Shown here in pieces: positions 1 through 64,000 of a stretch of DNA of 64,000 bases (position 1 is the stretch's first letter; each line of letters begins with the position of its first letter). Origin of the DNA: Pseudomonadota bacterium (GTDB taxonomy: Bacteria > Pseudomonadota > Alphaproteobacteria > Puniceispirillales > Puniceispirillaceae); NCBI GenBank assembly GCA_027620495.1, contig JAQCEA010000003.1, forward strand, positions 62,001 through 126,000, in the 5' to 3' direction. The position numbers and the translations under genes are program-made. A model generated the notes under the pieces. That model searched no databases, was not told the DNA's origin, and saw only the letters and a program-made list of their open reading frames with translations.

Positions 1-981
1 GTTGGTGCCTCGGCTGGTGATGTATGTCAGGCGTTTTTGCTGGGGGCTGAAGCCAGTTGCCGTATTGGTATGGTGTTGGGGCGGCGGCATTATGACGCTG
101 GCTTTCACCAAACTGCAACTTCTGGTTGTTTTGGTGCCACTGTTGCCGTGGCCCGTTTATATGGGCTGGACAGGTCAGCTCTATCAGCCGCATTGGGGCT
201 TGCCAGCACCCGCGCATCTGGCCTGAAATCGCAATTTGGGACCATGGGAAAGCCCTATAATGCTGGCATCGCGGCGGCCAATGCGATAGAGGCTTGCGGG
301 CTGGCGCGGCGCGGCTTTACCTCGGCGCTAGATGGGCTGGGTGGGCCGCAAGGGTTTGTGCCTGCCCATCATCCACAACATGATTCATCTGAGGCGATAT
401 TGCCAGAGGGATCAAAGACATCATTTATGTTTGCGGATGTGCGTCATAAATTACATGCTTGCTGTCATGGCACGCATGCGATGATCGAAGGCTTGCGCAA
501 CCTTGTGGCGGCGCATGATATAACCGCCCAAAATCTGGCCGCGCTCAGCATCAGGGTTAATCCACGCTGGTTGAAAGTATGCGATATAAAAGCCCCTCGC
601 ACCGGGCTTGAAGTGAAATTCAGCTATGTGTTTCTGGCGGCGATGGTGTTGCATCATATCGATACCGCGGCCTATCAAAGCTATGATGATTCGATGTGCG
701 GCGATGCCGGGCTTATTGCCACCGCCAGCAAAATAAAGGTGATTGGCGATGAAGCCATCAGTGATGGTGCGGTAAGTTTATCTGCCAATACCCAAGCTGG
801 GTCGCATCACACAACCGATTTTGATTTGATGGCCCCCATTGACCTTGCGGTTCTTGGGCCGCGTCTTGTGGCAAAGGCGGCGGTTCTTATCGGGGCGGCG
901 CGGGCAGAAAAAATCTGGGAAAGCATGAATGATCTTGATAGCATGCCAGCCGCGCATCTGGCGCACTATCTGCAGGCCTAA
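1..981 (+). CDS. MmgE/PrpD family protein (5' end outside window)
   Basis: The reading frame is open from the first base, so the gene starts upstream; about 326 C-terminal residues of a family usually near 450 are present. MmgE/PrpD proteins include 2-methylcitrate dehydratase and cis-aconitate decarboxylase. Visible family landmarks are GTMGKPYNAG, with the conserved Lys, and the HKLHACCHGTH stretch with Lys, Cys and His. The next three genes encode a MaoC/FAS1-like hydratase, a CitE-like lyase and a class III CoA-transferase. That is the composition of known itaconate-degradation clusters, which often carry an MmgE/PrpD member. I therefore infer a role with a C5/C6 di- or tricarboxylate, but the exact substrate cannot be read from the sequence. 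Confidence 0.88.
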   Translation, partial: VGASAGDVCQAFLLGAEASCRIGMVLGRRHYDAGFHQTATSGCFGATVAVARLYGLDRSALSAALGLASTRASGLKSQFGTMGKPYNAGIAAANAIEACGLARRGFTSALDGLGGPQGFVPAHHPQHDSSEAILPEGSKTSFMFADVRHKLHACCHGTHAMIEGLRNLVAAHDITAQNLAALSIRVNPRWLKVCDIKAPRTGLEVKFSYVFLAAMVLHHIDTAAYQSYDDSMCGDAGLIATASKIKVIGDEAISDGAVSLSANTQAGSHHTTDFDLMAPIDLAVLGPRLVAKAAVLIGAARAEKIWESMNDLDSMPAAHLAHYLQA

Positions 982-1026
982 CAGACCATAAAATTTGACA
1001 AGATCGTGATGAAAAAGGAACAGGTA

Positions 1027-1845
1027 ATGGATTTTTCCAGTTGGATTGGCAATAGCGTAACCAGACATGACACCATAACCGCGCGCATGGTTGATCATTT
1101 CAAAGACAGTTTGGCACCGCATTGTTTTGCTGGCCAGCCAGTGCCGCCGGGGCTGTTTTGGTGTTTGGCACCTGATGTGGTGGCGGCCGATCAGCTGGGC
1201 GGTGATGGGCATCCAAAGCTGGGCGGATTTTTGCCGGAAATTCCCTATGAAAGGCGGATGTGGGCTGGCGGATGGCTGGAATTTCATGGCCAGTTTGCGA
1301 TTGGTGATGAGGTGCAAAAGACCAGCCGGATTGACGATATTACCTTTAAATCTGGGCGTAGTGGCAATCTTTGCTTTGTTGCGGTTATGCATGAATTTTC
1401 GGTGGCGGGCCGCCTGATTTTGCGTGAACGTCACGATGTTGTTTACCGCGAGGTTGTGACACCGGCATCACCGCAACCGGCACCAGCCGAACCGCCAGCC
1501 CCAGCGCATCGGTGGCATGTTGATGCCAATCCGGTGATGTTGTTTCGCTATTCAGCGCTGACGTTTAATGGCCATAGAATCCATTATGACTTGCCGTATT
1601 CGACAAATGTTGAAGGGCATGGCGGTCTGTTGGTTCATGGCCCCTTGCAGGCGACATTGATGCTTAATCTGGCCTGCCAGATTAATGGAAAACAACCGCA
1701 AAAAATGGCCTATCGCGGGGTTAGCCCGCTGGTGTGTGGTGACCCGATTATGGTCGATGCCAACCCGGCAGATGCTGGTGGGCTAGCCTGTTGTGTGCGG
1801 GCGGCAAATGGCACCGTAACGATGACAGCCGAGGTCACGCTCTAG
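1027..1845 (+). CDS. FAS1-like/MaoC-type acyl-CoA hydratase (itaconyl- or mesaconyl-CoA hydratase-like)
   Basis: A 272-residue protein of the FAS1-like dehydratase family, the double-hotdog group that includes itaconyl-CoA hydratase and mesaconyl-C4-CoA hydratase. The N-terminal half carries PPGLFWCLAPDV and PYERRMWAGG. The C-terminal half carries the typical YSALTFNGHRIHYD motif with hydratase His and Asp. ATG 1027 is preferred over the upstream GTG at 1006 because AAGGAACAGG lies at the right distance before it. The lyase gene follows 29 bases later. Predicted reaction: reversible hydration of a C5 enoyl-CoA to citramalyl-CoA or methylmalyl-CoA. Itaconyl versus mesaconyl specificity is undecided. 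Confidence 0.82.
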   Translation: MDFSSWIGNSVTRHDTITARMVDHFKDSLAPHCFAGQPVPPGLFWCLAPDVVAADQLGGDGHPKLGGFLPEIPYERRMWAGGWLEFHGQFAIGDEVQKTSRIDDITFKSGRSGNLCFVAVMHEFSVAGRLILRERHDVVYREVVTPASPQPAPAEPPAPAHRWHVDANPVMLFRYSALTFNGHRIHYDLPYSTNVEGHGGLLVHGPLQATLMLNLACQINGKQPQKMAYRGVSPLVCGDPIMVDANPADAGGLACCVRAANGTVTMTAEVTL

Positions 1846-1874
1846 GGCGATCTGTTGGCCAAAGGATAGTTGAT

Positions 1875-2690
1875 ATGACGGCTTTAAACCCACCTAAATT
1901 GCCATTATTCGTACCCGGCCACCGGGCTGATATTGCCCCAAAAGCCGCGGCGAGTGGCGCTGATATGGTGATTATTGATCTTGAAGATGCGGTGGCTGAA
2001 CCCGACAAGCAGGCGGCACGTGCGCAGTTGATCAACTGTGCGCCATTATCGGTACCGATTTCGGTTCGTATCAATGGTTCGGATTCGCCATGGTTTGCCG
2101 CCGATCTTGATGCGGTGAAATCCAGCCCGGCCGAAATGGTGGTGTTGCCAAAAGCCGAAAGTGCCGATGATTTAGACCGGGTGCGGAATTCGCTGGGGCC
2201 AGATATGCCAATTTTACCAATCATTGAAACCGCCCGCGGGCTTGATAAGGTGGCGGCGTTGCTGGCGCATCCAGCGGTGCCGGTATGTGCCTTTGGTCAT
2301 CTTGATTTTTCACTTGATATTGGTGCCGCGCCGACATGGGAAAATCTGCTGTTTGTGCGCAGCCAATTGGTGTTGCAATCACGCTTGGCGGGGACGGCCC
2401 CGCCATTGGACGGTGTGACGGTGTCGTTTGATGATGCCGATATTGTCGCCACCGAGGCCCGGCGGGCACGTGATTTGGGGTTTGGCGGTAAATTGCTGAT
2501 TCACCCGCAGCAAGTGGCACCAGCCCAAGGTGTATTCCAACCAAGCCAAGAAGATTATGACTGGGCATTATCGGTTTTGGCGGCGGTCGCTGATAGCCAT
2601 TCAGCCGTCAAGCTTGATGGGGCGATGATCGATATGCCGGTGATCAAACGGGCCGAACGGATCAAACAGGATTTTGAAGCATTAGCATAA
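1875..2690 (+). CDS. HpcH/HpaI (CitE-like) acyl-CoA lyase
   Basis: A 271-residue TIM-barrel protein of the HpcH/HpaI aldolase/citrate-lyase beta family. Motifs include LFVPGHR near the start, DLEDAVAE (acidic Mg ligands), RING in the fourth segment, LPKAES, PIIETARG and a C-terminal KLLIHPQQV. These match malyl-/citramalyl-CoA lyases that split the C-C bond to acetyl-CoA plus pyruvate or glyoxylate. ATG 1875 has AAAGGATAG in front; longer in-frame starts overlap the hydratase gene and lack a site. Position between hydratase and CoA-transferase favours (S)-citramalyl-CoA as substrate, which is inference. Confidence 0.87.
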   Translation: MTALNPPKLPLFVPGHRADIAPKAAASGADMVIIDLEDAVAEPDKQAARAQLINCAPLSVPISVRINGSDSPWFAADLDAVKSSPAEMVVLPKAESADDLDRVRNSLGPDMPILPIIETARGLDKVAALLAHPAVPVCAFGHLDFSLDIGAAPTWENLLFVRSQLVLQSRLAGTAPPLDGVTVSFDDADIVATEARRARDLGFGGKLLIHPQQVAPAQGVFQPSQEDYDWALSVLAAVADSHSAVKLDGAMIDMPVIKRAERIKQDFEALA

Positions 2691-2739
2691 TGCGGCGTGC
2701 CAAAGATGGCAGGCACGCACAACAGCAAGGAGAGGTTTT

Positions 2740-3876
2740 ATGAGCGCGATCACGGGTGCGGATGATCTGCAGGGGTTGTTGGTGATTTCGCTGGAACAAG
2801 CGGTGGCGGCGCCCTATGCGGCGGGCCGGTTGGCTGATGCGGGGGCGCGGGTGATTAAGGTAGAGCGCCCCGAAGGTGATTTTGCCCGCGGCTATGATCA
2901 AGATGCCAAGGGGCATAGTTCCTATTTTGTATGGCTGAACCGCGGCAAAGAATCTGTGGCGCTGAATTTGAAACAGGCGGAAGATTTACAGATTCTAAAA
3001 AACATGATCAGCAAGGCTGATATTTTTATCCAAAATTTGATGCCGGGGGCGCTTGAAAGACTAGGTATTTCAACTGCTGATTTGCGCGCCGCTGACCCGC
3101 GTTTAATCACCTGTGATATCAGTGGCTATGGGTCTGATGGCCCGTTTCAACAGATGAAAGCCTATGATTTTCTGGTGCAGGCCGAGGTTGGGCTTGCCGA
3201 AATTACCGGCGCCCCAGAACAGCCGGGCCGCGTTGGCGTTTCAATTTGTGATATCGCCGCTGGCATGACCGCGCATCAGGCCATCTTGCAAGCGCTGTAT
3301 GCGCGCAGCCGCAACGGACAAGGCCGCGGGATCGAAGTGTCACTGTTTCATGCGCTGGCTGACTGGATGAATGTGCCCTATATCCAGAGCCAGTATGGCG
3401 GGCGTGAAATTCGCCGTCCCGGCCTGCATCACCCGACAATTGCCCCCTATGGGGCGTATCAATGCGTTGATGGGCGGCAATTGCTATTGTCGATTCAAAA
3501 TGAACGTGAATGGCACCGTTTGTGCAGTGATGTTTTGGAACAGCCAGATTTGCCCAAAAATCCAAAATTTAGTTCAAATGTGAACCGGGTGGCAAACCGG
3601 ACAGAACTAGACGCCATTTTAAACGCGGTATTTGGCGGCGATCCCATTGATAGGGTAGCGGCAAAATTGCAGGCGGCGCAAATTGCCTTTGGTCGGCTCA
3701 ACGGTATGGATGAATTTGCCAAGCACCCGCAAAACCGCTTTGTATCGGTGCGGACTTCGGGCGGTGAGATGCAGATATTGGCGCCGGGGGCGGTGGTCAA
3801 TGGTATGGTCTCACCGCTTGGCGATGTGCCTGATTTGGGCGCAAATAGTACCGCCATACGTGAAGAATTCGCCTAA
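2740..3876 (+). CDS. CaiB/BaiF family (class III) CoA-transferase
   Basis: A 378-residue class III CoA-transferase. The N-terminus has the typical LEQAVAAPYAAGRLADAGA and VIKVERPEGD signatures. LNRGKESVALNLK follows, then YDFLVQAEVGL with the Asp of this family that forms the acyl intermediate, and later GRGIEVSLFHALADWM. A strong ribosome site, AAGGAGAGG, precedes the ATG. Members move CoA between carboxylates, for example succinyl-CoA to itaconate or mesaconyl-CoA C1 to C4. It is the last gene of the plus-strand set starting before the window. An imperfect inverted repeat (3865-3875 with 3914-3924) spans its stop codon; it has no T-run and is not called a terminator. Confidence 0.87.
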   Translation: MSAITGADDLQGLLVISLEQAVAAPYAAGRLADAGARVIKVERPEGDFARGYDQDAKGHSSYFVWLNRGKESVALNLKQAEDLQILKNMISKADIFIQNLMPGALERLGISTADLRAADPRLITCDISGYGSDGPFQQMKAYDFLVQAEVGLAEITGAPEQPGRVGVSICDIAAGMTAHQAILQALYARSRNGQGRGIEVSLFHALADWMNVPYIQSQYGGREIRRPGLHHPTIAPYGAYQCVDGRQLLLSIQNEREWHRLCSDVLEQPDLPKNPKFSSNVNRVANRTELDAILNAVFGGDPIDRVAAKLQAAQIAFGRLNGMDEFAKHPQNRFVSVRTSGGEMQILAPGAVVNGMVSPLGDVPDLGANSTAIREEFA

Positions 3877-4133
3877 TTCGCGTAGCTTAAGTAAGAAATA
3901 TGCGTGGACGGCCTAGGCGAGTTCAGCCTGAAATTCTTTGATGCCCTGTATATACATACAACTAGAGGGATTAGATTGCTGTAAGTGTTGCAATCCACGG
4001 TTGTTTGACTGAAAAAATGACCGATATTACTGTGCCTTTAGATTTGCCAATGAAAATAAACAGCAATACGCGATTGGTTGCATGGGGTAGGTGATGTTTT
4101 GTCAAAACCTGTCGCACACCATGGAGATTTGCA

Positions 4134-4448
4134 ATGCAAAATACCCAGTTACAGGTCTCATATTATGTAAATGCAGATGGCAGTGAATGGCTCGCTATCA
4201 GCGACGATCATCCACGTTTCGCGTTGCGCGATAAATCTGAAATTGATCTTGAGCGGCAAGTCCAGCGCGCCTTGTCGTTTTACGCAGAAAATAGAGACGA
4301 AATTGAAAGAAAAGTTGCGCGTCGGCGTGCCTCCTATGCTGATTGGCAAAATTCTTCACAGATTGTCTTTAGTGGTTTTTCAGAGAAGAATCAGAAAGTT
4401 GCTTCGCTTGATTATTTGAATATGACCGCCACAAATGGCTTATCATAG
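4134..4448 (+). CDS. Unrecognised small protein, weakly HicB/DUF1902-like
   Basis: A 104-residue protein preceded by GGAGA with good spacing to its ATG. The N-terminal 50 residues read as a small alpha/beta domain (VSYYVNADGSEWLAISDD, then a helix with ALSFYAENRDEIE). This loosely recalls HicB or DUF1902 antitoxin-like folds, but the resemblance is by eye only and no toxin partner is intact next door. A basic stretch KVARRRASYADW follows. It stands alone in a low-content gap between the CoA-transferase gene and the convergent LysR gene. Confidence 0.5.
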   Translation: MQNTQLQVSYYVNADGSEWLAISDDHPRFALRDKSEIDLERQVQRALSFYAENRDEIERKVARRRASYADWQNSSQIVFSGFSEKNQKVASLDYLNMTATNGLS

Positions 4449-4644
4449 CATTCGCCCAGAGCAGTTACAGCATCTTTCAATGTTTGGATTTGAGACAGTT
4501 TCTGAAAAATGATGAATTTCTATGTGTTCATAGTTTTAGTCGCGGCACCGAAATTATACAAAAATCAAATCCAATGATTTGGTTTGATGACCCGTTAGAA
4601 GCCGATCAATTGAAATAGGTTTCGTTCTTGCGGGCGCAGAGCCG
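4449..4644 (+). other. Gap with degenerate-looking reading frames, no intact gene
   Basis: An ATG at 4435 opens a 25-codon frame overlapping the previous gene and stops at 4512. The frame one base over is open from about 4396 to a TAG at 4616-4618, and ends in a well-formed peptide with FSRGTEIIQKS and WFDDPLEADQ, but it has no good start. The pattern would fit a small gene broken by a frameshift after the 104-residue protein gene. Chance is also possible at this length. Confidence 0.25.
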
Positions 4645-5568
4645 TTAGGTGGAAGACTCAGAAAAATTTTCTGGAAGTGCGGCACCAGAAAACCGGCCAT
4701 TGGCAACCGCACCAAGCAAGGTTTTATACACAGCGTCAATCACATGGCGCTTGGCGCTATCTCCGCGATAGGCAAGGCCAAGCTGGCGTGTTGGTGACTC
4801 ATCGCCAAGGCTTATATGTCTGATGGGTAGCGGGTTCATGTTGCGTACACATCTTTGCGGGACAATTGATACGCCAAGATTGGCCATAACCATACTGGAA
4901 ATCGCCTCTAGATCTTCAAGCTCCATATTGTCCTGAACCGCGATGTTATGTTTTTGCAGCCAAGCTTCGACCATCTGGCCAACAATCGCATTTCGGTCAA
5001 ACCGGATAAAGGGATAATGTGTCAGCAGAAAAAGTGGGTCATCACTTGTTGTTTGTGGCGGGGCTAAAATTTCCAGCGGTTCAGTGGCAATGTCAAGAAA
5101 TTCAAAGCCACGAGGCAGAATGGTCGGCCGGGTAATAATCGCCGCATCAATCTGCCGCCGTTCAATTTGTTGCAATAATGCGGCCGATAGCCCCGGTTGA
5201 ATCACAACATGAAGCTGGCTGAAATTTTGTTTCAGATGTGACACCGCCAATGGCACCAAGCCGGTTAATGTTGTTGGCACCGCGCCCAATCCGATGTCGC
5301 TGTCAAAATCAGCCCCATCAATAATTTCGGTAAGCATGTGATCATAGGCATGGATAACGGCCTCGGCTTTGGCGGCAAATGCATGACCGAGCGGGGTGAG
5401 TTGAGGGCTGCGCGGGCGCCGGTCAAAAAGTGTAACATTCCAGCTTGATTCCAGCGCCTTCATTTGCTGGCTTACCGCGGCATGTGTGATCAAAACGGCA
5501 TCGCCAGCGGCGCTGAATGAGCCATGATCGCGCACCGCCAGCAACGTGCGTAAATGCCGGATAGACAT
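4645..5568 (-). CDS. LysR-family transcriptional regulator
   Basis: A 307-residue LysR-type regulator. The N-terminal winged helix-turn-helix reads MSIRHLRTLLAVRDHGSFSA, followed by HAAVSQQMKALE and LFDRR. The remaining two thirds form the periplasmic-binding-like effector domain. It is divergent from the succinate dehydrogenase/fumarase operon and separated from it by 171 bases containing a palindrome of LysR type, so control of that operon is the simplest inference. It might also act on the itaconate-like genes on its other side. The effector is unknown; a C4 or C5 dicarboxylate would fit the context. Confidence 0.9.
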   Translation of the reverse strand: MSIRHLRTLLAVRDHGSFSAAGDAVLITHAAVSQQMKALESSWNVTLFDRRPRSPQLTPLGHAFAAKAEAVIHAYDHMLTEIIDGADFDSDIGLGAVPTTLTGLVPLAVSHLKQNFSQLHVVIQPGLSAALLQQIERRQIDAAIITRPTILPRGFEFLDIATEPLEILAPPQTTSDDPLFLLTHYPFIRFDRNAIVGQMVEAWLQKHNIAVQDNMELEDLEAISSMVMANLGVSIVPQRCVRNMNPLPIRHISLGDESPTRQLGLAYRGDSAKRHVIDAVYKTLLGAVANGRFSGAALPENFSESST

Positions 5569-5655
5569 AACAATCCCCTGTTTTATGTCGGCACCTGCCC
5601 CCGTGCCGAAAAAGCCAAAAGAGAGAACAGGCCGACTGTATAAACATAATAATAA

Positions 5656-5672
5656 CTTACATAAAATATAAG
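5656..5672. promoter_or_regulatory. Candidate LysR operator
   Basis: CTTACATAAAATATAAG is an interrupted palindrome (arms CTTA and TAAG, inner AT/AT, one mismatched pair) containing the T-N11-A layout of LysR binding sites. It lies 84 bases upstream of the iron-sulfur subunit start and 88 bases upstream of the divergent lysR start, where an autoregulatory and activating site is expected. Confidence 0.4.
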
Positions 5673-5739
5673 ATTTATTTTCTTTTTGTTAGATAAATTA
5701 TCGATATACTTGGGTCTCACATTAGCTAAAGGTGACAAA

Positions 5740-6468
5740 GTGTCTGAAACCGGGGAATTTTTACAGGTGTCGATCTGGCGCGAACAGGATGGTAATGGCC
5801 ATTTTGAATCCTTTCAGGTGCCGCGCCGAGACAATCAGACCATTCTTGATGTGGTGGCATGGGTCCAGCAACAGGCGGATCCCACCTTGTCGTATCGTTT
5901 TGCCTGTCGTGTTGGCATGTGCGGGTCATGTGCAATGATGGTAAACGGGGCACCGCGCTGGACCTGCCGGACGCATGTACAAAAAGTTGCCGATGATAAC
6001 CGGCTGGAAATTGCGCCTTTGCGCAACCTGCCGGTGATTAAGGATTTGGCTGTTGATATGGATCCGTTTTTTGATAAATGGGTGGCGGCCGAGGCGGTGT
6101 TCGAACCAAGCCAGACACGCGATGATCCGATGCCACCAATCAACCCTCAAGACCCCATGCGCATTGCCGCCAGTGATGCCATTGAATGTATCAATTGTGC
6201 GGTTTGTTATGCGGCTTGTGATGTGGTTGCGGCGAACCCGGATTATTTGGGCCCGGCGGCATTGAACCGGGCGTGGAGTTTGGTCAATGACAGCCGCGAT
6301 GATGGCCAAGATGCAAGGCTAAAAGCGGTATCTGGTGGCGGCGGGTGTCACAATTGCCATGTGCAACAAGGCTGTGCGCGCTATTGCCCGAATGAGTTAA
6401 ATCCAACCTTGTCTATTTCGGGTCTGAAACGGGCGACAGCGAAATCACTTTTGGGGTGGGGGCAATAA
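5740..6468 (+). CDS. Succinate dehydrogenase/fumarate reductase iron-sulfur subunit
   Basis: A 242-residue electron-transfer subunit. An N-terminal plant-type ferredoxin domain carries CRVGMCGSC plus a later Cys (TCRTH) for the [2Fe-2S] cluster. The C-terminal domain carries CINCAVCYAAC for [4Fe-4S] and CHNCHVQQGCARYCP for the third cluster. GTG 5740 is chosen because AAAGGTGA precedes it; an upstream TTG at 5686 has no site. It is the first gene of an operon B-C-D-A-fumarase. Most proteobacterial succinate dehydrogenases have C-D-A-B, so this is a distinct enzyme type, either succinate oxidising or fumarate reducing. Confidence 0.9.
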   Translation: MSETGEFLQVSIWREQDGNGHFESFQVPRRDNQTILDVVAWVQQQADPTLSYRFACRVGMCGSCAMMVNGAPRWTCRTHVQKVADDNRLEIAPLRNLPVIKDLAVDMDPFFDKWVAAEAVFEPSQTRDDPMPPINPQDPMRIAASDAIECINCAVCYAACDVVAANPDYLGPAALNRAWSLVNDSRDDGQDARLKAVSGGGGCHNCHVQQGCARYCPNELNPTLSISGLKRATAKSLLGWGQ

Positions 6469-6813
6469 ATGTTGAACCTGCATCTATATATGGCGCAACG
6501 TCTAACCGCGCTGATCATGGCGCCGCTAGTGATTGGTCATCTGGCGGTGATGATTTATGCGGTTCAGGGCGGGTTGAGTGTCGCAGAAATTCTGGCCCGG
6601 ACCCAAGGGTCACTGGCGTGGTTTTTATTTTATGGCAGTTTTGTTCTTGCGGTATCAATCCATGCGGCCATTGGCATGCGGGTGATCATGTTTGAATGGC
6701 TTGGGATCAAAGGCACGCTGCTGTCTTTGATCAGCTGGGGGGTATGCCTGTTGCTTTTGATGCTTGGTGGGCGCGCTGTTTGGGCCGTAACATTTGCCGG
6801 AGCTGGCGCATGA
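6469..6813 (+). CDS. Succinate dehydrogenase/fumarate reductase membrane anchor subunit (SdhC-like)
   Basis: A 114-residue membrane protein with three hydrophobic segments: LIMAPLVIGHLAVMIYAV, WFLFYGSFVLAVSIHAAIG and LLSLISWGVCLLLLMLGG. Histidines inside the first two segments (GHLAV and SIHAAIGMR) are placed like the haem or quinone-site histidines of cytochrome b anchor subunits. Its ATG follows the stop of the iron-sulfur gene directly, and its own stop overlaps the next start as ATGA, indicating translational coupling. Confidence 0.8.
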   Translation: MLNLHLYMAQRLTALIMAPLVIGHLAVMIYAVQGGLSVAEILARTQGSLAWFLFYGSFVLAVSIHAAIGMRVIMFEWLGIKGTLLSLISWGVCLLLLMLGGRAVWAVTFAGAGA

Positions 6814-7151
6814 TCCGCCCGCATCGTACACATGCGCTTTGGTATGCCTTTATCTTGCACCGGGTGTCGGGTATCGTATTGGCGTTATTTTTGCCGCTGC
6901 ATTTTTACATGCTGTCTTTGGCATTGACCGACCCAGCCCAACTTGACGGATTTTTGGTTTTTGCTGATTTATTAATCGTAAAATGCGCAGAATTCGCTTT
7001 GGTGTTTTTGCTGGCCGTTCATATGTTTGGTGGTTTGCGGTTGATGGCGCTGGAATTTTTGCCATGGAGTCCGCGCCAGAAAACATTTGCCGCAAGCGCG
7101 GTGGCGCTGGCATTTTTGATCTCAACAAGCTTTTTTCTGCAGGCGATGTAA
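6810..7151 (+). CDS. Succinate dehydrogenase/fumarate reductase second membrane anchor (SdhC/D cytochrome b type)
   Basis: A 113-residue membrane protein with the cytochrome-b signature HRVSGIVLALFLPLHFY in segment one, a second segment around FALVFLLAVHMFGGLRL and a third near the C-terminus. His residues in HRVSG, LPLHF and AVHMFGG are the probable haem/quinone ligands. ATG 6810 overlaps the previous stop; a longer in-frame start lies deep inside the preceding gene and is unlikely. The flavoprotein gene starts 3 bases after the stop. Confidence 0.8.
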   Translation: MIRPHRTHALWYAFILHRVSGIVLALFLPLHFYMLSLALTDPAQLDGFLVFADLLIVKCAEFALVFLLAVHMFGGLRLMALEFLPWSPRQKTFAASAVALAFLISTSFFLQAM

Positions 7152-7154
7152 CCG

Positions 7155-8912
7155 ATGCGACCATCACTTGAACGTCATGATACCGATATTTTGATTCTGG
7201 GCAGTGGTGGGGCCGGGTTGTTTGCCGCGCTGCACGCCCAGAAAGCCGCGCCAGATGCCAAGGTGACGATTGCGGTCAAAGGGCTGATTGGCAAATGTGG
7301 TTGTACCCGCATGGTGCAAGGCGGGTATAATGTCGCCCTAGCGCCGGGTGATTCGGTTGAACGTCATTTCATGGATACAATTATTGGTGGCAAATGGCTG
7401 CCTGATCAGGATATGGCGTGGAAATTATGCAAAACTGCGGTGACCCGTATCCATGAACTGGAAAACGAAATTGGGTGCTTTTTTGATCGGAACCCGGATG
7501 GCTCGCTCCATCAAAAAGCCTTTGCCGGACAAACATTCGACCGTACCGCGCATAAGGGCGATCTAACCGGTATTGAAATCATCAGCCGGTTGATGGAACA
7601 GGTGCTGGCCCGCCCAGTCGAACGGTTGCAAGAACATCGTGCGATTGGTCTGATTCCGTCTCGGGATGGATCGGCGTTGGCTGGGGTTTTGTTTATCGAT
7701 ATGCGGACTGGTAAGTTTCGCTTGGTACGCGCCAAAACCGTGCTCATGGCGACCGGCGGCGGCCCAACTATGTATAAATATCACACCCCGTCTGGTGATA
7801 AGACCATGGATGGGCTGGCAATGGCGATGCGCCGTGGGCTGGCGTTGCGCGATATGGAAATGGTGCAATTTCACCCCACCGGCTTGCTTGCTGGGGCTGG
7901 CACAAAAATGACCGGTACGGTTCTAGAAGAGGGGCTTCGTGGGGCTGGCGGTCATTTGATGAATGGCAACGAACAACGGTTTATGTTTGATTATGATGCG
8001 GCTGGCGAACGTGCAACGCGTGATATTGTTAGCCGTGCTATTTACGAAGAAATGCGCCAGAAACGCACCTCGCCGCATGGGGGGGTCTATATTTCAATGG
8101 CGCATCTTGGCCCGGAAATTGTGGCAGAAAAATTCAAAGGCATGGTGAAACGTTGTGCTGATAGTGGATTTGATCTGGCAGGCGGGCTGGTAGAGGTTGT
8201 GCCGACCGCGCATTATTTGATGGGCGGCGTTGTTGTTGATACCGACACTCGGACGGATTTGCCCGGCCTGTATGTGGCTGGCGAGGATGCCGGTGGGGCG
8301 CATGGGTCAAACCGGCTTGGCGGTAATGGCGTTGCCAATTCAACCGTATATGGCGGGGTTGCTGGTGATGTCATGGGCCAAGATTGCCAGAAAATGAAGG
8401 CCTTGCATGACCCTGACGAAACGGTGCTGGATGAAGAACTGGCTCGGGCGATGGCACCATTTGCGCATAAACCGGGCGATGTGACAGCGCTTCGTGACAG
8501 GTTGCAAGATGTGATGTGGGAAGATGTTGGGGTGATGCGCAACGCCGATGGTTTGCAACGCGGCCTTAAACGGATTGCCGAAATTGATGATGCATTATCT
8601 TCGGTTGGTGTGGCGGCAGATAATCTGGCGTTTAATCTGTCATGGCATGATTGGCTGAATTTGCGTAGCCTTGTTGATATGTCGACGGTGATTGCCAAAG
8701 CCGCTTTGTCGCGCGAAAATTCGCGTGGTGCCCATTTCCGTGAAGATTTCCCTGATGCCGGGGCGATGCAGGAATCGTATTTTACGCTGGCAACAGGCTA
8801 CGGCGAGGCGATTTCGGTGGCACGGGCACCGGTGCAATTCACCATTGTCAAACCGGGCGAAACATTGCTTGGTGAAGATGAAGCTGAAACATTGGTAGGA
8901 GCCGCACAATGA
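7155..8912 (+). CDS. Succinate dehydrogenase/fumarate reductase flavoprotein subunit with Cys at the flavinylation position
   Basis: A 585-residue flavoprotein. The dinucleotide fold ILGSGGAGLFAALHA is near the N-terminus. Dicarboxylate-site residues are intact: FHPTG, ERATRDIVSRA (catalytic Arg), TAHYLMGG and HGSNRLGGNG. The conserved segment that reads SHTV-A-QGG in SdhA and FrdA reads CTRMVQGG here, so the His that binds FAD covalently aligns with Cys50. The flavin may therefore be non-covalent, as in L-aspartate oxidase and soluble fumarate reductases, or attached differently. The gene is coupled by ATGA to the fumarase alpha gene. The direction of the reaction in vivo is not decidable from sequence. 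Confidence 0.9.
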   Translation: MRPSLERHDTDILILGSGGAGLFAALHAQKAAPDAKVTIAVKGLIGKCGCTRMVQGGYNVALAPGDSVERHFMDTIIGGKWLPDQDMAWKLCKTAVTRIHELENEIGCFFDRNPDGSLHQKAFAGQTFDRTAHKGDLTGIEIISRLMEQVLARPVERLQEHRAIGLIPSRDGSALAGVLFIDMRTGKFRLVRAKTVLMATGGGPTMYKYHTPSGDKTMDGLAMAMRRGLALRDMEMVQFHPTGLLAGAGTKMTGTVLEEGLRGAGGHLMNGNEQRFMFDYDAAGERATRDIVSRAIYEEMRQKRTSPHGGVYISMAHLGPEIVAEKFKGMVKRCADSGFDLAGGLVEVVPTAHYLMGGVVVDTDTRTDLPGLYVAGEDAGGAHGSNRLGGNGVANSTVYGGVAGDVMGQDCQKMKALHDPDETVLDEELARAMAPFAHKPGDVTALRDRLQDVMWEDVGVMRNADGLQRGLKRIAEIDDALSSVGVAADNLAFNLSWHDWLNLRSLVDMSTVIAKAALSRENSRGAHFREDFPDAGAMQESYFTLATGYGEAISVARAPVQFTIVKPGETLLGEDEAETLVGAAQ

Positions 8913-9865
8913 TTGCGATAGACCTTGTGCAATCCACGGCTGAAATGCTGATGAAAAAGGCCGCGATTGAAATCCCTGATGATTATCTGACCGGATTAAA
9001 AGCCGCCGCGGCCGCAGAAGATGGTGATTTGTCCAGCTTCGTTCTTGAAGCCATGCTGGAAAATTATGAAGCTGCCAAAGAAGATAGCCGGGCCATGTGC
9101 GGTGATACCGGCTGTCCGCGCTGGTACGTCAAAATGGGTAATGAGGCACGCATTGATGGCGGCCCTATTGCGCTTGAGGCGGCGTTGCGGCGGGCCACCG
9201 CCACCGCCACGTCAACGGTGCCATTGCGTCCGAACCGCGTGCATCCTTTGTGGCGGACGGACCATGACAATAATGTTGGCATTGGCGCCCCGGAAATTGA
9301 ATATGGTTTTGAACCGGGCGGTGACTGGGTGGATTTGATCACCGTGCATAAAGGCGGTTTGTTTGGCACGGATTACCGGATGCTGTTTCCTAGTGACGGC
9401 ATTCAGGGAATCAAAAGATTTTTTCTTGATTCACTTGTGGCTTTTGGCAAACGCGGTCTTGCTTGCCAGCCCGCGATTATCGGCATTGGCCTTGGTGGGT
9501 CCAAAGATGCCTGCATGGTGCTTGGTAAACGTGCCGCTTGTTTGCGCATTGTTGGCGACCGTAACCCGGATCCGAAAATTGCCGAACTTGAAGACGAGCT
9601 AAAAGCGCTTGGCAATAATATTGGTATGGGCGCTATGGGGTTTGTTGGCAAATCTATGGTGATTGATTGTAATATTGAGGTTGGCTATTGCCACACCGGT
9701 GGCATGCAGATGAGCGTTCATGCCTTTTGTTTATCATCACGCCGCGCGGTGGCACGTATATATGGGGATGGGCGGGTTGAATATCGCACCGACCCTGATT
9801 GGTTTACAGATTATCAACGGCGGGAGACAGTCGAATGGCCGCAGGCCCAAACAAAATCCGACTAA
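8909..9865 (+). CDS. Class I fumarase / Fe-S hydro-lyase alpha subunit
   Basis: A 318-residue alpha (N-terminal type) subunit of an oxygen-sensitive [4Fe-4S] hydro-lyase, as in TtdA and the N-terminal domain of FumA. Candidate cluster ligands are Cys64 (AMCGDTG), Cys186 (LACQPAIIGIGLGGS) and Cys274 (HAFCLSSRRA). Class I fumarases interconvert fumarate and malate, and several also hydrate mesaconate to citramalate, which matters given the citramalyl-CoA-type genes upstream. Its start overlaps the flavoprotein stop by 4 bases, and its 3' end overlaps the beta gene by 31 bases. Confidence 0.87.
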   Translation: MIAIDLVQSTAEMLMKKAAIEIPDDYLTGLKAAAAAEDGDLSSFVLEAMLENYEAAKEDSRAMCGDTGCPRWYVKMGNEARIDGGPIALEAALRRATATATSTVPLRPNRVHPLWRTDHDNNVGIGAPEIEYGFEPGGDWVDLITVHKGGLFGTDYRMLFPSDGIQGIKRFFLDSLVAFGKRGLACQPAIIGIGLGGSKDACMVLGKRAACLRIVGDRNPDPKIAELEDELKALGNNIGMGAMGFVGKSMVIDCNIEVGYCHTGGMQMSVHAFCLSSRRAVARIYGDGRVEYRTDPDWFTDYQRRETVEWPQAQTKSD

Positions 9866-10506
9866 GCACAAACCCGACAGACGCCGCCATCGCGGCGCTT
9901 CAGATTGGTGATATTGTCTATTTAGACGGCACGATTTATACGGCCCGTGAAGGGGTCTATATGCGGGTTGTTGAGGATGGGGTTGACCTGCCAATTGACC
10001 TGCCAGCTGTATCAGCCGCCAATTTCCATTGTTCGCCAGCGGCGACACAACATGAAGACGGGTCGTTTGCGCTTGGCGCGGTAACGGCAACCGCCTCATT
10101 CCGGTTTTCAAAATGGATTGGCCGCTGGCTTGCCAAATCTGGGGCAAAGCTGATTATCGGTAAAGGTGGCATGAGCCCAGAAGATTACCGCGATCATTTC
10201 GTTCCGAATGGGGCGATTTATCTGACCACGGTTGGTTATGGCACGGGCGCGCTTTTGGGCCGCGGTGTAAAGCAGGTGCGCGAATTACACTGGAAAAAGG
10301 AACTAGGCCTAGCCCAGGCCATGTGGGTGATTGAGGTTGAAAATTTCGGCCCCTTCATTGTCGAGTGTGACCATAAAGGCAATAGCTTGTTTGAACGTGA
10401 AAACGCCAAAATCGCGGCTAATCTTGACGCTGCTTATGCCGGTACAAAGCCAGCTGTTTTGAAACGGTTTGGTGAAACAGATGACCGCAAAGATGAAATG
10501 ATTTAA
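9835..10506 (+). CDS. Class I fumarase / Fe-S hydro-lyase beta subunit
   Basis: A 223-residue beta subunit corresponding to TtdB or the C-terminal domain of FumA. Family features are IGDIVYLDGTIYTARE, HCSPAA in the substrate pocket, GKGGMSPE and the YLTTVGYGTGALLG stretch. ATG 9835 has CGGGAGAC in front. An earlier GTG at 9799 is in frame but lies deeper in the alpha gene. Together the subunits form a dimer-of-halves enzyme fused in FumA/FumB. It is the last gene of the operon and is convergent with the carboxylase alpha gene 12 bases away, with no clear hairpin between them. Confidence 0.87.
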   Translation: MAAGPNKIRLSTNPTDAAIAALQIGDIVYLDGTIYTAREGVYMRVVEDGVDLPIDLPAVSAANFHCSPAATQHEDGSFALGAVTATASFRFSKWIGRWLAKSGAKLIIGKGGMSPEDYRDHFVPNGAIYLTTVGYGTGALLGRGVKQVRELHWKKELGLAQAMWVIEVENFGPFIVECDHKGNSLFERENAKIAANLDAAYAGTKPAVLKRFGETDDRKDEMI

Positions 10507-10518
10507 CGCGCGAGAGCG

Positions 10519-12576
10519 TCAAGCGTTAGCGTCAGCAAATCGCATAATCACCGCATCAACGCTTAATATATCGCCCGCTTTTGCTTCGATACTGTCAATG
10601 CGACAGCGTTTTTCCGCCACCAGCGCATTTTCCATCTTCATCGCTTCGACAATACATAATGTTTGTCCGGCTTCGACAACGTCACCATCGGCCACCATGA
10701 TTTTGACCAGATTTCCCGGCATCGGACAGAGCAACATATTTGACCTGTCAGGGGCGATAACCGGTTTCATGTAATGTGCCAATGACGCAATATGCGGTGG
10801 CCGGGCATGCGCCGCCAGATGTGTGCCGCGGTAATAGATCTGCCAGCTGTCTTTGTTTTTGTGCAACTGGCAAATATAGTGGCGCGTTTTGTCATCTTTA
10901 TGGTCGGTGATGCTGGCGGCAACCCGCGGTGTATCGGCAGATTGGTGAATCTCTATGCTAATGGCATCTGTTGTACCAGCAGCGGTATCTGCATAGGGGC
11001 TGATATCAGCGGTCAAGGCGGTATCTTGCTGGCACAGATGAAATGAACAGCGCAGGTTTGCATCGGCCATTTGGGCGGGGTCATCTGTGACAAATTGAAT
11101 GGCCCAATCTTGACCAGGGGAAGATGACTGGCGCTGTGCATCTTTATGCGCGGCGGCGGCAATGATCAGGCCTAGATCGCGCATTCTGTCTGGCGAAGGG
11201 GCGACGCCCTGAAAGCCGTCTTTATATTCTTCATCAATAAAGGCGGTAGAGATATCGCCGCTTAAAAATCGTTGATGTTCCATCACCGCCGATAAGAACG
11301 GAATATTATGGCCAATCCCGCGCATGACAAAATCATCAAGCGCCACGCGCATGCGACCAATGGCGGCAGACCGGTCGACCGCCCAACTGCACAGCTTGGC
11401 AATCATGGGATCATAGTAAATTGAGATGGTGTCACCCTCGGCAACGCCCGTATCATTTCGGGTCAGGCTACCATCATCATGATGTTTTTCTTCTGGGGGG
11501 CGATATAATGACAACCGGCCAATTGCTGGCATGAAATTACGGTACGGGTCTTCTGCATATAATCGGCTTTCCATCGCCCAGCCATTAATGCCGATATCGC
11601 TTTGCTGATGCCGCAATGTTTCACCGGCGGCCACGCGGATCATTTCTTCGACCAGATCAAGGCCGGTGATCAATTCGGTAACCGGATGTTCAACTTGAAG
11701 ACGCGTATTCATTTCCAGAAAATAGAAATTGCGATCGGCATCAACGATAAATTCAACCGTTCCAGCGCTGTGATAATCAACGGCCATCGCCAGACGGATT
11801 GCCTCTTCCCCCATGGCTTGTCTGGTGGTTTCATCCAAAAATGGTGATGGGGCTTCTTCGATCACCTTTTGATTGCGGCGCTGGATCGAACATTCACGCT
11901 CGTTCAAATGGATGCAATTGCCATGCTGATCGGCCAATATTTGAATTTCAATATGGCGGGGGCTGGTGATAAATTTTTCGATAAATACCCGGTCATCACC
12001 AAAACTTGATGCCGCTTCCCGCATGGCGGTGGCGTATCCGGTTTCAACATCTTCAGCCGAATGTGCGATCCGCATGCCTTTACCGCCGCCGCCCGCACTG
12101 GCCTTTATCATCACTGGATAGCCAATGTCATTGGCAATTTTTACCGCTTCTGCGGCGGTTTCTATCACGCCAACATGCCCCGGCACGGTGCTGACCCCGG
12201 CGGCTTTTGCTAGTTTTTTGGATTCAATCTTATCGCCCATGGCGGCAATCGCATTGGCTGGCGGGCCAATAAAGGCAATGTTGTTTTGCCCAAGGGCGGT
12301 GGCAAATGCGGCCTGTTCTGATAAAAACCCATATCCTGGATGCACCGCTTCGGCACCGGTTTGCTGGCAGGCAGCGATAATTTTATCGGCTTGCAGGTAG
12401 CTTTCTTGTGCCGTCATCCCGCCAAGGCTAATTGCCTCATCAGCAAGCTGTACATGCTGGGCATTACGATCAATGTCGGAATGGACCGCAACGGTTTGAA
12501 TGCCCATGGCACGCGCGGTGCGTATAATTCGGCAAGCGATTTCACCGCGGTTGGCAATCAGAATTTTTTTAAACAT
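10519..12576 (-). CDS. pccA: Propionyl-CoA carboxylase alpha (biotin carboxylase/carrier) subunit
   Basis: A 685-residue biotin-dependent carboxylase alpha chain. Residues 1-450 are the biotin carboxylase, with KILIANRGEIACRI, the glycine-rich ATP loop KASAGGGGKGMR, EMNTRLQVEHPVTE and the VEHP motif. A linker/BT domain follows. The C-terminal biotinyl domain has EAMKMENAL, with the biotin-accepting Lys. Length and the pccB gene upstream on the same strand support propionyl-CoA rather than methylcrotonyl- or geranyl-CoA. The product, methylmalonyl-CoA, would feed succinyl-CoA; no mutase lies in the window. A transporter gene interrupts the pccB-pccA pair. Confidence 0.88.
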   Translation of the reverse strand: MFKKILIANRGEIACRIIRTARAMGIQTVAVHSDIDRNAQHVQLADEAISLGGMTAQESYLQADKIIAACQQTGAEAVHPGYGFLSEQAAFATALGQNNIAFIGPPANAIAAMGDKIESKKLAKAAGVSTVPGHVGVIETAAEAVKIANDIGYPVMIKASAGGGGKGMRIAHSAEDVETGYATAMREAASSFGDDRVFIEKFITSPRHIEIQILADQHGNCIHLNERECSIQRRNQKVIEEAPSPFLDETTRQAMGEEAIRLAMAVDYHSAGTVEFIVDADRNFYFLEMNTRLQVEHPVTELITGLDLVEEMIRVAAGETLRHQQSDIGINGWAMESRLYAEDPYRNFMPAIGRLSLYRPPEEKHHDDGSLTRNDTGVAEGDTISIYYDPMIAKLCSWAVDRSAAIGRMRVALDDFVMRGIGHNIPFLSAVMEHQRFLSGDISTAFIDEEYKDGFQGVAPSPDRMRDLGLIIAAAAHKDAQRQSSSPGQDWAIQFVTDDPAQMADANLRCSFHLCQQDTALTADISPYADTAAGTTDAISIEIHQSADTPRVAASITDHKDDKTRHYICQLHKNKDSWQIYYRGTHLAAHARPPHIASLAHYMKPVIAPDRSNMLLCPMPGNLVKIMVADGDVVEAGQTLCIVEAMKMENALVAEKRCRIDSIEAKAGDILSVDAVIMRFADANA

Positions 12577-12658
12577 TCACACTCCATTGCGATACAAACA
12601 CAGCCGATATAAACATGGCCCCTATCGGCGCTTATTCAGGCTTTTTTGATCGCACCCA

Positions 12659-13501
12659 TCAACCAAGCCTGATAAAGAATATGCCACACAATATTGATGC
12701 GATCATAATCATTTTGAAGATTGTTATTTTTTCTTTGAGAAACACAGCACCAAGAATGATGGCAAATAATAGCGATGTTTCCCGAAGTGATGACACAACA
12801 GCAACTGGCGCATGCAGACAGGCCCACAACACAATGACATAGGCGAGATAAGAAGCCGTGCCACCAAAAATCAACGTGTTTCTCGCTTGCTTATGAAAAC
12901 TGGTCAATACGCCGGGATTTGCGATCCGCATATAAATGGCAAACAACACAGCACTGCAAAAAGTTGATACACCGTAAAATGCCATTGCATTGCCAGCAAT
13001 TCGGGTACCAATCGCGTCGATAACAGAATACCCGGCGATGAAACAACCGGTGGCGCAAGCCAGCATAAGCCCGGTTATTTCGGCATTTGCAAGACGATAT
13101 TGTTTAATGCCAAAACAGATAATCGATATAGAGATAATACAGATACCTAGGATTTGATGCGCCTCGATCACTTCATTTAAAATTAGCATTGAAACGAATG
13201 TGATCAACAGCGGCGCCATGCCTCGCGCGATCGGGTATATGCTGGTTAAAGCCCCATATCTATAGGCGTTCAACAAAAATACCTGATAGCCCAAATGCAG
13301 GAAAGCGCTGGCGAAAAGATATGGCGCGGCCTCGATCGAGGGAAGGCCGCTATACCACAACCCAATACCGGCCAGTGGCAAATGCCCAAACGTCACCGCC
13401 GCCATCCCCACCGCCTTATTTGGTGTGTCTTTGACTTGAAAGTTCCAAAATGCGTGAAGAAATGCGGCGCTGAGGACAGAAAAAATTAAAATTGTATTCA
13501 T
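12659..13501 (-). CDS. DMT superfamily (EamA) transporter
   Basis: A 280-residue integral membrane protein with about ten hydrophobic segments in two EamA repeats, typical of the drug/metabolite transporter superfamily; the C-terminal repeat carries the VVSSLRETSLLFAIILG and FLKEKIT pattern. It sits between pccB and pccA on the same strand, with gaps of 138 and 82 bases and only a weak ribosome site (GCGGCG) ahead of the ATG. Base use looks more A+T-rich than in its neighbours, so later insertion into the carboxylase pair is possible. Substrate unknown. Confidence 0.82.
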   Translation of the reverse strand: MNTILIFSVLSAAFLHAFWNFQVKDTPNKAVGMAAVTFGHLPLAGIGLWYSGLPSIEAAPYLFASAFLHLGYQVFLLNAYRYGALTSIYPIARGMAPLLITFVSMLILNEVIEAHQILGICIISISIICFGIKQYRLANAEITGLMLACATGCFIAGYSVIDAIGTRIAGNAMAFYGVSTFCSAVLFAIYMRIANPGVLTSFHKQARNTLIFGGTASYLAYVIVLWACLHAPVAVVSSLRETSLLFAIILGAVFLKEKITIFKMIMIASILCGIFFIRLG

Positions 13502-13639
13502 TGTTTACGCCGCAAATTATTGAGGTTTTTCATCTTGAGTTGGACAAGTAAATGATAGGCGAAATCAGAGACGGGACATAAATCAAACATGCCCGTTTCC
13601 AGAATCTTTTTTGCACGCGCAGCTCGTCCTGACTGGCGT

Positions 13640-15184
13640 TCAAAGAGGGATATTCCCAAATTTCTTTTTCGGGTTTTCGAGCTGTTTTTTCCGCAGCTTC
13701 TCAAAGGCTTGAATTAACCTGAACCGGCTGTTGCTAGGGATAATGACGTCATCAATAAACCCACGTTCAGCGGCAATAAAGGGATTGGCAAACCGGTCTT
13801 CATAATCAGCCGTGCGGGCGGCAATTTTTTCAGCATCGCCAAGTTCTGACCGATACAGAATTTCAACCGCACCTTTGGCACCCATCACGGCGATTTCCGC
13901 TGTTGGCCAAGCAAAATTGGCGTCGCCGCGCAAATGTTTAGAACTCATCACATCATAAGCCCCGCCATAGGCTTTGCGGGTGATCAAGGTGACTTTCGGC
14001 ACGGTGGCTTCGGCATAGGCAAATAGTAATTTTGCGCCATGCTTTATGATGCCGCCATATTCTTGTGATGTTCCGGGCATGAATCCCGGCACATCAACAA
14101 GTGTCAAAATAGGAATATTAAACGCGTCACAAAACCGCACAAACCGGGCAGCTTTTCGGCTGGAATCGATATCAAGACAACCGGCAAGCACCATCGGCTG
14201 GTTGGCCACAACACCAATGGTGGCACCATTCATCCGCACAAACCCAGTTAATATATTTTTGGCAAAATCAGGCTGCAGTTCAAAAAACTGCCCGTCATCG
14301 GCAATGCTGATGACAAGTTCATTCATGTCATAAGGCAAATTAGGATTGTCCGGGATCAAGCTGTCTAATGCCGGGACGGTGCGCCGTGGATCATCAATGC
14401 AATCTGTGTGTGGGGCTTTATCGGCATTGCTGGCAGGCAAATAACCAACCAGTCGGCGGATCTCACTTAGTGCTTGAAGATCATTGTCAAAGGCCCCATC
14501 AGCCACCGAAGAGATTTTGGTATGGGTGTCGGCACCGCCCAGCTCTTCGGCGGTGACATCCTCGCTGGTCACGGTTTTCACAACATCAGGCCCGGTCACA
14601 AACATATAGCTGGTACCGCGGACCATAAAGGTAAAATCGGTCATTGCTGGTGAATACACAGCACCGCCAGCACATGGCCCCATAATCACCGAAATTTGCG
14701 GGATGACACCCGACGCCATAACATTCTGTAAAAACACATCAGCATAGCCGCCAAGCGAATCAACGCCTTCTTGAATCCGCGCACCGCCACTGTCATTGAG
14801 GCCAATAACTGGCGCTCCATTCTGCATGGCCAGCTTTAGAATTTTTACAATTTTATTGGCGTGGGTGGCCGATAGTGACCCACCAAAAACGGTGAAATCC
14901 TGTGAATATACATAGACAAGCTGTCCATTGATCCGGCCTGATCCGGTCACCACGCCATCCCCGGCTATGGTATTGCCATCCATGCCAAAATCCCGGCTAC
15001 GATGGACAACAAACATGTCGGTTTCTTCAAAACTGCCCGGATCAAGCAAAACATCAAGCCGTTCACGTGCGGTCAGCTTGCCAGCCGCGTGCTGGCGATC
15101 GATTCTGGCGGTGCCACCGCCAAGGCGTGCCTGTTCGCGCCGGTTTTGCAATTCCTTGATAATATCCTGACCGGTCGCTTTCAT
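13640..15184 (-). CDS. pccB: Propionyl-CoA carboxylase beta (carboxyltransferase) subunit
   Basis: A 514-residue acyl-CoA carboxylase beta chain. The N-terminal domain carries [18 protein letters not shown] and the oxyanion region [15 protein letters not shown]. The C-terminal domain carries [25 protein letters not shown] and [17 protein letters not shown]. The C-terminus ends in KKKFGNIPL, typical of PccB. A run of Gs with AGG (GGGGGAGG) precedes its ATG. It transfers carboxyl from carboxybiotin to propionyl-CoA. The 288-base gap upstream, shared with divergent hyi, probably holds both promoters; I see no certain box in it. Confidence 0.93.
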
Positions 15185-15472
15185 CTATTGCCTCCCCCAC
15201 AAGACGATTGCCATAAAAAGGCGCGTCTATGTCATGCGCTGATGTCGCCCTATCCCTGCTACCATACAAATCTGTGACATTATGGTCACGATAAATTATC
15301 AGCAAAAATTTATGCCGTTGACTGTGATCATGATCGGCCAATCTGGCAATATTGATTTTCCTGTACGAACCCCGCATGGTGACGGAACCATGCCGCGCCG
15401 CGGCCGGTTCGATGTTTGGCCTTTTGCGTGCAAAGATACATGTGTAAGACAAGTGATAGGTGACAAAATACT

Positions 15473-16276
15473 ATGACAAAGGCTGCACAGAGCATGTACA
15501 GATTTTCTGCAAATCTTGGGTTTCTATGGACTGAATTGCCGTTGGATCAGGCAATCATTCGCGCCGCCGATGCAGGCTTTGACGCGGTTGAGTGCCATTG
15601 GCCCTATGATTTGCAAGCTTCACAGGTTTTGCAGGCGTTGCAAAAAACTGGCCTGTCAATGTTGGGCATCAATGCGCGGTGCGGCGACCGCCTGGCTGGC
15701 GAATTTGGTTTGGCGGCCCTGCCCGCGCGCGTGGCAGAGGCCCGCCGCGATATTGACGAGGCCATTGCCTATGCCGCGGCAATTAACGCCGGTGCGGTTC
15801 ATGTCATGGCTGGTAAGAGTGATGCGAGCCAAGAAGCGCATCAATGTTATCGCGAAAATTTGGCCTATGCCGCCAGCCATGCCATGCCACATGGGCTGAC
15901 CATTTTGATTGAGCCGATTAATCAACTTGATGTGCCGGGATATCATGTAAGCTATGTTGAAGATGTGGTTGATCTGATCACGTCGCTTGGGTGTGCCAAT
16001 ATAAAATTGATGTTTGACTGCTATCATACGCAAATTATGCAAGGTGATATTTGCCGCCGCCTGACCACATATTTAGACCATATCGGGCATGTGCAAATTG
16101 CGGCGGTGCCAGATCGGGGCGAACCTGATGCTGGTGAATTGTTTTACCCGGCGGTGCTTGCCGCTTTATATGGGGCTGGCTATCAGGGGTTTGTCGGGGC
16201 AGAATACCGACCCCGAGACAATATTGATACCGGGTTGGGTTGGTTGGCAAAATTCAAGCAAGCTGGCAGCAGCTGA
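15473..16276 (+). CDS. hyi: Hydroxypyruvate isomerase
   Basis: A 267-residue TIM-barrel sugar isomerase of the xylose-isomerase-like family, matching Hyi in length and in FSANLGFLWTELPLD at the N-terminus. The metal and substrate motifs EPINQLDVPGYH, LMFDCYHTQIMQGD and GHVQIAAVPDRGEP are present, as is the terminal EYRP. It interconverts hydroxypyruvate and tartronate semialdehyde in glyoxylate metabolism. The glucokinase gene begins 9 bases later, so the two are probably cotranscribed. No glyoxylate carboligase or tartronate semialdehyde reductase gene is in the window. Confidence 0.88.
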   Translation: MTKAAQSMYRFSANLGFLWTELPLDQAIIRAADAGFDAVECHWPYDLQASQVLQALQKTGLSMLGINARCGDRLAGEFGLAALPARVAEARRDIDEAIAYAAAINAGAVHVMAGKSDASQEAHQCYRENLAYAASHAMPHGLTILIEPINQLDVPGYHVSYVEDVVDLITSLGCANIKLMFDCYHTQIMQGDICRRLTTYLDHIGHVQIAAVPDRGEPDAGELFYPAVLAALYGAGYQGFVGAEYRPRDNIDTGLGWLAKFKQAGSS

Positions 16277-16285
16277 GGCATTAAG

Positions 16286-17347
16286 ATGATGATTCTGGCT
16301 GATATCGGGGGCACCAATATGCGGTTGGCTGTGGTACAAGACCAGCACGCCAATGCCACGCTGGAGAAGATTGAAATCGTCAGCTGTCAGTCATTTCCCA
16401 CAATCGAGGAGGTGCTTACCCGCTATCTATCGCGCCATAACATCCGGCCCCACAGTTTGGTGCTGGCGGTGGCGGCAGACATGCAGGGTGATGATGTCAC
16501 CATCACCAACAATAGCTGGCGGTTTCAAGGTATTTCGGCGGCGCGGGCTTGTGGGGTGTCACGCTATATGCTGATCAATGATTTCTGCGCCCAGGCATTG
16601 GCGCATGCTGATTTGCTGATGCCTCGCCGCATGCCCGCTGAAGCCGCCGGGCCAGATGAGATTGTGATCCAACAGTCTGGCCAACAGTCTGGCCACCCGT
16701 CTGGCCAACAGTCTGGCCACCCGTCTGGCCGCCATATAATCCGGGCTGGGACGGTACGGCCGCAAACGCCGCTTTTGGTCAGCGGGCCCGGCACCGGGCT
16801 TGGCGTCGCCGCCCTTGTTCCGGTTGGTGATGATGTGACGGTGATTGAAGGCGAGGGCGGCCATGTTAGTTTTGCCGCACGAAACGCCACCGAAAGAGAG
16901 ATTTTGCATGCGTTGCAAAAACGCTGGGGTCATGTGTCGGCCGAGCGTGTGGTAAGCGGCCCGGGTTTGGAGACGATTTATCATATCATGACGGGAAAAG
17001 GTGGCCGAACCGCGGCCGAGATTGGCAGCGCAGCTGTGGCAGGACCCGGGGCAGACCGGCAAGCGGTTGATGTGTTGCTGACAGCTTTTGCAACGGTTCT
17101 GGCAAATGCAGCGCTTAGCTTTGGTGCGGGTGCCGGTATTGTTATTGCTGGGGGGATCGTGCCAAAGCTAGGCGCATTATTGCCGCAAAGCGGGTTTTTT
17201 GACCGTCTTGGTGATCATGGGCGCCGTAGCGGGTTTTTGAATGCGTTGCCACTTTATCTGGCGGTTGATCCCTATGCTGGATGCCACGGCGCATTTGTTG
17301 CCGCCAATACAGCAAATTTAGCACATCGTTGGTGCGGGGTGCGGTAA
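16286..17347 (+). CDS. glk: Glucokinase with a repeat-encoded insertion
   Basis: A 353-residue hexokinase-fold glucokinase of the bacterial Glk (non-ROK) family. LADIGGTNMRLAVV is the phosphate-1 motif, INDFCAQA includes the catalytic Asp, and GPGTGLGVAALVP and GEGGHVSFA follow, then AERVVSGPGLETIY. It phosphorylates glucose with ATP. Between INDFCAQA and the GPGTGLG motif, residues 129-148 are five four-residue repeats (QQSG or HPSG) encoded by 12-base tandem repeats. This is an expansion that E. coli-type Glk lacks, probably a surface loop. Two adjacent Met codons, 16286 and 16289, are equally possible starts. Confidence 0.9.
   Translation: MMILADIGGTNMRLAVVQDQHANATLEKIEIVSCQSFPTIEEVLTRYLSRHNIRPHSLVLAVAADMQGDDVTITNNSWRFQGISAARACGVSRYMLINDFCAQALAHADLLMPRRMPAEAAGPDEIVIQQSGQQSGHPSGQQSGHPSGRHIIRAGTVRPQTPLLVSGPGTGLGVAALVPVGDDVTVIEGEGGHVSFAARNATEREILHALQKRWGHVSAERVVSGPGLETIYHIMTGKGGRTAAEIGSAAVAGPGADRQAVDVLLTAFATVLANAALSFGAGAGIVIAGGIVPKLGALLPQSGFFDRLGDHGRRSGFLNALPLYLAVDPYAGCHGAFVAANTANLAHRWCGVR
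16670..16729 (+). repeat. Five 12-bp tandem repeats inside glk
   Basis: Units are CAACAGTCTGGC (units 1, 2 and 4) and CACCCGTCTGGC (units 3 and 5), perfect within each class. They stay in frame and encode QQSG-QQSG-HPSG-QQSG-HPSG. Copy number can change in steps of four residues without a frameshift. Confidence 0.97.
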
Positions 17348-17368
17348 CAGGGCTTGATGGCAAATTGA

Positions 17369-17395
17369 TGCCTTTGGTGCCTTTGGTGCTGCTGG
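17369..17395 (+). repeat. 9-bp tandem repeat after glk
   Basis: Two perfect copies of TGCCTTTGG are followed by a degenerate third, TGCTGCTGG. The array starts 22 bases after the glucokinase stop codon. Confidence 0.8.
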
Positions 17396-17416
17396 CCGAT
17401 ATTGCTGGTTAATGTT

Positions 17417-17481
17417 GGCCAGTGCATTTGGCCAGTGCATTTGACTGATGAATTTGACTGATGAATGTGGCCAGTGAATTT
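17417..17481 (+). repeat. Five 13-bp tandem repeats between glk and ppk
   Basis: Units in order are GGCCAGTGCATTT twice, GACTGATGAATTT, GACTGATGAATGT and GGCCAGTGAATTT. The array is noncoding and lies 145 bases upstream of ppk. GGCCA at the start of a unit and TGGCC across the next junction are complementary, so small hairpins can form. The TGGCCA core is also found in the 12-bp repeats within glk. Confidence 0.92.
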
Positions 17482-17493
17482 TGTGGATGCGGT

Positions 17494-17511
17494 TGATCAT
17501 AAAACTGTAAT
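17494..17511 (+). promoter_or_regulatory. Possible weak PHO box upstream of ppk
   Basis: TGATCAT-AAAA-CTGTAAT has the 7+4+7 layout and A/T spacer of a PHO box. The second half-site is good; the first matches CTGTCAT at only four of seven bases. It lies about 115 bases before ppk, a gene commonly in the Pho regulon. Confidence 0.35.
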
Positions 17512-17625
17512 AAACGCCCGCTATGTTGGGATTGCTTGCATTTTTTGCCTGTTTGCCTACTAAGTTATGTTCAGTGCTGTTGCGCAGTGCTGAAATGCGT
17601 TTTTAAAGAATGGTAGCGTCGAATT

Positions 17626-19737
17626 ATGGCCCCGGTTCAATTTACTGATCCAATTCTGGATGATGAAGCTGGCGATCAGCGGTTTTTTAACCGTGAAATC
17701 AGCTGGCTTGCGTTTAATGAACGGGTTTTGTCATTGGCCGAACAAGACGATATGCCGCTTGGTGAGCGGCTGCGTTTTCTGGCGATTTCAGCGGAAAATC
17801 TGAACGAATTTTTTATGGTGCGGGTGGCTGGCTTGCTGCAGCTTGTCAAGCGCGGCTTTAAACTTGTGCCGTCAGATGATGTGCCGCTTGATGGCTTGTT
17901 GGACCAGATTATTGGGCGGAGCCGGACGCTTGTTGCGCGGCAGAATCAAATTGTGGCGGAACTGACTGGATTGCTAGCCGCTGAAGATATCAAAATTCTG
18001 CCAGATATGCCCGAGGATGAGACAGATCGTGACTGGCTTGATAGCTGGTTTGTTGACAATGTGCTGCCTCTGATCACGCCGACCACCCTCGACCCATCGC
18101 ATCCTTTTCCATTTTTTCATAATGAAGGCAAGGGCATGATGCTGGAACTCATCAGCCCGAACGGCAAGCCGGTACAAGGTGTCATTTTGTTGCCCGCCAA
18201 TTTGCCAAGATTTGTCAGATTGCCCGGCAATAATCTGCGTTTGTTGCTGGTCGAAGCGGTGATTAAGGCCGGGATCGGCAAAATATATCCACGCCATGAA
18301 CTCAAAGCCGCTTCGATGTTCAGTATTTTGCGTGACTCGGAAATTGAAATCGATGATGAAGCGAATGACCTGATTAATGAATTTGAAACGGCATTGCGGG
18401 CCCGCCAGCGCGGCAGTGTGGTCATGCTGACCCTGTCGAGTGATGCGCCAAAATCAATCAGGCGGCTGCTCAAGACAGTCATGGCGATTGATGACATGAA
18501 TTTTTTTGACAGTGATGGCCCGGTCGCGTTGAATGATTTTTCTGAAATATTGGGGTATCTGCCTCAACAGCTTCTCTACCCTGCGTTCAAACCACGTTTC
18601 CCGCAGCGAATCCGAGATTTTAACGGCGATTGTTTTGCCGCTATTGCCAATAAAGATATCATTGTGCATCACCCCTATGAGAGTTTTGAAGTCGTGGTGC
18701 GCTATCTGCAACAGGCCGCTAATGACCCGGATGTTTTGGCCATCCGGCAAACTTTGTATCGCACCACGCCAAATTCGCCGATTGTCAAAGCGCTGATCCA
18801 AGCGGCAGAAAATGGCAAAAATGTTACCGCGGTAATCGAGCTAAAAGCCCGCTTTGATGAAAAAAACAATATCCAGCTGGCGCGCGATCTTGGCCGTGCC
18901 GGGGTTCAGGTGGCCTATGGGCTGACTGATCTGAAAATTCATTTGAAGATGTCGTTGGTGGTGCGCCGCGAACATGGCAAGCTTGTGTCCTATACGCATG
19001 TTGGCACCGGCAATTATCACCCGATCACCGCTGGCATCTATACCGATTTATCCTATTTTACCTGTGACAAGGATGTGGGACGGGATGCCTATGAAATTTT
19101 CAAATATCTGACCAGCCATGTTGCACCGGAAAAATTAAAACGCTGCTTTGTGTCGCCGCATCAATCCATGCAGGCACTTGAAGCGCTGATCCGCGCCGAA
19201 ATCGAGGCATGTGTCGCCGGAAACCCATCTGGTATTTGGATAAAATGTAATGCGCTTGTTGATCGCGGCACAATCAATCTTTTGTATGAAGCGTCGCAGG
19301 CAGGTGTGCCTATCGAGATTGTTGCGCGTGGCATTTGCTGTTTGCGCCCCGGCATAAAAGGGCTGTCAGAGACCATCACTGTGCGATCAACAGTTGGTCG
19401 GTTTCTGGAACATGGACGGATTTATATATTTGCCAATGGGGGCGCGTTTCCATCCACAAAAAATCATGTCATCATGTCATCAGCTGATTTGATGCCTCGT
19501 AATTTGCGGCGCCGGGTTGAATGTTTTATGACTTTGGTAAATCCAACGGTACATAAACAAGTTGCTAGTCAAATCATGGTGGCGCATCTCCGCGATCAGA
19601 AAAATTCATGGTTTTTGCAACCGGATGGCCGGTATATGCGGCCAAAAATCGAAGATGACGCGTTTTCCTGTCATGATTATTTTATGTCCAACCCCAGCTT
19701 GTCGGGGCTGGGCAGTTTGGCCCAAGAGAGCAACTAG
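17626..19737 (+). CDS. ppk1: Polyphosphate kinase
   Basis: A 703-residue PPK1, normal length for the family. The N-terminal helical domain begins at FFNREISWLAFNERVL. The two C-terminal PLD-like domains carry the autophosphorylated His in YTHVGTGNYH, preceded by KIHLKM, and the second-domain motif FANGGAFPSTKNH. It polymerises the ATP gamma-phosphate into polyphosphate reversibly at the membrane. ppx follows after 9 bases and then phoR, so polyphosphate turnover is physically joined to the phosphate regulon. A short repeat array and a weak PHO-box-like sequence lie upstream. Confidence 0.95.
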   Translation: MAPVQFTDPILDDEAGDQRFFNREISWLAFNERVLSLAEQDDMPLGERLRFLAISAENLNEFFMVRVAGLLQLVKRGFKLVPSDDVPLDGLLDQIIGRSRTLVARQNQIVAELTGLLAAEDIKILPDMPEDETDRDWLDSWFVDNVLPLITPTTLDPSHPFPFFHNEGKGMMLELISPNGKPVQGVILLPANLPRFVRLPGNNLRLLLVEAVIKAGIGKIYPRHELKAASMFSILRDSEIEIDDEANDLINEFETALRARQRGSVVMLTLSSDAPKSIRRLLKTVMAIDDMNFFDSDGPVALNDFSEILGYLPQQLLYPAFKPRFPQRIRDFNGDCFAAIANKDIIVHHPYESFEVVVRYLQQAANDPDVLAIRQTLYRTTPNSPIVKALIQAAENGKNVTAVIELKARFDEKNNIQLARDLGRAGVQVAYGLTDLKIHLKMSLVVRREHGKLVSYTHVGTGNYHPITAGIYTDLSYFTCDKDVGRDAYEIFKYLTSHVAPEKLKRCFVSPHQSMQALEALIRAEIEACVAGNPSGIWIKCNALVDRGTINLLYEASQAGVPIEIVARGICCLRPGIKGLSETITVRSTVGRFLEHGRIYIFANGGAFPSTKNHVIMSSADLMPRNLRRRVECFMTLVNPTVHKQVASQIMVAHLRDQKNSWFLQPDGRYMRPKIEDDAFSCHDYFMSNPSLSGLGSLAQESN

Positions 19738-19746
19738 ACGTTTGGG

Positions 19747-21267
19747 ATGGTCGCTATGTCACCTGCCACATCATCTCTAGCAACGATCGAAGATGGGGTG
19801 ATATCTGACCCACGTCTTCTTGATGCGGTACCACCTAGCGACCGTGTTGCGGTGATTGATATTGGATCCAATTCAGTGCGGTTGGTGATCTATGCAAAAA
19901 ATGGGCGCTATCCAACCCCGCTTTTTGATGAGCGGTCGAATTGCCAGCTTGGTGCGCGGCTAGATGAAACCGGTAATTTGGTGCAAGACCGGATTGACGC
20001 CGCATTAGAGACCATTACCAGATTCGCCGCGATTATTCACGCTATGGATGTGGCGGCTTGTTACCCCATCGCGACCGCGGCTGTCAGGCGGGCAAAAAAT
20101 GGCGCAGAATTTTATCTGCCGGCAGAAAAGATTCTGGGCCTGCCGATCCAGATATTATCACAACAACAAGAGGCCAATTATGTGTCGCGCGGCTTGACGC
20201 TGAACATTCCCGATGCAGATGGTCTGGTGGCTGATCTTGGGGGTGGCAGTATCGAAATTGTGGCGCTTACAAAAGGCGAGATTACGCACGGCATCAGCTT
20301 TAATTTTGGGCATTTATCAGATGTTGATGAAGCTAAAATTTTGCAGGCATTCGAAAATACCGACTGGATTGCCGCGCGGCGTGCCAAACGTTTATATGGT
20401 GTTGGCGGCAGTTTTCGGGCCTTTGGTGCCGCGTTTTTTGACCGGGCAGCTTACCCGCTACCGGTTCTGCATGGCACCAAAATAAAATCTGATTTTGTTT
20501 CCGCTCTATGTAATGACTTCACCAAATCGAAACCAAATTTTAACGGGGTGCCCCTATCGCGGCAGGCCAGTATGCCGGTTGCCGCAAAAATTGTGCGCGC
20601 GCTTATTCAGGTTTCCGGCGTGGCCCAGCTTGTGGTCAGCGGCACCAGCATTCGTGACGGAGTCATTGCAATTAATGAATTGAATGATGCCCAGCGTGCC
20701 GATTTTCTAATGGCGATTAGTCAGGAAATTGCCGAAGCGAGTGGACGGTTTGCCGGTGTGTCAGACGCGCTAAAGCTATTGTTGCAACCTTTAACCGCGA
20801 TTAACCCTACGCCGGGGTTTTCCAGATTGGTAGAGGTGGCGTGCAACCTTGCTGATATGTGTTGGCATGAACATAGCGATATGCGCGGTGATTTGGCGGC
20901 GCGGCGGGTTTTGGGTTTGCCGGTAAATTGCATGACGCATAAAGAACGAGTCTGGTTAGGTGTTGCGCTGTATCATCGATATGTCGGCACCAAACAGAAC
21001 AAGCCGCGGCCCGACGAATTGGAAAGCTTGCTTGGTGTGCGGCACCGGGCCGAGGCGGTGACCATTGGGCTGGCGTTAAGATTTGCGCTGATTTTCGCCG
21101 CAGGCACAAAAGACTATCTTGGAGATATTCGTTTTGAGATTGATGATAAATTCCTGACATTGCATGTGAATAATTCTGCCCGGCCGTTATTTGACGGTGC
21201 GTGTGCCAATCGGTTCGCTTTGCTGGCGCAAAGTGCTGGACGACAGCCACAAGTGATATGTGCCTGA
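19747..21267 (+). CDS. ppx: Exopolyphosphatase (Ppx/GppA family)
   Basis: A 506-residue Ppx/GppA phosphatase. The actin-fold phosphate loops are AVIDIGSNSVRLVIY and GLVADLGGGSIEIVAL, with the catalytic Glu expected in the TAAVRRAKNG to LSQQQEANY stretch between them. A C-terminal HD-like helical domain follows (LADMCWHEHSDMRGD). It removes terminal phosphate from polyphosphate or hydrolyses pppGpp; the ppk neighbour favours polyphosphate. The gene ends 8 bases inside phoR. Confidence 0.92.
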   Translation: MVAMSPATSSLATIEDGVISDPRLLDAVPPSDRVAVIDIGSNSVRLVIYAKNGRYPTPLFDERSNCQLGARLDETGNLVQDRIDAALETITRFAAIIHAMDVAACYPIATAAVRRAKNGAEFYLPAEKILGLPIQILSQQQEANYVSRGLTLNIPDADGLVADLGGGSIEIVALTKGEITHGISFNFGHLSDVDEAKILQAFENTDWIAARRAKRLYGVGGSFRAFGAAFFDRAAYPLPVLHGTKIKSDFVSALCNDFTKSKPNFNGVPLSRQASMPVAAKIVRALIQVSGVAQLVVSGTSIRDGVIAINELNDAQRADFLMAISQEIAEASGRFAGVSDALKLLLQPLTAINPTPGFSRLVEVACNLADMCWHEHSDMRGDLAARRVLGLPVNCMTHKERVWLGVALYHRYVGTKQNKPRPDELESLLGVRHRAEAVTIGLALRFALIFAAGTKDYLGDIRFEIDDKFLTLHVNNSARPLFDGACANRFALLAQSAGRQPQVICA

Positions 21268-22333
21268 TCTCATGGCGCATCAAAGCCCCCTCACATCGCC
21301 CCTAGATAGTACCGCTATTATTCAGCTGGCTGATATGCTTGATGAGGGGTTGTTGCTGACAGATAGCGCGGGTGTTGTGTTGTCGGCAAATCAGGCGGCG
21401 CGGCGGCTATTTCATGGCGAGATCATCGGTGCGCCTATTTTTGATTTGATTGATGATAGCGGTTTTGACGATTTGTTTCGAAAAGCGGCACTAGAACAGG
21501 TCGAACTGGAAATGCCCTATCACCCGAAAGATGAGACCATCCACCGGGAATTTAAACTGCGCCTCAAGCGGCTCGGTGATGGGCCGGTTGCGCTACTATT
21601 TCTCGACATGACCCGGCAAAAAAATCTGGAAATTGTGCGGCGTGATTTTGTCGCCAATGTCAGTCATGAATTACGCTCGCCGCTGACAAGTCTTGCTGGC
21701 TTTGTCGAAACCTTGCTTGGCGGTGAGGTGCCGGACGAGGCCATGCGGACACGATTTCTGACCATCATGGATGAAGAAGCCAAACGGATGTCGCGGCTTA
21801 TTGACGATCTGTTATCGCTATCTCGCGTTGAGGTTGATGAACATATTCTGCCGGATGATCAGGTAAAATTGCTCGATGTGATGCTGATGGTTCGTGACAG
21901 TCTGACAGGCCGTGCATCACAGCGCGGCATGGCAATCAACATATCTGACCAGCGTGCCGATCAAACGCGAAATCCAGTGATGCTAGGCAGCTTTGACGAG
22001 ATGACCGAGGTGTTTGTCAATATGGTCGAAAACGCAATTAAATATGGATATGAAAATACCGACATAGAGATCAGCATGTTTGAGGTCAGTTCAAACCGCA
22101 TGCAAATTGATGTGACCAACCATGGTGAGGGGATCGAACAACGTCATCTGCCCCGATTGACCGAGAGATTTTATCGTGTCGATAAAGCGCGTTCGCGGCA
22201 GATCGGGGGTACTGGCCTTGGGCTTGCCATAGTCAAACATATCGTGAATCGGCATCGCGGCAGCTTGTCTGTAACCAGTAAGTTAAACGATACCACAACA
22301 TTTTCTGTAATTGTGCCACTAATCCATCCCTAA
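21260..22333 (+). CDS. phoR: Phosphate-regulon sensor histidine kinase, apparently soluble
   Basis: A 357-residue kinase. A PAS domain (about 20-120) comes first. The dimerisation/phosphoacceptor helix follows with VSHELRSPL (His136). The ATPase domain carries MVENAIKYG (N box) and GGTGLGLAIVKH (G2 box). PhoR proteins normally begin with one or two membrane helices; none is present here, and the upstream ppx overlap leaves no room for them. GTG 21260 and ATG 21272 are both possible starts. It should phosphorylate PhoB, encoded at the end of the same locus, and take its signal through PstB/PhoU. Confidence 0.9.
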   Translation: MPDLMAHQSPLTSPLDSTAIIQLADMLDEGLLLTDSAGVVLSANQAARRLFHGEIIGAPIFDLIDDSGFDDLFRKAALEQVELEMPYHPKDETIHREFKLRLKRLGDGPVALLFLDMTRQKNLEIVRRDFVANVSHELRSPLTSLAGFVETLLGGEVPDEAMRTRFLTIMDEEAKRMSRLIDDLLSLSRVEVDEHILPDDQVKLLDVMLMVRDSLTGRASQRGMAINISDQRADQTRNPVMLGSFDEMTEVFVNMVENAIKYGYENTDIEISMFEVSSNRMQIDVTNHGEGIEQRHLPRLTERFYRVDKARSRQIGGTGLGLAIVKHIVNRHRGSLSVTSKLNDTTTFSVIVPLIHP

Positions 22334-22380
22334 ATAAGTAATTATATACTGATTTTATTGAATAAATAAACCATCAGATT

Positions 22381-22424
22381 TTGTCACATAACTGTAATAT
22401 TTCTGTAAATATTCTGACATGTTC
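22381..22424 (+). promoter_or_regulatory. PHO box array upstream of pstS
   Basis: Four consecutive 11-bp units begin TTGTCAC, CTGTAAT, CTGTAAA and CTGACAT, each followed by four mostly A/T bases. This is the tandem 7+4 arrangement PhoB binds. It ends 65 bases before pstS, so phosphate-starvation induction of the pst operon is strongly suggested. Confidence 0.88.
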
Positions 22425-22489
22425 CAAGCCCAAAAGAGCAACATGAGTTCGGAACAGGCCGAATAACTTTGCTTGATTAGGAGATATCA

Positions 22490-23512
22490 ATGCGTTTTTC
22501 TATCATATCCGCTGGCGTGGTTGCTGGCATGTTGGTAGCTGGTGGTGCCCAAGCGCGTGACCAAATTTCAATTGTTGGGTCATCAACGGTTTACCCATTT
22601 GCGACGATTGTCGCTGAAAAATTTGGTCAATCAAGTGGGTTTAAAACCCCGGTGATTGAATCAACTGGCACAGGCGGCGGCATGAAGCTGTTTTGTAAAG
22701 GCATTGGCGTTGAACATCCAGATATCACAAACGCATCCCGCGCAATGAAAAGCTCAGAAGCAAAACTATGCCAAGAGGCCGGCGTTGAATTCCAAGAATT
22801 CATCGTTGGCAATGATGGTGTAGCCGTTTCAAATAGCTTGGCCGGACAGAAATTTAACATTTCGATTGCACATATTGCGGCGGCACTTGCCGCTGAATTG
22901 CCCGATCAGGGTTATGGTGGTGAGGGTGCAAAAGCCAACGGTCTGAAGACGTGGGCAGATGTTGACGCCTATGTTGCCAAAGCCACCGGGTCTGCGGCCA
23001 GTGGACTGCCAGCACAGCCTCTTCAAATCATGGTGCCGCCGCCAACCTCTGGTACACGCGATGCCATGGGGGAATTGTTCATGAAGGCGGGCTGGAAAAA
23101 GCTAGGTCTTGATGGAGATGGTTATAAGAAGCTTCGTGAAGACGGGGCCGCCATTGAAGTGGGTGAAAATGACTCGCTGATCATTGAAAAGCTGGTTGCG
23201 GATAAAGACATGTTTGGCATTTTTGGCTATTCATTCTTTGATCAAAACCGTGACAAGGTCCAATCGTCTGTTCTTGATGGCGTTGAATTAAATTTCGAAA
23301 ATATTGCGTCTTATAAATATCCAGGCGCACGCCCACTATTCGTCTATGTTAAAAAACAGCATGTGGGTGTTATTCCAGGCATGAAGGAATTCATCAATGA
23401 ATTTGTGTCGGAAAAGGCCATGGGCATGGATGGTTATCTGTTCCCAGCTGGTCTTGTGCCATTGTCTGAAGATGATTTTGCCAAACAGATGGCCGCGAAA
23501 AATAGCCTTTAA
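22490..23512 (+). CDS. pstS: Phosphate ABC transporter substrate-binding protein
   Basis: A 340-residue periplasmic phosphate-binding protein. A Sec signal peptide of about 22 residues ends in GGAQA. The mature protein opens with ISIVGSSTVYPFA, the phosphate-binding loop, and later has STGTGGGMKLFC and PPTSGTRDAMGELF, with Thr/Ser/Arg ligands. TTAGGAGATATCA gives a strong ribosome site. It is driven by the PHO box array upstream and separated from pstC by a terminator-like hairpin, as expected for a subunit needed in excess. Confidence 0.96.
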   Translation: MRFSIISAGVVAGMLVAGGAQARDQISIVGSSTVYPFATIVAEKFGQSSGFKTPVIESTGTGGGMKLFCKGIGVEHPDITNASRAMKSSEAKLCQEAGVEFQEFIVGNDGVAVSNSLAGQKFNISIAHIAAALAAELPDQGYGGEGAKANGLKTWADVDAYVAKATGSAASGLPAQPLQIMVPPPTSGTRDAMGELFMKAGWKKLGLDGDGYKKLREDGAAIEVGENDSLIIEKLVADKDMFGIFGYSFFDQNRDKVQSSVLDGVELNFENIASYKYPGARPLFVYVKKQHVGVIPGMKEFINEFVSEKAMGMDGYLFPAGLVPLSEDDFAKQMAAKNSL

Positions 23513-23531
23513 CGGATCACTTGGACGTTAC

Positions 23532-23565
23532 GCAGGTGCCATCTAAAAACTGGCACCTGCTTTTT
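23532..23565 (+). terminator. Intercistronic hairpin after pstS
   Basis: The arms GCAGGTGCCA and TGGCACCTGC are perfectly complementary over 10 bp, with a 9-base loop, followed by TTTTT. It sits 19 bases after the pstS stop and inside the pst operon, so it probably acts as a partial terminator or mRNA 3'-end stabiliser. Confidence 0.88.
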
Positions 23566-23713
23566 CATCTGCATGCCGGGTCGTCTGGCCTGCTTTCCTC
23601 GGGCGAATTTTTTGGCTTGGTCGCCAGTAGATGTTTGATGTGTTGACATGATGGCCAGCAGGCTGTAACCGCAAGGCGCAGGCGCTGGTAATTAATGTTT
23701 TGAAAGGCTGGCC

Positions 23714-25123
23714 ATGGCATTTTTCACAAGTAATGTCGCATTGCTGATCACCACACTTGTGTTTGGTATTGTGGCTTATATGCTGGCCGTTGGTCGTATC
23801 AGGTCGCGAGTTGTGGCTGAGGGTGTAAAATCACATTCGCTTGTCAAATATTATGGTGTCTATGCTGCCTTATGGACATTGGTGCCGGCGTTAATCCTTG
23901 CGTTGATTTGGGCCTTTGCGGCTGACCCGTTGCTGCTCAATGCGGCCGAGGCGCGTCTGGCCACTGCCTTTCCAAACCTGCCTGCCAGCTTTTTGGATTT
24001 GAAATTGGCGCAGCTACAAAATATTGCGGCTGGTTATATTGACGCACCAGATGACATCATGGCGGCAGAGGCGGCAAAATTACGCGGTTCAATGGAACGG
24101 GTTGCATTGGCGCGGGTTTTAACGCTGATGATCGTTATGATGATCGGGTTATTATTTGCATTTTTCCGGGTGGCGCCAAAGTTCAAAGCGCGGGTTGCCT
24201 TTGAAGGGTTTTTACGGCGCAGTTTTTTTGCCGCCGCGGTTTTGGCTATTCTGATAACCATCGGGATCGTGGCGTCACTATTGTTTGAGGCTTACCGGTT
24301 TTTCAGTGAAATCTCAATGATCGATTTCTTTTTCGGTACCCACTGGTCGCCGATGGTATCGCTTCGTGAGGGCGCGGTGGCGGCTGATGAGGCGGTGGCT
24401 GGATCATCAGGGTCATTTGGCATGGTGCCGGTTATGCTGGGTACCTTGCTGGTGGCGGTGATTGCGATGCTTGTGGCGGTGCCGGTTGGGTTGTTTTCGG
24501 CCATCTATACCGCCGATTTTGCGCCGCGCCACGTACGTAATATAATCAAACCCTTGCTAGAGGTGCTGGCCGGTATTCCCACGGTTGTTTATGGGTTTTT
24601 TGCGGCGTTGACCGCGGCGCCATTTTTCAGGGAGGCCGGGTTACTTGTCGGGTTGGATGTGTCATCGCAAAGTGCATTGGCCGCTGGCGGGGTGATGGGC
24701 ATTATGATTATTCCGTTTATTTCTTCATTGTCTGACGATGTCATCACCGCGGTGCCAAAATCATTGCGCGACGGTGCATTGGGGTTGGGCAGCACGCGGG
24801 CTGAAACAATTATGCGGGTGGTGTTGCCAGCGGCGTTTCCCGGGCTTGTGGGGGCATTTTTGCTGGCAATGAGCCGGGCGGTTGGCGAAACAATGATTGT
24901 TGTCATGGCGGCTGGGGTGGCGGCTAATTTGACGATCAATCCGCTTGAATCTGTTACCACGGTGACGGTACAGATTGTGATGTTGCTGACAGGTGATAAT
25001 GAATTTGACTCAGTCAAGACATTGTCGGCATTTGCCCTAGGGATCACCCTATTTGTGGTGACCTTGCTGTTGAATATCGCGGCTTTGCATGTATCACGTA
25101 AACTGGGGCAGAGATATGAATGA
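23714..25123 (+). CDS. pstC: Phosphate ABC transporter permease PstC, enlarged form
   Basis: A 469-residue permease, much longer than the roughly 320 of E. coli PstC. The extra length is an N-terminal part with two membrane helices and an extracytoplasmic segment (about 60-130). The conserved MetI-type core starts near residue 210 and includes the EAA loop around LRDGALGLGSTRAETIMRVV. Long PstC proteins are usual in alphaproteobacteria. Its stop overlaps the start of pstA. It pairs with PstA to form the phosphate channel. Confidence 0.94.
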   Translation: MAFFTSNVALLITTLVFGIVAYMLAVGRIRSRVVAEGVKSHSLVKYYGVYAALWTLVPALILALIWAFAADPLLLNAAEARLATAFPNLPASFLDLKLAQLQNIAAGYIDAPDDIMAAEAAKLRGSMERVALARVLTLMIVMMIGLLFAFFRVAPKFKARVAFEGFLRRSFFAAAVLAILITIGIVASLLFEAYRFFSEISMIDFFFGTHWSPMVSLREGAVAADEAVAGSSGSFGMVPVMLGTLLVAVIAMLVAVPVGLFSAIYTADFAPRHVRNIIKPLLEVLAGIPTVVYGFFAALTAAPFFREAGLLVGLDVSSQSALAAGGVMGIMIIPFISSLSDDVITAVPKSLRDGALGLGSTRAETIMRVVLPAAFPGLVGAFLLAMSRAVGETMIVVMAAGVAANLTINPLESVTTVTVQIVMLLTGDNEFDSVKTLSAFALGITLFVVTLLLNIAALHVSRKLGQRYE

Positions 25124-26459
25124 TCATAGCAACAGCGTGTCATCATCGCCTGGTGCAAGTGGGCTTTATAGCGCGCCGACAGATGTAAGGATGGCACACA
25201 TCGCGGCGGGCCTGAAGAAACGCCGCGCCGCATCAAAACGCCTTCGTTTCTATGGGATTATGGCGATCGTCACCGCAATTGGGTTTTTGTGCATCCTGCT
25301 CACCACCATCATCAGCAATGGATATACCGCGCTACAGCAGACTGAAGTTGCGGTGGTCATTGAGGTGCCAGCTGGTGAGATTTTGGATGATGCCGGTGCG
25401 ATTGATGCGGAAAAATCTCGCAATTTCAATTGGGCTGGTTTGGTAAAGCGCAGCTTTAGAAAAGAATTTCCCGAAGTGACCGGTATGCTTGAACAGCGTA
25501 GCCTTGGTGAATTGCTGTCAGCCAATGCAGGCTATGATTTGCGATTGCAGATTGAAGATGCCGGTGTCGTGCCAACCGGCCCGGTGACGTATTGGGTAAA
25601 GGCATCAGATGATGTTGATATGCTGATGAAAGGTCGCATGGATCGTACCATTGATGAAAAAATGCGCCGGATCAAAGATGACCAGCTTGTCTGGTTTGAT
25701 AAAACTGTTGCAAAAGACAATATCAGGTTGGTCTTTAATTCAACTTTTTTCACCATGGCTGATTCGCGTGAACCGGAAAGCGCCGGGGTGCTTGGCGCGA
25801 TTGTTGGGTCGGCGCTGGCGCTTATTGTGACGGTTGTTTTGGCATTGCCGCTTGCCGTTATGGCGGCTGTTTATCTTGAATATTTTGCCCCGCCCGGTCG
25901 GCTTACAGATTTTATCGAGGTGAATGTCAATAATTTGGCCGCGGTGCCGTCAATAGTGTTTGGGCTGTTGGGTTTGGCGGTTTTTTTGGGATTCTTTGGC
26001 ATGCCGCGATCAGCCCCGCTTGTTGGTGGTATGGTGCTGGCCCTGATGACATTGCCAACCATTATTATTGCTACGCGGGCATCAATTCGGGCTGTGCCAA
26101 GCTCCATTCGCGATGCGGCGCTGGGGCTTGGGGCCTCGCCAATGCAGACGGCACTCGACCATATTTTGCCGCTAGCGGCGCCCGGCATTTTGACTGGCAC
26201 AATCATTGGTATTGCACAGGCGCTTGGCGAAACCGCCCCGCTGATCATGATTGGCATGGTGGCATTCATCGTTGATGTGCCTACCAGCTTTACCGATCCG
26301 GCAACCGCCTTGCCGGTTCAAATTTTTATTTGGTCTGATAGCGCCGAACGCGCATTTTACGAACGTTCGTCTTTGGCCATTATGGTGCTTTTATTGTTTT
26401 TGATTTCGATGAATCTGGCGGCCGTGATGCTACGCCGCAAATTTGAGAAGAAGTGGTAA
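25116..26459 (+). CDS. pstA: Phosphate ABC transporter permease PstA, enlarged form
   Basis: A 447-residue permease, also longer than the E. coli protein. A cytoplasmic N-terminus ([15 protein letters not shown]) is followed by one helix, a periplasmic insert of about 150 residues and then the five-helix MetI core. The EAA loop is [23 protein letters not shown] 25116 overlaps the pstC stop and has GGGGCAGAG in front; a start at 25089 would be deeper in pstC. Confidence 0.93.
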
Positions 26460-26464
26460 TTGAG

Positions 26465-27247
26465 ATGGACTCAACAACCAAACCAATGGCTGCCAGCAAA
26501 TTAAAGGCTGTTGACGTCAGCGTTTTCTATGGGGAAAAGCAGGCACTCTATGATGTCTCGTTGAACATAGACGAAAAATCAGTGACCTCTTTTATCGGCC
26601 CGTCAGGTTGCGGAAAATCAACATTTTTGCGTTGCTTTAACCGGATGAATGACGTCATTCCATCCTGCCGGGTTGCGGGCCAGATCATTATGGATGATGT
26701 CGATCTGAACAGTCCAAAAATTGACCCGGTGTTATTGCGCGCACGGGTTGGGATGGTGTTTCAAAAACCCAACCCATTTCCTAAAACAATATATGAAAAT
26801 GTGGCCTATGGGCCGCGTATTCATGGGTTGGCTGCCAATCGTCAGGAGATGGATTTTATTGTCGAGGATAGTCTGAAAAAAGCCGGGTTATGGAAAGAAG
26901 TGTCTGACCGGTTGAATGATCAGGCAACTGGGCTTTCAGGCGGCCAGCAACAGCGTTTATGTATCGCCAGGGCGATTGCCGTTGGACCAGATGTATTGCT
27001 AATGGATGAGCCATGTTCCGCTTTGGATCCGATTGCCACCTCGATCATCGAGGAACTGATCAGCGATTTACAAAATCGCTTTACCATTATGATTGTGACA
27101 CATTCGATGCAGCAGGCGGCGCGGGTTTCACAAAAAACCGCCTATTTTCATCTTGGTAAATTGATTGAATATGGCGATACCAAAGAGATTTTTACGCGGC
27201 CTCAAAATGAACAAACCGAAGCCTATATTTCTGGCAAAATCGGGTAG
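26465..27247 (+). CDS. pstB: Phosphate ABC transporter ATP-binding protein
   Basis: A 260-residue ABC ATPase. Walker A is GPSGCGKST, the Q-loop region is [12 protein letters not shown] (PstB-specific), the signature LSGGQQQR, Walker B VLLMDEP and the switch His in IVTHSMQQA. It energises phosphate uptake and, with PhoU, relays phosphate sufficiency to PhoR. A GTG at 26453, overlapping pstA, is an alternative start; neither candidate has an ideally spaced ribosome site. Confidence 0.96.
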
Positions 27248-27256
27248 GAGCTGAAT

Positions 27257-27967
27257 ATGGAAGAACAACAACATATTAGCACAGCATTTGATAAAGATTT
27301 GTTGGCGCTGAACGAAATGGTGCAAGCACTTGGTAGTTTGGCCATAGCCCAATTTGAAACGGCGATAGACGCGCTGGCAACACAGCATGTGAAGACGCTT
27401 GATCAAATTATCAGCAATGATGCCAAACTTGACGATCTTGAAGCCACCATCCACGAAAAAGCGCTCGAGGTGATTGCGCTCCGCTCGCCACATGCCAAAG
27501 ATTTAAGACAGGTGCTGGTGGCGTTGAAAATTGCCACGATACTGGAGCGCACTGGCGATTATGCACGTAACATTGCGAACCGAACCAAGGTGATTGCACA
27601 AGCTAGCAATGAAAATATTCCTGGCGTTAATATTGGGCGGATGGGTCAGGTTGCACAGCAAATGTTGCATGATGTCATGCGGGCCTATGATCAACATGAC
27701 GTTGATCTGGCGTTGGCGGTTTGGCGCCGTGATATCGAGGTGGATCACATGCACACAGCCTTTTATAAAGAGGTGTTGGCCTCGATGGCGCGTGATCCAA
27801 ATCTTGTGGCGACAGGCGCGCATCTTTTGTTTATTGCCAAAAATATTGAACGGATTGGCGATTATGCAACGGGTATTGCTGAACAGGTGCATTTTCTGGT
27901 TCGCGGTGCGGTGCCGGAAGATTCGCGCCCGAAAGCAGACCGTACGAGCAAGGTGGTGGGTGTTTAG
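27257..27967 (+). CDS. phoU: Phosphate transport/signalling regulator PhoU
   Basis: A 236-residue all-helical protein of two three-helix PhoU repeats; each repeat carries the metal-binding E/DxxxD pattern (ILERTGDYARN and IERIGDYATG). It starts MEEQQHISTAFDKDL. It inhibits PhoR under phosphate-replete conditions through contact with PstB and the PhoR PAS domain. The gene lies 9 bases after pstB and 15 before phoB. Confidence 0.94.
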   Translation: MEEQQHISTAFDKDLLALNEMVQALGSLAIAQFETAIDALATQHVKTLDQIISNDAKLDDLEATIHEKALEVIALRSPHAKDLRQVLVALKIATILERTGDYARNIANRTKVIAQASNENIPGVNIGRMGQVAQQMLHDVMRAYDQHDVDLALAVWRRDIEVDHMHTAFYKEVLASMARDPNLVATGAHLLFIAKNIERIGDYATGIAEQVHFLVRGAVPEDSRPKADRTSKVVGV

Positions 27968-27982
27968 CCTATTTGGTGACAT

Positions 27983-28684
27983 ATGGCAGTGACGATTTTA
28001 ATCGCGGATGATGAACCCAATCAGCTTGAGTTATTGTCCTATAATCTCGAACAAGCCGGATTTGCCGTGCTACAGGCCATGCATGGTCAAGATGCGCTGC
28101 AGAAAATTGAAGACCATCGCCCGGATCTGGTTATTTTGGATTGGATGATGCCGCAACTGTCAGGTATCGAGCTATGCCGTACCTTGCGGTCGCGCGCAGA
28201 TACCAAATTGTTGCCGGTCATTATATTGAGTGCGCGTGGCGAGGAAGGTGACCGTACACTTGGTCTTGATACCGGCGCTGATGATTATATGTCAAAACCA
28301 TTTTCACCACGTGAACTTGTGTCGCGGGTAAAAGCCCTGTTGCGGCGGTCGCGCCCAGCTTTGCTGAGTGATGTTTTAGAATTTGCCGATGTAAAGCTGT
28401 TTCCAAACCGGATGGAGGTAGAGCGGGCTGGCCATATGGTGCCGCTTGGCCCAAAGGAATTTCGCCTGCTGTCTATCCTGATTGAGCGACCCGGTCAGGT
28501 ATTCAGCCGCGCCCAGCTTCTCGACCTTGTATGGGGCCACGGCGTGTATGTCGAAGAACGCACCGTCGATGTACATCTCAGCCGGTTGCGCAAGGCCATT
28601 AATAAACCAGATGGCCGTACTGAATTGCCAAATTTGATCCGCACTGTTCGTGGAAGCGGCTATGCGTTACGGGTGCCCCAATAA
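27983..28684 (+). CDS. phoB: Phosphate regulon response regulator
   Basis: A 233-residue OmpR/PhoB response regulator. The receiver has the acidic pair at residues 9-10, phosphoacceptor Asp53 in LDWMMP and Lys105 in MSKPFSP. The C-terminal winged helix ends with the recognition region VEERTVDVHLSRLRKAI and a beta hairpin RGSGYALR. It should bind the PHO boxes upstream of pstS and of the plcP-like gene. It is the last gene of the pst operon. A T-run follows the stop, but no clear stem precedes it. Confidence 0.95.
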   Translation: MAVTILIADDEPNQLELLSYNLEQAGFAVLQAMHGQDALQKIEDHRPDLVILDWMMPQLSGIELCRTLRSRADTKLLPVIILSARGEEGDRTLGLDTGADDYMSKPFSPRELVSRVKALLRRSRPALLSDVLEFADVKLFPNRMEVERAGHMVPLGPKEFRLLSILIERPGQVFSRAQLLDLVWGHGVYVEERTVDVHLSRLRKAINKPDGRTELPNLIRTVRGSGYALRVPQ

Positions 28685-28829
28685 TTTTTTTACTGCTAAC
28701 AATCAGAGCACAAAACTTGTCTACAACCTCGTTTACAGCATTGCCGAGGGTCGAGTGTGGGGGTTGCTGGAGCCGTTTGTCTGTCAGATTTGGATATCTG
28801 TCAGGGGGTGGAGGCGGTGTTTGGGATTG

Positions 28830-29165
28830 TTACTGCATCAGCAGACTGTGAACGATTTTCCAACCTGAGTGACCAACTGGCAGACGCTTCGTGATACGTT
28901 TTGGGTGCCGATCACGCATTGGTTTTGCACTCCCATTCCGCTTTGTTGGATGATTAATATTTGTTTGTTTGAGTGCTTCAAGATGCACTTCACAAACATT
29001 AGACGACAAGTCTATAGCCTCGGTCTTAACAGCGTGTAGGTCTTTATTTATGCACCGTCGTTCCTTCTTTGATTTCTTGTGCTTTGACATTCCCGTTTTA
29101 CGGTAATTCCATTTTCTTGAGCATTTAGGTGCGTTGGTGGGCAAAGAATTTTGCGAACTATGCAT
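28830..29165 (-). CDS. Hypothetical basic protein
   Basis: A 111-residue unrecognised protein rich in Lys, Arg and Asn (GMSKHKKSKKERRC, HPKRITKRLPVGHSG). Support comes from a good ribosome site, GGGAGAG, seven bases before ATG 29165. An in-frame upstream start at 29204 lacks one. There is no membrane segment or signal. It is divergent from the 52-residue gene at 29291. No family is recognised, and base composition offers no independent support, so it may be spurious. Confidence 0.35.
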   Translation of the reverse strand: MHSSQNSLPTNAPKCSRKWNYRKTGMSKHKKSKKERRCINKDLHAVKTEAIDLSSNVCEVHLEALKQTNINHPTKRNGSAKPMRDRHPKRITKRLPVGHSGWKIVHSLLMQ

Positions 29166-29290
29166 TTGCAACTCTCCCATTAACTGCAATAGCATCAGGG
29201 TCACATCGAAATATTTCAGTTTTTTGACAAGATCATAAATCTATGATTCTATTAGACATTGTTTTGTTAGATCACATGTGAGGAGAATAA

Positions 29291-29449
29291 ATGAGAAAAA
29301 AATTATTCAAGCTCAAGATGAAATTTTATGAAGCATTGACTGGAGGCAAAAACACGAGAGCCTTCAAGATAAGAAAGAAAATGCTCAAACAAGAAGTGCG
29401 CATATCAGCGTGCGGCAAATCATTTAAATCGCACCACATAGTCACATAG
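29291..29449 (+). CDS. Small basic protein of 52 residues
   Basis: A short gene with a very strong ribosome site, AGGAGAATAA, directly before the ATG. The product is highly basic in its first 35 residues (MRKKLFKLKMKFYEAL, then AFKIRKKMLKQE) and could form an amphipathic helix. It has one Cys and a C-terminal HHIVT. No family is recognised. It lies between phoB and the PHO-box-controlled lipid genes but has no PHO box of its own that I can see. Confidence 0.5.
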   Translation: MRKKLFKLKMKFYEALTGGKNTRAFKIRKKMLKQEVRISACGKSFKSHHIVT

Positions 29450-29672
29450 TTTGGGCAATCTCTTTAACAGTTAATTTTTGCATACTCATGAATAATATGC
29501 CTTTTCAAGAAAGCTGCCTTTCCGATTCGTTGAAAAGTCTAGAAACAGCTAACCGCTTGAAAAAAATTTATGAAACAAATTCAGCTTGTTACATTCAATA
29601 CAAATGCTTTAATAATTCCTTAACAAAAGAGTCTTGTACTTGGATAAGAGTTATCAATTTGCGGAGACAAGT

Positions 29673-29900
29673 ATGAAAAATGCGGTTCCACTAAACACCA
29701 TTGCCAAAATTTATCATATCACCGTAAGTGAATTGCTTTTCGCGGTGCAGGCCAGATGTATTGAGGTGGTTTGGATCGAAAATGAAGCATATGCAAACGC
29801 AAGCGATTTTGAGTTCCTGAACACCTCCGACGAAATATTCATTAATACTGAACCACAGAGCGCGCTTAGCAACGATAAAGTAAATCACGAATTTTCGTGA
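29673..29900 (+). CDS. Hypothetical 75-residue protein, possible helix-turn-helix
   Basis: A small protein with GCGGAGAC before ATG 29673; a longer start at 29634 lacks a site. The segment VPLNTIAKIYHITVSELLFA resembles the helix-turn-helix of excisionase-like or MerR-like small DNA-binding proteins. It is followed by a strand-like IEVVWIENEAY and an acidic C-terminal half. No partner gene or family can be named. The assignment as DNA-binding is by eye only. Confidence 0.5.
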   Translation: MKNAVPLNTIAKIYHITVSELLFAVQARCIEVVWIENEAYANASDFEFLNTSDEIFINTEPQSALSNDKVNHEFS

Positions 29901-30165
29901 GGGTTTGAAGCCACAGTTTTTCCTGTTTGTTTTACCTCAGTAACCCTAACTGGCATCTTACACCGGCAATTTTACAACTGCGTTAAGCTCACATGCATTC
30001 TTTGTTAAAACAAAAGCGTCTTAAAACATGGTGCTCTATATTCATGAAGCCATAATCAAATTAGGGTCATGTTAGAGAAGTATAAACTTGGTTACCTAAG
30101 CCAAATCAGGGTTGTCTATAGACATGCTGAGTTGATGCCATGGCCCAAAACTATTGATCCAGTTA

Positions 30166-30183
30166 CTGTCATAATAATGTCAC
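30166..30183 (+). promoter_or_regulatory. PHO box upstream of the plcP-like gene
   Basis: CTGTCAT-AATA-ATGTCAC is a nearly ideal 18-bp PHO box. A further TTGTAAT half-site lies at 30199, exactly three 11-bp steps from the first. A TTGACA at 30209-30214 may be the -35 element. The box is 72 bases before the metallophosphatase start, predicting PhoB-dependent induction of the two-gene lipid operon. Confidence 0.85.
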
Positions 30184-30255
30184 AAAAAATTTAAATTTTT
30201 GTAATCTGTTGACACTAGTTTCACGACGTCTTTTGTATGCGAGAAGGCACGGTGT

Positions 30256-31116
30256 GTGAACGATCAATCGCCAATTTTAAATAGATATCGGAGTATTTGG
30301 ATCTCAGATATCCATCTCGGTACGCCTGGCGCTAGTGCCGAACAGCTTCTTCATTTCTTGAAACACACGCGTAGCGAATATTTGTTCCTCGTGGGCGATA
30401 TTGTTGACGGTTGGCAGTTGAAGAAACGTTGGTACTGGCCCCAAGCACACAACGATGTTGTTCAAAAATTATTAAGGAAAGCCCGCCACGGCACAAATGT
30501 AATATTTATACCCGGTAACCATGATGAGGCGGCGCGCCAATATGCCGGCCTGACTTTTGGAGAAATCAAATTATGTCAGGACTACATTCATGAAACTACC
30601 GATGGGAAAAGGCTTTGGATTGTGCATGGCGACCTGTTTGACCACATCATTCAACATGCTCGCTGGCTGGCATACATTGGTGACAAAGCCTATAATGTTT
30701 TACTCCGGATGAATCGCTGGTTAAATGTTTGCCGTGACGCACTCAACCTACCTTACTGGTCGCTTTCTCAATACCTAAAACTCAAGGTCAAATCAGCAGT
30801 CTCATTCATTTCAGCGTTTGAACACGTTATGGTTACCGAAACGCGTCGACGCGGATGTGATGGAATCATTTGTGGCCACATACACAAACCAGAATTAAAA
30901 AATATAGATGGAATCATCTACGGAAATGACGGTGACTGGGTTGAGTCTCTGTCAGCACTTGTTGAGCATCATGATGGGTCTTTAGAACTTCTTGACTGGA
31001 GTCAAATCTGCGAAAGCAACGCTTGGCGTGGTGCTGTTTATGATGACATTAGCGTTGTCGATGGGGAACCAGTAAAAGCCATGGGGATGCTGGCCTCTGG
31101 AGGCCAAAGCCGGTGA
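30256..31116 (+). CDS. plcP: PlcP-like metallophosphatase (phospholipid phospholipase C)
   Basis: A 286-residue calcineurin-type metallophosphoesterase. All metal motifs are present: SDIHLG, GDIVDGW, GNHD, VHGD and GHIHKPE. The architecture is close to LpxH. In marine and rhizobial alphaproteobacteria, PlcP proteins of this type cleave phospholipids to diacylglycerol plus a phosphorylated head group during phosphate starvation. The PHO box upstream and the diacylglycerol-using fusion protein overlapping by 4 bases make PlcP much likelier than LpxH. GTG 30256 follows GAGAAGG. Substrate specificity is inferred from context. Confidence 0.87.
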   Translation: MNDQSPILNRYRSIWISDIHLGTPGASAEQLLHFLKHTRSEYLFLVGDIVDGWQLKKRWYWPQAHNDVVQKLLRKARHGTNVIFIPGNHDEAARQYAGLTFGEIKLCQDYIHETTDGKRLWIVHGDLFDHIIQHARWLAYIGDKAYNVLLRMNRWLNVCRDALNLPYWSLSQYLKLKVKSAVSFISAFEHVMVTETRRRGCDGIICGHIHKPELKNIDGIIYGNDGDWVESLSALVEHHDGSLELLDWSQICESNAWRGAVYDDISVVDGEPVKAMGMLASGGQSR

Positions 31117-32564
31117 AAATTTTGATTGTCACCGACGCGTGGTATCCGCAAATAAATGGGGTTGTTAGAACTCTAACAAAAACACGCGAGAATTTGACTA
31201 AGATGGGGCATAAAGTTGAACTGATCACCCCTCAGTCATTTCGCACAATTCCGTGCCCCACTTATCCTGAAATTAGGCTTTCTATATTTCCAGGAAATAA
31301 GGTTGCTGAAAAAATTCAATCGTTTCAACCAGACGCAATTCATATCGCGACTGAGGGGCCTCTTGGTTTAGCCGCTCGGCGTTACGCAACATCACATGAC
31401 CTTAGCTTTACAACCGCATATCACACGCGTTTTCCAGAATATGTGCACTCAAGGACCAGATTGCCACTCAGCGTTACATATGCATTCTTGCGTTGGTTTC
31501 ACAGCCCAGCTCATGCAGTAATGGCCCCTACAAAAACAGTGATAAATGACTTGAAAAAATGGCGTATTGGCAAACCAGTTTTATGGCCGCGTGGAGTCGA
31601 TCTTACAATTTTCAACCCAAACAATAGAAACGTTCAAAAGCCGAGTGAAAACAGCCATCGGTTGAGCAAAAGTATTGCAAAACTTGATGCCTCAAAAAAA
31701 CCTATTTTTATTTATGTTGGACGGGTGTCTGTAGAGAAAAATCTTGGTGGATTTTTAGACCTAGATTTGCCAGGTGAAAAACATGTTGTTGGTGATGGAC
31801 CCGCACTTAAAGCTCTGAAAAATAGATATCCAGATGTTATTTTTCATGGTGCGCATTCGATGGAAAGTTTGCCGGCATTCTATACTCGAGCCGATGTATT
31901 TGTGTTTCCCAGCCGGACAGATACTTTTGGCCTTGTTCTTTTAGAGGCCATGGGTTGTGGTTTGCCCGTAGCAGCTTTTCCAGTGACGGGTCCAATAGAC
32001 GTCGTAGGTGACTCTGGCGCGGGTGCATTGGATGATGATTTAAAGAAAGGTTGTTTAGATGCCCTAAAAATTGACCGAAAGACCGTTCGATTGCACGCTG
32101 AAACATTTTCATGGGAGGCAGCGACAGATTTATTTTTTGGTCACCTTACCAAGAGTCACAAACCGTCGTCAGGCTATAAGATATCAAAAAACCCCCATAA
32201 GACAAACCATGGCATAAAGCGCGTTTTTGTGGCTGCTAAAAACTCACTTGCTGGAATAGCGTTCGCGATCAGAGAGGAAAGTGCATTCCGTCAGGAACTG
32301 CTTCTCGCTGTTTTATTAATTCCACTCGCATTCATAGTGCCATCTAACTTGGCAGAAAAAATTATGATGCTGTCATCGATAGCGCTGGTATTGTTGGTGG
32401 AGCTGCTTAATAGCGGAGTTGAAGCTGCGGTGGATCGAATTTCTTTTGACAAGCATGGATTATCCAAACGTGCCAAAGACTATGGTAGTGCTGCGGTGTT
32501 CGTTGCGTTGACAATATGCACTGGAATCTATGGTGCATTTATTTGGCGCTGGTTAGTCGATTAG
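31113..32564 (+). CDS. GT4 glycosyltransferase fused to DgkA-type diacylglycerol kinase
   Basis: One uninterrupted 483-residue frame. Residues 1 to about 345 are a GT-B family 4 glycosyltransferase. It starts LIVTDAWYPQINGVVRTL, and the donor-site EX7E-type motif is FPSRTDTFGLVLLEAMGCG, as in SqdX/Agt-like lipid glycosyltransferases. After a polar linker, residues 367-483 are a complete prokaryotic diacylglycerol kinase with three membrane helices. The residues equivalent to E. coli DgkA Glu28, Glu69, Asn72, Glu76, Asp80 and the Lys-Asp pair are all kept (EESAFRQE, VELLNSGVEAAVDRI, RAKDYGSAA). Diacylglycerol made by the upstream PlcP could be glycosylated or rephosphorylated by the same membrane-bound polypeptide. 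The family assignments are firm; the joint function is inference. Confidence 0.9.
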   Translation: MKILIVTDAWYPQINGVVRTLTKTRENLTKMGHKVELITPQSFRTIPCPTYPEIRLSIFPGNKVAEKIQSFQPDAIHIATEGPLGLAARRYATSHDLSFTTAYHTRFPEYVHSRTRLPLSVTYAFLRWFHSPAHAVMAPTKTVINDLKKWRIGKPVLWPRGVDLTIFNPNNRNVQKPSENSHRLSKSIAKLDASKKPIFIYVGRVSVEKNLGGFLDLDLPGEKHVVGDGPALKALKNRYPDVIFHGAHSMESLPAFYTRADVFVFPSRTDTFGLVLLEAMGCGLPVAAFPVTGPIDVVGDSGAGALDDDLKKGCLDALKIDRKTVRLHAETFSWEAATDLFFGHLTKSHKPSSGYKISKNPHKTNHGIKRVFVAAKNSLAGIAFAIREESAFRQELLLAVLLIPLAFIVPSNLAEKIMMLSSIALVLLVELLNSGVEAAVDRISFDKHGLSKRAKDYGSAAVFVALTICTGIYGAFIWRWLVD

Positions 32565-32593
32565 CGTCCCAAGACAATTCTCTTTAACTGCAC

Positions 32594-33490
32594 TTATGAT
32601 GCCTTGCTCTTTGATGCATTCAGGCTTGACTGTAATGTGGGCACGATGTCATCGCCTTTATATGTTTGGTGCCTAAGAAATTGGGTCACCATATTACGGT
32701 TAGCCATTTCGGCTAATTCAGAACTGTGAATGGCCGGGCGCATTGAGACAACTAAATTGGTTCCCATTCTTCTGCATATTTCTCTAAACATCAGTGAATA
32801 GCCTAGTGTCAGGCTTATTTTTCTTGCAATTTGAAACAGCACTGAGTTGCGCCCCTCAAAATAAAAAGGAACGGTTGTTGTATCGGGTTGCATAGCTAAT
32901 TTTGCTACAAAGCTTTTCCAAGGCGCATCACTCGCAGCACCTGCAATATTTCGCGATAGCGATATAGCGCCTGCTGGAAAAATTATAATTGCACCACCAC
33001 CCTCGAGGTGCTTCAGCGCTTGGCGGCGAGACTCCAAATTTGTTTTTAACGCAACTTCCGTCTCGTCAAAATCTATTGGTAAAATTTTGTCCATAACCGC
33101 AGGGGCTTGTCTAAGCACCCGGTGGGTAATAATTTTGTAGTCCTGACGCACCTCCGCCATAAGTGAACACAAAGCAAGCCCATCTATGACCCCATAAGGA
33201 TGATTAGCAATCGCCACAACGCGCCCAGTAGCTGGAATCGACGCCGATACTCCGTTAGAAATATCCCGGCGGACATCAAGTTTGATGCGCAACCGATCAA
33301 GTGCATCTGACCAAAAATATTCTGGATTCAAATTATCATTCACATAGTCAAAATACAGTTTTTCAACACGAGGTTGACCGGTCAATTTTTCGAGATAGCG
33401 AATGATTTTGTTTGAAATGACACCCATCTCCCCATCAGCAAATGAGAAAATTGGGTCGGGGGCGGAACTGGTTTGCGTTATTTGCGACAA
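32594..33490 (-). CDS. PlsC-type (lysophospholipid/ornithine-lipid-like) acyltransferase
   Basis: A 298-residue 1-acylglycerol-3-phosphate acyltransferase-like protein. The catalytic HX4D motif is NHPYGVIDG, the second-block equivalent is FPAGAIS, and a third block is around TTVPFYFEGRNS. It resembles the acyltransferase domain of hemolysin/OlsA-like proteins, which acylate lyso-lipids including lyso-ornithine lipid. It converges on the glycosyltransferase-kinase gene, 29 bases away, and shares that segment's A+T-rich composition, so a role in the same lipid remodelling is plausible. I see no convincing PHO box in front of it. Confidence 0.82.
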   Translation of the reverse strand: MSQITQTSSAPDPIFSFADGEMGVISNKIIRYLEKLTGQPRVEKLYFDYVNDNLNPEYFWSDALDRLRIKLDVRRDISNGVSASIPATGRVVAIANHPYGVIDGLALCSLMAEVRQDYKIITHRVLRQAPAVMDKILPIDFDETEVALKTNLESRRQALKHLEGGGAIIIFPAGAISLSRNIAGAASDAPWKSFVAKLAMQPDTTTVPFYFEGRNSVLFQIARKISLTLGYSLMFREICRRMGTNLVVSMRPAIHSSELAEMANRNMVTQFLRHQTYKGDDIVPTLQSSLNASKSKAS

Positions 33491-33878
33491 TAGCTATTAC
33501 CTCAACTCAGTCTTAATTTTGAAAATAGTCGCAAATCTTTAAGCTTTTATTACAATATCTTTAAGGCTATCTGATGTTTGGTAGAAACAATTTGATGATT
33601 GAATTTGGACCGTCAAAGAAAAGACTAGCGCCGTAGCCGTCCCGAGTTAAGAGAGGTTAAGGCAGGGGGGATACTGGATGTGTTACAATACCCAACCATT
33701 GATCTTTGCCAAAAGCATTTCAGCAATTCGATAAGGATGGCCAGCAATGAATAGACCGAGTGAATTTATTTATTTAAATATCTGATCTTGATTGGGCCAA
33801 AATTGCTGGTATGGCTAGGCAATTATGTTAGCGGCGGTAAATTTGCCGCCATCACAAAAGATAGAGCGAGACAGGTTT
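33491..33878. other. Intergenic region, composition boundary
   Basis: Divergent promoter space between the acyltransferase and the conserved unknown gene. The left 120 bases are A+T-rich; from about 33600 composition returns to that of the main chromosome. No gene, tRNA, attachment-site repeat or clear regulator site was recognised. Confidence 0.5.
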
Positions 33879-34319
33879 ATGCCGAAACCAACATCTAAAG
33901 ATCGGGGCGGGCTGATGTCCCCGGCACATTTTGTGCCGCTGGCCGATATCATGCAATCCTATCAAGGGGCCGTGTATAATTATATGCGCGAATGTCAGGC
34001 GCATAACGTTGTTGTCACCATGCCGATCCGTGTTGAAATTGCCGATAAAGGGGCGCAAAAATTCTTTGTCTCGGTCGCGGTGACAATGCAATTTTATTCG
34101 CCGGAACCCTTGTCTGATGAAGCAAGGCGACAGACACCAAAGGGGCATCAAACGGTCTTTGCATGGGTACCAGCCGACCTCTATGACACGGCTGATTTTG
34201 GAATCTATATCGATGATATCGAGATCGGTGAAAATTTGAAAAACGGTCTGGTTGGTGAGGTGATCGACAAGGCATCGATCGAGGATGCGGTGATCGCCTT
34301 GTCCAAAGATAAAGAATAG
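33879..34319 (+). CDS. Conserved-looking protein of unknown function
   Basis: A 146-residue protein that I do not recognise. After a short basic N-terminus it reads as an alpha/beta domain (MSPAHFVPLADIMQSYQGAV, then VVTMPIRVEIADKGAQ) with an acidic C-terminus (FGIYIDDIEIGEN). It has no signal peptide or membrane helix. ATG 33879 is preferred to one at 33825 because the region between is unlike coding sequence, although the ribosome site is weak. yaiI follows after 10 bases, suggesting cotranscription. Confidence 0.7.
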   Translation: MPKPTSKDRGGLMSPAHFVPLADIMQSYQGAVYNYMRECQAHNVVVTMPIRVEIADKGAQKFFVSVAVTMQFYSPEPLSDEARRQTPKGHQTVFAWVPADLYDTADFGIYIDDIEIGENLKNGLVGEVIDKASIEDAVIALSKDKE

Positions 34320-34329
34320 GACACGGTCA

Positions 34330-34794
34330 ATGCCGGTGATCTATGTTGACGCTGATGCCTGTCCGGTGAAAGCCGAAACGGAACAGGTGGCAACCCGCCA
34401 TCATTGTCAGATGGTGCTGGTATCGAATGGTGGTATTCGTCCATCTGCAAACCCGCTTGTCAAACTGGTGATTGTCGATGCTGGGCCTGATGAAGCCGAT
34501 AAATATATCGCCCGCGAGGCCGCGCTGGGTGACATTGTGGTTACCAGTGATATTCCGCTGGCGGCGCGCGTTCTTGATTGTGGGGCGCTGGCGTTGCGCC
34601 CGAATGGTGATGAATTTACCTCGGCGAATATCGGGATGCAGCTTGCCAACCGAGATTTAATGGCAGATCGCCGCGCCACAGATGTGTTTATGCAAGAAGG
34701 CGGCAAACAGCGCGGCAAGTCTTTTTCGCAAAAGGACAGATCACATTTCAGAAATGTTTTGGAATTACTATTGCGGCGCGGGCGCAATCGTTAG
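34330..34794 (+). CDS. yaiI: YaiI/YqxD family protein (UPF0178)
   Basis: A 154-residue member of the UPF0178 family, a PIN/NYN-like nuclease-fold group without an assigned reaction. Typical motifs are [12 protein letters not shown] at the N-terminus, [29 protein letters not shown] and the C-terminal [14 protein letters not shown]. The acidic residues in these motifs could bind metal. Its 3' end overlaps the DUF2256 gene on the other strand by 4 bases. Confidence 0.92.
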
Positions 34795-34943
34795 GATTTG
34801 GATGTGCGGCTAGATTGACAACGTTTTGAACAATAGCGCACCTCTGGCCAGTTGCGTTCCCATTTTTTCCGCCACGTAAATGGTCGGCCGCAATGGGCGC
34901 ATATTTTTTTTGGCAAGTCAGCTTTTTTTAACATCTTTGTCAT
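34791..34943 (-). CDS. DUF2256 small zinc-finger-like protein
   Basis: A 50-residue protein with the DUF2256 signature: [18 protein letters not shown] followed by VRYCSKRC, giving two Cys pairs (CX2C and CX3C) that could hold one zinc, plus the invariant Trp/Arg/Lys-rich middle. Function is unknown; homologues are often found near photolyase/cryptochrome genes, which are absent here. It converges with yaiI, overlapping by 4 bases, and is divergent from arsC. Its size makes it easy to miss. Confidence 0.88.
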
Positions 34944-35010
34944 ATTAGACTTGTATCACTGCAATCTTGTAAAATGTAAAGAGCTGGGTCTGCGTGTGAC
35001 TGTATCGATT

Positions 35011-35499
35011 ATGCCGATCAATCTATTATTTTTATGTACTGGGAATTCGGCCCGTTCATTGATTGCCGAAGGTGTGTTGCGCCAGCTTGGTGGCAAGTCA
35101 TTCAGGGCGTTTTCAGCCGGGTCACATCCAACCGGCACGCCCAATCCGCATGCCATTGCGGTGTTGCGCCAGCATGATATAGACACCAGTTTTGCCCGCT
35201 CTAAAAGCTGGGATGAATTTGCTGGTCCAACGGCCCCGCATCTAGATTTGATCATCACCGTTTGCGATAATGCGGCGGGTGAATCCTGTCCAATCTGGCC
35301 GGGGCGCCCGGCAACGGCGCATTGGGGGCTTGCTGATCCGGCTGCGGTTGACGGCAGCCAGCATGAAATCGCCGCGGCATTTGCCGCCACCTATGATGAA
35401 TTGGTGCGGCGGATCACATATCTTCTAGACCATCACCCAGATGCATCAAATATCGGGGCTTTGGCCAAAAAGATGACCAGCCATGAGGTAAATAAATGA
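35011..35499 (+). CDS. arsC: Arsenate reductase, low-molecular-weight phosphatase type
   Basis: A 162-residue LMW-PTP-fold arsenate reductase. The P-loop CX5R is LCTGNSAR (Cys9, Arg15). Cys85 and Cys93 in VCDNAAGESCP are placed like the relay cysteines of thioredoxin-coupled ArsC. It reduces arsenate to arsenite. ATG 35011 gives the normal N-terminus, but GTG 34996 is an alternative with a slightly better upstream purine run. The next gene overlaps by ATGA and encodes a channel able to release arsenite. Confidence 0.88.
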   Translation: MPINLLFLCTGNSARSLIAEGVLRQLGGKSFRAFSAGSHPTGTPNPHAIAVLRQHDIDTSFARSKSWDEFAGPTAPHLDLIITVCDNAAGESCPIWPGRPATAHWGLADPAAVDGSQHEIAAAFAATYDELVRRITYLLDHHPDASNIGALAKKMTSHEVNK

Positions 35500-36164
35500 T
35501 GGATTTGTCACGCCGATTATTTGCCGAATGGTTTGGCACCATGATGTTGGTGGCCACCGTTGTCGGGTCCGGCATTATGGCAGAGCGTCTTGCTGGCGGT
35601 AATGTTGCGATTGCGTTGCTAGGCAATACCATTGCCACCGGTGCCATTTTGGTGGTGCTGATTTCCATATTAGGCCCAATATCGGGGGCGCATTTTAACC
35701 CCGCTGTTTCATTTGCTTTTGCATTGCGCCGGAATATCGCCCCGCGCATTGCCCTTTTATATATGGTCTGGCAAATCACTGGCGGGCTATGCGGCACGGT
35801 TATGGCGCATCTGATGTTTGAAGAACCAGTCTTTCAAATTTCGGCACATATACGTTCTGGCATGGCGCAATATGCGTCTGAATTTGTTGCGACATTTGGT
35901 TTGTTGGCGGTGATTTTTGGCGGCATTCGCTTTAGCCAAACGGCCATCCCGTGGTTGGTGGGTCTATATATCACCGCAGCCTATTGGTTCACGGCATCGA
36001 CCAGCTTTGCCAATCCGGCGGTGACCATTGCGCGCAGCTTTACCAATAGTTTTTCGGGTATTTCCCCAGATAACATGCCGTTCTTTATCATCGCGCAATT
36101 GCTTGGTGCGGCAGCGGCCAGCATTATTTGTGGATGGCTTTTTGCCGAGACGCATACGAAATAG
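35496..36164 (+). CDS. aqpS: MIP-family aquaglyceroporin (AqpS-like arsenite channel)
   Basis: A 222-residue major intrinsic protein with six membrane helices and both NPA half-helix motifs (HFNPAVSFAF and FANPAVTIARSFT). Overlap with arsC by ATGA points to arsenic detoxification, as with AqpS of Sinorhizobium, where arsenite formed by ArsC leaves down its gradient through the channel instead of an ArsB pump. No arsR or arsB was seen next to it. Water or glycerol transport cannot be excluded. Confidence 0.85.
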   Translation: MMDLSRRLFAEWFGTMMLVATVVGSGIMAERLAGGNVAIALLGNTIATGAILVVLISILGPISGAHFNPAVSFAFALRRNIAPRIALLYMVWQITGGLCGTVMAHLMFEEPVFQISAHIRSGMAQYASEFVATFGLLAVIFGGIRFSQTAIPWLVGLYITAAYWFTASTSFANPAVTIARSFTNSFSGISPDNMPFFIIAQLLGAAAASIICGWLFAETHTK

Positions 36165-36259
36165 TCGCCTGTTACACGAAATAACGCTTTTCATTGGCGC
36201 GCATTGGCAGTAGGTATGCGGCGCGAAGCTGATATGACGCCAAACCAAGAGACATTTAA

Positions 36260-38074
36260 ATGACCCAAGAATTGCGCAATATTGCCATTATTGCCCATGT
36301 TGACCATGGCAAAACAACACTTATCGACTCGATTATGAAACAAAGCGGTATGTTCCGCGAAAATCAGATGGTTGATGAACGTGTGATGGATTCAGGCGAT
36401 CTGGAAAAAGAACGCGGCATTACCATTCTTGCCAAACCAACATCAATCATGTGGCGCAATGTTCGGGTCAATATTATTGATACCCCCGGACATGCTGATT
36501 TTGGCGGCGAGGTCGAGCGTGTTTTGGGCATGGCGGATGGTGTTATTTTGCTCACCGATGCGGCTGAAGGTCCAATGCCGCAAACTAAATTTGTACTTGG
36601 TAAAGCGTTGGCACAAGGGCTGCGCCCGATTGTCATTATCAATAAAATTGACCGCGGTGATGCCCGCCCGGAAGAGGTTGTTGACGAGGTTTTTGATTTG
36701 TTTGTGGCGCTTGACGCCAACGAACAACAGCTTGATTTTCCCATTCTTTATGCGTCAGGCCGTGATGGTTGGTGCGTGCGGGAACTAGATGATCCACGCG
36801 ACAATCTGCATCCGTTAATGGATGTTATTCTTGATCATGTGCCACCACCAAATGTTGCAGTTGACGCGCCATTTGCGATGCTGGCAACTTTGCTCGACTA
36901 TGACCCCTATCTTGGACGCTGTTTGGTTGGCCGTGTGGCACAGGGAAAAGCGTCAGTCAATGATACGGTACGCGGGCTGAACCTTGACGGTAGAGTTGTC
37001 GAAACTGGCCGGTTAACAAAATTACTGCGGTTTGAGGGCACGGCGCGGGTACCCGTTGAAAAGGTGGTAGCCGGGGATATTGTATGTATTGCCGGTCTGA
37101 CGAAAAGTTCAGTATCAGATACGATTTGCGTACCAGCAGTAACAGAACCATTAAAGTCAACGCCGATTGATCCGCCAACGATGTCGGTGAACATTACGGT
37201 TAATGATTCGCCGCTTGCCGGGCGTGAAGGTAAAAAAGTAACCTCGACTGTGATCCGTGAACGTTTGTTGGCCGAGGCCGAAACCAATGTCGCGATTACC
37301 TTTACCGAAAGCGCAAATCGTGACGCCTTTGAGATTGGTGGGCGCGGTGAATTACAGCTTGGCGTGTTGATAGAAACGATGCGCCGCGAAGGGTTTGAAA
37401 TGACCGTGTCACGGCCACGCGTGCTGTATCAGCAGGGCGATGATGGCACCCGTCTTGAACCGATAGAAGAAGTGACCATTGATGTTGACGAAGAATATGC
37501 CAGTGCTGTTGTTGACAGCATGAACCGGCGTAAAGGGGAAATGGTCGATATGCGCTCGGCAGGTGCTGGGAAAACCCGGCTATTGTTTCTGGCACCATCT
37601 CGCGGGCTGATTGGCTATCAAAGCCGGTTTCTGACGCAAACGCGCGGCACCGGTGTCCTAAACCGTATTTTCCATTCCTATGCCCCGCACAAAGGGCCGA
37701 TTGAAAGCCGCCGCAATGGGGCATTGATTTCAACAGATTCAGGGCTGGCAGTGGCCTATGCCCTGTTTAATTTGCAAGATCGCGGGCAGATGTTTGTCGG
37801 GCCGCAAACCGCTGTCTATCAGGGCATGATCGTTGGTGAGCATAGCCGCGATAATGATCTTGAAATCAATGTGCTGAAAGGCAAGCAATTAACGAATGTG
37901 CGGGCTTCAGGAAGCGACGAAGCTGTCAAATTGGTACCGCCCCGGCGCATGTCATTGGAAGAAATGATGGCCTATATCAACGAAGATGAACTTTTGGAAG
38001 TCACGCCGGAAAATCTGCGGTTGCGCAAGCAATATCTGTGTCCGCATGAACGTAAGAAAGCGGCCCGTGCCTGA
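36260..38074 (+). CDS. typA: Ribosome-associated GTPase TypA/BipA
   Basis: A 604-residue translational GTPase of normal length. G1 is [10 protein letters not shown], switch I includes ERGITI, G3 is [17 protein letters not shown]4 is NKID and G5 lies around YASG. The EF-G-like domains III and V and the BipA-specific C-terminal domain ([15 protein letters not shown]) follow. It binds 70S ribosomes and supports 50S assembly and stress or cold growth. It stands as a single gene between the ars genes and pyrE. Confidence 0.97.
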
Positions 38075-38169
38075 TATTGCCAGTGCTGGGCGGATCGGGC
38101 TATGATGCGATGTGGTGCGGCACCGCTGGTGCGCCAATGATAACAATACAAAAGTAACAAGGTGGTCAG

Positions 38170-38871
38170 ATGAACAATTATTCAGCGAGCGGTGACATCA
38201 CACATGTATATGATAAAGCCGCGATGTCGCGTTCTGTTGCGCGCATGTTGCTGGAAATTGATGCGGTCTTGTTCCGCGCTGATGAACCATTCAAACTGAC
38301 CTCGGGCATGGCCAGCCCGGTCTATATTGATTGCCGTAAAATTATTTCATTTCCGCGGATGCGCGCGGCGATGATGGATTATGGGGCAACGGTCATTATG
38401 AATGATATTGGCTATGAATCACTTGATGCGCTGGCTGGGGGTGAAACCGCTGGTATTCCCTTTGCTGCGTGGCTTGCCGAACGCACCCATCTGCCCATGC
38501 AATATGTACGAAAAAAGCCAAAGGGATTTGGCCGTGATGCGCGTATAGAGGGTGATATCAAAGATGGCCAGCGCATTTTGCTGGTCGAAGATTTGACAAC
38601 AGATGGCGGCAGTAAGCTGAATTTTGTCGAAGCATTGCGTATGGCAGGTGCCGAAGTGGCGCATACCTTCGTGATTTTCTATTACGACATTTTCACTGAT
38701 ACGCCAGACCGCCTTGCCGAGGTTGGTATCAAGCTGCATTACCTTGCGACATGGTGGGATGTGCTGACGGCGTGCAAAGAATCAGGCCGGTTTGATGAAT
38801 CGACACTTTCGTCGGTCGAGGCGTTTTTGCATAACCCGCGCGACTGGTCAAAGGCACATGGTGGTATTTAA
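38170..38871 (+). CDS. pyrE: Orotate phosphoribosyltransferase
   Basis: A 233-residue type I phosphoribosyltransferase. The PRPP-binding motif is [13 protein letters not shown], and the orotate-specific [16 protein letters not shown] and [17 protein letters not shown] (flexible loop) are present. It forms orotidine 5'-phosphate in pyrimidine synthesis. AAGGTGG precedes its ATG. pyrF is not adjacent. Confidence 0.92.
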
Positions 38872-39012
38872 CCGTCTCGTGGACAGAACAAATTTATAAA
38901 ATTTTGCTATTCAGGCTCGATGACAGCCCGGCTTGACCGATCGCACCATCTGGGCCTTTATTGCTGTGATAGGTTGGTCAATAACGCCATCTAAAGGCGG
39001 GTTGGTGGGCAT

Positions 39013-40626
39013 ATGGCAATGTTTGACTATATCATCGTCGGGGCCGGATCGGCCGGGTGCGTGTTGGCTGACAAGCTAAGCGCAAGCGGCCGCCATTCTG
39101 TGCTGTTGATCGAGGCAGGTCCGTCTGACCGCCGGTTTTGGGTGCGGGCACCGATAGGCTATGGCGCGACCTTTAATGACCCTGCGGTGAATTGGCGGTT
39201 TCAGTCGGAACCAGAAGCGGGGTTATCTGGCCGCCCTATCTATGTGCCGCGCGGCAAGGTTCTTGGTGGGTCAAGCTCGATCAATGCGCTTGTTTATCAC
39301 CGCGGCCAGCCAGATGATTATGATGACTGGCAGCGGGCTGGTAACCCGGGATGGGATTATCATTCATTGTTGCGCTTTTTCAACGCATATGAAGAAGTCG
39401 CTGGTCCCGGCCAAACGCCTAAAAAAATGGCCGGAAAACTGACAATCAGTGATGTGGCTGATCAATACCATCCGATAAAATCAGCATTTTTTGAGATGAG
39501 CCAGGAATTGCAAATTCCGCATGAAGAGAGCTGTCAGATGATGGGTGAGGGCATCCACCCCTATTATATCACAACACGCAATGGCACCCGCTGTTCATCG
39601 GCGGTGGCGTTTTTATGGCCAGCAAGACAGCGGCGAAATCTGACCATTATGACAGGCTTCACTGTGACCAAATTGATTATGCGTGATGGGCGCGCCGTTG
39701 GGGTGGCGGCAGATCAGCATGGCCGGTCACAGATATTTTCTGCGCGGGCTGAAATTATATTAGCGGCTGGGGCCATCGGGTCGCCGCAATTATTGCAATT
39801 ATCGGGGATTGGCCCGGCCGCACTCAGCCAATCACATGGCATTGATGTGGTCTATGATCAGCCAAATGTCGGCCAACATATGCAAGATCATCTTGGGATA
39901 AATTATTACCATCTGGCAAACCGTCCAACGCTGAATAATATTTTGGGAAGCTGGCCGCGTTTGATGCTGGCTGGGATGCGTTACATCCTGCAACGGCAAG
40001 GCCCGTTGTCCATTGGCGTTAACCAGCTTGGCGGTTTGGTGCGGGCAACGCCGGACGCGCCGCGCCTAGATACACAGCTCTATATCAACCCGATCACCTA
40101 TCGTGTCACTGATCCACATAAGCGCCGGCTGACAAAACCTGATCCGGCACCGGGCTTTATTTTAAGCTTTAATGCGTGTCGCCCCTACAGCACTGGGTCT
40201 GTATCAATCAAATCTGCAGACCCCACCATGGCCCCGTCCATTCATGGCAATTATCTGAGTGATCAGCGTGATCTGGATGATGTGGTGCGCATGGCGCGGT
40301 TTATCGGGCAGTTGCAAAATAGCCCGGCAGTCCAAAAGATTTTGGCAGAACCGCCAGAAACCGATTTGTTGACGATGACGGATGATGCCATCATCGATGA
40401 TTTCAGGAACCGTAGCGGCACGGTATTTCATCCATGTGGCACCTGCCGCATGGGGCCGGACAAGCGCCATTTTGTGGTGGATGCAAATCTTCGTGTCTAT
40501 GGTGTTGACGGGGTGCGGGTGGCCGATGCGTCGGTGTTTCCAAATATCACCTCAGCCAACACAAATGCCCCGACCATTATGTTGGCACATAAAGCGGCAG
40601 AATTGATTTTGCAAAGCCAGCACTAA
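39013..40626 (+). CDS. GMC family FAD-dependent oxidoreductase (first copy)
   Basis: A 537-residue GMC oxidoreductase related to choline and alcohol dehydrogenases. The FAD fold is YIIVGAGSAGCVLADKL, the GMC signatures are [20 protein letters not shown] and a later LAAGAIGSPQLLQLSGIG, and the catalytic His region is VFHPCGTCRMG with the second His/Asn in TSANTNAPTIML. It oxidises an alcohol to an aldehyde with a quinone or other acceptor. It stands alone, followed by the efflux genes. The substrate cannot be read off. Confidence 0.9.
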   Translation: MAMFDYIIVGAGSAGCVLADKLSASGRHSVLLIEAGPSDRRFWVRAPIGYGATFNDPAVNWRFQSEPEAGLSGRPIYVPRGKVLGGSSSINALVYHRGQPDDYDDWQRAGNPGWDYHSLLRFFNAYEEVAGPGQTPKKMAGKLTISDVADQYHPIKSAFFEMSQELQIPHEESCQMMGEGIHPYYITTRNGTRCSSAVAFLWPARQRRNLTIMTGFTVTKLIMRDGRAVGVAADQHGRSQIFSARAEIILAAGAIGSPQLLQLSGIGPAALSQSHGIDVVYDQPNVGQHMQDHLGINYYHLANRPTLNNILGSWPRLMLAGMRYILQRQGPLSIGVNQLGGLVRATPDAPRLDTQLYINPITYRVTDPHKRRLTKPDPAPGFILSFNACRPYSTGSVSIKSADPTMAPSIHGNYLSDQRDLDDVVRMARFIGQLQNSPAVQKILAEPPETDLLTMTDDAIIDDFRNRSGTVFHPCGTCRMGPDKRHFVVDANLRVYGVDGVRVADASVFPNITSANTNAPTIMLAHKAAELILQSQH

Positions 40627-40716
40627 ACCTGTCCGCCTTGCGGCTATAGGTAAAACTCTCTATATAATGGCAACGATCGCCCGCGATGATAATATCGAAC
40701 TGGCAAGGTAGCGACC

Positions 40717-41805
40717 ATGACTTCAAAAAAATCTTATCTTCTGGCATCGGCGGTAGCGCTCGGCGTTACAGCGTGGATGCTGTCTGACAATATTGTCGGG
40801 TCAACGCCCGCGCCAGAGGTTGAGGTCACCAAAGATGCCGCCGATGCCCCAAAATTTCGCGCGGCCCAGAAATTTATTGTGTCGGCTGTTCGCGTTAAAA
40901 ATCAGCCGATTACCCAAGTTGTCCGCGCCAATGGGTTCAGCGAGGCTGATTTTGTCGTAACAGTGTCGGCAAAAGCATCTGGCGATATTGTTAAGATCAG
41001 CGCCAAAGAAGGTAGCAACGTTAAAAAAGGCGATATGTTGGTGAAGCTTGATGAAGGCACGCTTCCCGAACAAATACGCGCCGCCCGGGCCAATCTTGAT
41101 GTTGCAAAAAAACGCCAAGAAGTGGCAGAACGGCTCGCCAAGGAAAATTTCAGCGCGCCGCTTGAACAGGCCGAACGTGCCGCAGATTACCAAAATGCGC
41201 TGGTACAGCTGACGCTATTGCAAAAGCAACTGGCAGATACGGTTATTGCCTCGCCGGTGAATGGCCATCTCGAAACGGTTCATGTTGAAGCTGGGGAAAG
41301 AATCCGCAATGACATGCCAGCGGCCACGATTCTGGGGCTTGATACCTTGTCGGTGGTTGTCGCTGTGCCGCAAACCGAAATATCAAATATCGCCATTGGT
41401 AATGACGTGGCATTGCTGGTGTCAGGTATCGAACGTCAGGGCAAAGTGACCAAAATTGCCACGCAATCAAATGCCGCAACGCGGACATTTGAAGTGACCA
41501 TTCATGTGCCAAATGCCGATCGTGCCTTGCGCGCTGGGATGAGCGTTGAAGCCACAATCAACACCGGTGTGATCGCTGCCTATGGGGTGTCGCCAGCGCA
41601 TTTATCCGTCACTGAAAATGGTCAGCTTACCGCCAAGGTCAGCCGCAATGATATTGTGCAAGCGGTGCCAGTTGATGTGGTGCGTAGTGGCAGTGAACTG
41701 GTCTATGTTTCGGGCCTTGCCGATGACATGATTTTATTGACAGTCGGTCAGGCTTTTGTGTCGGTTGGCGACTCGGTGACCTATAGTCTGGCCCCGACAT
41801 CATGA
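40717..41805 (+). CDS. RND efflux periplasmic adaptor (MFP) subunit
   Basis: A 362-residue membrane-fusion protein. One N-terminal membrane anchor (YLLASAVALGVTAWML) is followed by the first half of the biotinyl-like domain (VSAKASGDIVKISAKEGSNV), a helical hairpin of about 60 residues, the second lipoyl half (TVIASPVNGHLETVHVEAG) and beta-barrel domains. It overlaps the pump gene by ATGA and bridges it to an outer-membrane channel encoded elsewhere. Confidence 0.9.
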   Translation: MTSKKSYLLASAVALGVTAWMLSDNIVGSTPAPEVEVTKDAADAPKFRAAQKFIVSAVRVKNQPITQVVRANGFSEADFVVTVSAKASGDIVKISAKEGSNVKKGDMLVKLDEGTLPEQIRAARANLDVAKKRQEVAERLAKENFSAPLEQAERAADYQNALVQLTLLQKQLADTVIASPVNGHLETVHVEAGERIRNDMPAATILGLDTLSVVVAVPQTEISNIAIGNDVALLVSGIERQGKVTKIATQSNAATRTFEVTIHVPNADRALRAGMSVEATINTGVIAAYGVSPAHLSVTENGQLTAKVSRNDIVQAVPVDVVRSGSELVYVSGLADDMILLTVGQAFVSVGDSVTYSLAPTS

Positions 41806-44800
41806 ACAGCATCATCAATGCGGCGTTTTCGCGAACCAGTGCGGTTTTAGTTGGCTTGCTATTGTTGTTTGCGGCCGGCATATCTTCGTATTTTTCTATC
41901 CCGAAAGAAGCCCGCCCAGATATTGATATTCCGGTTGCTTATGTATCGGTGGGATATGAAGGTATTTCGCCAGAAGATGCCGAACGTCTTTTGGTCAAGC
42001 CGCTGGAAAAGCATTTGCGCTCGGTCGAGGGGCTGGACCGGATGTCGTCGGTGGCGGCCGAAGGCTATGGATCGGTATCTTTGGAATTTGCCGCCGGTGA
42101 AAATATTGATCAGGCCATTGCCGATGTCCGACAGGCAGTCGATGATGCCAAGCCGGATTTGCCTGCTGATGCGGATGAACCAAAAGTTGTCGAGGTCAGC
42201 CTGTCGCTGTTTCCGGTATTAACCGCGGCGCTTTATGGGCCGGTACCTGAACGTGAAATGGTGCAAGCGGCAAGGCGGATTAAAGACCGTCTTGAATCGC
42301 TGCCGGGTGTTTTGGAAGTTGAAATTGGCGGTGACCGGGAAGAAGTGCTGGAAATTCTGGTTGATGCCTCGGCGATCGAAGCCTATGGCATTGACCCGTC
42401 TGAAGTCAGCAATCTGGTACGACAAAATAACCAGCTGGTAACGGCCGGGGCGATTGATGATGGTGGCGGGCGTCTGGTGGTCAAGGTACCGGGCGTGATT
42501 GAATCGGTGGATGATTTGATCAATATGCCGATTAAGGCCCGCGACGGGCGCAGCATCAATTTTGGTGATGTGGCCGTGGTACGCCGCACCTTCCGGCAGG
42601 CTGAAGGGTGGAGCCGGGTAAATGGCGAGGCGGCGATCGTGCTGGATGTCCGCAAACGGGTTGGCGCAAATGTAATCGAAGTTGTCGAAGCGGCACGGGC
42701 GGTGATTGATCGGGATGCGCCAAAAATCAGCCCCGATGTCAAAATCAGTTATCTGTTTGATGATTCCAAAGAAGTGCGCCGCTTGCTGAGTGATCTTGGC
42801 AATAATGTTGGGGCGGCGGTGATCATTGTGATGATTGTGGTGCTGGCGATGCTGGGGTTGCGGAATGCAACGCTTGTCGGGCTGGCGATACCCGGGTCAT
42901 TTTTTGTTGGCATCACGGTGCTAAATGCTGTTGGCGTGACGATGAATATCGTTGTGTTATTCTCGTTGATACTTGTTGCTGGTATGCTGGTTGACGGGGT
43001 GATTGTCACCACCGAATATGCCGATCGGCAGATTGCGACGGGCATGCACCGGCGAGAAGCATATAAAAACGGTGCCCAGCGCATGGCGTGGCCAATTATT
43101 TCATCAACAATCACAACTTTGATGGTGTTTCTGCCATTACTTGTCTGGCCGGGCATTGTCGGACAATTCATGAAATATTTGCCGATGACGGTGGTGGCTG
43201 TATTGACCGCGTCTTTGCTTATGGCGTTGATTTTCATTCCAGTGTTAGGCGGGCTGATTGGCAAACATAGCATTGACCGTACCTCGGTCGCGGCAACAGC
43301 CCCGCGATTTTACCGGCAGGTGTTGAAATTTGCGGTGCGCCGCCCTGTCATGGTGATGGCGGCGGTGGTCAGTATCATGACCGCCAGCTTTATGGGCTAT
43401 GTTTCGGCTGGCCTTGGCATAGAGTTTTTCCCGAAAATCGAACCGGAACAGGCACAGGTACAGGTGCTGGCACGCGGCGATCTGTCGGCAAAAGAACGTG
43501 ACAGGCTGGTGCAGGAAACGGAAAATAGCATCCTGCCTGTCAACGGGGTGCGTGATTTTTATGCGCAATCTTTCCGTGCGGGTACATCCGGCCGTCAAGA
43601 GCCGCGCGATTCTGTTGGCACAATCCGCACCGTTTTTGAAGATTGGCAAGTGCGCGATAAGGCCGATGTGGTGATCGCTGATATGCGGGCGCGTCTGGCC
43701 AATTTGTCAGGTGCCGACATCAGTATTTTGAAACAGCAACAAGGCCCGGGATCGGCCAAACCGATTAAAATCGAAATTATCGGCTTGTCACTTGATGAGT
43801 TGAGCGCCGCAACCAGTGACTTGGTAGCGCGGATGAACAGCCTTGGCGGGTTTGTTGATATTACCGATAGCCGCCCCTTGCCGGGTACCGAATGGTCGCT
43901 GGTAACAGACCGTGATGCCGCCAGCCGTCATGGCGTGTCAATTTCTGGGCTTGGTACGATGATTAAGATGCTCACCCGCGGTATGCGTATTTCTGAATAT
44001 CGACCTGATGATTCAGAAGATGAACTTGATGTTGTGATGCGGTTTATGGGGGACCAGCGCAATCTTGACAGGCTGAAAGAGTTACGTGTACCAGCCGCTG
44101 ATGGCACATTTGTTCCCTTGTCAGTTTTTGCAAAATTGGAACCGCGGGTAAAAGGCGGCGATATCGAAAGGCTGGATGGACAACGCTATATGTATATCGA
44201 GTCATCGCTTGATGCTGGGGTTCTGGCAGACGAGCGTATTGACGCGCTCAAACAATCACTGGCTGAAACCCCGGTTGCTGGCGATCTTGAGGTCAAATTC
44301 GGTGGTGATAATGAAGATATTAACGAAACCCGCAGCTTTTTGTTAAGCGCCTTTGCGGTATCGCTGGTGCTGATGCTAATCGTGCTGATGGTGCAGTTTA
44401 ATTCTGGATGGCAGGCATTTGTCACCATGTCGGCGATTGTGTTGTCGACTGGCGGCGTGTGTCTTGGTTTATGGATTACTGGGCGGCCATTTGGCATTGT
44501 CATGTCAGGCCTTGGGGTGATCGCGCTTGCTGGCATTGTGGTGAATAACAATATCGTGTTGATTGACACGTTTAATGAATATAGACAGCGCGGTTACCGG
44601 GCGGCTGATGCGGCGTTTCGCGCTGGGCTTGTGCGGTTCAGGCCGGTGCTATTGACCGCGGTCACAACCATTTTAGGCCTGTTGCCGATGGTGTTTGAAA
44701 TGACCATTTTGCTGGTAGATCGAGAAATATTAATCGGGGCGCCATCCTCGCAATGGTGGACACAATTGTCCAGCACCATTGCCGGTGGGCTGACCTTTGC

Positions 44801-44924
44801 TACGATTTTGACATTGGTGGCCACACCAGCCATGCTGGTGATTGGCGCGCGGGGTGACCGGCCGCGTTCTAACTGGCTTGGTCGGATTGTACGCAAATTG
44901 GCGCGCCGACCTGTCACCCTTTAG
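41802..44924 (+). CDS. RND efflux pump permease, hydrophobe/amphiphile type
   Basis: A 1040-residue inner-membrane RND transporter with 12 helices and two large periplasmic loops (after FSIPKEARPDIDIPVAYVSV and after YVSAGLGIEFFPKIEP). The TM4 relay that is Asp-Asp in AcrB reads Asp398-Gly399 (GMLVDGVIV). The TM10 Lys equivalent is Asn915 (VVNNNIVLID). This pattern is seen in other non-AcrB RND branches, so substrates may differ from classic multidrug pumps. No TolC-like gene or repressor lies nearby. Confidence 0.93.
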   Translation: MNSIINAAFSRTSAVLVGLLLLFAAGISSYFSIPKEARPDIDIPVAYVSVGYEGISPEDAERLLVKPLEKHLRSVEGLDRMSSVAAEGYGSVSLEFAAGENIDQAIADVRQAVDDAKPDLPADADEPKVVEVSLSLFPVLTAALYGPVPEREMVQAARRIKDRLESLPGVLEVEIGGDREEVLEILVDASAIEAYGIDPSEVSNLVRQNNQLVTAGAIDDGGGRLVVKVPGVIESVDDLINMPIKARDGRSINFGDVAVVRRTFRQAEGWSRVNGEAAIVLDVRKRVGANVIEVVEAARAVIDRDAPKISPDVKISYLFDDSKEVRRLLSDLGNNVGAAVIIVMIVVLAMLGLRNATLVGLAIPGSFFVGITVLNAVGVTMNIVVLFSLILVAGMLVDGVIVTTEYADRQIATGMHRREAYKNGAQRMAWPIISSTITTLMVFLPLLVWPGIVGQFMKYLPMTVVAVLTASLLMALIFIPVLGGLIGKHSIDRTSVAATAPRFYRQVLKFAVRRPVMVMAAVVSIMTASFMGYVSAGLGIEFFPKIEPEQAQVQVLARGDLSAKERDRLVQETENSILPVNGVRDFYAQSFRAGTSGRQEPRDSVGTIRTVFEDWQVRDKADVVIADMRARLANLSGADISILKQQQGPGSAKPIKIEIIGLSLDELSAATSDLVARMNSLGGFVDITDSRPLPGTEWSLVTDRDAASRHGVSISGLGTMIKMLTRGMRISEYRPDDSEDELDVVMRFMGDQRNLDRLKELRVPAADGTFVPLSVFAKLEPRVKGGDIERLDGQRYMYIESSLDAGVLADERIDALKQSLAETPVAGDLEVKFGGDNEDINETRSFLLSAFAVSLVLMLIVLMVQFNSGWQAFVTMSAIVLSTGGVCLGLWITGRPFGIVMSGLGVIALAGIVVNNNIVLIDTFNEYRQRGYRAADAAFRAGLVRFRPVLLTAVTTILGLLPMVFEMTILLVDREILIGAPSSQWWTQLSSTIAGGLTFATILTLVATPAMLVIGARGDRPRSNWLGRIVRKLARRPVTL

Positions 44925-44959
44925 GCTGGTGATGCCGCTATTATCTTGAGGGGCATAAT

Positions 44960-46327
44960 TTAGCGCGTCGCGTTTAGTATTTTTTCAACACCAGCAGCGA
45001 TCGCGAAAAGGCGGCGGTCGTGCAACCGTGGTCCCATCAATGAGATTCCAACAGGGGCAGAGCCAGCGCCGTGACAAGGTAGGGTGATGGTGGGCTGATC
45101 CAGATAGTTTGATAAAGATGTGTTGCGCAGACAAAGCGCATTAATCGCGGTTTTTGCCGCGATACTATCAAGCGTATCTAATGTTGGCGGCAGGGCTGGC
45201 GAGGTTGGCAGGACCAGCGCGTCAAAATGCTGTGTCATGGTTTGGACATCTGCCCAGACTTTTTTTCGTGCGGCAAACATATTGATATAGTCGGTGGTTG
45301 AAATATCGTGGCCACCAGCAAGACGGTGCGCAATATAGGGATCGTACTGTGCCACCGCGTCACTTTCCAAACGATCGCGGTGCAGCGCATAGGCTTCAGC
45401 CGCAACGATGCTTTTGGTATTATTGCTAGGGCGCATCGCTTCGATCGGCGCAATTGGCATTTCTTCAATGATGGCACCAGCCGTGCTTAATGCCTTTATC
45501 GCCGCGGCAAAACATTGGGCAACATGATCGTCAAGATCATCAAATAAATATCCAACAGGTATCGCCAAACGTAAATTTTTGACCGGAAAAGGCGGTTCGG
45601 CATTGCCGTCTTTGCCAGCCATCAGGCTGTCAAGCATGGCACAACAATCAACGCTTGTTCCCATGGGGCCAGCCGCATCAAAAGATGTCGATAGCGGAAA
45701 TATGCCCGCACCGGGCATGCGATCGGTGGTTGGCTTGAACCCGACAATGCCGCAAAAAGCAGCCGGTGCGCGGGTAGACCCGCCAGTGTCGGAACCGATG
45801 GTGGCGACCGCCATCTGATCGCTGATAGACACCGCGCTTCCAGATGATGACCCGCCAGCAACCCGGCCAATCTTTGGGTTATTTGGGTCGCGTTCAAACG
45901 GGCTGCGCGGCGTGCCATAATGTGCATTCGTACCCAGCCCGGAAAATGCAAATTCGGTCATATTTGTGCGACCGATGACAATGAAACCTGCCGCTTTTAG
46001 CCGGGCGACAACGATTGCGTCTTGGCTGGCGGGTGCGGCGCCTTTCAGCACGATTGACCCGGCCGTGGTGACGATTCCGGCTTCGTCAAACAAATCTTTA
46101 ACCGATAGCGGAATGCCAGCAAATTTTGGTACAGCCCAGCCTTGTTTCCGCGCATGGTCAACCATATCAGCTTGCTGGCGGGCGCGGTCATGATAGGTGC
46201 TGATAAAGGCGCGTTGGCCTTCACCATCCGGGTCATCAATCGCGGCCAGACAATTTTCTACCAGCTGGCGGGCAGTGATTTTATTGGTGTTTAGGGCGTC
46301 GATAATGTCATTGATTACATATGTCAT
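44960..46327 (-). CDS. Amidase signature family protein
   Basis: A 455-residue amidase-signature hydrolase. The Ser-Ser-Lys triad is identifiable: Lys in FAGIPLSVKDLFDEAG, and the two serines in RVAGGSSSGSAV and GSDTGGSTRAPAAFCG. It is too far from gatB/gatC contexts to be a tRNA amidotransferase subunit, so a catabolic amide hydrolase is more likely. It is divergent from the second GMC gene and convergent with the RND pump gene. Substrate unknown. Confidence 0.9.
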   Translation of the reverse strand: MTYVINDIIDALNTNKITARQLVENCLAAIDDPDGEGQRAFISTYHDRARQQADMVDHARKQGWAVPKFAGIPLSVKDLFDEAGIVTTAGSIVLKGAAPASQDAIVVARLKAAGFIVIGRTNMTEFAFSGLGTNAHYGTPRSPFERDPNNPKIGRVAGGSSSGSAVSISDQMAVATIGSDTGGSTRAPAAFCGIVGFKPTTDRMPGAGIFPLSTSFDAAGPMGTSVDCCAMLDSLMAGKDGNAEPPFPVKNLRLAIPVGYLFDDLDDHVAQCFAAAIKALSTAGAIIEEMPIAPIEAMRPSNNTKSIVAAEAYALHRDRLESDAVAQYDPYIAHRLAGGHDISTTDYINMFAARKKVWADVQTMTQHFDALVLPTSPALPPTLDTLDSIAAKTAINALCLRNTSLSNYLDQPTITLPCHGAGSAPVGISLMGPRLHDRRLFAIAAGVEKILNATR

Positions 46328-46427
46328 GGGGAAACTATGCCGCGAAGATCACAAAAATGCACCTGCTTTTTTTGTGTTGGTAGAGGTGTCTTGACTTTGG
46401 CGTCGCTTGCCATGGATAGTGACGGTG

Positions 46428-48086
46428 ATGGCGGAAAATTTTGATTATATCATTATCGGATCTGGATCAGCTGGTAGCGCGCTTGCCTATCGGTTGGGCG
46501 AGTCGGGCAAACACCGGATTTTGGTACTTGAATATGGTGGCAGTGATGCTGGCCCCTTTATTCAGATGCCAGCCGCCTTGTCCTATCCAATGAATATGAA
46601 ACGCTATGATTGGGAATATCTTGCCGAAGCTGAAGCCAGCCTTGATGGCCGCCAGCTTGTCTGTCCGCGTGGCAAAGTTTTGGGCGGGTCAAGTTCGATC
46701 AATGGCATGATTTATGTGCGCGGCAATGCTGGTGATTATGATCATTGGCAAGAGGCTGGTGCCCATGGCTGGAGCTATGCCGATGTGTTGCCCTATTTCC
46801 GGCGCATGGAACATGCCCATGGCGGCGCGGCTGGCTGGCGCGGCACCGATGGGCCGCTGCATGTGACAAGGGGGCCACGTGATAACCCGCTTCATGATGC
46901 ATTTGTGACGGCCGCAACCGAAGCTGGTTATGCGGCGGTTGATGATTATAATGGCTATCGCCAAGAAGGTTTTGGTGCGGCGGATATGACCGTGTGGAAA
47001 GGGCGGCGCTGGTCAGCGGCCAATGCATATTTACGGCCAGCTTTGCGCCGCGGTAATGTAAAGCTGATCACCGGGGCGCTTGTCGAAAAAATTCTGATTG
47101 ATGGCAACACCGCGACAGGCGTTGCCTATTGGAAAGCTGGCAAACGGCATGAGGTCATGGCCCGTGCCGAAGTGGTGCTGGCGGCCGGGGCGATTAATTC
47201 ACCGCAAATTATGCAACGTTCAGGGGTCGGCCCGGGCGCTGTCTTGCAAAATGCCGGGGTTGATGTGGTGCTAGAGCGCGCCGGTGTTGGGGCGAATCTT
47301 CAAGATCATTTAGAGGTGTATTTTCAAATCGCCTGCCTGCAGCCGATCACCCTTTATAAACATCTTAATCTGGTATCAAAGGCGCTGATTGGTGCCCGTT
47401 GGCTGTTGTTTAAATCAGGTCTTGGGGCATCCAATCAATTTGAAACGCTGGGCTTTATCAGATCGGCGGCCGGGGTGGCGTATCCAGACATTCAATTTCA
47501 TTTTCTGCCAGTAGCGATACGGTATGACGGCACCGCCCCAGCCGAGGGGCATGGATTTCAATTACATGTGGGGCCGATGCGGTCAAAATCGCGGGGCCAT
47601 GTCAACATCATGGATGCTGGCATTTATAACCCGCCGCAAATCAAATTTAATTATCTTAGCCATGAAGATGATTGGGTTGAATTTAGACGCTGTATCCGCC
47701 TGAGCCGGGAAATCATCGCACAGCCAGCAATGGCACCATTCCGCGGGCATGAAATTCAGCCGGGCGATGATCAAACAAGTGACGCCGAAATCGATGCCTT
47801 TATCCGCGCGCATGCTGAAAGCGCTTATCACCCGTGTGGGACAATGCGTATGGGGGCGGTTGATGACCCGCTGGCAGTTGTCGACCCATCATGTAAATTG
47901 ATCGGGATTGACCGGTTGCGGGTGGCAGATTCGTCAATTTTCCCGCGCATTACCAATGGCAATTTAAATGCACCATCAATTATGACTGGTGAAAAAGCGG
48001 CGGATCATATTTTAGGGCGTACCGCTTTGCCACGGGCCAATGACACGCCGTTTCAGCACCCAGAATGGCAACAGACACAGCGCTGA
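46428..48086 (+). CDS. GMC family FAD-dependent oxidoreductase, choline-dehydrogenase-like (second copy)
   Basis: A 552-residue GMC oxidoreductase. FAD fold [17 protein letters not shown]; signatures [20 protein letters not shown] and [20 protein letters not shown]; catalytic region [12 protein letters not shown] and [11 protein letters not shown]. It is closer to choline dehydrogenase in its C-terminal part than the copy at 39 kb. ATG 46428 gives the proper N-terminus; an in-frame ATG 21 bases earlier is possible. The formaldehyde dehydrogenase gene lies 100 bases downstream, so its product may be an aldehyde handled by that enzyme (inference). Confidence 0.9.
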
Positions 48087-48188
48087 AACCAATGGCGTAT
48101 CACGCTTGAAATGTGCGGCATTTTTGTGCCATCGTTATCGCGGTAAAAGCCGATAAAAAAGCGTTGAAATGCGATAGGGAGACTGGTC

Positions 48189-49298
48189 ATGAAAACACGT
48201 GCAGCCGTTGCGATGGAAGCTGGCAAACCTCTGGAAATTATGGAGGTTGATCTTGAAGGTCCGCGCGCCGGTGAGGTGCTTGTTGAAATTATGGCAACAG
48301 GTATCTGCCATACCGATGAATTCACCCTTTCCGGGGCCGATCCAGAAGGCTTGTTTCCAGCTATTTTAGGGCATGAAGGGGCCGGCATTGTGCGCGAGGT
48401 TGGTGCCGGTGTAACAAGCGTAACGGTTGGTGATCACGTGATCCCACTCTACACGCCAGAATGCCGCGAATGTGATTATTGCCTGCATCCAAAAACCAAT
48501 TTGTGTCAGGCCATCCGCACCACCCAAGGCCAGGGTGTTATGCCCGATGGCACCAGCCGGTTTTCATTAAACGGTAAACCTATTTTGCATTATATGGGTA
48601 CGTCGACATTTTCAAATTTTACCGTATTGCCGGAAATTGCCGTTGCCAAAGTGAATAAGGCCGCGCCTTTTGACAAGATTTGCTATATCGGTTGCGGCGT
48701 GACCACCGGCATTGGCGCGGTGATTAATACCGCCAAGGCAGAACCCGGATGTGTTGGGGTGGTGTTTGGCCTAGGCGGCATTGGTCTGAATGTCATTCAG
48801 GGTCTACGGATGATCGGTGCCAAAATGATTGTTGGTGTTGATCTGAATGACAGCAAAAAATCATGGGGCGAAAAATTTGGCATGACGCATTTTGTCAATC
48901 CGTCAAAGGTCAAGGGCGATCTTGTCGGTCATATTGTTGAACTAACTGGCGGTGGGGCTGACTATTCATTTGAATGTATCGGCAATGTCAATGTGATGCG
49001 TCAAGCGCTGGAATGTGCGCATAAAGGCTGGGGGGAGTCGATTATCATTGGCGTTGCTGGGGCGGGTCAGGAAATTGCCACACGGCCATTCCAGCTTGTC
49101 ACTGGGCGCAGTTGGCGCGGCACTGCTTTTGGTGGGGCGCGGGGCCGTACCGATGTACCAAAAATTGTTGATTGGTATATGGATGGCAAAATTGATATCG
49201 ACCCGATGATCACACATAGTTTGGCCTTGGAAGATATCAACAAGGGTTTTGATCTGATGCATGCAGGCGAGTCAATTCGTTCGGTTGTTGTGTACTAA
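48189..49298 (+). CDS. frmA: S-(hydroxymethyl)glutathione dehydrogenase / class III alcohol dehydrogenase
   Basis: A 369-residue zinc alcohol dehydrogenase of class III. Catalytic zinc ligands lie in GICHTDEF and GHEGAG, the structural zinc loop is PECRECDYCLHPKTNLC, and the NAD fold is VFGLGGIGLNVIQG. The class III hallmark Arg is in GGARGRTDVPKIVDWY. It oxidises the glutathione adduct of formaldehyde and reduces nitrosoglutathione. The usual partner, S-formylglutathione hydrolase, is not adjacent. Confidence 0.95.
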   Translation: MKTRAAVAMEAGKPLEIMEVDLEGPRAGEVLVEIMATGICHTDEFTLSGADPEGLFPAILGHEGAGIVREVGAGVTSVTVGDHVIPLYTPECRECDYCLHPKTNLCQAIRTTQGQGVMPDGTSRFSLNGKPILHYMGTSTFSNFTVLPEIAVAKVNKAAPFDKICYIGCGVTTGIGAVINTAKAEPGCVGVVFGLGGIGLNVIQGLRMIGAKMIVGVDLNDSKKSWGEKFGMTHFVNPSKVKGDLVGHIVELTGGGADYSFECIGNVNVMRQALECAHKGWGESIIIGVAGAGQEIATRPFQLVTGRSWRGTAFGGARGRTDVPKIVDWYMDGKIDIDPMITHSLALEDINKGFDLMHAGESIRSVVVY

Positions 49299-49355
49299 GA
49301 TATGATGGTGGCTGTTCGGGCCTTCTGACATATAGGTTTTAGGGGAGTGGCGGTG

Positions 49356-50300
49356 ATGCGTAATCAACCGTTAGGCGGCAATGACATGCCGAGATTTGCC
49401 GGGCCGGGCACAATGATGCGGTTGCCAGCGGCGGAAACCGCGGCTGGGCTAGACGCGTGTTTCGTTGGGGTGCCACTTGATATTGGCACATCAAACAGGT
49501 CAGGTACGCGGTTTGGCCCAAAACAAATTCGTGCCGAATCGGTATTGTTGCGGCCGTATAATATGTGGACCCGGGCGGCCCCGTTTGATTCGTTGCAAGT
49601 GGCCGATATTGGCGATGTCCCGATAAATACCTTTGATTTGAAAGATTCAGTGCGGCGGATAGAGTTATTTTATGACGATATGTTGCGCCATGATGTCCGG
49701 CCATTAACCCTTGGCGGCGACCATACATTGAGTTTGCCCATCTTGCGGGCAATGGCAAAAAAACATGGCCCGCTGGCACTGCTGCATATTGATGCACATG
49801 CCGATATAAATCCACATATGTTCGGTGAAGAGATTGCCCATGGCACGCCGTTTCGCCGGGCATTCGAAGAAGGGTTGCTTGACGCTGATTATGTGTTTCA
49901 GATTGGCTTGCGTGGCACTGGCTATACAGCAGAAGATTTTGATTGGGCGCGTGAACGCGGCTTTCAGGTTGTACAGGCCGAACAGCTTTGGCATCAATCA
50001 GCGGTGCCGCTCATGGACCAAATTCGCCAAAAAATCGGGGCCCGGCCGGTTTATCTGAGCTTTGATATCGACTCGCTTGACCCGGCCTATGCGCCGGGTA
50101 CTGGTACGCCGGAAATTGGTGGATTGACTAGCATTCAGGCGTTGGAAATTATTCGCGGTTGTCGCGGCTTGTCATTGGTAGGGGCCGATCTGGTAGAGGT
50201 ATCGCCGCCGTATGACACCAATGGCAATACTGCTTTGCTGGCGGCAAATTTACTTTTTGAAATGCTGTGTGTTTTACCCGGTGTGGCGTATCGTGATTGA
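49356..50300 (+). CDS. speB: Agmatinase-like ureohydrolase
   Basis: A 314-residue arginase/agmatinase family enzyme. Dimanganese ligands are in GGDHTLSLP, LHIDAHADINP and SFDIDSLDPAYAPG. The DLVEVSPPYD segment near the C-terminus is typical of agmatinases and guanidinobutyrases. It releases urea from a guanidino compound. AGGGGAG precedes ATG 49356 with correct spacing. Two peptidase-type hydrolase genes follow on the same strand, so the true substrate may be a catabolic guanidino acid and not agmatine. Confidence 0.87.
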   Translation: MRNQPLGGNDMPRFAGPGTMMRLPAAETAAGLDACFVGVPLDIGTSNRSGTRFGPKQIRAESVLLRPYNMWTRAAPFDSLQVADIGDVPINTFDLKDSVRRIELFYDDMLRHDVRPLTLGGDHTLSLPILRAMAKKHGPLALLHIDAHADINPHMFGEEIAHGTPFRRAFEEGLLDADYVFQIGLRGTGYTAEDFDWARERGFQVVQAEQLWHQSAVPLMDQIRQKIGARPVYLSFDIDSLDPAYAPGTGTPEIGGLTSIQALEIIRGCRGLSLVGADLVEVSPPYDTNGNTALLAANLLFEMLCVLPGVAYRD

Positions 50301-50349
50301 TCAGCAGATAAATGCGGTACAAGTCCCACCGACTGTATAGGGAGACCGG

Positions 50350-51525
50350 ATGATGGCACCGCCGTTTTTGAAATCTGAATATGATGACAGGCTAGCACGG
50401 GTGCGCGGCGCGATGGCCACGCGCGGCCTAGATGCGCTGGTGATTGGCGATCCGGCAAATATCAACTGGCTGACTGGGTATGATGCATGGTCATTTTACA
50501 CGCCGCAGATGATGCTTGTTGATATGCATGACGGGCCATTTTGGATGGGCCGTGAAATGGATGCTGGGGCGGCGAAATTTACCAGCTATCTGACTGACGC
50601 AGAAATCGTGGCCTATCCCGAACCATTGGTGCAACGTACCGATACGCACCCATCCGCATTTTTGGCAGACTGGATCCGCGATCATGGTTTGGCCACGGCG
50701 CATATTGGCTATGAAAGCGATGTTTATTATTTATCGCCGCGGGCCTTGTCGGTTCTGCAAGCGGGGTTGCCTGATGCCAGATGGCATGATGCCGATTTGC
50801 TGGTCAATTGGGTGCGTCTGGTGAAAAGTGATGCCGAAATCAAAATGATGCAAGCGGCGGCGAAAATTGCTGAAGTTACCATGCAGACTGCATGGGATGG
50901 GACCCGCCCCGGGGTGCGCCAATGTGATTTGATGGCGGATATTGTGGCCGCACAAATTCGCGGCACAGATGAATTCGGCGGTGATATGACTGCAATTCAT
51001 CCGTTGATTCTAGCTGGCGAGGCCGCGGCAACAGCCCATCCGATGTGGACAGATGCCGTGCTTGAGGATGGGCAGACCATCGCCTTTGAACTGGGGGGAT
51101 GCCGAAAACGCTATAATGTGGGGTTGGCACGTACCGTCCATATTGGCACGCCGCCGCAAAAATTACAGGATACAGCAAAGGCTGTTGAAGAAGGCATGCA
51201 GGCGGTGATGGATCATTTACATGCTGGGGCCATCACAGGTGATGTGCATGCGGCATGGCAACGCGTGCTTGACCGCTATGGATTGGAAAAGAAAAGCCGT
51301 ATCGGCTATTCGATTGGCGTTGCCTATGCCCCGGATTGGGGGGAACATACGCTCAGCTTTCGTCCAAAAGAAACCGTGGTGGTGCCGGAAAATGCGGTGG
51401 TGCATATCATCCTTGGTATGTGGATGGATGGTTGGGGCATGGAACTGAGCGAAACATTGCATGTGCAAACGGGCAAGTGCCAACGGCTGGCTGATTTTCC
51501 ACAGCATGTGCATCTGGTGTCATAG
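50350..51525 (+). CDS. M24 (creatinase-fold) hydrolase, ectoine-hydrolase (DoeA/EutD)-like
   Basis: A 391-residue creatinase/aminopeptidase P fold protein. The N-terminal domain reads EYDDRLARVRGAMATRGLDA and INWLTGYDAWSFY. The C-terminal pita-bread domain includes LVNWVRLVKSDAEIKMMQ, GYSIGVAYAPDWGEHTLSF and MWMDGWGMELSETLHV. These stretches and the length closely match ectoine hydrolases as I recall them. Ectoine hydrolase opens the ring to N-acetyl-diaminobutyrate. The next gene, overlapping by one base, encodes an M20 deacylase that could take that product. Other M24 amidohydrolase functions remain possible. Confidence 0.75.
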   Translation: MMAPPFLKSEYDDRLARVRGAMATRGLDALVIGDPANINWLTGYDAWSFYTPQMMLVDMHDGPFWMGREMDAGAAKFTSYLTDAEIVAYPEPLVQRTDTHPSAFLADWIRDHGLATAHIGYESDVYYLSPRALSVLQAGLPDARWHDADLLVNWVRLVKSDAEIKMMQAAAKIAEVTMQTAWDGTRPGVRQCDLMADIVAAQIRGTDEFGGDMTAIHPLILAGEAAATAHPMWTDAVLEDGQTIAFELGGCRKRYNVGLARTVHIGTPPQKLQDTAKAVEEGMQAVMDHLHAGAITGDVHAAWQRVLDRYGLEKKSRIGYSIGVAYAPDWGEHTLSFRPKETVVVPENAVVHIILGMWMDGWGMELSETLHVQTGKCQRLADFPQHVHLVS

Positions 51526-52721
51526 TGGATAAGCTGCAAGCCTCAGCCGAGGCGCTTTTGGCAGACCTTGTCAGTTTCCCATCACTGTCCGGAACACCGA
51601 ATGGCGCGATTGTCGGCTATATCAAAGGTTATTTTGAACGGCTGGATATTCCAGTCACGCTTGACGCGCATGAAGATGGCGAGAGATTTAATCTATTTGC
51701 CACGATTGGCCCGCAAGGTGATGGCGGTATTTTGCTATCCGGACACAGTGACGTGGTCCCAGCAAACGGCCCCGGATGGACCCGCGACCCCTTTAAACTG
51801 CACAAAGAAAATGGCCGGCTCTATGGGCGCGGTGCGGTGGATATGAAAGGGTTTTTGGCAATGGCGATGGCGATGGCCCCAGCCTTTAAAGATGCTGAAG
51901 ATGATTTGCAGATGCCGCTTCATTACGCGGTTACCTTTGACGAAGAGGTTGGCAGTTTTGGCGCGGCGCAAATGCCCGCATTTTTAGAAAAACAGAATAT
52001 CAAACCATCCATTGCGATTATCGGCGAACCCACCGGCATGCAACCATTTATCGGCCATAAAGGTGGGCTTGAAATGATTGCCGAATTGCACGGCACGGCT
52101 GGGCATGCATCCGACCCGCGCGGTACGGTAAATACCATCTATTATGCGGCACGCTTGATCAGTTTTATTGAAGCCAAAGCCAAGGCACTGGCCGCCGCGC
52201 CCGATCCGCAATCAGCGTTTGACCCGCCCTATACCACCTTGTCAGTTGGTCAGATTGAAGGTGGCGAAGCGCGTAACATCATTGCAAATAACTGTCGTTT
52301 TCTATGGGAAATCAGACCATTGCCCGAAGATGACCCGTATGAAATTTTGGCTGAAATTCAACAGTTTGTTGATCATGAATTGATGCCGGAAATGCGGGCC
52401 ATTCACCAAGATGCCAGCATTGATCTGATTGTTGATTCATGGTGTCCCGGGATGCAGGCACGGATGGATTCTGCGGCTGCGGCCTTGGTGTCGCGGATCT
52501 GGACAAATGCGCCGCAAAAGGTCGTATCCTTTGGCACAGATGGCGGGCATTTTCAAAATGCTGGCATGGAAACCATTGTCTTTGGGCCTGGCGGCATGAC
52601 CGAAATGCACCAGCCAGATGAATTTATCAGCTGCGTTGCAATTGCCGAAGGTTTGCAATTTCTAACCGCTTTGAAAGATTACATGACACAGGGCCAGCCT
52701 GCTGCTGGGTCCATGGGGTAA
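51525..52721 (+). CDS. M20 deacylase, acetylornithine deacetylase-like
   Basis: A 398-residue M20 metallohydrolase of the ArgE group. Zinc ligands and catalytic acids are in LLSGHSDVVPANGPGW, GRGAVDMKGF, TFDEEVGSFGA (general-base Glu) and GTDGGHFQNAG. The dimerisation domain lies in the middle (residues about 180-290). Coupling to the M24 gene through a one-base stop/start overlap suggests it removes the acetyl group from the product of that enzyme, for instance N-acetyl-diaminobutyrate, rather than acting in arginine synthesis. This is inference from context. Confidence 0.88.
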   Translation: MDKLQASAEALLADLVSFPSLSGTPNGAIVGYIKGYFERLDIPVTLDAHEDGERFNLFATIGPQGDGGILLSGHSDVVPANGPGWTRDPFKLHKENGRLYGRGAVDMKGFLAMAMAMAPAFKDAEDDLQMPLHYAVTFDEEVGSFGAAQMPAFLEKQNIKPSIAIIGEPTGMQPFIGHKGGLEMIAELHGTAGHASDPRGTVNTIYYAARLISFIEAKAKALAAAPDPQSAFDPPYTTLSVGQIEGGEARNIIANNCRFLWEIRPLPEDDPYEILAEIQQFVDHELMPEMRAIHQDASIDLIVDSWCPGMQARMDSAAAALVSRIWTNAPQKVVSFGTDGGHFQNAGMETIVFGPGGMTEMHQPDEFISCVAIAEGLQFLTALKDYMTQGQPAAGSMG

Positions 52722-52726
52722 CGATC

Positions 52727-53611
52727 GTGCAGTTCAAACATATCATGATTGCCCTGCTGGTACCGTTGACCTGGGGCTTTGGATTTACCTTTGCAAAATC
52801 AGGTCTTGGGCATTTTCCGCCCTTATTATTGATGGGCATGCGCTTTGTTTTGGCGGGGTTGGTGCTGGTATGGTTTGTGCCGGTGCCACGCGGCTATTTA
52901 TGGACGATGTGCTGGATTTCATTTATCGCCGCCACCTTGCAATATGGTCTGACCTTTTCTGGCCTTGCCCTGATGCAGGCCACACCGGCTGTATTGCTGG
53001 TACAAAGCGAAGTCATTTTTGGGGTGATCATTGCCGCGGTAATTTTAGGTGAAAAGCCTAATTTAAGGCAATTTTTCGGGATCGTCATGGCGCTGGCTGG
53101 CATTCTGGTGATTTTAGGGGCACCAGCGCTTGACGGGCAAATGGTTGGGGTTACGCTGGTCTTGCTAGGGGCGCTTGTCTGGGCCTTTGGTCAGGTGCTG
53201 ATTAGGCGGCTTGATGGCGCGCTGGGCGGGTTTCAATTGACCGCATGGCTTGGGGTTATGGCCGGGCCACAAATGCTATTTGCCTCATTATTACTTGATG
53301 GCAATCCGTTACCAGCGATCATGGCCGCGCCCCCATCGGCATGGTTGACGGTGTTGTATCTGGGGTTGGTAATGACGGTGATTGGCTATTCGGCGTGGTA
53401 TTATGTGTTGGCGCGGTATCCGGTGCCGGTGGTCATGCCGTTATTACTTCTTTTGCCAGTGGCAGCCATTTTAGGGGCGGTCACTTGGCTGGGCGAGGTG
53501 CCTGATGTGATGGTGTTGGCTGGTGGGGCAGTGGTCATTGCCGGGGTCGCCATGGTGATTATTGAACCGTCACAGATTCTGGCAAGCTGGCACAAAAAGA
53601 AAACTGGCTAG
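52727..53611 (+). CDS. DMT superfamily (EamA) transporter
   Basis: A 294-residue transporter with ten predicted membrane helices in two EamA repeats (FTFAKSGLGHFPPLLLMGMRF in the first, WYYVLARYPVPVVMPLLLL in the second). It begins with GTG 5 bases after the deacylase stop; an internal ATG at 52745 is an alternative. As the last gene of the agmatinase/M24/M20 set, it may move the substrate or product of that pathway. Confidence 0.87.
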   Translation: MQFKHIMIALLVPLTWGFGFTFAKSGLGHFPPLLLMGMRFVLAGLVLVWFVPVPRGYLWTMCWISFIAATLQYGLTFSGLALMQATPAVLLVQSEVIFGVIIAAVILGEKPNLRQFFGIVMALAGILVILGAPALDGQMVGVTLVLLGALVWAFGQVLIRRLDGALGGFQLTAWLGVMAGPQMLFASLLLDGNPLPAIMAAPPSAWLTVLYLGLVMTVIGYSAWYYVLARYPVPVVMPLLLLLPVAAILGAVTWLGEVPDVMVLAGGAVVIAGVAMVIIEPSQILASWHKKKTG

Positions 53612-53624
53612 CAAGGGGCTAGCC
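53591..53624 (-). terminator. Terminator in the convergent gap, mainly for gcdH
   Basis: On the minus strand a perfect 7-bp stem GGCTAGC/GCTAGCC with a 5-base loop is followed by AGTTTTCTTTTT. It lies 30 bases after the gcdH stop and overlaps the end of the convergent transporter gene. Confidence 0.65.
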
Positions 53625-53653
53625 GGTGATATTGATGGCGTCTGGGCTGGATA

Positions 53654-54847
53654 TTATGCGCCGGTAAAGGCTTGCAGGCCAGTTTGCGCCCGTCCCAAAA
53701 TCAACGCATGCACATCATGCGTGCCTTCATAGGTGTTGACGGTTTCCAGATTCATCAGATGCCGCATGACGTGATATTCTTCAGAAATACCATTGCCGCC
53801 ATGCATGTCACGGGCCAGCCGCGCGATGTTCAGGGCTTTGCCACAATTGTTGCGCTTGATGATCGAAATATTTTCTGGTGGGCAATTGCCGTCATCAAGA
53901 AGCCGTCCCACCCGCAACGCCGCTTGTAGCCCAAGTGTGATTTCAGTTTGCATATCAGCAAGCTTGAGCTGAACCAGCTGGTTGGCCGCTAATGGCCGGT
54001 TAAATTGCTTGCGGTCAAGTGTGTATTGCCGGGCGGCATGCCAGCAAAATTCAGACGCCCCCATAACACCCCATGCAATGCCGTAGCGGGCTTTATTCAG
54101 GCAAGAAAATGGCCCTTTCAACCCGCTGACATTGGGAAGTAAATTTGCCTCTGGAACAAAGGCATTATCCATCTGGATCGATCCGGTGATCGATGCCCGC
54201 AACGACAGCTTGCCTTCAATTTTTGGCGTTGTAAAACCGCTTCCAGCTGTTTCGCGTTCAACGATGAATCCGCGAATAACACCATCTAGCTTGGCCCATA
54301 CAATGGCAATGTCAGCATAAGGTGCATTGGAAATCCATGTTTTGGCACCCGACAAGTGATAGCCGCCATCGACCGGTACAGCCTTTGTGACCATGCCGCC
54401 CGGATCAGACCCATAATCAGGTTCGGTCAAACCAAAACAGCCGATGATCTCGGCGGTAGCCAGCTTTGGCAAAAATTTTGCTTTTTGTTCGTCACTGCCA
54501 AAGCTGAAAATCGGGTGCATGACCAGTGATGACTGAACTGACATGGCTGACCGGTAGCCCGAATCAACCCGTTCAATTTCGCGAGCCGCCACGCCATAGG
54601 CAACATGGCCAAGACCGGCACCGCCAAATGCTTCGGGAATGGTGGGGCCAAGCAAGCCTAACTGGCCCATTTCGCGCATCACCGCCGGGTCAAAAGACTC
54701 TTCGCGAAAATCCTGAATGACGCGGGGCATCAACACATCTTTGGCAAAGGCGCTGGCGGCATCGCGCACCATACGTTCTTCATCGGTCAATTGTGCATCA
54801 AGAAAAAACGGGTCATCCCATTGAAAATGTGGTTTTGAACCAGCCAT
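53654..54847 (-). CDS. gcdH: Glutaryl-CoA dehydrogenase
   Basis: A 397-residue acyl-CoA dehydrogenase closest to glutaryl-CoA dehydrogenase. It starts [19 protein letters not shown]. The FAD-binding [16 protein letters not shown] has the GCDH-type DYGSD pattern, and the catalytic base is the Glu of [17 protein letters not shown]. It oxidises and decarboxylates glutaryl-CoA to crotonyl-CoA in lysine or tryptophan breakdown. It is monocistronic here; the class III CoA-transferase often paired with gcdH is not adjacent. Confidence 0.93.
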
Positions 54848-55050
54848 CTGTTTATCCCTCAGTCAAAAAACAAAATTTGGGCGACCATAGCGCATATTGT
54901 TTCCATTTTACAGGCCTGTAAGTTGTTTTTTTATGTGACATTTTACCGCCAGACCCAGCTTGGCAAACCGCCCCGCGCTTGTGTTTTTAGATTATTGCCA
55001 GTAAGTAAAGGCAAGACCATGTTCTGCCATTTTTGATAGGTTGGTGTGTT

Positions 55051-55719
55051 ATGCCACAGGATTTGATCATTGCATCGTCGATATTGGCCGCTGATTTTAG
55101 CCGTATTGGTGAAGAGGTGCTGGCGGTAGATGAAGCCGGGGCGGACTGGATCCATCTTGATGTAATGGATGGGCATTTTGTACCGAATCTGACTTTTGGC
55201 CCGCCGCTGATTAAGGCCCTGCGCCGCCATAGCCAAAAGCCTTTTGATGCACATTTGATGGTGTCTAACCCAGATGCCTTGCTTGCTGATTATGCGGCCG
55301 CTGGGGCTGATCGGATCACTGTTCATGCCGAGGCATGCCCGCATCTTGACCGGAGTTTGGCGTCTATTCGTGAATTGGGATGCAAAGCCGGGGTGGCTGT
55401 TAACCCGCATAGCGGTGTTGATGATTTGGTGCATGTGCTTGACCGGCTTGACTTGATTCTTGTGATGACAGTGAACCCTGGATTTGGGGGGCAAGCCTTT
55501 ATCGCGTCAATGAACGATAAAATTGCCCGGGTTAAATCACTGATCGGATCACGCAACATTGATATTCAGGTTGATGGTGGCATTACCGCCGCCACAACCG
55601 CGGCGGTGACCGCGGCGGGTGCCAATGTGTTGGTGGCGGGGTCTGCTATTTTCAAGGGGGATGACTCATCTGCCTATGCGGCCAATATTGCCGCCATCCG
55701 CAGTGCCAGTGCGCTGTAA
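55051..55719 (+). CDS. rpe: Ribulose-phosphate 3-epimerase
   Basis: A 222-residue TIM-barrel epimerase. Metal and catalytic residues are in [37 protein letters not shown] and VQVDGGI-type [11 protein letters not shown], with the phosphate site in [13 protein letters not shown]. It interconverts ribulose- and xylulose-5-phosphate in the pentose phosphate pathway. ATG 55051 is preferred to a TTG six codons earlier. The glutathione transferase gene follows after 52 bases. Confidence 0.95.
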
Positions 55720-55743
55720 TCTGTTATGCCGCATGGTGATTAC

Positions 55744-55771
55744 ATAACGGGAATAATATAACGGGGATAAT
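55744..55771 (+). repeat. Tandem 14-bp repeat carrying the ribosome site of the next gene
   Basis: ATAACGGGAATAAT and ATAACGGGGATAAT lie head to tail and end exactly at the ATG of the glutathione transferase gene. Each copy contains a purine-rich Shine-Dalgarno-like core; the GGGG copy is nearest the start. Confidence 0.75.
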
Positions 55772-56752
55772 ATGGGGTTATTGATCGACGGTAACTGGTC
55801 GACCGCCTGGTATGATACAGCCAAAACAGATGGGCGATTTGTCCGCGAGACGGCTAGTTTTCGTAACTGGGTTACCCCTGATGGTACAGCTGGCCCAACC
55901 GGCGAGGCTGGCTTTGCCGCCGAAAGCGGGCGCTATCATCTGTATATATCGCATGCCTGTCCATGGGCGCATCGCACCATTATTTTCCGGCATATAAAAC
56001 AGCTTGCCAGCCATATATCAGTGTCGGTTGTGCATCCGCTGATGCTGGAAAATGGCTGGAGTTTTGATAAAGATACGCACGCAACTGGCGACCATTTATT
56101 TGGTAAAAATTTCCTGCATGAGGTGTATACATATGGCCACCCAAAGGCCAGTGGGCGGGTGACAGTGCCGGTGTTATGGGACAAACATAGCCAGAAAATC
56201 GTGTCGAATGAATCATCTGAAATCATCCGTATGTTTAATTCAGCTTTTAATGAATTGACCGGCAATCATGATGATTATTGGCCGGTGGCACTGCGCCATG
56301 ACATTGAACATGTCAATCAGGATATTTACGACAATATTAATAATGGCGTGTACAAAGCGGGGTTTGCCACCAGTACAGCCGCCTATGAAGATGCGGTAGC
56401 GGCCCTGTTCGCCGCGCTTGACAGGATGGAAGCGCGCTTACACCGGCAAAGCTATTTGTTGGGGGCGCATATCACAGAGGCTGATTGGCGTTTTTTCACA
56501 ACATTGGTACGGTTTGACCCAGTTTATGTGGGGCATTTTAAATGTAATATCCGCCGCATTGCAGATTATCCGGCCTTGTTTGGATATCTGCGCGATCTTT
56601 ACCAGATGCCGGGCATTGCTGAAACTGTGGTGATGGATCACATCAAACAGCATTATTATCAAAGTCACCGCCAGATTAACCCGACTGGCATTGTGCCAGT
56701 GGGGCCTGTTCTTGACTATAGCGCGCCGCATGGGCGTGCGGCATTGGACTAG
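55772..56752 (+). CDS. Glutathionyl-hydroquinone reductase-type glutathione S-transferase (YqjG/ECM4 family)
   Basis: A 326-residue Xi-class glutathione transferase. The catalytic Cys63 is in HACPWAHRTI (CPWA motif of the family); a GST C-terminal helical domain follows with NNGVYKAGFA and RFFTTLVRFDPVY, also typical. It reduces glutathionyl-hydroquinones to hydroquinones in the cytoplasm, protecting against quinones. The start lies directly after a duplicated ribosome-site segment. It converges with trhO, six bases apart. Confidence 0.92.
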   Translation: MGLLIDGNWSTAWYDTAKTDGRFVRETASFRNWVTPDGTAGPTGEAGFAAESGRYHLYISHACPWAHRTIIFRHIKQLASHISVSVVHPLMLENGWSFDKDTHATGDHLFGKNFLHEVYTYGHPKASGRVTVPVLWDKHSQKIVSNESSEIIRMFNSAFNELTGNHDDYWPVALRHDIEHVNQDIYDNINNGVYKAGFATSTAAYEDAVAALFAALDRMEARLHRQSYLLGAHITEADWRFFTTLVRFDPVYVGHFKCNIRRIADYPALFGYLRDLYQMPGIAETVVMDHIKQHYYQSHRQINPTGIVPVGPVLDYSAPHGRAALD

Positions 56753-56757
56753 ATATT

Positions 56758-57762
56758 TTATGATTTGGTGACGCCTGCCGGTTTTTTGCGCGGGTTTCGA
56801 CCTAAATGCGTTTCACCGCGTTCAGCCGCTAGCTTGATCTGTTTTTGCCGCTCGGCAAATCTTGCGGCGCGTTGCGGGTCAAGGCTGGGTTTGCAATGCG
56901 GACAGCTCACCCCATCTTGATAATCATCACTTTTTAAATCGGCGTCTGACAGCGGCATGCGGCAGGCATGACACATATGATAGCTGCCGGGGCGCAAGCC
57001 ATGATCAACAGCAACCCGTCCGTCAAAGACAAAACATTCACCATGCCATTTGCTCTGTTCTGCTGGCACTTCTTCAAAATATTTTAAAATGCCGCCTTTG
57101 AGGTGATACACCTCGTCAAAGCCAAAATCCTGCATCAGCGCTGTTGCCTTTTCGCACCGAATACCGCCGGTGCAATACATAGCCAGCTTTTTCGGGCGGG
57201 TGGCGTCTGGCTGTTTGGCTAGGTCGGCGGCCCAGCTTGGAAAATCGCGAAAATTAGTGGTTTGGGGATCAACCGCGCCATCAAACATACCAATGGCGGT
57301 TTCATAGCTATTGCGGGTATCGATCACCATCACATCCGGATCGCTGATCAAGGCGTTCCATTTGGCTGGTTCAACATAGGTGCCGGTGCGTTCTGCTGGT
57401 TTGATGTCGGGGCAGCCCATGGTCACGATTTCCCGCTTTAAGCGCACTTTCATCCGCAAAAATGGCTGTGCATCACTGGCAGAAAATTTCAGCGACAACC
57501 CGCTAAATCTGTAGTCATTTTGTAACCATGTCAGCACCGTTTCCATGGCCGGGACCGGCGCGGCAATTGTGCCGTTAATGCCCTCGTCAGCCAATAAAAT
57601 AGTGCCGCAAACACCGGCCTTGTCACAGCAATCTTGAAGATGTTCACGCAATTGGGGGGCGTCATCCAATGACACAAATTTATACAGCGCGGCGACAACA
57701 AATTTGACGTCATTGCTGCGTTGGGCCAGCATCTGATGCATGATGTCGATATAGTCTGGCAT
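56758..57762 (-). CDS. trhO: tRNA uridine 5-hydroxylase TrhO (rhodanese-like, YceA)
   Basis: A 334-residue UPF0176/TrhO protein. The N-terminal ferredoxin-like domain has FVVAALYKFVSLDD and ADEGINGTIA. The rhodanese domain carries the active Cys197 in MYCTGGIRCEKA. The C-terminus has two CX2C pairs (CHAC and CPHC) plus a basic tail. It installs 5-hydroxyuridine at position 34 of some tRNAs. It is a single minus-strand gene between the GST and the monooxygenase gene. Confidence 0.93.
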   Translation of the reverse strand: MPDYIDIMHQMLAQRSNDVKFVVAALYKFVSLDDAPQLREHLQDCCDKAGVCGTILLADEGINGTIAAPVPAMETVLTWLQNDYRFSGLSLKFSASDAQPFLRMKVRLKREIVTMGCPDIKPAERTGTYVEPAKWNALISDPDVMVIDTRNSYETAIGMFDGAVDPQTTNFRDFPSWAADLAKQPDATRPKKLAMYCTGGIRCEKATALMQDFGFDEVYHLKGGILKYFEEVPAEQSKWHGECFVFDGRVAVDHGLRPGSYHMCHACRMPLSDADLKSDDYQDGVSCPHCKPSLDPQRAARFAERQKQIKLAAERGETHLGRNPRKKPAGVTKS

Positions 57763-57840
57763 TGGTGGTTGATACCCTGTTTTTTTAAAAACTTTTGCGG
57801 CAATTTAGCACCAGATTTTGTGAAATCCAAGATGCGCAAA

Positions 57841-58974
57841 TCACTCGGCCATTGCCGGGTCACCCGCCCATACATCAGCCAGCCAGCTTTGCAAAAAACT
57901 GGGGCCAGCAAGACCAATCATAATATTGCGCAATCGGCCTCTGGCTCCGCCAAGTGCCATGATTTTGCCACTGATATCAGCTTTACGTACAACAGCAGAA
58001 ACCGCGCTGGTACGTTGGCGGGCATAGCTGGCCAGCGCGTCATCAATGCTAGCGGCGGCGGTCAATGCTTGTTGCAGACTGGCCGCGTCCTGCAAGGCCT
58101 GACCCGCCCCTTGGGCAAGATGCGGCGGCATGATATGGGCGGCGTCACCAGCCAGCACCACCCGCCCACGCCGCCAACACAAAGGGCTGCCAGCTGGCGA
58201 AACAGATGTTTTCATCCATTGAAATTGACCCATTGCCAGTTTTTCAAAGAGCGGATTCGTTCCAAAAATTTTGGCCTGCCAATGGCTGTTGGCAAGCTGT
58301 GCTGACAAGGTAACAGCAAAATTAATGTGGCGGCCACCAGCAATCGGGTAATGCACCAGATGCGCCCCCTGGCCAAGCCATAGATTGCTGGCTGGCTGGG
58401 CAAAAACCGCTGGCAAATCGGCGGCGTCAATATCTGCCCGCATTGCCACGCGGCCTAAGTGGCTTATGGGGTGCCTCAATTCATCTGATGGCGCACCAGT
58501 GACCAGCCTTCGGCCAAGACCAGCGACACCATCTGCCGCAATCAGTGCCGCCGCCATTAGGCTCTGCCCATCATCAAGTACAAGGTCAACGCCGTCTTTA
58601 TGCGGTACAGCTTGGCTGATCAAGGCGGGATGATGCGTGATGGCATGATGTTTGGCAACCACGCCGTGCAACAGATCAAGCAAATCAGCACGCCCGATGC
58701 TGGCATAGCGGTTTGCAAGGTTAAGGCGGGTCAAGGTAGCACCATTATTCAAATCGCGCACAATGATATGGTCAAGCTGGGTGGCACGTTTGATCGCGGC
58801 GTCAAACAGGCCAAGCTGGTCAAGTGCCTGCCAGCCATTGGGCGCAAGCTGGATGCCGCCAGCGGGCGGTGGTGACGCAAGATGACCGCATAATGTCACC
58901 TTGTGACCGGCATTGGCGGCGGCCAGCGCCGCGCTCATCCCGGCAATGCCGGTACCGCTGACGATGATTGTCAT
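57841..58974 (-). CDS. FAD-dependent aromatic-ring-type monooxygenase
   Basis: A 377-residue class A flavin monooxygenase of the salicylate/3-hydroxybenzoate hydroxylase group. FAD fold IIVSGTGIAGMSAALAA, a middle DG motif (IAADGVAGLGRRLV) and the second FAD motif LAGDAAHIMPPHLAQGAGQAL are all present. ATG 58974 places the dinucleotide motif at the very N-terminus; an in-frame start 30 bases upstream is possible. No aromatic catabolic genes are adjacent, so the substrate is unknown. Confidence 0.87.
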   Translation of the reverse strand: MTIIVSGTGIAGMSAALAAANAGHKVTLCGHLASPPPAGGIQLAPNGWQALDQLGLFDAAIKRATQLDHIIVRDLNNGATLTRLNLANRYASIGRADLLDLLHGVVAKHHAITHHPALISQAVPHKDGVDLVLDDGQSLMAAALIAADGVAGLGRRLVTGAPSDELRHPISHLGRVAMRADIDAADLPAVFAQPASNLWLGQGAHLVHYPIAGGRHINFAVTLSAQLANSHWQAKIFGTNPLFEKLAMGQFQWMKTSVSPAGSPLCWRRGRVVLAGDAAHIMPPHLAQGAGQALQDAASLQQALTAAASIDDALASYARQRTSAVSAVVRKADISGKIMALGGARGRLRNIMIGLAGPSFLQSWLADVWAGDPAMAE

Positions 58975-59109
58975 TCTGCGCACCTTTGAACCAAACAAAG
59001 TCAACCTTCATAAAAAAGCGACCACCGCACCGCCGAGTCCGGGGTTTGGTGATCGCTGATATGCTAGAGATAACAGCTCGCGCTTGCAACCAACCGCGAC
59101 CGGTTGATG

Positions 59110-60432
59110 TTATTTTGTGTCTAAGGCTGCATCAAGTGATGCACGGAATTTATCGACGATTTCGTCAACATGTTTGCGTTCTGCGATAAAGGCCGGGGCG
59201 ATAATCGCATTATCACCGGTAAATTTCACATGCAGACCATTCCAGAACATGGCTTTTTGCATTTGGCCACCGCGCCGCCCGGCAACGCCATCTGACACCA
59301 GTTCAACACCGGCCATCAGGCCAATGCCGCGGATATCAGCGACCAGCGGGTGATCTTGCAAGGTCCAGACAGCATCAAGGAAGTAATCTTCGAGTGCGGC
59401 GGCGCGTTCAAAAAGCCCCTCGCTTTCATAGATTTTTTGCGTGGCAATGCCAGCCGCACATGCCGCTGGGTGCGCCGAATAGGTATAGCCATGGAAAAAT
59501 TCAATCGCATCTTCCGGTGCGGCATTGGTGACGGTGTTATAGATTTCATCAGTAACAGCCACACCCCCCATTGGAATGGCCCCGTTTGTCAGTGCCTTTG
59601 CCATGGTGATGATATCCGGTTTGACATTGAATTTTTGCGTGGCAAAGGCTGTCCCCATGCGACCAAAACCGGTGATGACCTCGTCAAACACCAGCAAAAA
59701 TTCATGCTTTGTACAAATTTCGCGGATTTTTTCCAAATAACCAACAGGCGGTACCAATGTGCCAGTTGACCCGGCAACAGGTTCGATAAATACAGCCGCC
59801 AAAGTGCTGCCACCAAGGTTTTCAGCAATCCGTTCAAGATCCATGGCAAGTTCTGCCCCGGTCTTTGGCTGGCCCTTTGAAAACCGCTGGTCTTCCTGCC
59901 AAGTGTGACGGATCAGCGAAATATTTGGCAGGGTCAGGCCAAAGGTTTCGCGGTTGCGCACCATGCCGGCCAGTGACACGCCGCCCATATTGACCCCATG
60001 ATAGGCGCGTTCACGGCTGATCAGCCGGTTGCGCTGAGCCTGTCCACGGGCGCGCTGATAGGCCAAAATAACCTTGATCGCTGTTTCGACTGATTCAGAA
60101 CCAGAATTTGTGAAAAATACATGGTTGAAATCATCTGGTAAAATCCGGCAGACGCGCTCGGCCAGTTCAAAAGACCCCGGATGGCCAAGCTGGAAATGCG
60201 GGGTGTAATCATTTGTCAGCATTTGCTGATAGACAGCCTCGGCAATTTCGCGCCGACCATGTCCAAGCGGGGTGCAAAACAAGCCTGATGACCCGTCAAT
60301 AACTTCGCCGCCTTTATAATCCCACAAATACATACCATCCGATTTCACCACAATACGCGGATTCTGTTTGAAATCACGGTTGGCGGTGAATGGCATCCAA
60401 TGACTTTCAAGTGAATTTACGTCATATGACAT
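59110..60432 (-). CDS. Class III omega-aminotransferase (beta-alanine:pyruvate type)
   Basis: A 440-residue PLP-dependent class III aminotransferase. It starts with HWMPFTANRDFKQNPRI, typical of omega-amino acid:pyruvate transaminases. The PLP region is FTNSGSESVETAIK, the DE motif is LVFDEVITGFGRMG and the Schiff-base Lys is in ITMAKALTNGAIPMGGV. It is divergent from a MocR regulator gene across 315 bases carrying a pair of direct repeats, an arrangement in which the MocR protein usually controls the transaminase. Candidate substrates are beta-alanine, GABA or taurine. Confidence 0.9.
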   Translation of the reverse strand: MSYDVNSLESHWMPFTANRDFKQNPRIVVKSDGMYLWDYKGGEVIDGSSGLFCTPLGHGRREIAEAVYQQMLTNDYTPHFQLGHPGSFELAERVCRILPDDFNHVFFTNSGSESVETAIKVILAYQRARGQAQRNRLISRERAYHGVNMGGVSLAGMVRNRETFGLTLPNISLIRHTWQEDQRFSKGQPKTGAELAMDLERIAENLGGSTLAAVFIEPVAGSTGTLVPPVGYLEKIREICTKHEFLLVFDEVITGFGRMGTAFATQKFNVKPDIITMAKALTNGAIPMGGVAVTDEIYNTVTNAAPEDAIEFFHGYTYSAHPAACAAGIATQKIYESEGLFERAAALEDYFLDAVWTLQDHPLVADIRGIGLMAGVELVSDGVAGRRGGQMQKAMFWNGLHVKFTGDNAIIAPAFIAERKHVDEIVDKFRASLDAALDTK

Positions 60433-60747
60433 AGGTTTGTTTCCTCTTTAAAACTGACCTTTTGCGGGGTCATCTGCCAATATTGTCAAGGGCCGCTTGG
60501 CCCAGGTTCGCTAGCACAAGCTGTTACCACAGCTTTTGTGCAACCACATCTGTAAAAAATGACTATTCAGAGCCATGCCACACCATGTCAAATAAGCCAT
60601 GCTATTACAAGTTTCAGCACGCATACTCACATATTATCATGGCAAAAGCGACAAATGACAGCAAGCGCCCCGTATAGTACCAGTTGTGGCATTGACTAGT
60701 ACCAGACAAACAGCTTCAATAGGCGCGATCAATATCGGTGCGGCCGG
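60433..60747. other. Divergent intergenic region between the transaminase and mocR genes
   Basis: No gene was recognised. The only clear structure is the pair of TAGTACCAG repeats near its mocR side, described separately. On the minus strand the left repeat overlaps a TACTAT that could serve as the -10 element of the transaminase promoter. Confidence 0.5.
60675..60705 (+). promoter_or_regulatory. Candidate MocR operator, two TAGTACCAG direct repeats
   Basis: Two identical 9-bp repeats, starting 22 bp apart, put both half-sites on the same helix face. MocR-type regulators such as GabR bind direct repeats with a related ATACCA core. The site lies 43 bases before the mocR start codon and 242 bases from the transaminase start. 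Confidence 0.65.
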
Positions 60748-62322
60748 GTGACCCCGGGGCATGGCAAATGGGCGGTATTTCAAGTGAACGAACATTTAAT
60801 CATCACATTGGATACAGCGTCTGGCATTAGTTTGCAGGCGCAAATCCGGCAATCGGTTGTTGAGGCGATTTTAGGCCACTCAATTTTGCCGGGCGACAAG
60901 CTGCCGTCCAGCCGGGCCTTGGCCAAACAATTAAAAGTGTCACGCAACACGGTGATATTGGCATATCAGGCATTGGTGGATACTGGCTATTTGCGGCCAC
61001 GTGAACGGTCTGGCTATGTGGTCAGTGATGAAGCGCCAATCACCCGTCTTGTCGATACCCCCGGCGATCAGCCCCCCATCGGTGACGATGGTCATTTGAC
61101 CGATTATCAGCATGTCATAGCCAATAACCGGAAAAGCCAAATCGATTGGGATCAGAAATTGGTCGATTCCTATAGCTATATCCGGCCCGTGCAAAAGCCG
61201 GTCAATTGGCGGGAATTTCCCTTTCCCTTTGTCTATGGGCAGGTTGATGACGAATTATTTTCGCATTCAGAATGGCGTGATTGCGCGCGTCAGGCCCTCG
61301 GCATGCGCAATTTCAGCAGCATGGCAGGTGATTTTGGCCAGCATGATGATTCAATGCTGGTCAATTATATATGTTCACGCAGTCTGCCGCGCCGCGGGAT
61401 AAAAGCCCGCCCGGAACAGATTTTGGTAACGCTGGGGGCGCAAAATGCACTGTATCTTATCGCGCAATTGCTTGTTGACGCGCAAAAGCGCGTGGTGATT
61501 GAAAATCCATCCTATCCTGATTTGCGCGATATATTGCTGCAACGCACCCGCCATATTATGCATCTTGATGTGGATGCTGGCGGCTTGGTGCTGGATGAAC
61601 AGGTTTTGCAAAAAACTGATGCGGTATTTATCACCCCCAGCCATCAATGCCCGACAACCTGTACCATGCCAGCAGATCGCCGCCGACAGCTTTTGGATAT
61701 GGCAAACCAGCATGATTTTCTGATTGTTGAAGATGATTATGAATTTGAGATGAATTTTCTGGAATCGCCCACACCGGCATTGAAAAGTCAGGATCGTGAT
61801 GGCCGCGTGATTTATGTTGGCAGCTTGTCAAAATCCGTTTTTCCGGGCTTGCGGCTTGGATATATGGTGGCGCCCAAACCGGTCATAAAACAGGCACGCG
61901 CCCTGCGCCATTTGATTTTGCGCCATCCGCCCGGCCATGCCCAGCGCACCTTGGCCTATTTTATGGCACTTGGGCATTATGATGCACAAATCAGGCGGTT
62001 GCGCCGACATCTTGCCGAACGGCGGCGGGTGTTACAAAAGGCGATGGATAGCGAACCATTATTGTCTCAAACAGCGTCGCATTTTGGTGGCACCAGTTTT
62101 TGGGTGCATGGGCCAGAATGGCTGGATTCACGGCGACTGGCAGAACGCGCCATGGCCGAAGGTGTGTTAATTGAACCGGGCGATGTGTTTTTCCGTTCCG
62201 AAGCGGCACCGTTGAATTATTTCAGATTATCCTATTCGGCAATTTCCGCCGATCATATTGCCGAGGGATTCAAGCGGCTCGCAAGCACGCTCAACGCCTT
62301 AGCAACAAAGACACAAGAATAG
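60748..62322 (+). CDS. MocR-family transcriptional regulator (GntR HTH plus aminotransferase domain)
   Basis: A 524-residue MocR protein. The GntR winged helix-turn-helix spans about residues 25-95 (PGDKLPSSRALAKQLKVSRN and the YLRPRERSGYVV wing). A linker is followed by a class I aminotransferase-like domain with the PLP Lys in SLSKSVFPGLRLG and the EDDYEFEMNF acidic motif. It should respond to PLP-amino acid adducts and control the divergent transaminase gene and itself. GTG 60748 and GTG 60784 are both possible starts, neither with a strong site. Confidence 0.9.
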   Translation: MTPGHGKWAVFQVNEHLIITLDTASGISLQAQIRQSVVEAILGHSILPGDKLPSSRALAKQLKVSRNTVILAYQALVDTGYLRPRERSGYVVSDEAPITRLVDTPGDQPPIGDDGHLTDYQHVIANNRKSQIDWDQKLVDSYSYIRPVQKPVNWREFPFPFVYGQVDDELFSHSEWRDCARQALGMRNFSSMAGDFGQHDDSMLVNYICSRSLPRRGIKARPEQILVTLGAQNALYLIAQLLVDAQKRVVIENPSYPDLRDILLQRTRHIMHLDVDAGGLVLDEQVLQKTDAVFITPSHQCPTTCTMPADRRRQLLDMANQHDFLIVEDDYEFEMNFLESPTPALKSQDRDGRVIYVGSLSKSVFPGLRLGYMVAPKPVIKQARALRHLILRHPPGHAQRTLAYFMALGHYDAQIRRLRRHLAERRRVLQKAMDSEPLLSQTASHFGGTSFWVHGPEWLDSRRLAERAMAEGVLIEPGDVFFRSEAAPLNYFRLSYSAISADHIAEGFKRLASTLNALATKTQE

Positions 62323-62358
62323 AAATGTTCAGCACTAGCTTTAGCTTTGAACATTTTT
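62323..62358. terminator. Terminator between mocR and the convergent unknown gene
   Basis: The arms AAATGTTCA and TGAACATTT pair over 9 bp around a 16-base loop, followed by T residues on the plus strand. It begins right after the mocR stop and covers the stop codon of the minus-strand gene, so it may act in both directions. Confidence 0.6.
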
Positions 62359-63216
62359 AACCAACGCCAAAGTCAGTTTGCATAGTTCATTCAAGAGTTC
62401 ATCGTCAGACACATTGTTTTCAATAACCTTTACCAGCGGCTGGATGCTCTCTGGACGGTAATCAAGCCCACGGTTTTTTGGCCTAAAGTTTTGATTGATG
62501 TCTTTGATGAAGTAGAAAGGTTCTGGCCGCAAATGATCGCCAGCACTAAAACCCACTATTATTTTTTGCCCAGTCGTTTCAGAGGAAAAAGCCGTATATT
62601 CAAGGGTAAAAGTTTCTGGCTCGAGCGCTATTTTATTTGGCTGATGCAAGAGAGACTTAATTGGTGCCAACAATGATGGAATACGGTGAAACAAGCGCAC
62701 ACTTTTCAACAAAGAAACATGAAGAGCCTCAAGTTCATTGTTGTAAAGGGAAGCGTTATGATCTTGCGTATCACCCATCAGCATAAACGGGGAGTCAAAA
62801 GGTAAGGCTGTGGAAAACTTTGATTGGTCTAAATCTCTGTGAAGCAGTTCTACCAAATACCAAGCCTCGGCAAAGGCTGGTGTTCTATCATCAAAACAAA
62901 AACTATGCGGAACCTTTACGCCATTTTCACAAAAATATATTTCCAGTTCACGAATATTTAGACCAATTTGAAACTGTTTTTCGAAATAGCGAGTTCGGAA
63001 GTCTTGGGAATCGCCAACCCACAAGAGACTTAGATGCTGGTTTTGTGGCATATCCTCAAGGAAGCTGTTAGCTCCTCTGGCTACCCAAAATAAGGCATTA
63101 TGTGCCTCGACACATGCGTCTCGAAACTGCTTGGTATTAAAGATTTTTGAATCGGGCCAGAATGCTGATTGGCTCAAAGGTATCTCACTTCCAATATAAC
63201 TCTGCAGTCTTACCAC
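62341..63216 (-). CDS. Unrecognised 291-residue protein cotranscribed with a Rieske ferredoxin
   Basis: I do not recognise a family. There is no signal peptide or membrane helix; the sequence is a mixed alpha/beta protein with several aromatic-rich stretches (AHNALFWVARGANSFLEDMP, HSFCFDDRTPAFAEAWYLVE and FYFIKDINQNFRPK). GTG 63216 overlaps the stop of the Rieske gene by 7 bases, so translation is probably coupled and the two proteins likely act together. The A+T content is higher than in the region to the left. A role as an oxygenase component or accessory factor is a guess from the neighbours only. Confidence 0.7.
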   Translation of the reverse strand: MVRLQSYIGSEIPLSQSAFWPDSKIFNTKQFRDACVEAHNALFWVARGANSFLEDMPQNQHLSLLWVGDSQDFRTRYFEKQFQIGLNIRELEIYFCENGVKVPHSFCFDDRTPAFAEAWYLVELLHRDLDQSKFSTALPFDSPFMLMGDTQDHNASLYNNELEALHVSLLKSVRLFHRIPSLLAPIKSLLHQPNKIALEPETFTLEYTAFSSETTGQKIIVGFSAGDHLRPEPFYFIKDINQNFRPKNRGLDYRPESIQPLVKVIENNVSDDELLNELCKLTLALVKNVQS

Positions 63217-63608
63217 TCATCGTCGTCATCATCTTCAAAAAAAGTTGATTCATCAATATCGTCGTCTTCATCAAACGCATATTCAAGCTGTTCTGTTACG
63301 TAAACCATGATGTTGTCATCTTCGACTTTGACGTCATAGGTTTTAAGCGGTAGCTCGGCTTCATCTTGAAGCTCTAGAGTCTCTAGGTTCCAGGACCATA
63401 GATGTTTTGTGCAAGTTAGCTTGCATCCGATGACCAACCCGGATTCGTCCAGAGGTTCTTCCAAATGAGGGCAAACCGGGGGAATGGCAACATAGCCATT
63501 TTTGTGGTGCGCAACTGCGATTGGAATGCCCCCGCCTATTCGGGCCCAAACCTTTTTAATTGAACCCACTGGAATTTCGCTCTTTTCACAAACCTTTGTC
63601 CAAGCCAT
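63210..63608 (-). CDS. Rieske-type [2Fe-2S] ferredoxin with acidic tail
   Basis: A 132-residue soluble Rieske protein. Ligands are Cys46/His48 (VCPHLEEP) and Cys66/His69 (CTKHLWSW), the CXH...CX2H pattern of oxygenase ferredoxins such as those of toluene monooxygenases. The last 25 residues are almost entirely Asp/Glu with a few aromatics (DEDDDIDEST, then EDDDDDEW), an unusual extension likely to dock a basic partner. AGAGAGTAGG precedes its ATG. It lies between a SnoaL-like gene and a protein of unknown function and probably passes electrons to an oxygenase encoded beyond the window. Confidence 0.9.
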   Translation of the reverse strand: MAWTKVCEKSEIPVGSIKKVWARIGGGIPIAVAHHKNGYVAIPPVCPHLEEPLDESGLVIGCKLTCTKHLWSWNLETLELQDEAELPLKTYDVKVEDDNIMVYVTEQLEYAFDEDDDIDESTFFEDDDDDEW

Positions 63609-63671
63609 TGCCTACTCTCTTTGACTTCTTTGTTGGTTGAATGTCCAAGGTGCAAGCACCGCCATACCTAT

Positions 63672-64000
63672 TTAAAGGGGCCAATGCGAACCTTTATCAA
63701 GACGTCTGTTGTCAAGCTTTGTCTCACGATTAGTGAATCTAGGAACACCATTAACGATAGAAAATTCGTCAACATATTTTCCGATCACGAAAAGACGGCT
63801 CTCGCCGGAGTCGAGGTGCGAGTTAATACCATCAAGCATATTCTGATATATTGTGACCGAACTAACCGCGGTCGCAGATTTGCCGTCATCTGAAATATCG
63901 ATCGAATAAACCGAGGTGTGTCGATGTAACGGTGAGTGATCAGTATTGTGCTTTGGAAGCATATCCATCAGCCCAATCAACTCTTTTTTATCACCACTAA
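63672..64000 (-). CDS. SnoaL/NTF2-like protein (N-terminus outside window)
   Basis: The frame stays open to the window edge, so the start lies beyond it; about 109 C-terminal residues are visible. HRHTSVYSIDISDDGKSATA, then a YVDEFSIVNGVPRF strand pair and a terminal LDNRRLDKG, match the end of SnoaL-like (NTF2-fold) domains, which occur in polyketide cyclases and dioxygenase small subunits. It precedes the Rieske ferredoxin gene by 63 bases on the same strand, consistent with one oxygenase-type operon. Confidence 0.72.
   Translation of the reverse strand, partial: SGDKKELIGLMDMLPKHNTDHSPLHRHTSVYSIDISDDGKSATAVSSVTIYQNMLDGINSHLDSGESRLFVIGKYVDEFSIVNGVPRFTNRETKLDNRRLDKGSHWPL

Follow-up and report, generated by a model that had tools for sequence, protein, structure and literature searches.

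The 64,000-nucleotide window, the whole stretch of Puniceispirillaceae DNA analyzed here, carries a single open frame in which a GT4 glycosyltransferase (GT) is joined to a complete DgkA-type kinase, directly behind a plcP-like gene and a PHO-box-like site. Judged by its sequence relatives, the product is probably a bifunctional enzyme through which diacylglycerol (DAG) released by PlcP would pass either to glycolipid or to phosphatidate, with the kinase acting as a salvage route or safety valve. The accessible literature, available in part and with most subscription journals outside its scope, contains no description of a GT-DgkA fusion, in keeping with the earlier note on this DNA, which knew of none, and no description of a plcP-agt-dgkA cassette.

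Arrangement of the Fused Gene and Its Surroundings

The relevant features, in window coordinates, are as follows.

21260..28684, + strand: cluster of phoR, pstS, pstC, pstA, pstB, phoU and phoB, upstream; named by Pfam domains and order
30166..30183, + strand: PHO-box-like site CTGTCATAATAATGTCAC, 72 bp 5′ of the plcP start
30256..31116, + strand: PlcP-like metallophosphoesterase, 286 aa; PF00149, 49.2 bits
31113..31116, + strand: 4-base overlap GTGA of the plcP-like and fused genes, suggesting translational coupling
31113..32564, + strand: fused GT4-DgkA gene, 483 aa, assigned by Pfam domains
31113..32147, + strand: GT4 domain, Agt/GTcp-like (H104, GRVSVEKN and FPSRTDTFG motifs), residues 1-345; PF13439, PF00534, PF13692
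32148..32174, + strand: short linker, residues 346-354; model confidence low at 351-360
32175..32561, + strand: DgkA part, residues 355-483; surface helix, then three long helices
32594..33490, − strand: acyltransferase similar to the N-terminal half of OlsF (ornithine-lipid synthase), convergent with the fused gene

The frame at 31113-32564 (+) starts with GTG and encodes 483 residues with no internal stop. Pfam places Glyco_transf_4 at residues 14-165, Glycos_transf_1 at 193-306 and DAGK_prokar (PF01219) at 377-473, the last with 99.1 bits against a cut-off of 22.3. Together with the 11 DgkA positions described below, this bears out the proposal of the earlier note that one frame holds a GT4 domain and a complete DgkA with its catalytic residues. 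The 4-base overlap with the PlcP-like gene was also as described there. The metallophosphoesterase is called PlcP-like by its fold and position; LpxH models scored far under their cut-offs on this protein.

The PHO-box-like site agrees with the consensus given in the available part of PMC8528852 at 12 of its 14 specified positions. When the 300 bp upstream were dinucleotide-shuffled 200 times and scored on the + strand only, no shuffle scored as high. The near-perfect PHO box that had been claimed thus stood. The convergent acyltransferase matched the NCBIfam OlsF model at 3.1e-37, under the full-length cut-off, and PF19576 over its cut-off; it is possibly a second gene for a phosphorus-free lipid, and related loci seldom have a homologue of it (2 of 33). 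An Rfam search of 28600-33600 gave no matches, and in plasmid records no region matched the fusion over 80% of its length.

Recurrence of the Fusion in Related Genomes

The window comes from a genome of 2.40 Mb that is rated 100% complete; its order includes SAR116. Among the 136 genomes of the order searched, a DgkA domain was found in 47, and in 46 of these it lay in a frame of 464-503 aa. The sole DgkA-bearing genome outside that range, G493, has a frame of 194 aa. At the family level (61 genomes), DgkA was found in 14, always in frames of 471-503 aa, and a plcP homologue adjoins the fused gene in all 14; this family also accounts for G054, counted among both the 14 and the 46, which has an in-frame stop within the DgkA half. 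A further 11 genomes of the family carry the GT alone, one of them (G059) unsure owing to an N gap, and the 36 without the GT have no DgkA. Both domains were checked by profile in 34 rows including that of the window, and the remainder of the 46 fusions are assigned from frame length. Of these checked rows, 31 belong to the window's order or are named SAR116, and 3 lie elsewhere or are unplaced. Of 386 genomes sampled across the class, 59 have DgkA and 5 have it fused, G274 of family f9 being the one outside the order. Across the phylum, 397 genomes were sampled, and the genome of the window gave the sole stop-free full-length match among the matches listed. The search for GT4 plus PF01219 architectures and their neighbors that the earlier note had called for returned fusions within the order, with plcP beside every fused gene of the family.

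This recurrence bears on the possibility that a missed stop or a frameshift joined two genes during assembly. Such a case is conceivable from G757 and G834, where a lone TAA is all that separates the GT from dgkA within a shared frame. Against it stand the 46 genomes of the order whose frame length indicates the fusion (the stop in G054 being elsewhere) and the 34 rows checked for both domains, among which are three single-contig assemblies. Since the fused frame is kept in many assemblies, the fusion is not a sequencing error, the objection that the earlier note itself had raised, and an assembly artifact has a negligible probability.

Three other long DgkA frames (G430, G118 and G312) were considered as further fusions and rejected: no GT was found in them, and the extra stretch looks non-coding by eye. 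The DgkA frame of G361 is 933 aa long.

The joint itself is nearly fixed in position. Of 33 fused relatives, 32 have a spacing of 27-29 residues between the FSW and NP[HY]K motifs, and the remaining one gave no value. The window protein offers no in-frame ATG, GTG or TTG within residues 330-372 as a start for a separate DgkA. Such a codon lies near the start of the DgkA part in 9 of the 33 fused relatives, and a separate DgkA product is thus possible in those nine.

Conservation and Predicted Structure of the Two Halves

Eleven DgkA positions were checked (R9, S17, E28, R32, E34, E69, N72, E76, D80, K94 and D95), to which, in E. coli numbering, we take catalytic/metal or structural roles to belong, and all are present in the window protein. 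Nine of them (E28, R32, E34, E69, N72, E76, D80, K94 and D95) are invariant in 34/34 fused rows and in 48/48 rows from loci with separate, adjacent agt and dgkA genes (cassette rows). The DgkA half matches the diacylglycerol kinase 3ze3, which we presume to be the E. coli enzyme, without gaps at E 5e-19.

Gram-positive relatives of DgkA are undecaprenol kinases, and by this precedent the fused kinase might act on undecaprenol or another lipid alcohol in place of DAG, which would link phosphate starvation to the supply of cell-wall carrier. However, every solved relative of the DgkA half at E 0.01 or better is named diacylglycerol kinase, and DAG is the compound made and used by the products of the partner genes, so that this substrate assignment appears highly improbable. 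That the two domains would meet on one substrate, as had been proposed from the window alone, is consistent with the use of DAG by both families.

The available part of PMC8231724 names 11 residues of GTcp, an enzyme of SAR11, and all of them were present in the window GT when their positions were placed on the protein by motif, and they are invariant in 15/15 fused proteins of alignment A1, in which the other 14 are 56-67% identical to the window protein. The window motif GRVSVEKN departs from GRVAXEKN at one place (S for A), and FPSRTDTFG fits FPSXTDTFG; the H-D pair of GTcp is kept as well. In the NCBIfam scan, no equivalog model for the GT half exceeded its cut-off; the best, GlcN-PG synthase and MGlcDAG synthase, were both far below, and no Agt model was among the matches.

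The AlphaFold model of the fused protein (monomer) has a mean pLDDT of 87, with low values at 351-360, and contains the GT portion together with a DgkA portion of four helices. The best PDB matches of this model in Foldseek are GT4-type enzymes, including PimB′, BshA, MshA and also PimA, and the GT half as modeled has a GT-B fold GT4 domain. Values of dN/dS were below 0.4 for both halves in all related pairs listed, a list confined to pairs differing at synonymous sites by 0.02 to 0.6. As far as these comparisons indicate, both halves are under purifying selection.

A Cassette of Separate Genes and the Phylogeny of Its Parts

The best 80 of 554 confirmed relatives in named genomes comprise 5 fused loci, 50 loci in which agt and dgkA are adjacent separate genes with plcP nearby, and 25 loci without DgkA in the DNA covered, proportions that are biased to close relatives by this choice of loci. 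The separate-gene cassette belongs mostly to Burkholderiaceae by name, among them Cupriavidus, Ralstonia, Polynucleobacter, Paraburkholderia and Burkholderia. Four loci in which Pfam detected DgkA (L059, L258, L266 and L279) escaped a DgkA profile built for this analysis and were dropped before counting.

In the DgkA tree, which is built on few columns, fused and cassette rows fall into one group of 82 rows with an SH-aLRT value of 90. This group leaves out E. coli DgkA, 46 other stand-alone alphaproteobacterial rows and 3 divergent rows of family f30; three cassette rows (Thiomonas and two metagenome-assembled genomes) lie outside it. The tree omits L053 (stop inside), L137-L140 (second genome copies or not needed) and rows under 85 residues, including one of the 49 cassette loci other than L207. 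The dgkA genes with which the fused DgkA clusters follow plcP-agt immediately in other bacteria, which links the kinase to this pathway apart from the fusion and adds support to the phosphate-starvation lipid-remodeling setting suggested in the earlier note.

In the GT tree, for which every second cassette GT was used (25 rows), all 34 fused GTs lie inside one group of 53 rows with an SH-aLRT value of 99. That group also takes in unfused GTs of the family and of f9, and its nearest neighbors are mostly cassette GTs of Burkholderiaceae. Well-supported branches force at least two changes of state in the DgkA tree or at least three in the GT tree, which would fit either a single fusion followed by several losses or more than one fusion event.

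The N terminus of the window DgkA part, YKISKNPHKTNHG, resembles that of many free cassette DgkA proteins, such as YHINQNPHKGNRG. Given that these free proteins begin with the motif of the fused joint, which there reads, for example, YHIADNPHKDNHG, the fusion seems, at the sequence level, to have taken in a whole DgkA. The same resemblance led us to discard the NPHK motif of a split DgkA as a relic of fusion, since many cassette DgkA proteins have that N terminus.

The evidence for phosphate control is good in the window but does not extend to all relatives: of 27 other fused loci, just 6 have a PHO box at p 0.05 or better. At the same threshold PHO boxes were found in 42 of 52 loci with adjacent agt and dgkA genes (L053, a fused gene with a stop, being counted within the 52), in 5 of 23 loci without DgkA and in 0 of 3 loci of family f30. 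Homologues of Pho, pst or ppk genes lie near 9 of 27 fused loci (scores above ∼200 bits; short flanks).

Loss and Splitting of the DgkA Half

Ten genomes of g7 keep the GT and lack DgkA. The GT of AG-911-I18 is 81% identical to that of the window and stops ∼16 residues into DgkA, the DgkA stub running directly into the neighboring acyltransferase gene; a chimera is possible at this joint, as AG-911-I18 is a single-cell genome judging by its name. Family f9 contains a fused form (G274) and a split form (G186). In G493, dgkA without the GT has a phoR homologue on one side and pstS-pstC homologues on the other, and a gene that is porin-like by eye adjoins it. G059 was considered as a basal unfused case and dropped from inference on account of 10 N at the GT end, although it was kept as a row of the GT tree.

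The DgkA half is modular yet stays near phosphate genes in these cases of loss and splitting. Because it is missing or separate in several relatives, it is not indispensable, and an obligatory coupling of the two halves is unlikely as far as gene content can tell.

The modular behavior bears on two further readings of the fusion. In the first, the DgkA part is mainly a membrane anchor and trimerization scaffold that brings the GT to DAG, and any kinase activity is incidental or lost. GT4 enzymes of the Agt/GTcp clade are soluble or peripheral, the fusion would supply long helices according to the model, and the length of the linker is almost constant, all of which would suit such a role. A pure scaffold, however, would be expected to lose some of the nine catalytic/metal positions that are invariant in the fused rows; moreover, dgkA sits unfused behind agt in other bacteria and is retained without the GT beside the phoR and pstS homologues of G493. 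A role confined to anchoring is therefore unlikely. In the second, the protein is a regulated branch-point switch or proofreading device, in which one site controls the other or DAG is channeled between them. Its attraction lies in the almost fixed joint, the 1:1 stoichiometry and the opposite fates of one substrate. These are set against a linker predicted with low confidence, the adjacent separate genes of Burkholderiaceae and the several relatives in which the DgkA half is lost or separate, and we consider a switch of this kind very unlikely.

Proposed Role of the Fused Enzyme

For the preferred reading, a bifunctional enzyme acting on DAG, we infer both activities, their substrates, the trimer, the regulation and the valve role along the following lines. 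The plcP-like and fused genes would form an operon, probably PhoB-controlled. PlcP would cleave head groups from phospholipids to yield DAG on the cytoplasmic face of the inner membrane. From this DAG and UDP-sugar the GT4 half would make glycolipid, and the DgkA half would convert DAG and ATP to phosphatidate, which could return to phospholipid synthesis. The kinase would most likely serve for salvage and as a safety valve, keeping DAG low if UDP-sugar runs short or phosphate returns, and would permit the acyl-glycerol of one phospholipid to be reused for another. Fusion would hold both DAG-consuming sites at the membrane in a 1:1 ratio and, if the usual DgkA trimer, a homotrimer with shared active sites, forms, would produce a trimeric glycosyltransferase.

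By analogy, the kinase may be expected to handle PlcP-made DAG. The window genome has no DgkA besides the fused one. Eleven cassette genomes were chosen from the 50 for the same comparison: 10 have no DgkA apart from that of the cassette, and the eleventh has two. The single PF00884 protein of the window genome is a choline-sulfatase, and no OpgB- or EptA-type source of DAG was thus found there. The main argument against the kinase role is that ATP-driven rephosphorylation of DAG looks wasteful under phosphate starvation; this objection would be overcome only by a kinase that is important at times of scarce UDP-sugar or returning phosphate.

Relation to Known Systems

The arrangement in the window resembles the PlcP-Agt remodeling systems of Agrobacterium, Phaeobacter, SAR11 and Pseudomonas in having a metallophosphoesterase gene followed by a GT4 gene of the Agt/GTcp clade and a PHO box, and its GT retains the GTcp motifs and the residues mutated there; unlike those systems, its GT bears a C-terminal DgkA. 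The available parts of the source papers describe plcP-agt neighborhoods (Sebastian et al., PMC4796936) and the conversion of DAG to glycolipid by the SAR11 Agt (PMC8231724). Words beginning with “kinase” are absent from the main texts of PMC4796936, PMC8231724, PMC9239053 and PMC8528852.

As a member of PF01219 whose sequence aligns without gaps and shares the checked positions, the DgkA of E. coli is close to the DgkA half, but it stands alone, whereas that of the window genome is fused and has no MDO/EptA-type DAG source that could be found. According to the accessible portion of PMC8027125, E. coli DgkA recycles DAG from MDO synthesis and, most likely, from EptA, and DAG accumulates 20-fold in dgkA nulls. 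The pairing of eptA or mcr-3 with dgkA, presented in the part of PMC7559476 available as a DAG-producing enzyme paired with a DAG-recycling DgkA, is like the window in joining a DAG producer to DgkA and unlike it in having neither a glycosyltransferase nor a fusion and in serving lipid A modification.

In Pseudomonas putida BIRD-1, PlcP and a DagK are enriched together at phosphate depletion, as stated in the section of PMC5082522 available, which is similar to the pairing proposed here, although that section describes neither a fusion nor a plcP-agt-dgkA order. This DagK may belong to another kinase family, since dagK (K07029) is listed apart from dgkA in PMC13086504. The passage of PMC5082522 on proteins absent from the phoBR mutant names PlcP and does not name DagK.

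Implications

Abundant ocean bacteria are known to remodel their lipids when starved of phosphate, and in the partly available literature the DAG that escapes glycosylation has no assigned enzyme. The SAR116 fusion and the Burkholderiaceae cassette suggest an enzyme for this unglycosylated DAG and point to an overlooked third enzyme of bacterial membrane remodeling at phosphate exhaustion. More tentatively, and with a probability somewhat short of even, we propose that PlcP-Agt remodeling in SAR116 and Burkholderiaceae has in DgkA a dedicated third enzyme, as opposed to the housekeeping recycler of E. coli, and that in SAR116 this kinase is incorporated in the GT to form a trimeric DAG hub that would divide PlcP-derived DAG between glycolipid and phosphatidate according to the supply of UDP-sugar and ATP. 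The fusion and the cassette allow a direct test, namely, whether removal of the kinase causes DAG to build up and whether it affects rebuilding of the membrane on the return of phosphate. If the proposal is correct, membrane lipids would be exchangeable in both directions in these bacteria as phosphate rises and falls.

Genes and Gaps around the Fused Gene

Two features were noted in the vicinity of the fused GT4-DgkA gene.

32594-33490, - strand: gene running convergently to the fusion and encoding an acyltransferase that resembles the N half of OlsF or GlsA
34852-36164, + strand: low-molecular-weight phosphatase and aquaporin-family gene, situated near the pho region and sharing a 4-base overlap

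The acyltransferase is perhaps an aminolipid gene belonging to the same response as the fusion. The phosphatase is arsenate reductase-like, and the pair that it forms with the aquaporin-family gene possibly serves in arsenate detoxification. Inspection of the ∼1.6-kb gap between phoB and plcP (28685-30255) revealed nothing but short, mechanically called ORFs, and no Rfam match was found within it.

Variation of DgkA among Relatives

In the close relative AG-911-I18 (L147, 3165-5100), plcP and the glycosyltransferase (GT) are kept, but only the first residues of DgkA remain, and these are joined to the convergent acyltransferase gene at its end. The fused gene of a further related locus (L053, genome G054) contains an in-frame TAA early within its DgkA half and represents either a pseudogene or an assembly error. 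L280 (genome G493) carries, with no GT, a free dgkA belonging to the fused type; it is situated between phoR and pstS-pstC homologues. In family f30, three genomes of 1.4 Mb (loci L273, L275, and L276) have a dgkA near plcP-agt on the opposite strand, transcribed away from it; these dgkA sequences fall outside the grouping formed by cassette DgkA, the product of separate dgkA genes adjoining plcP-agt in other bacteria.

Related Loci in a Viral Collection

DgkA was found in none of the 24 query-related loci on IMG/VR contigs (L227-L250). All 24 carry an Agt-like GT, accompanied in 19 by a plcP homologue, mostly directly 5' of the GT. A phage-type polynucleotide kinase lies close by in L240, and the neighboring genes of L231 are bacterial-looking. 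These may be lipid-remodelling genes borne by phages.
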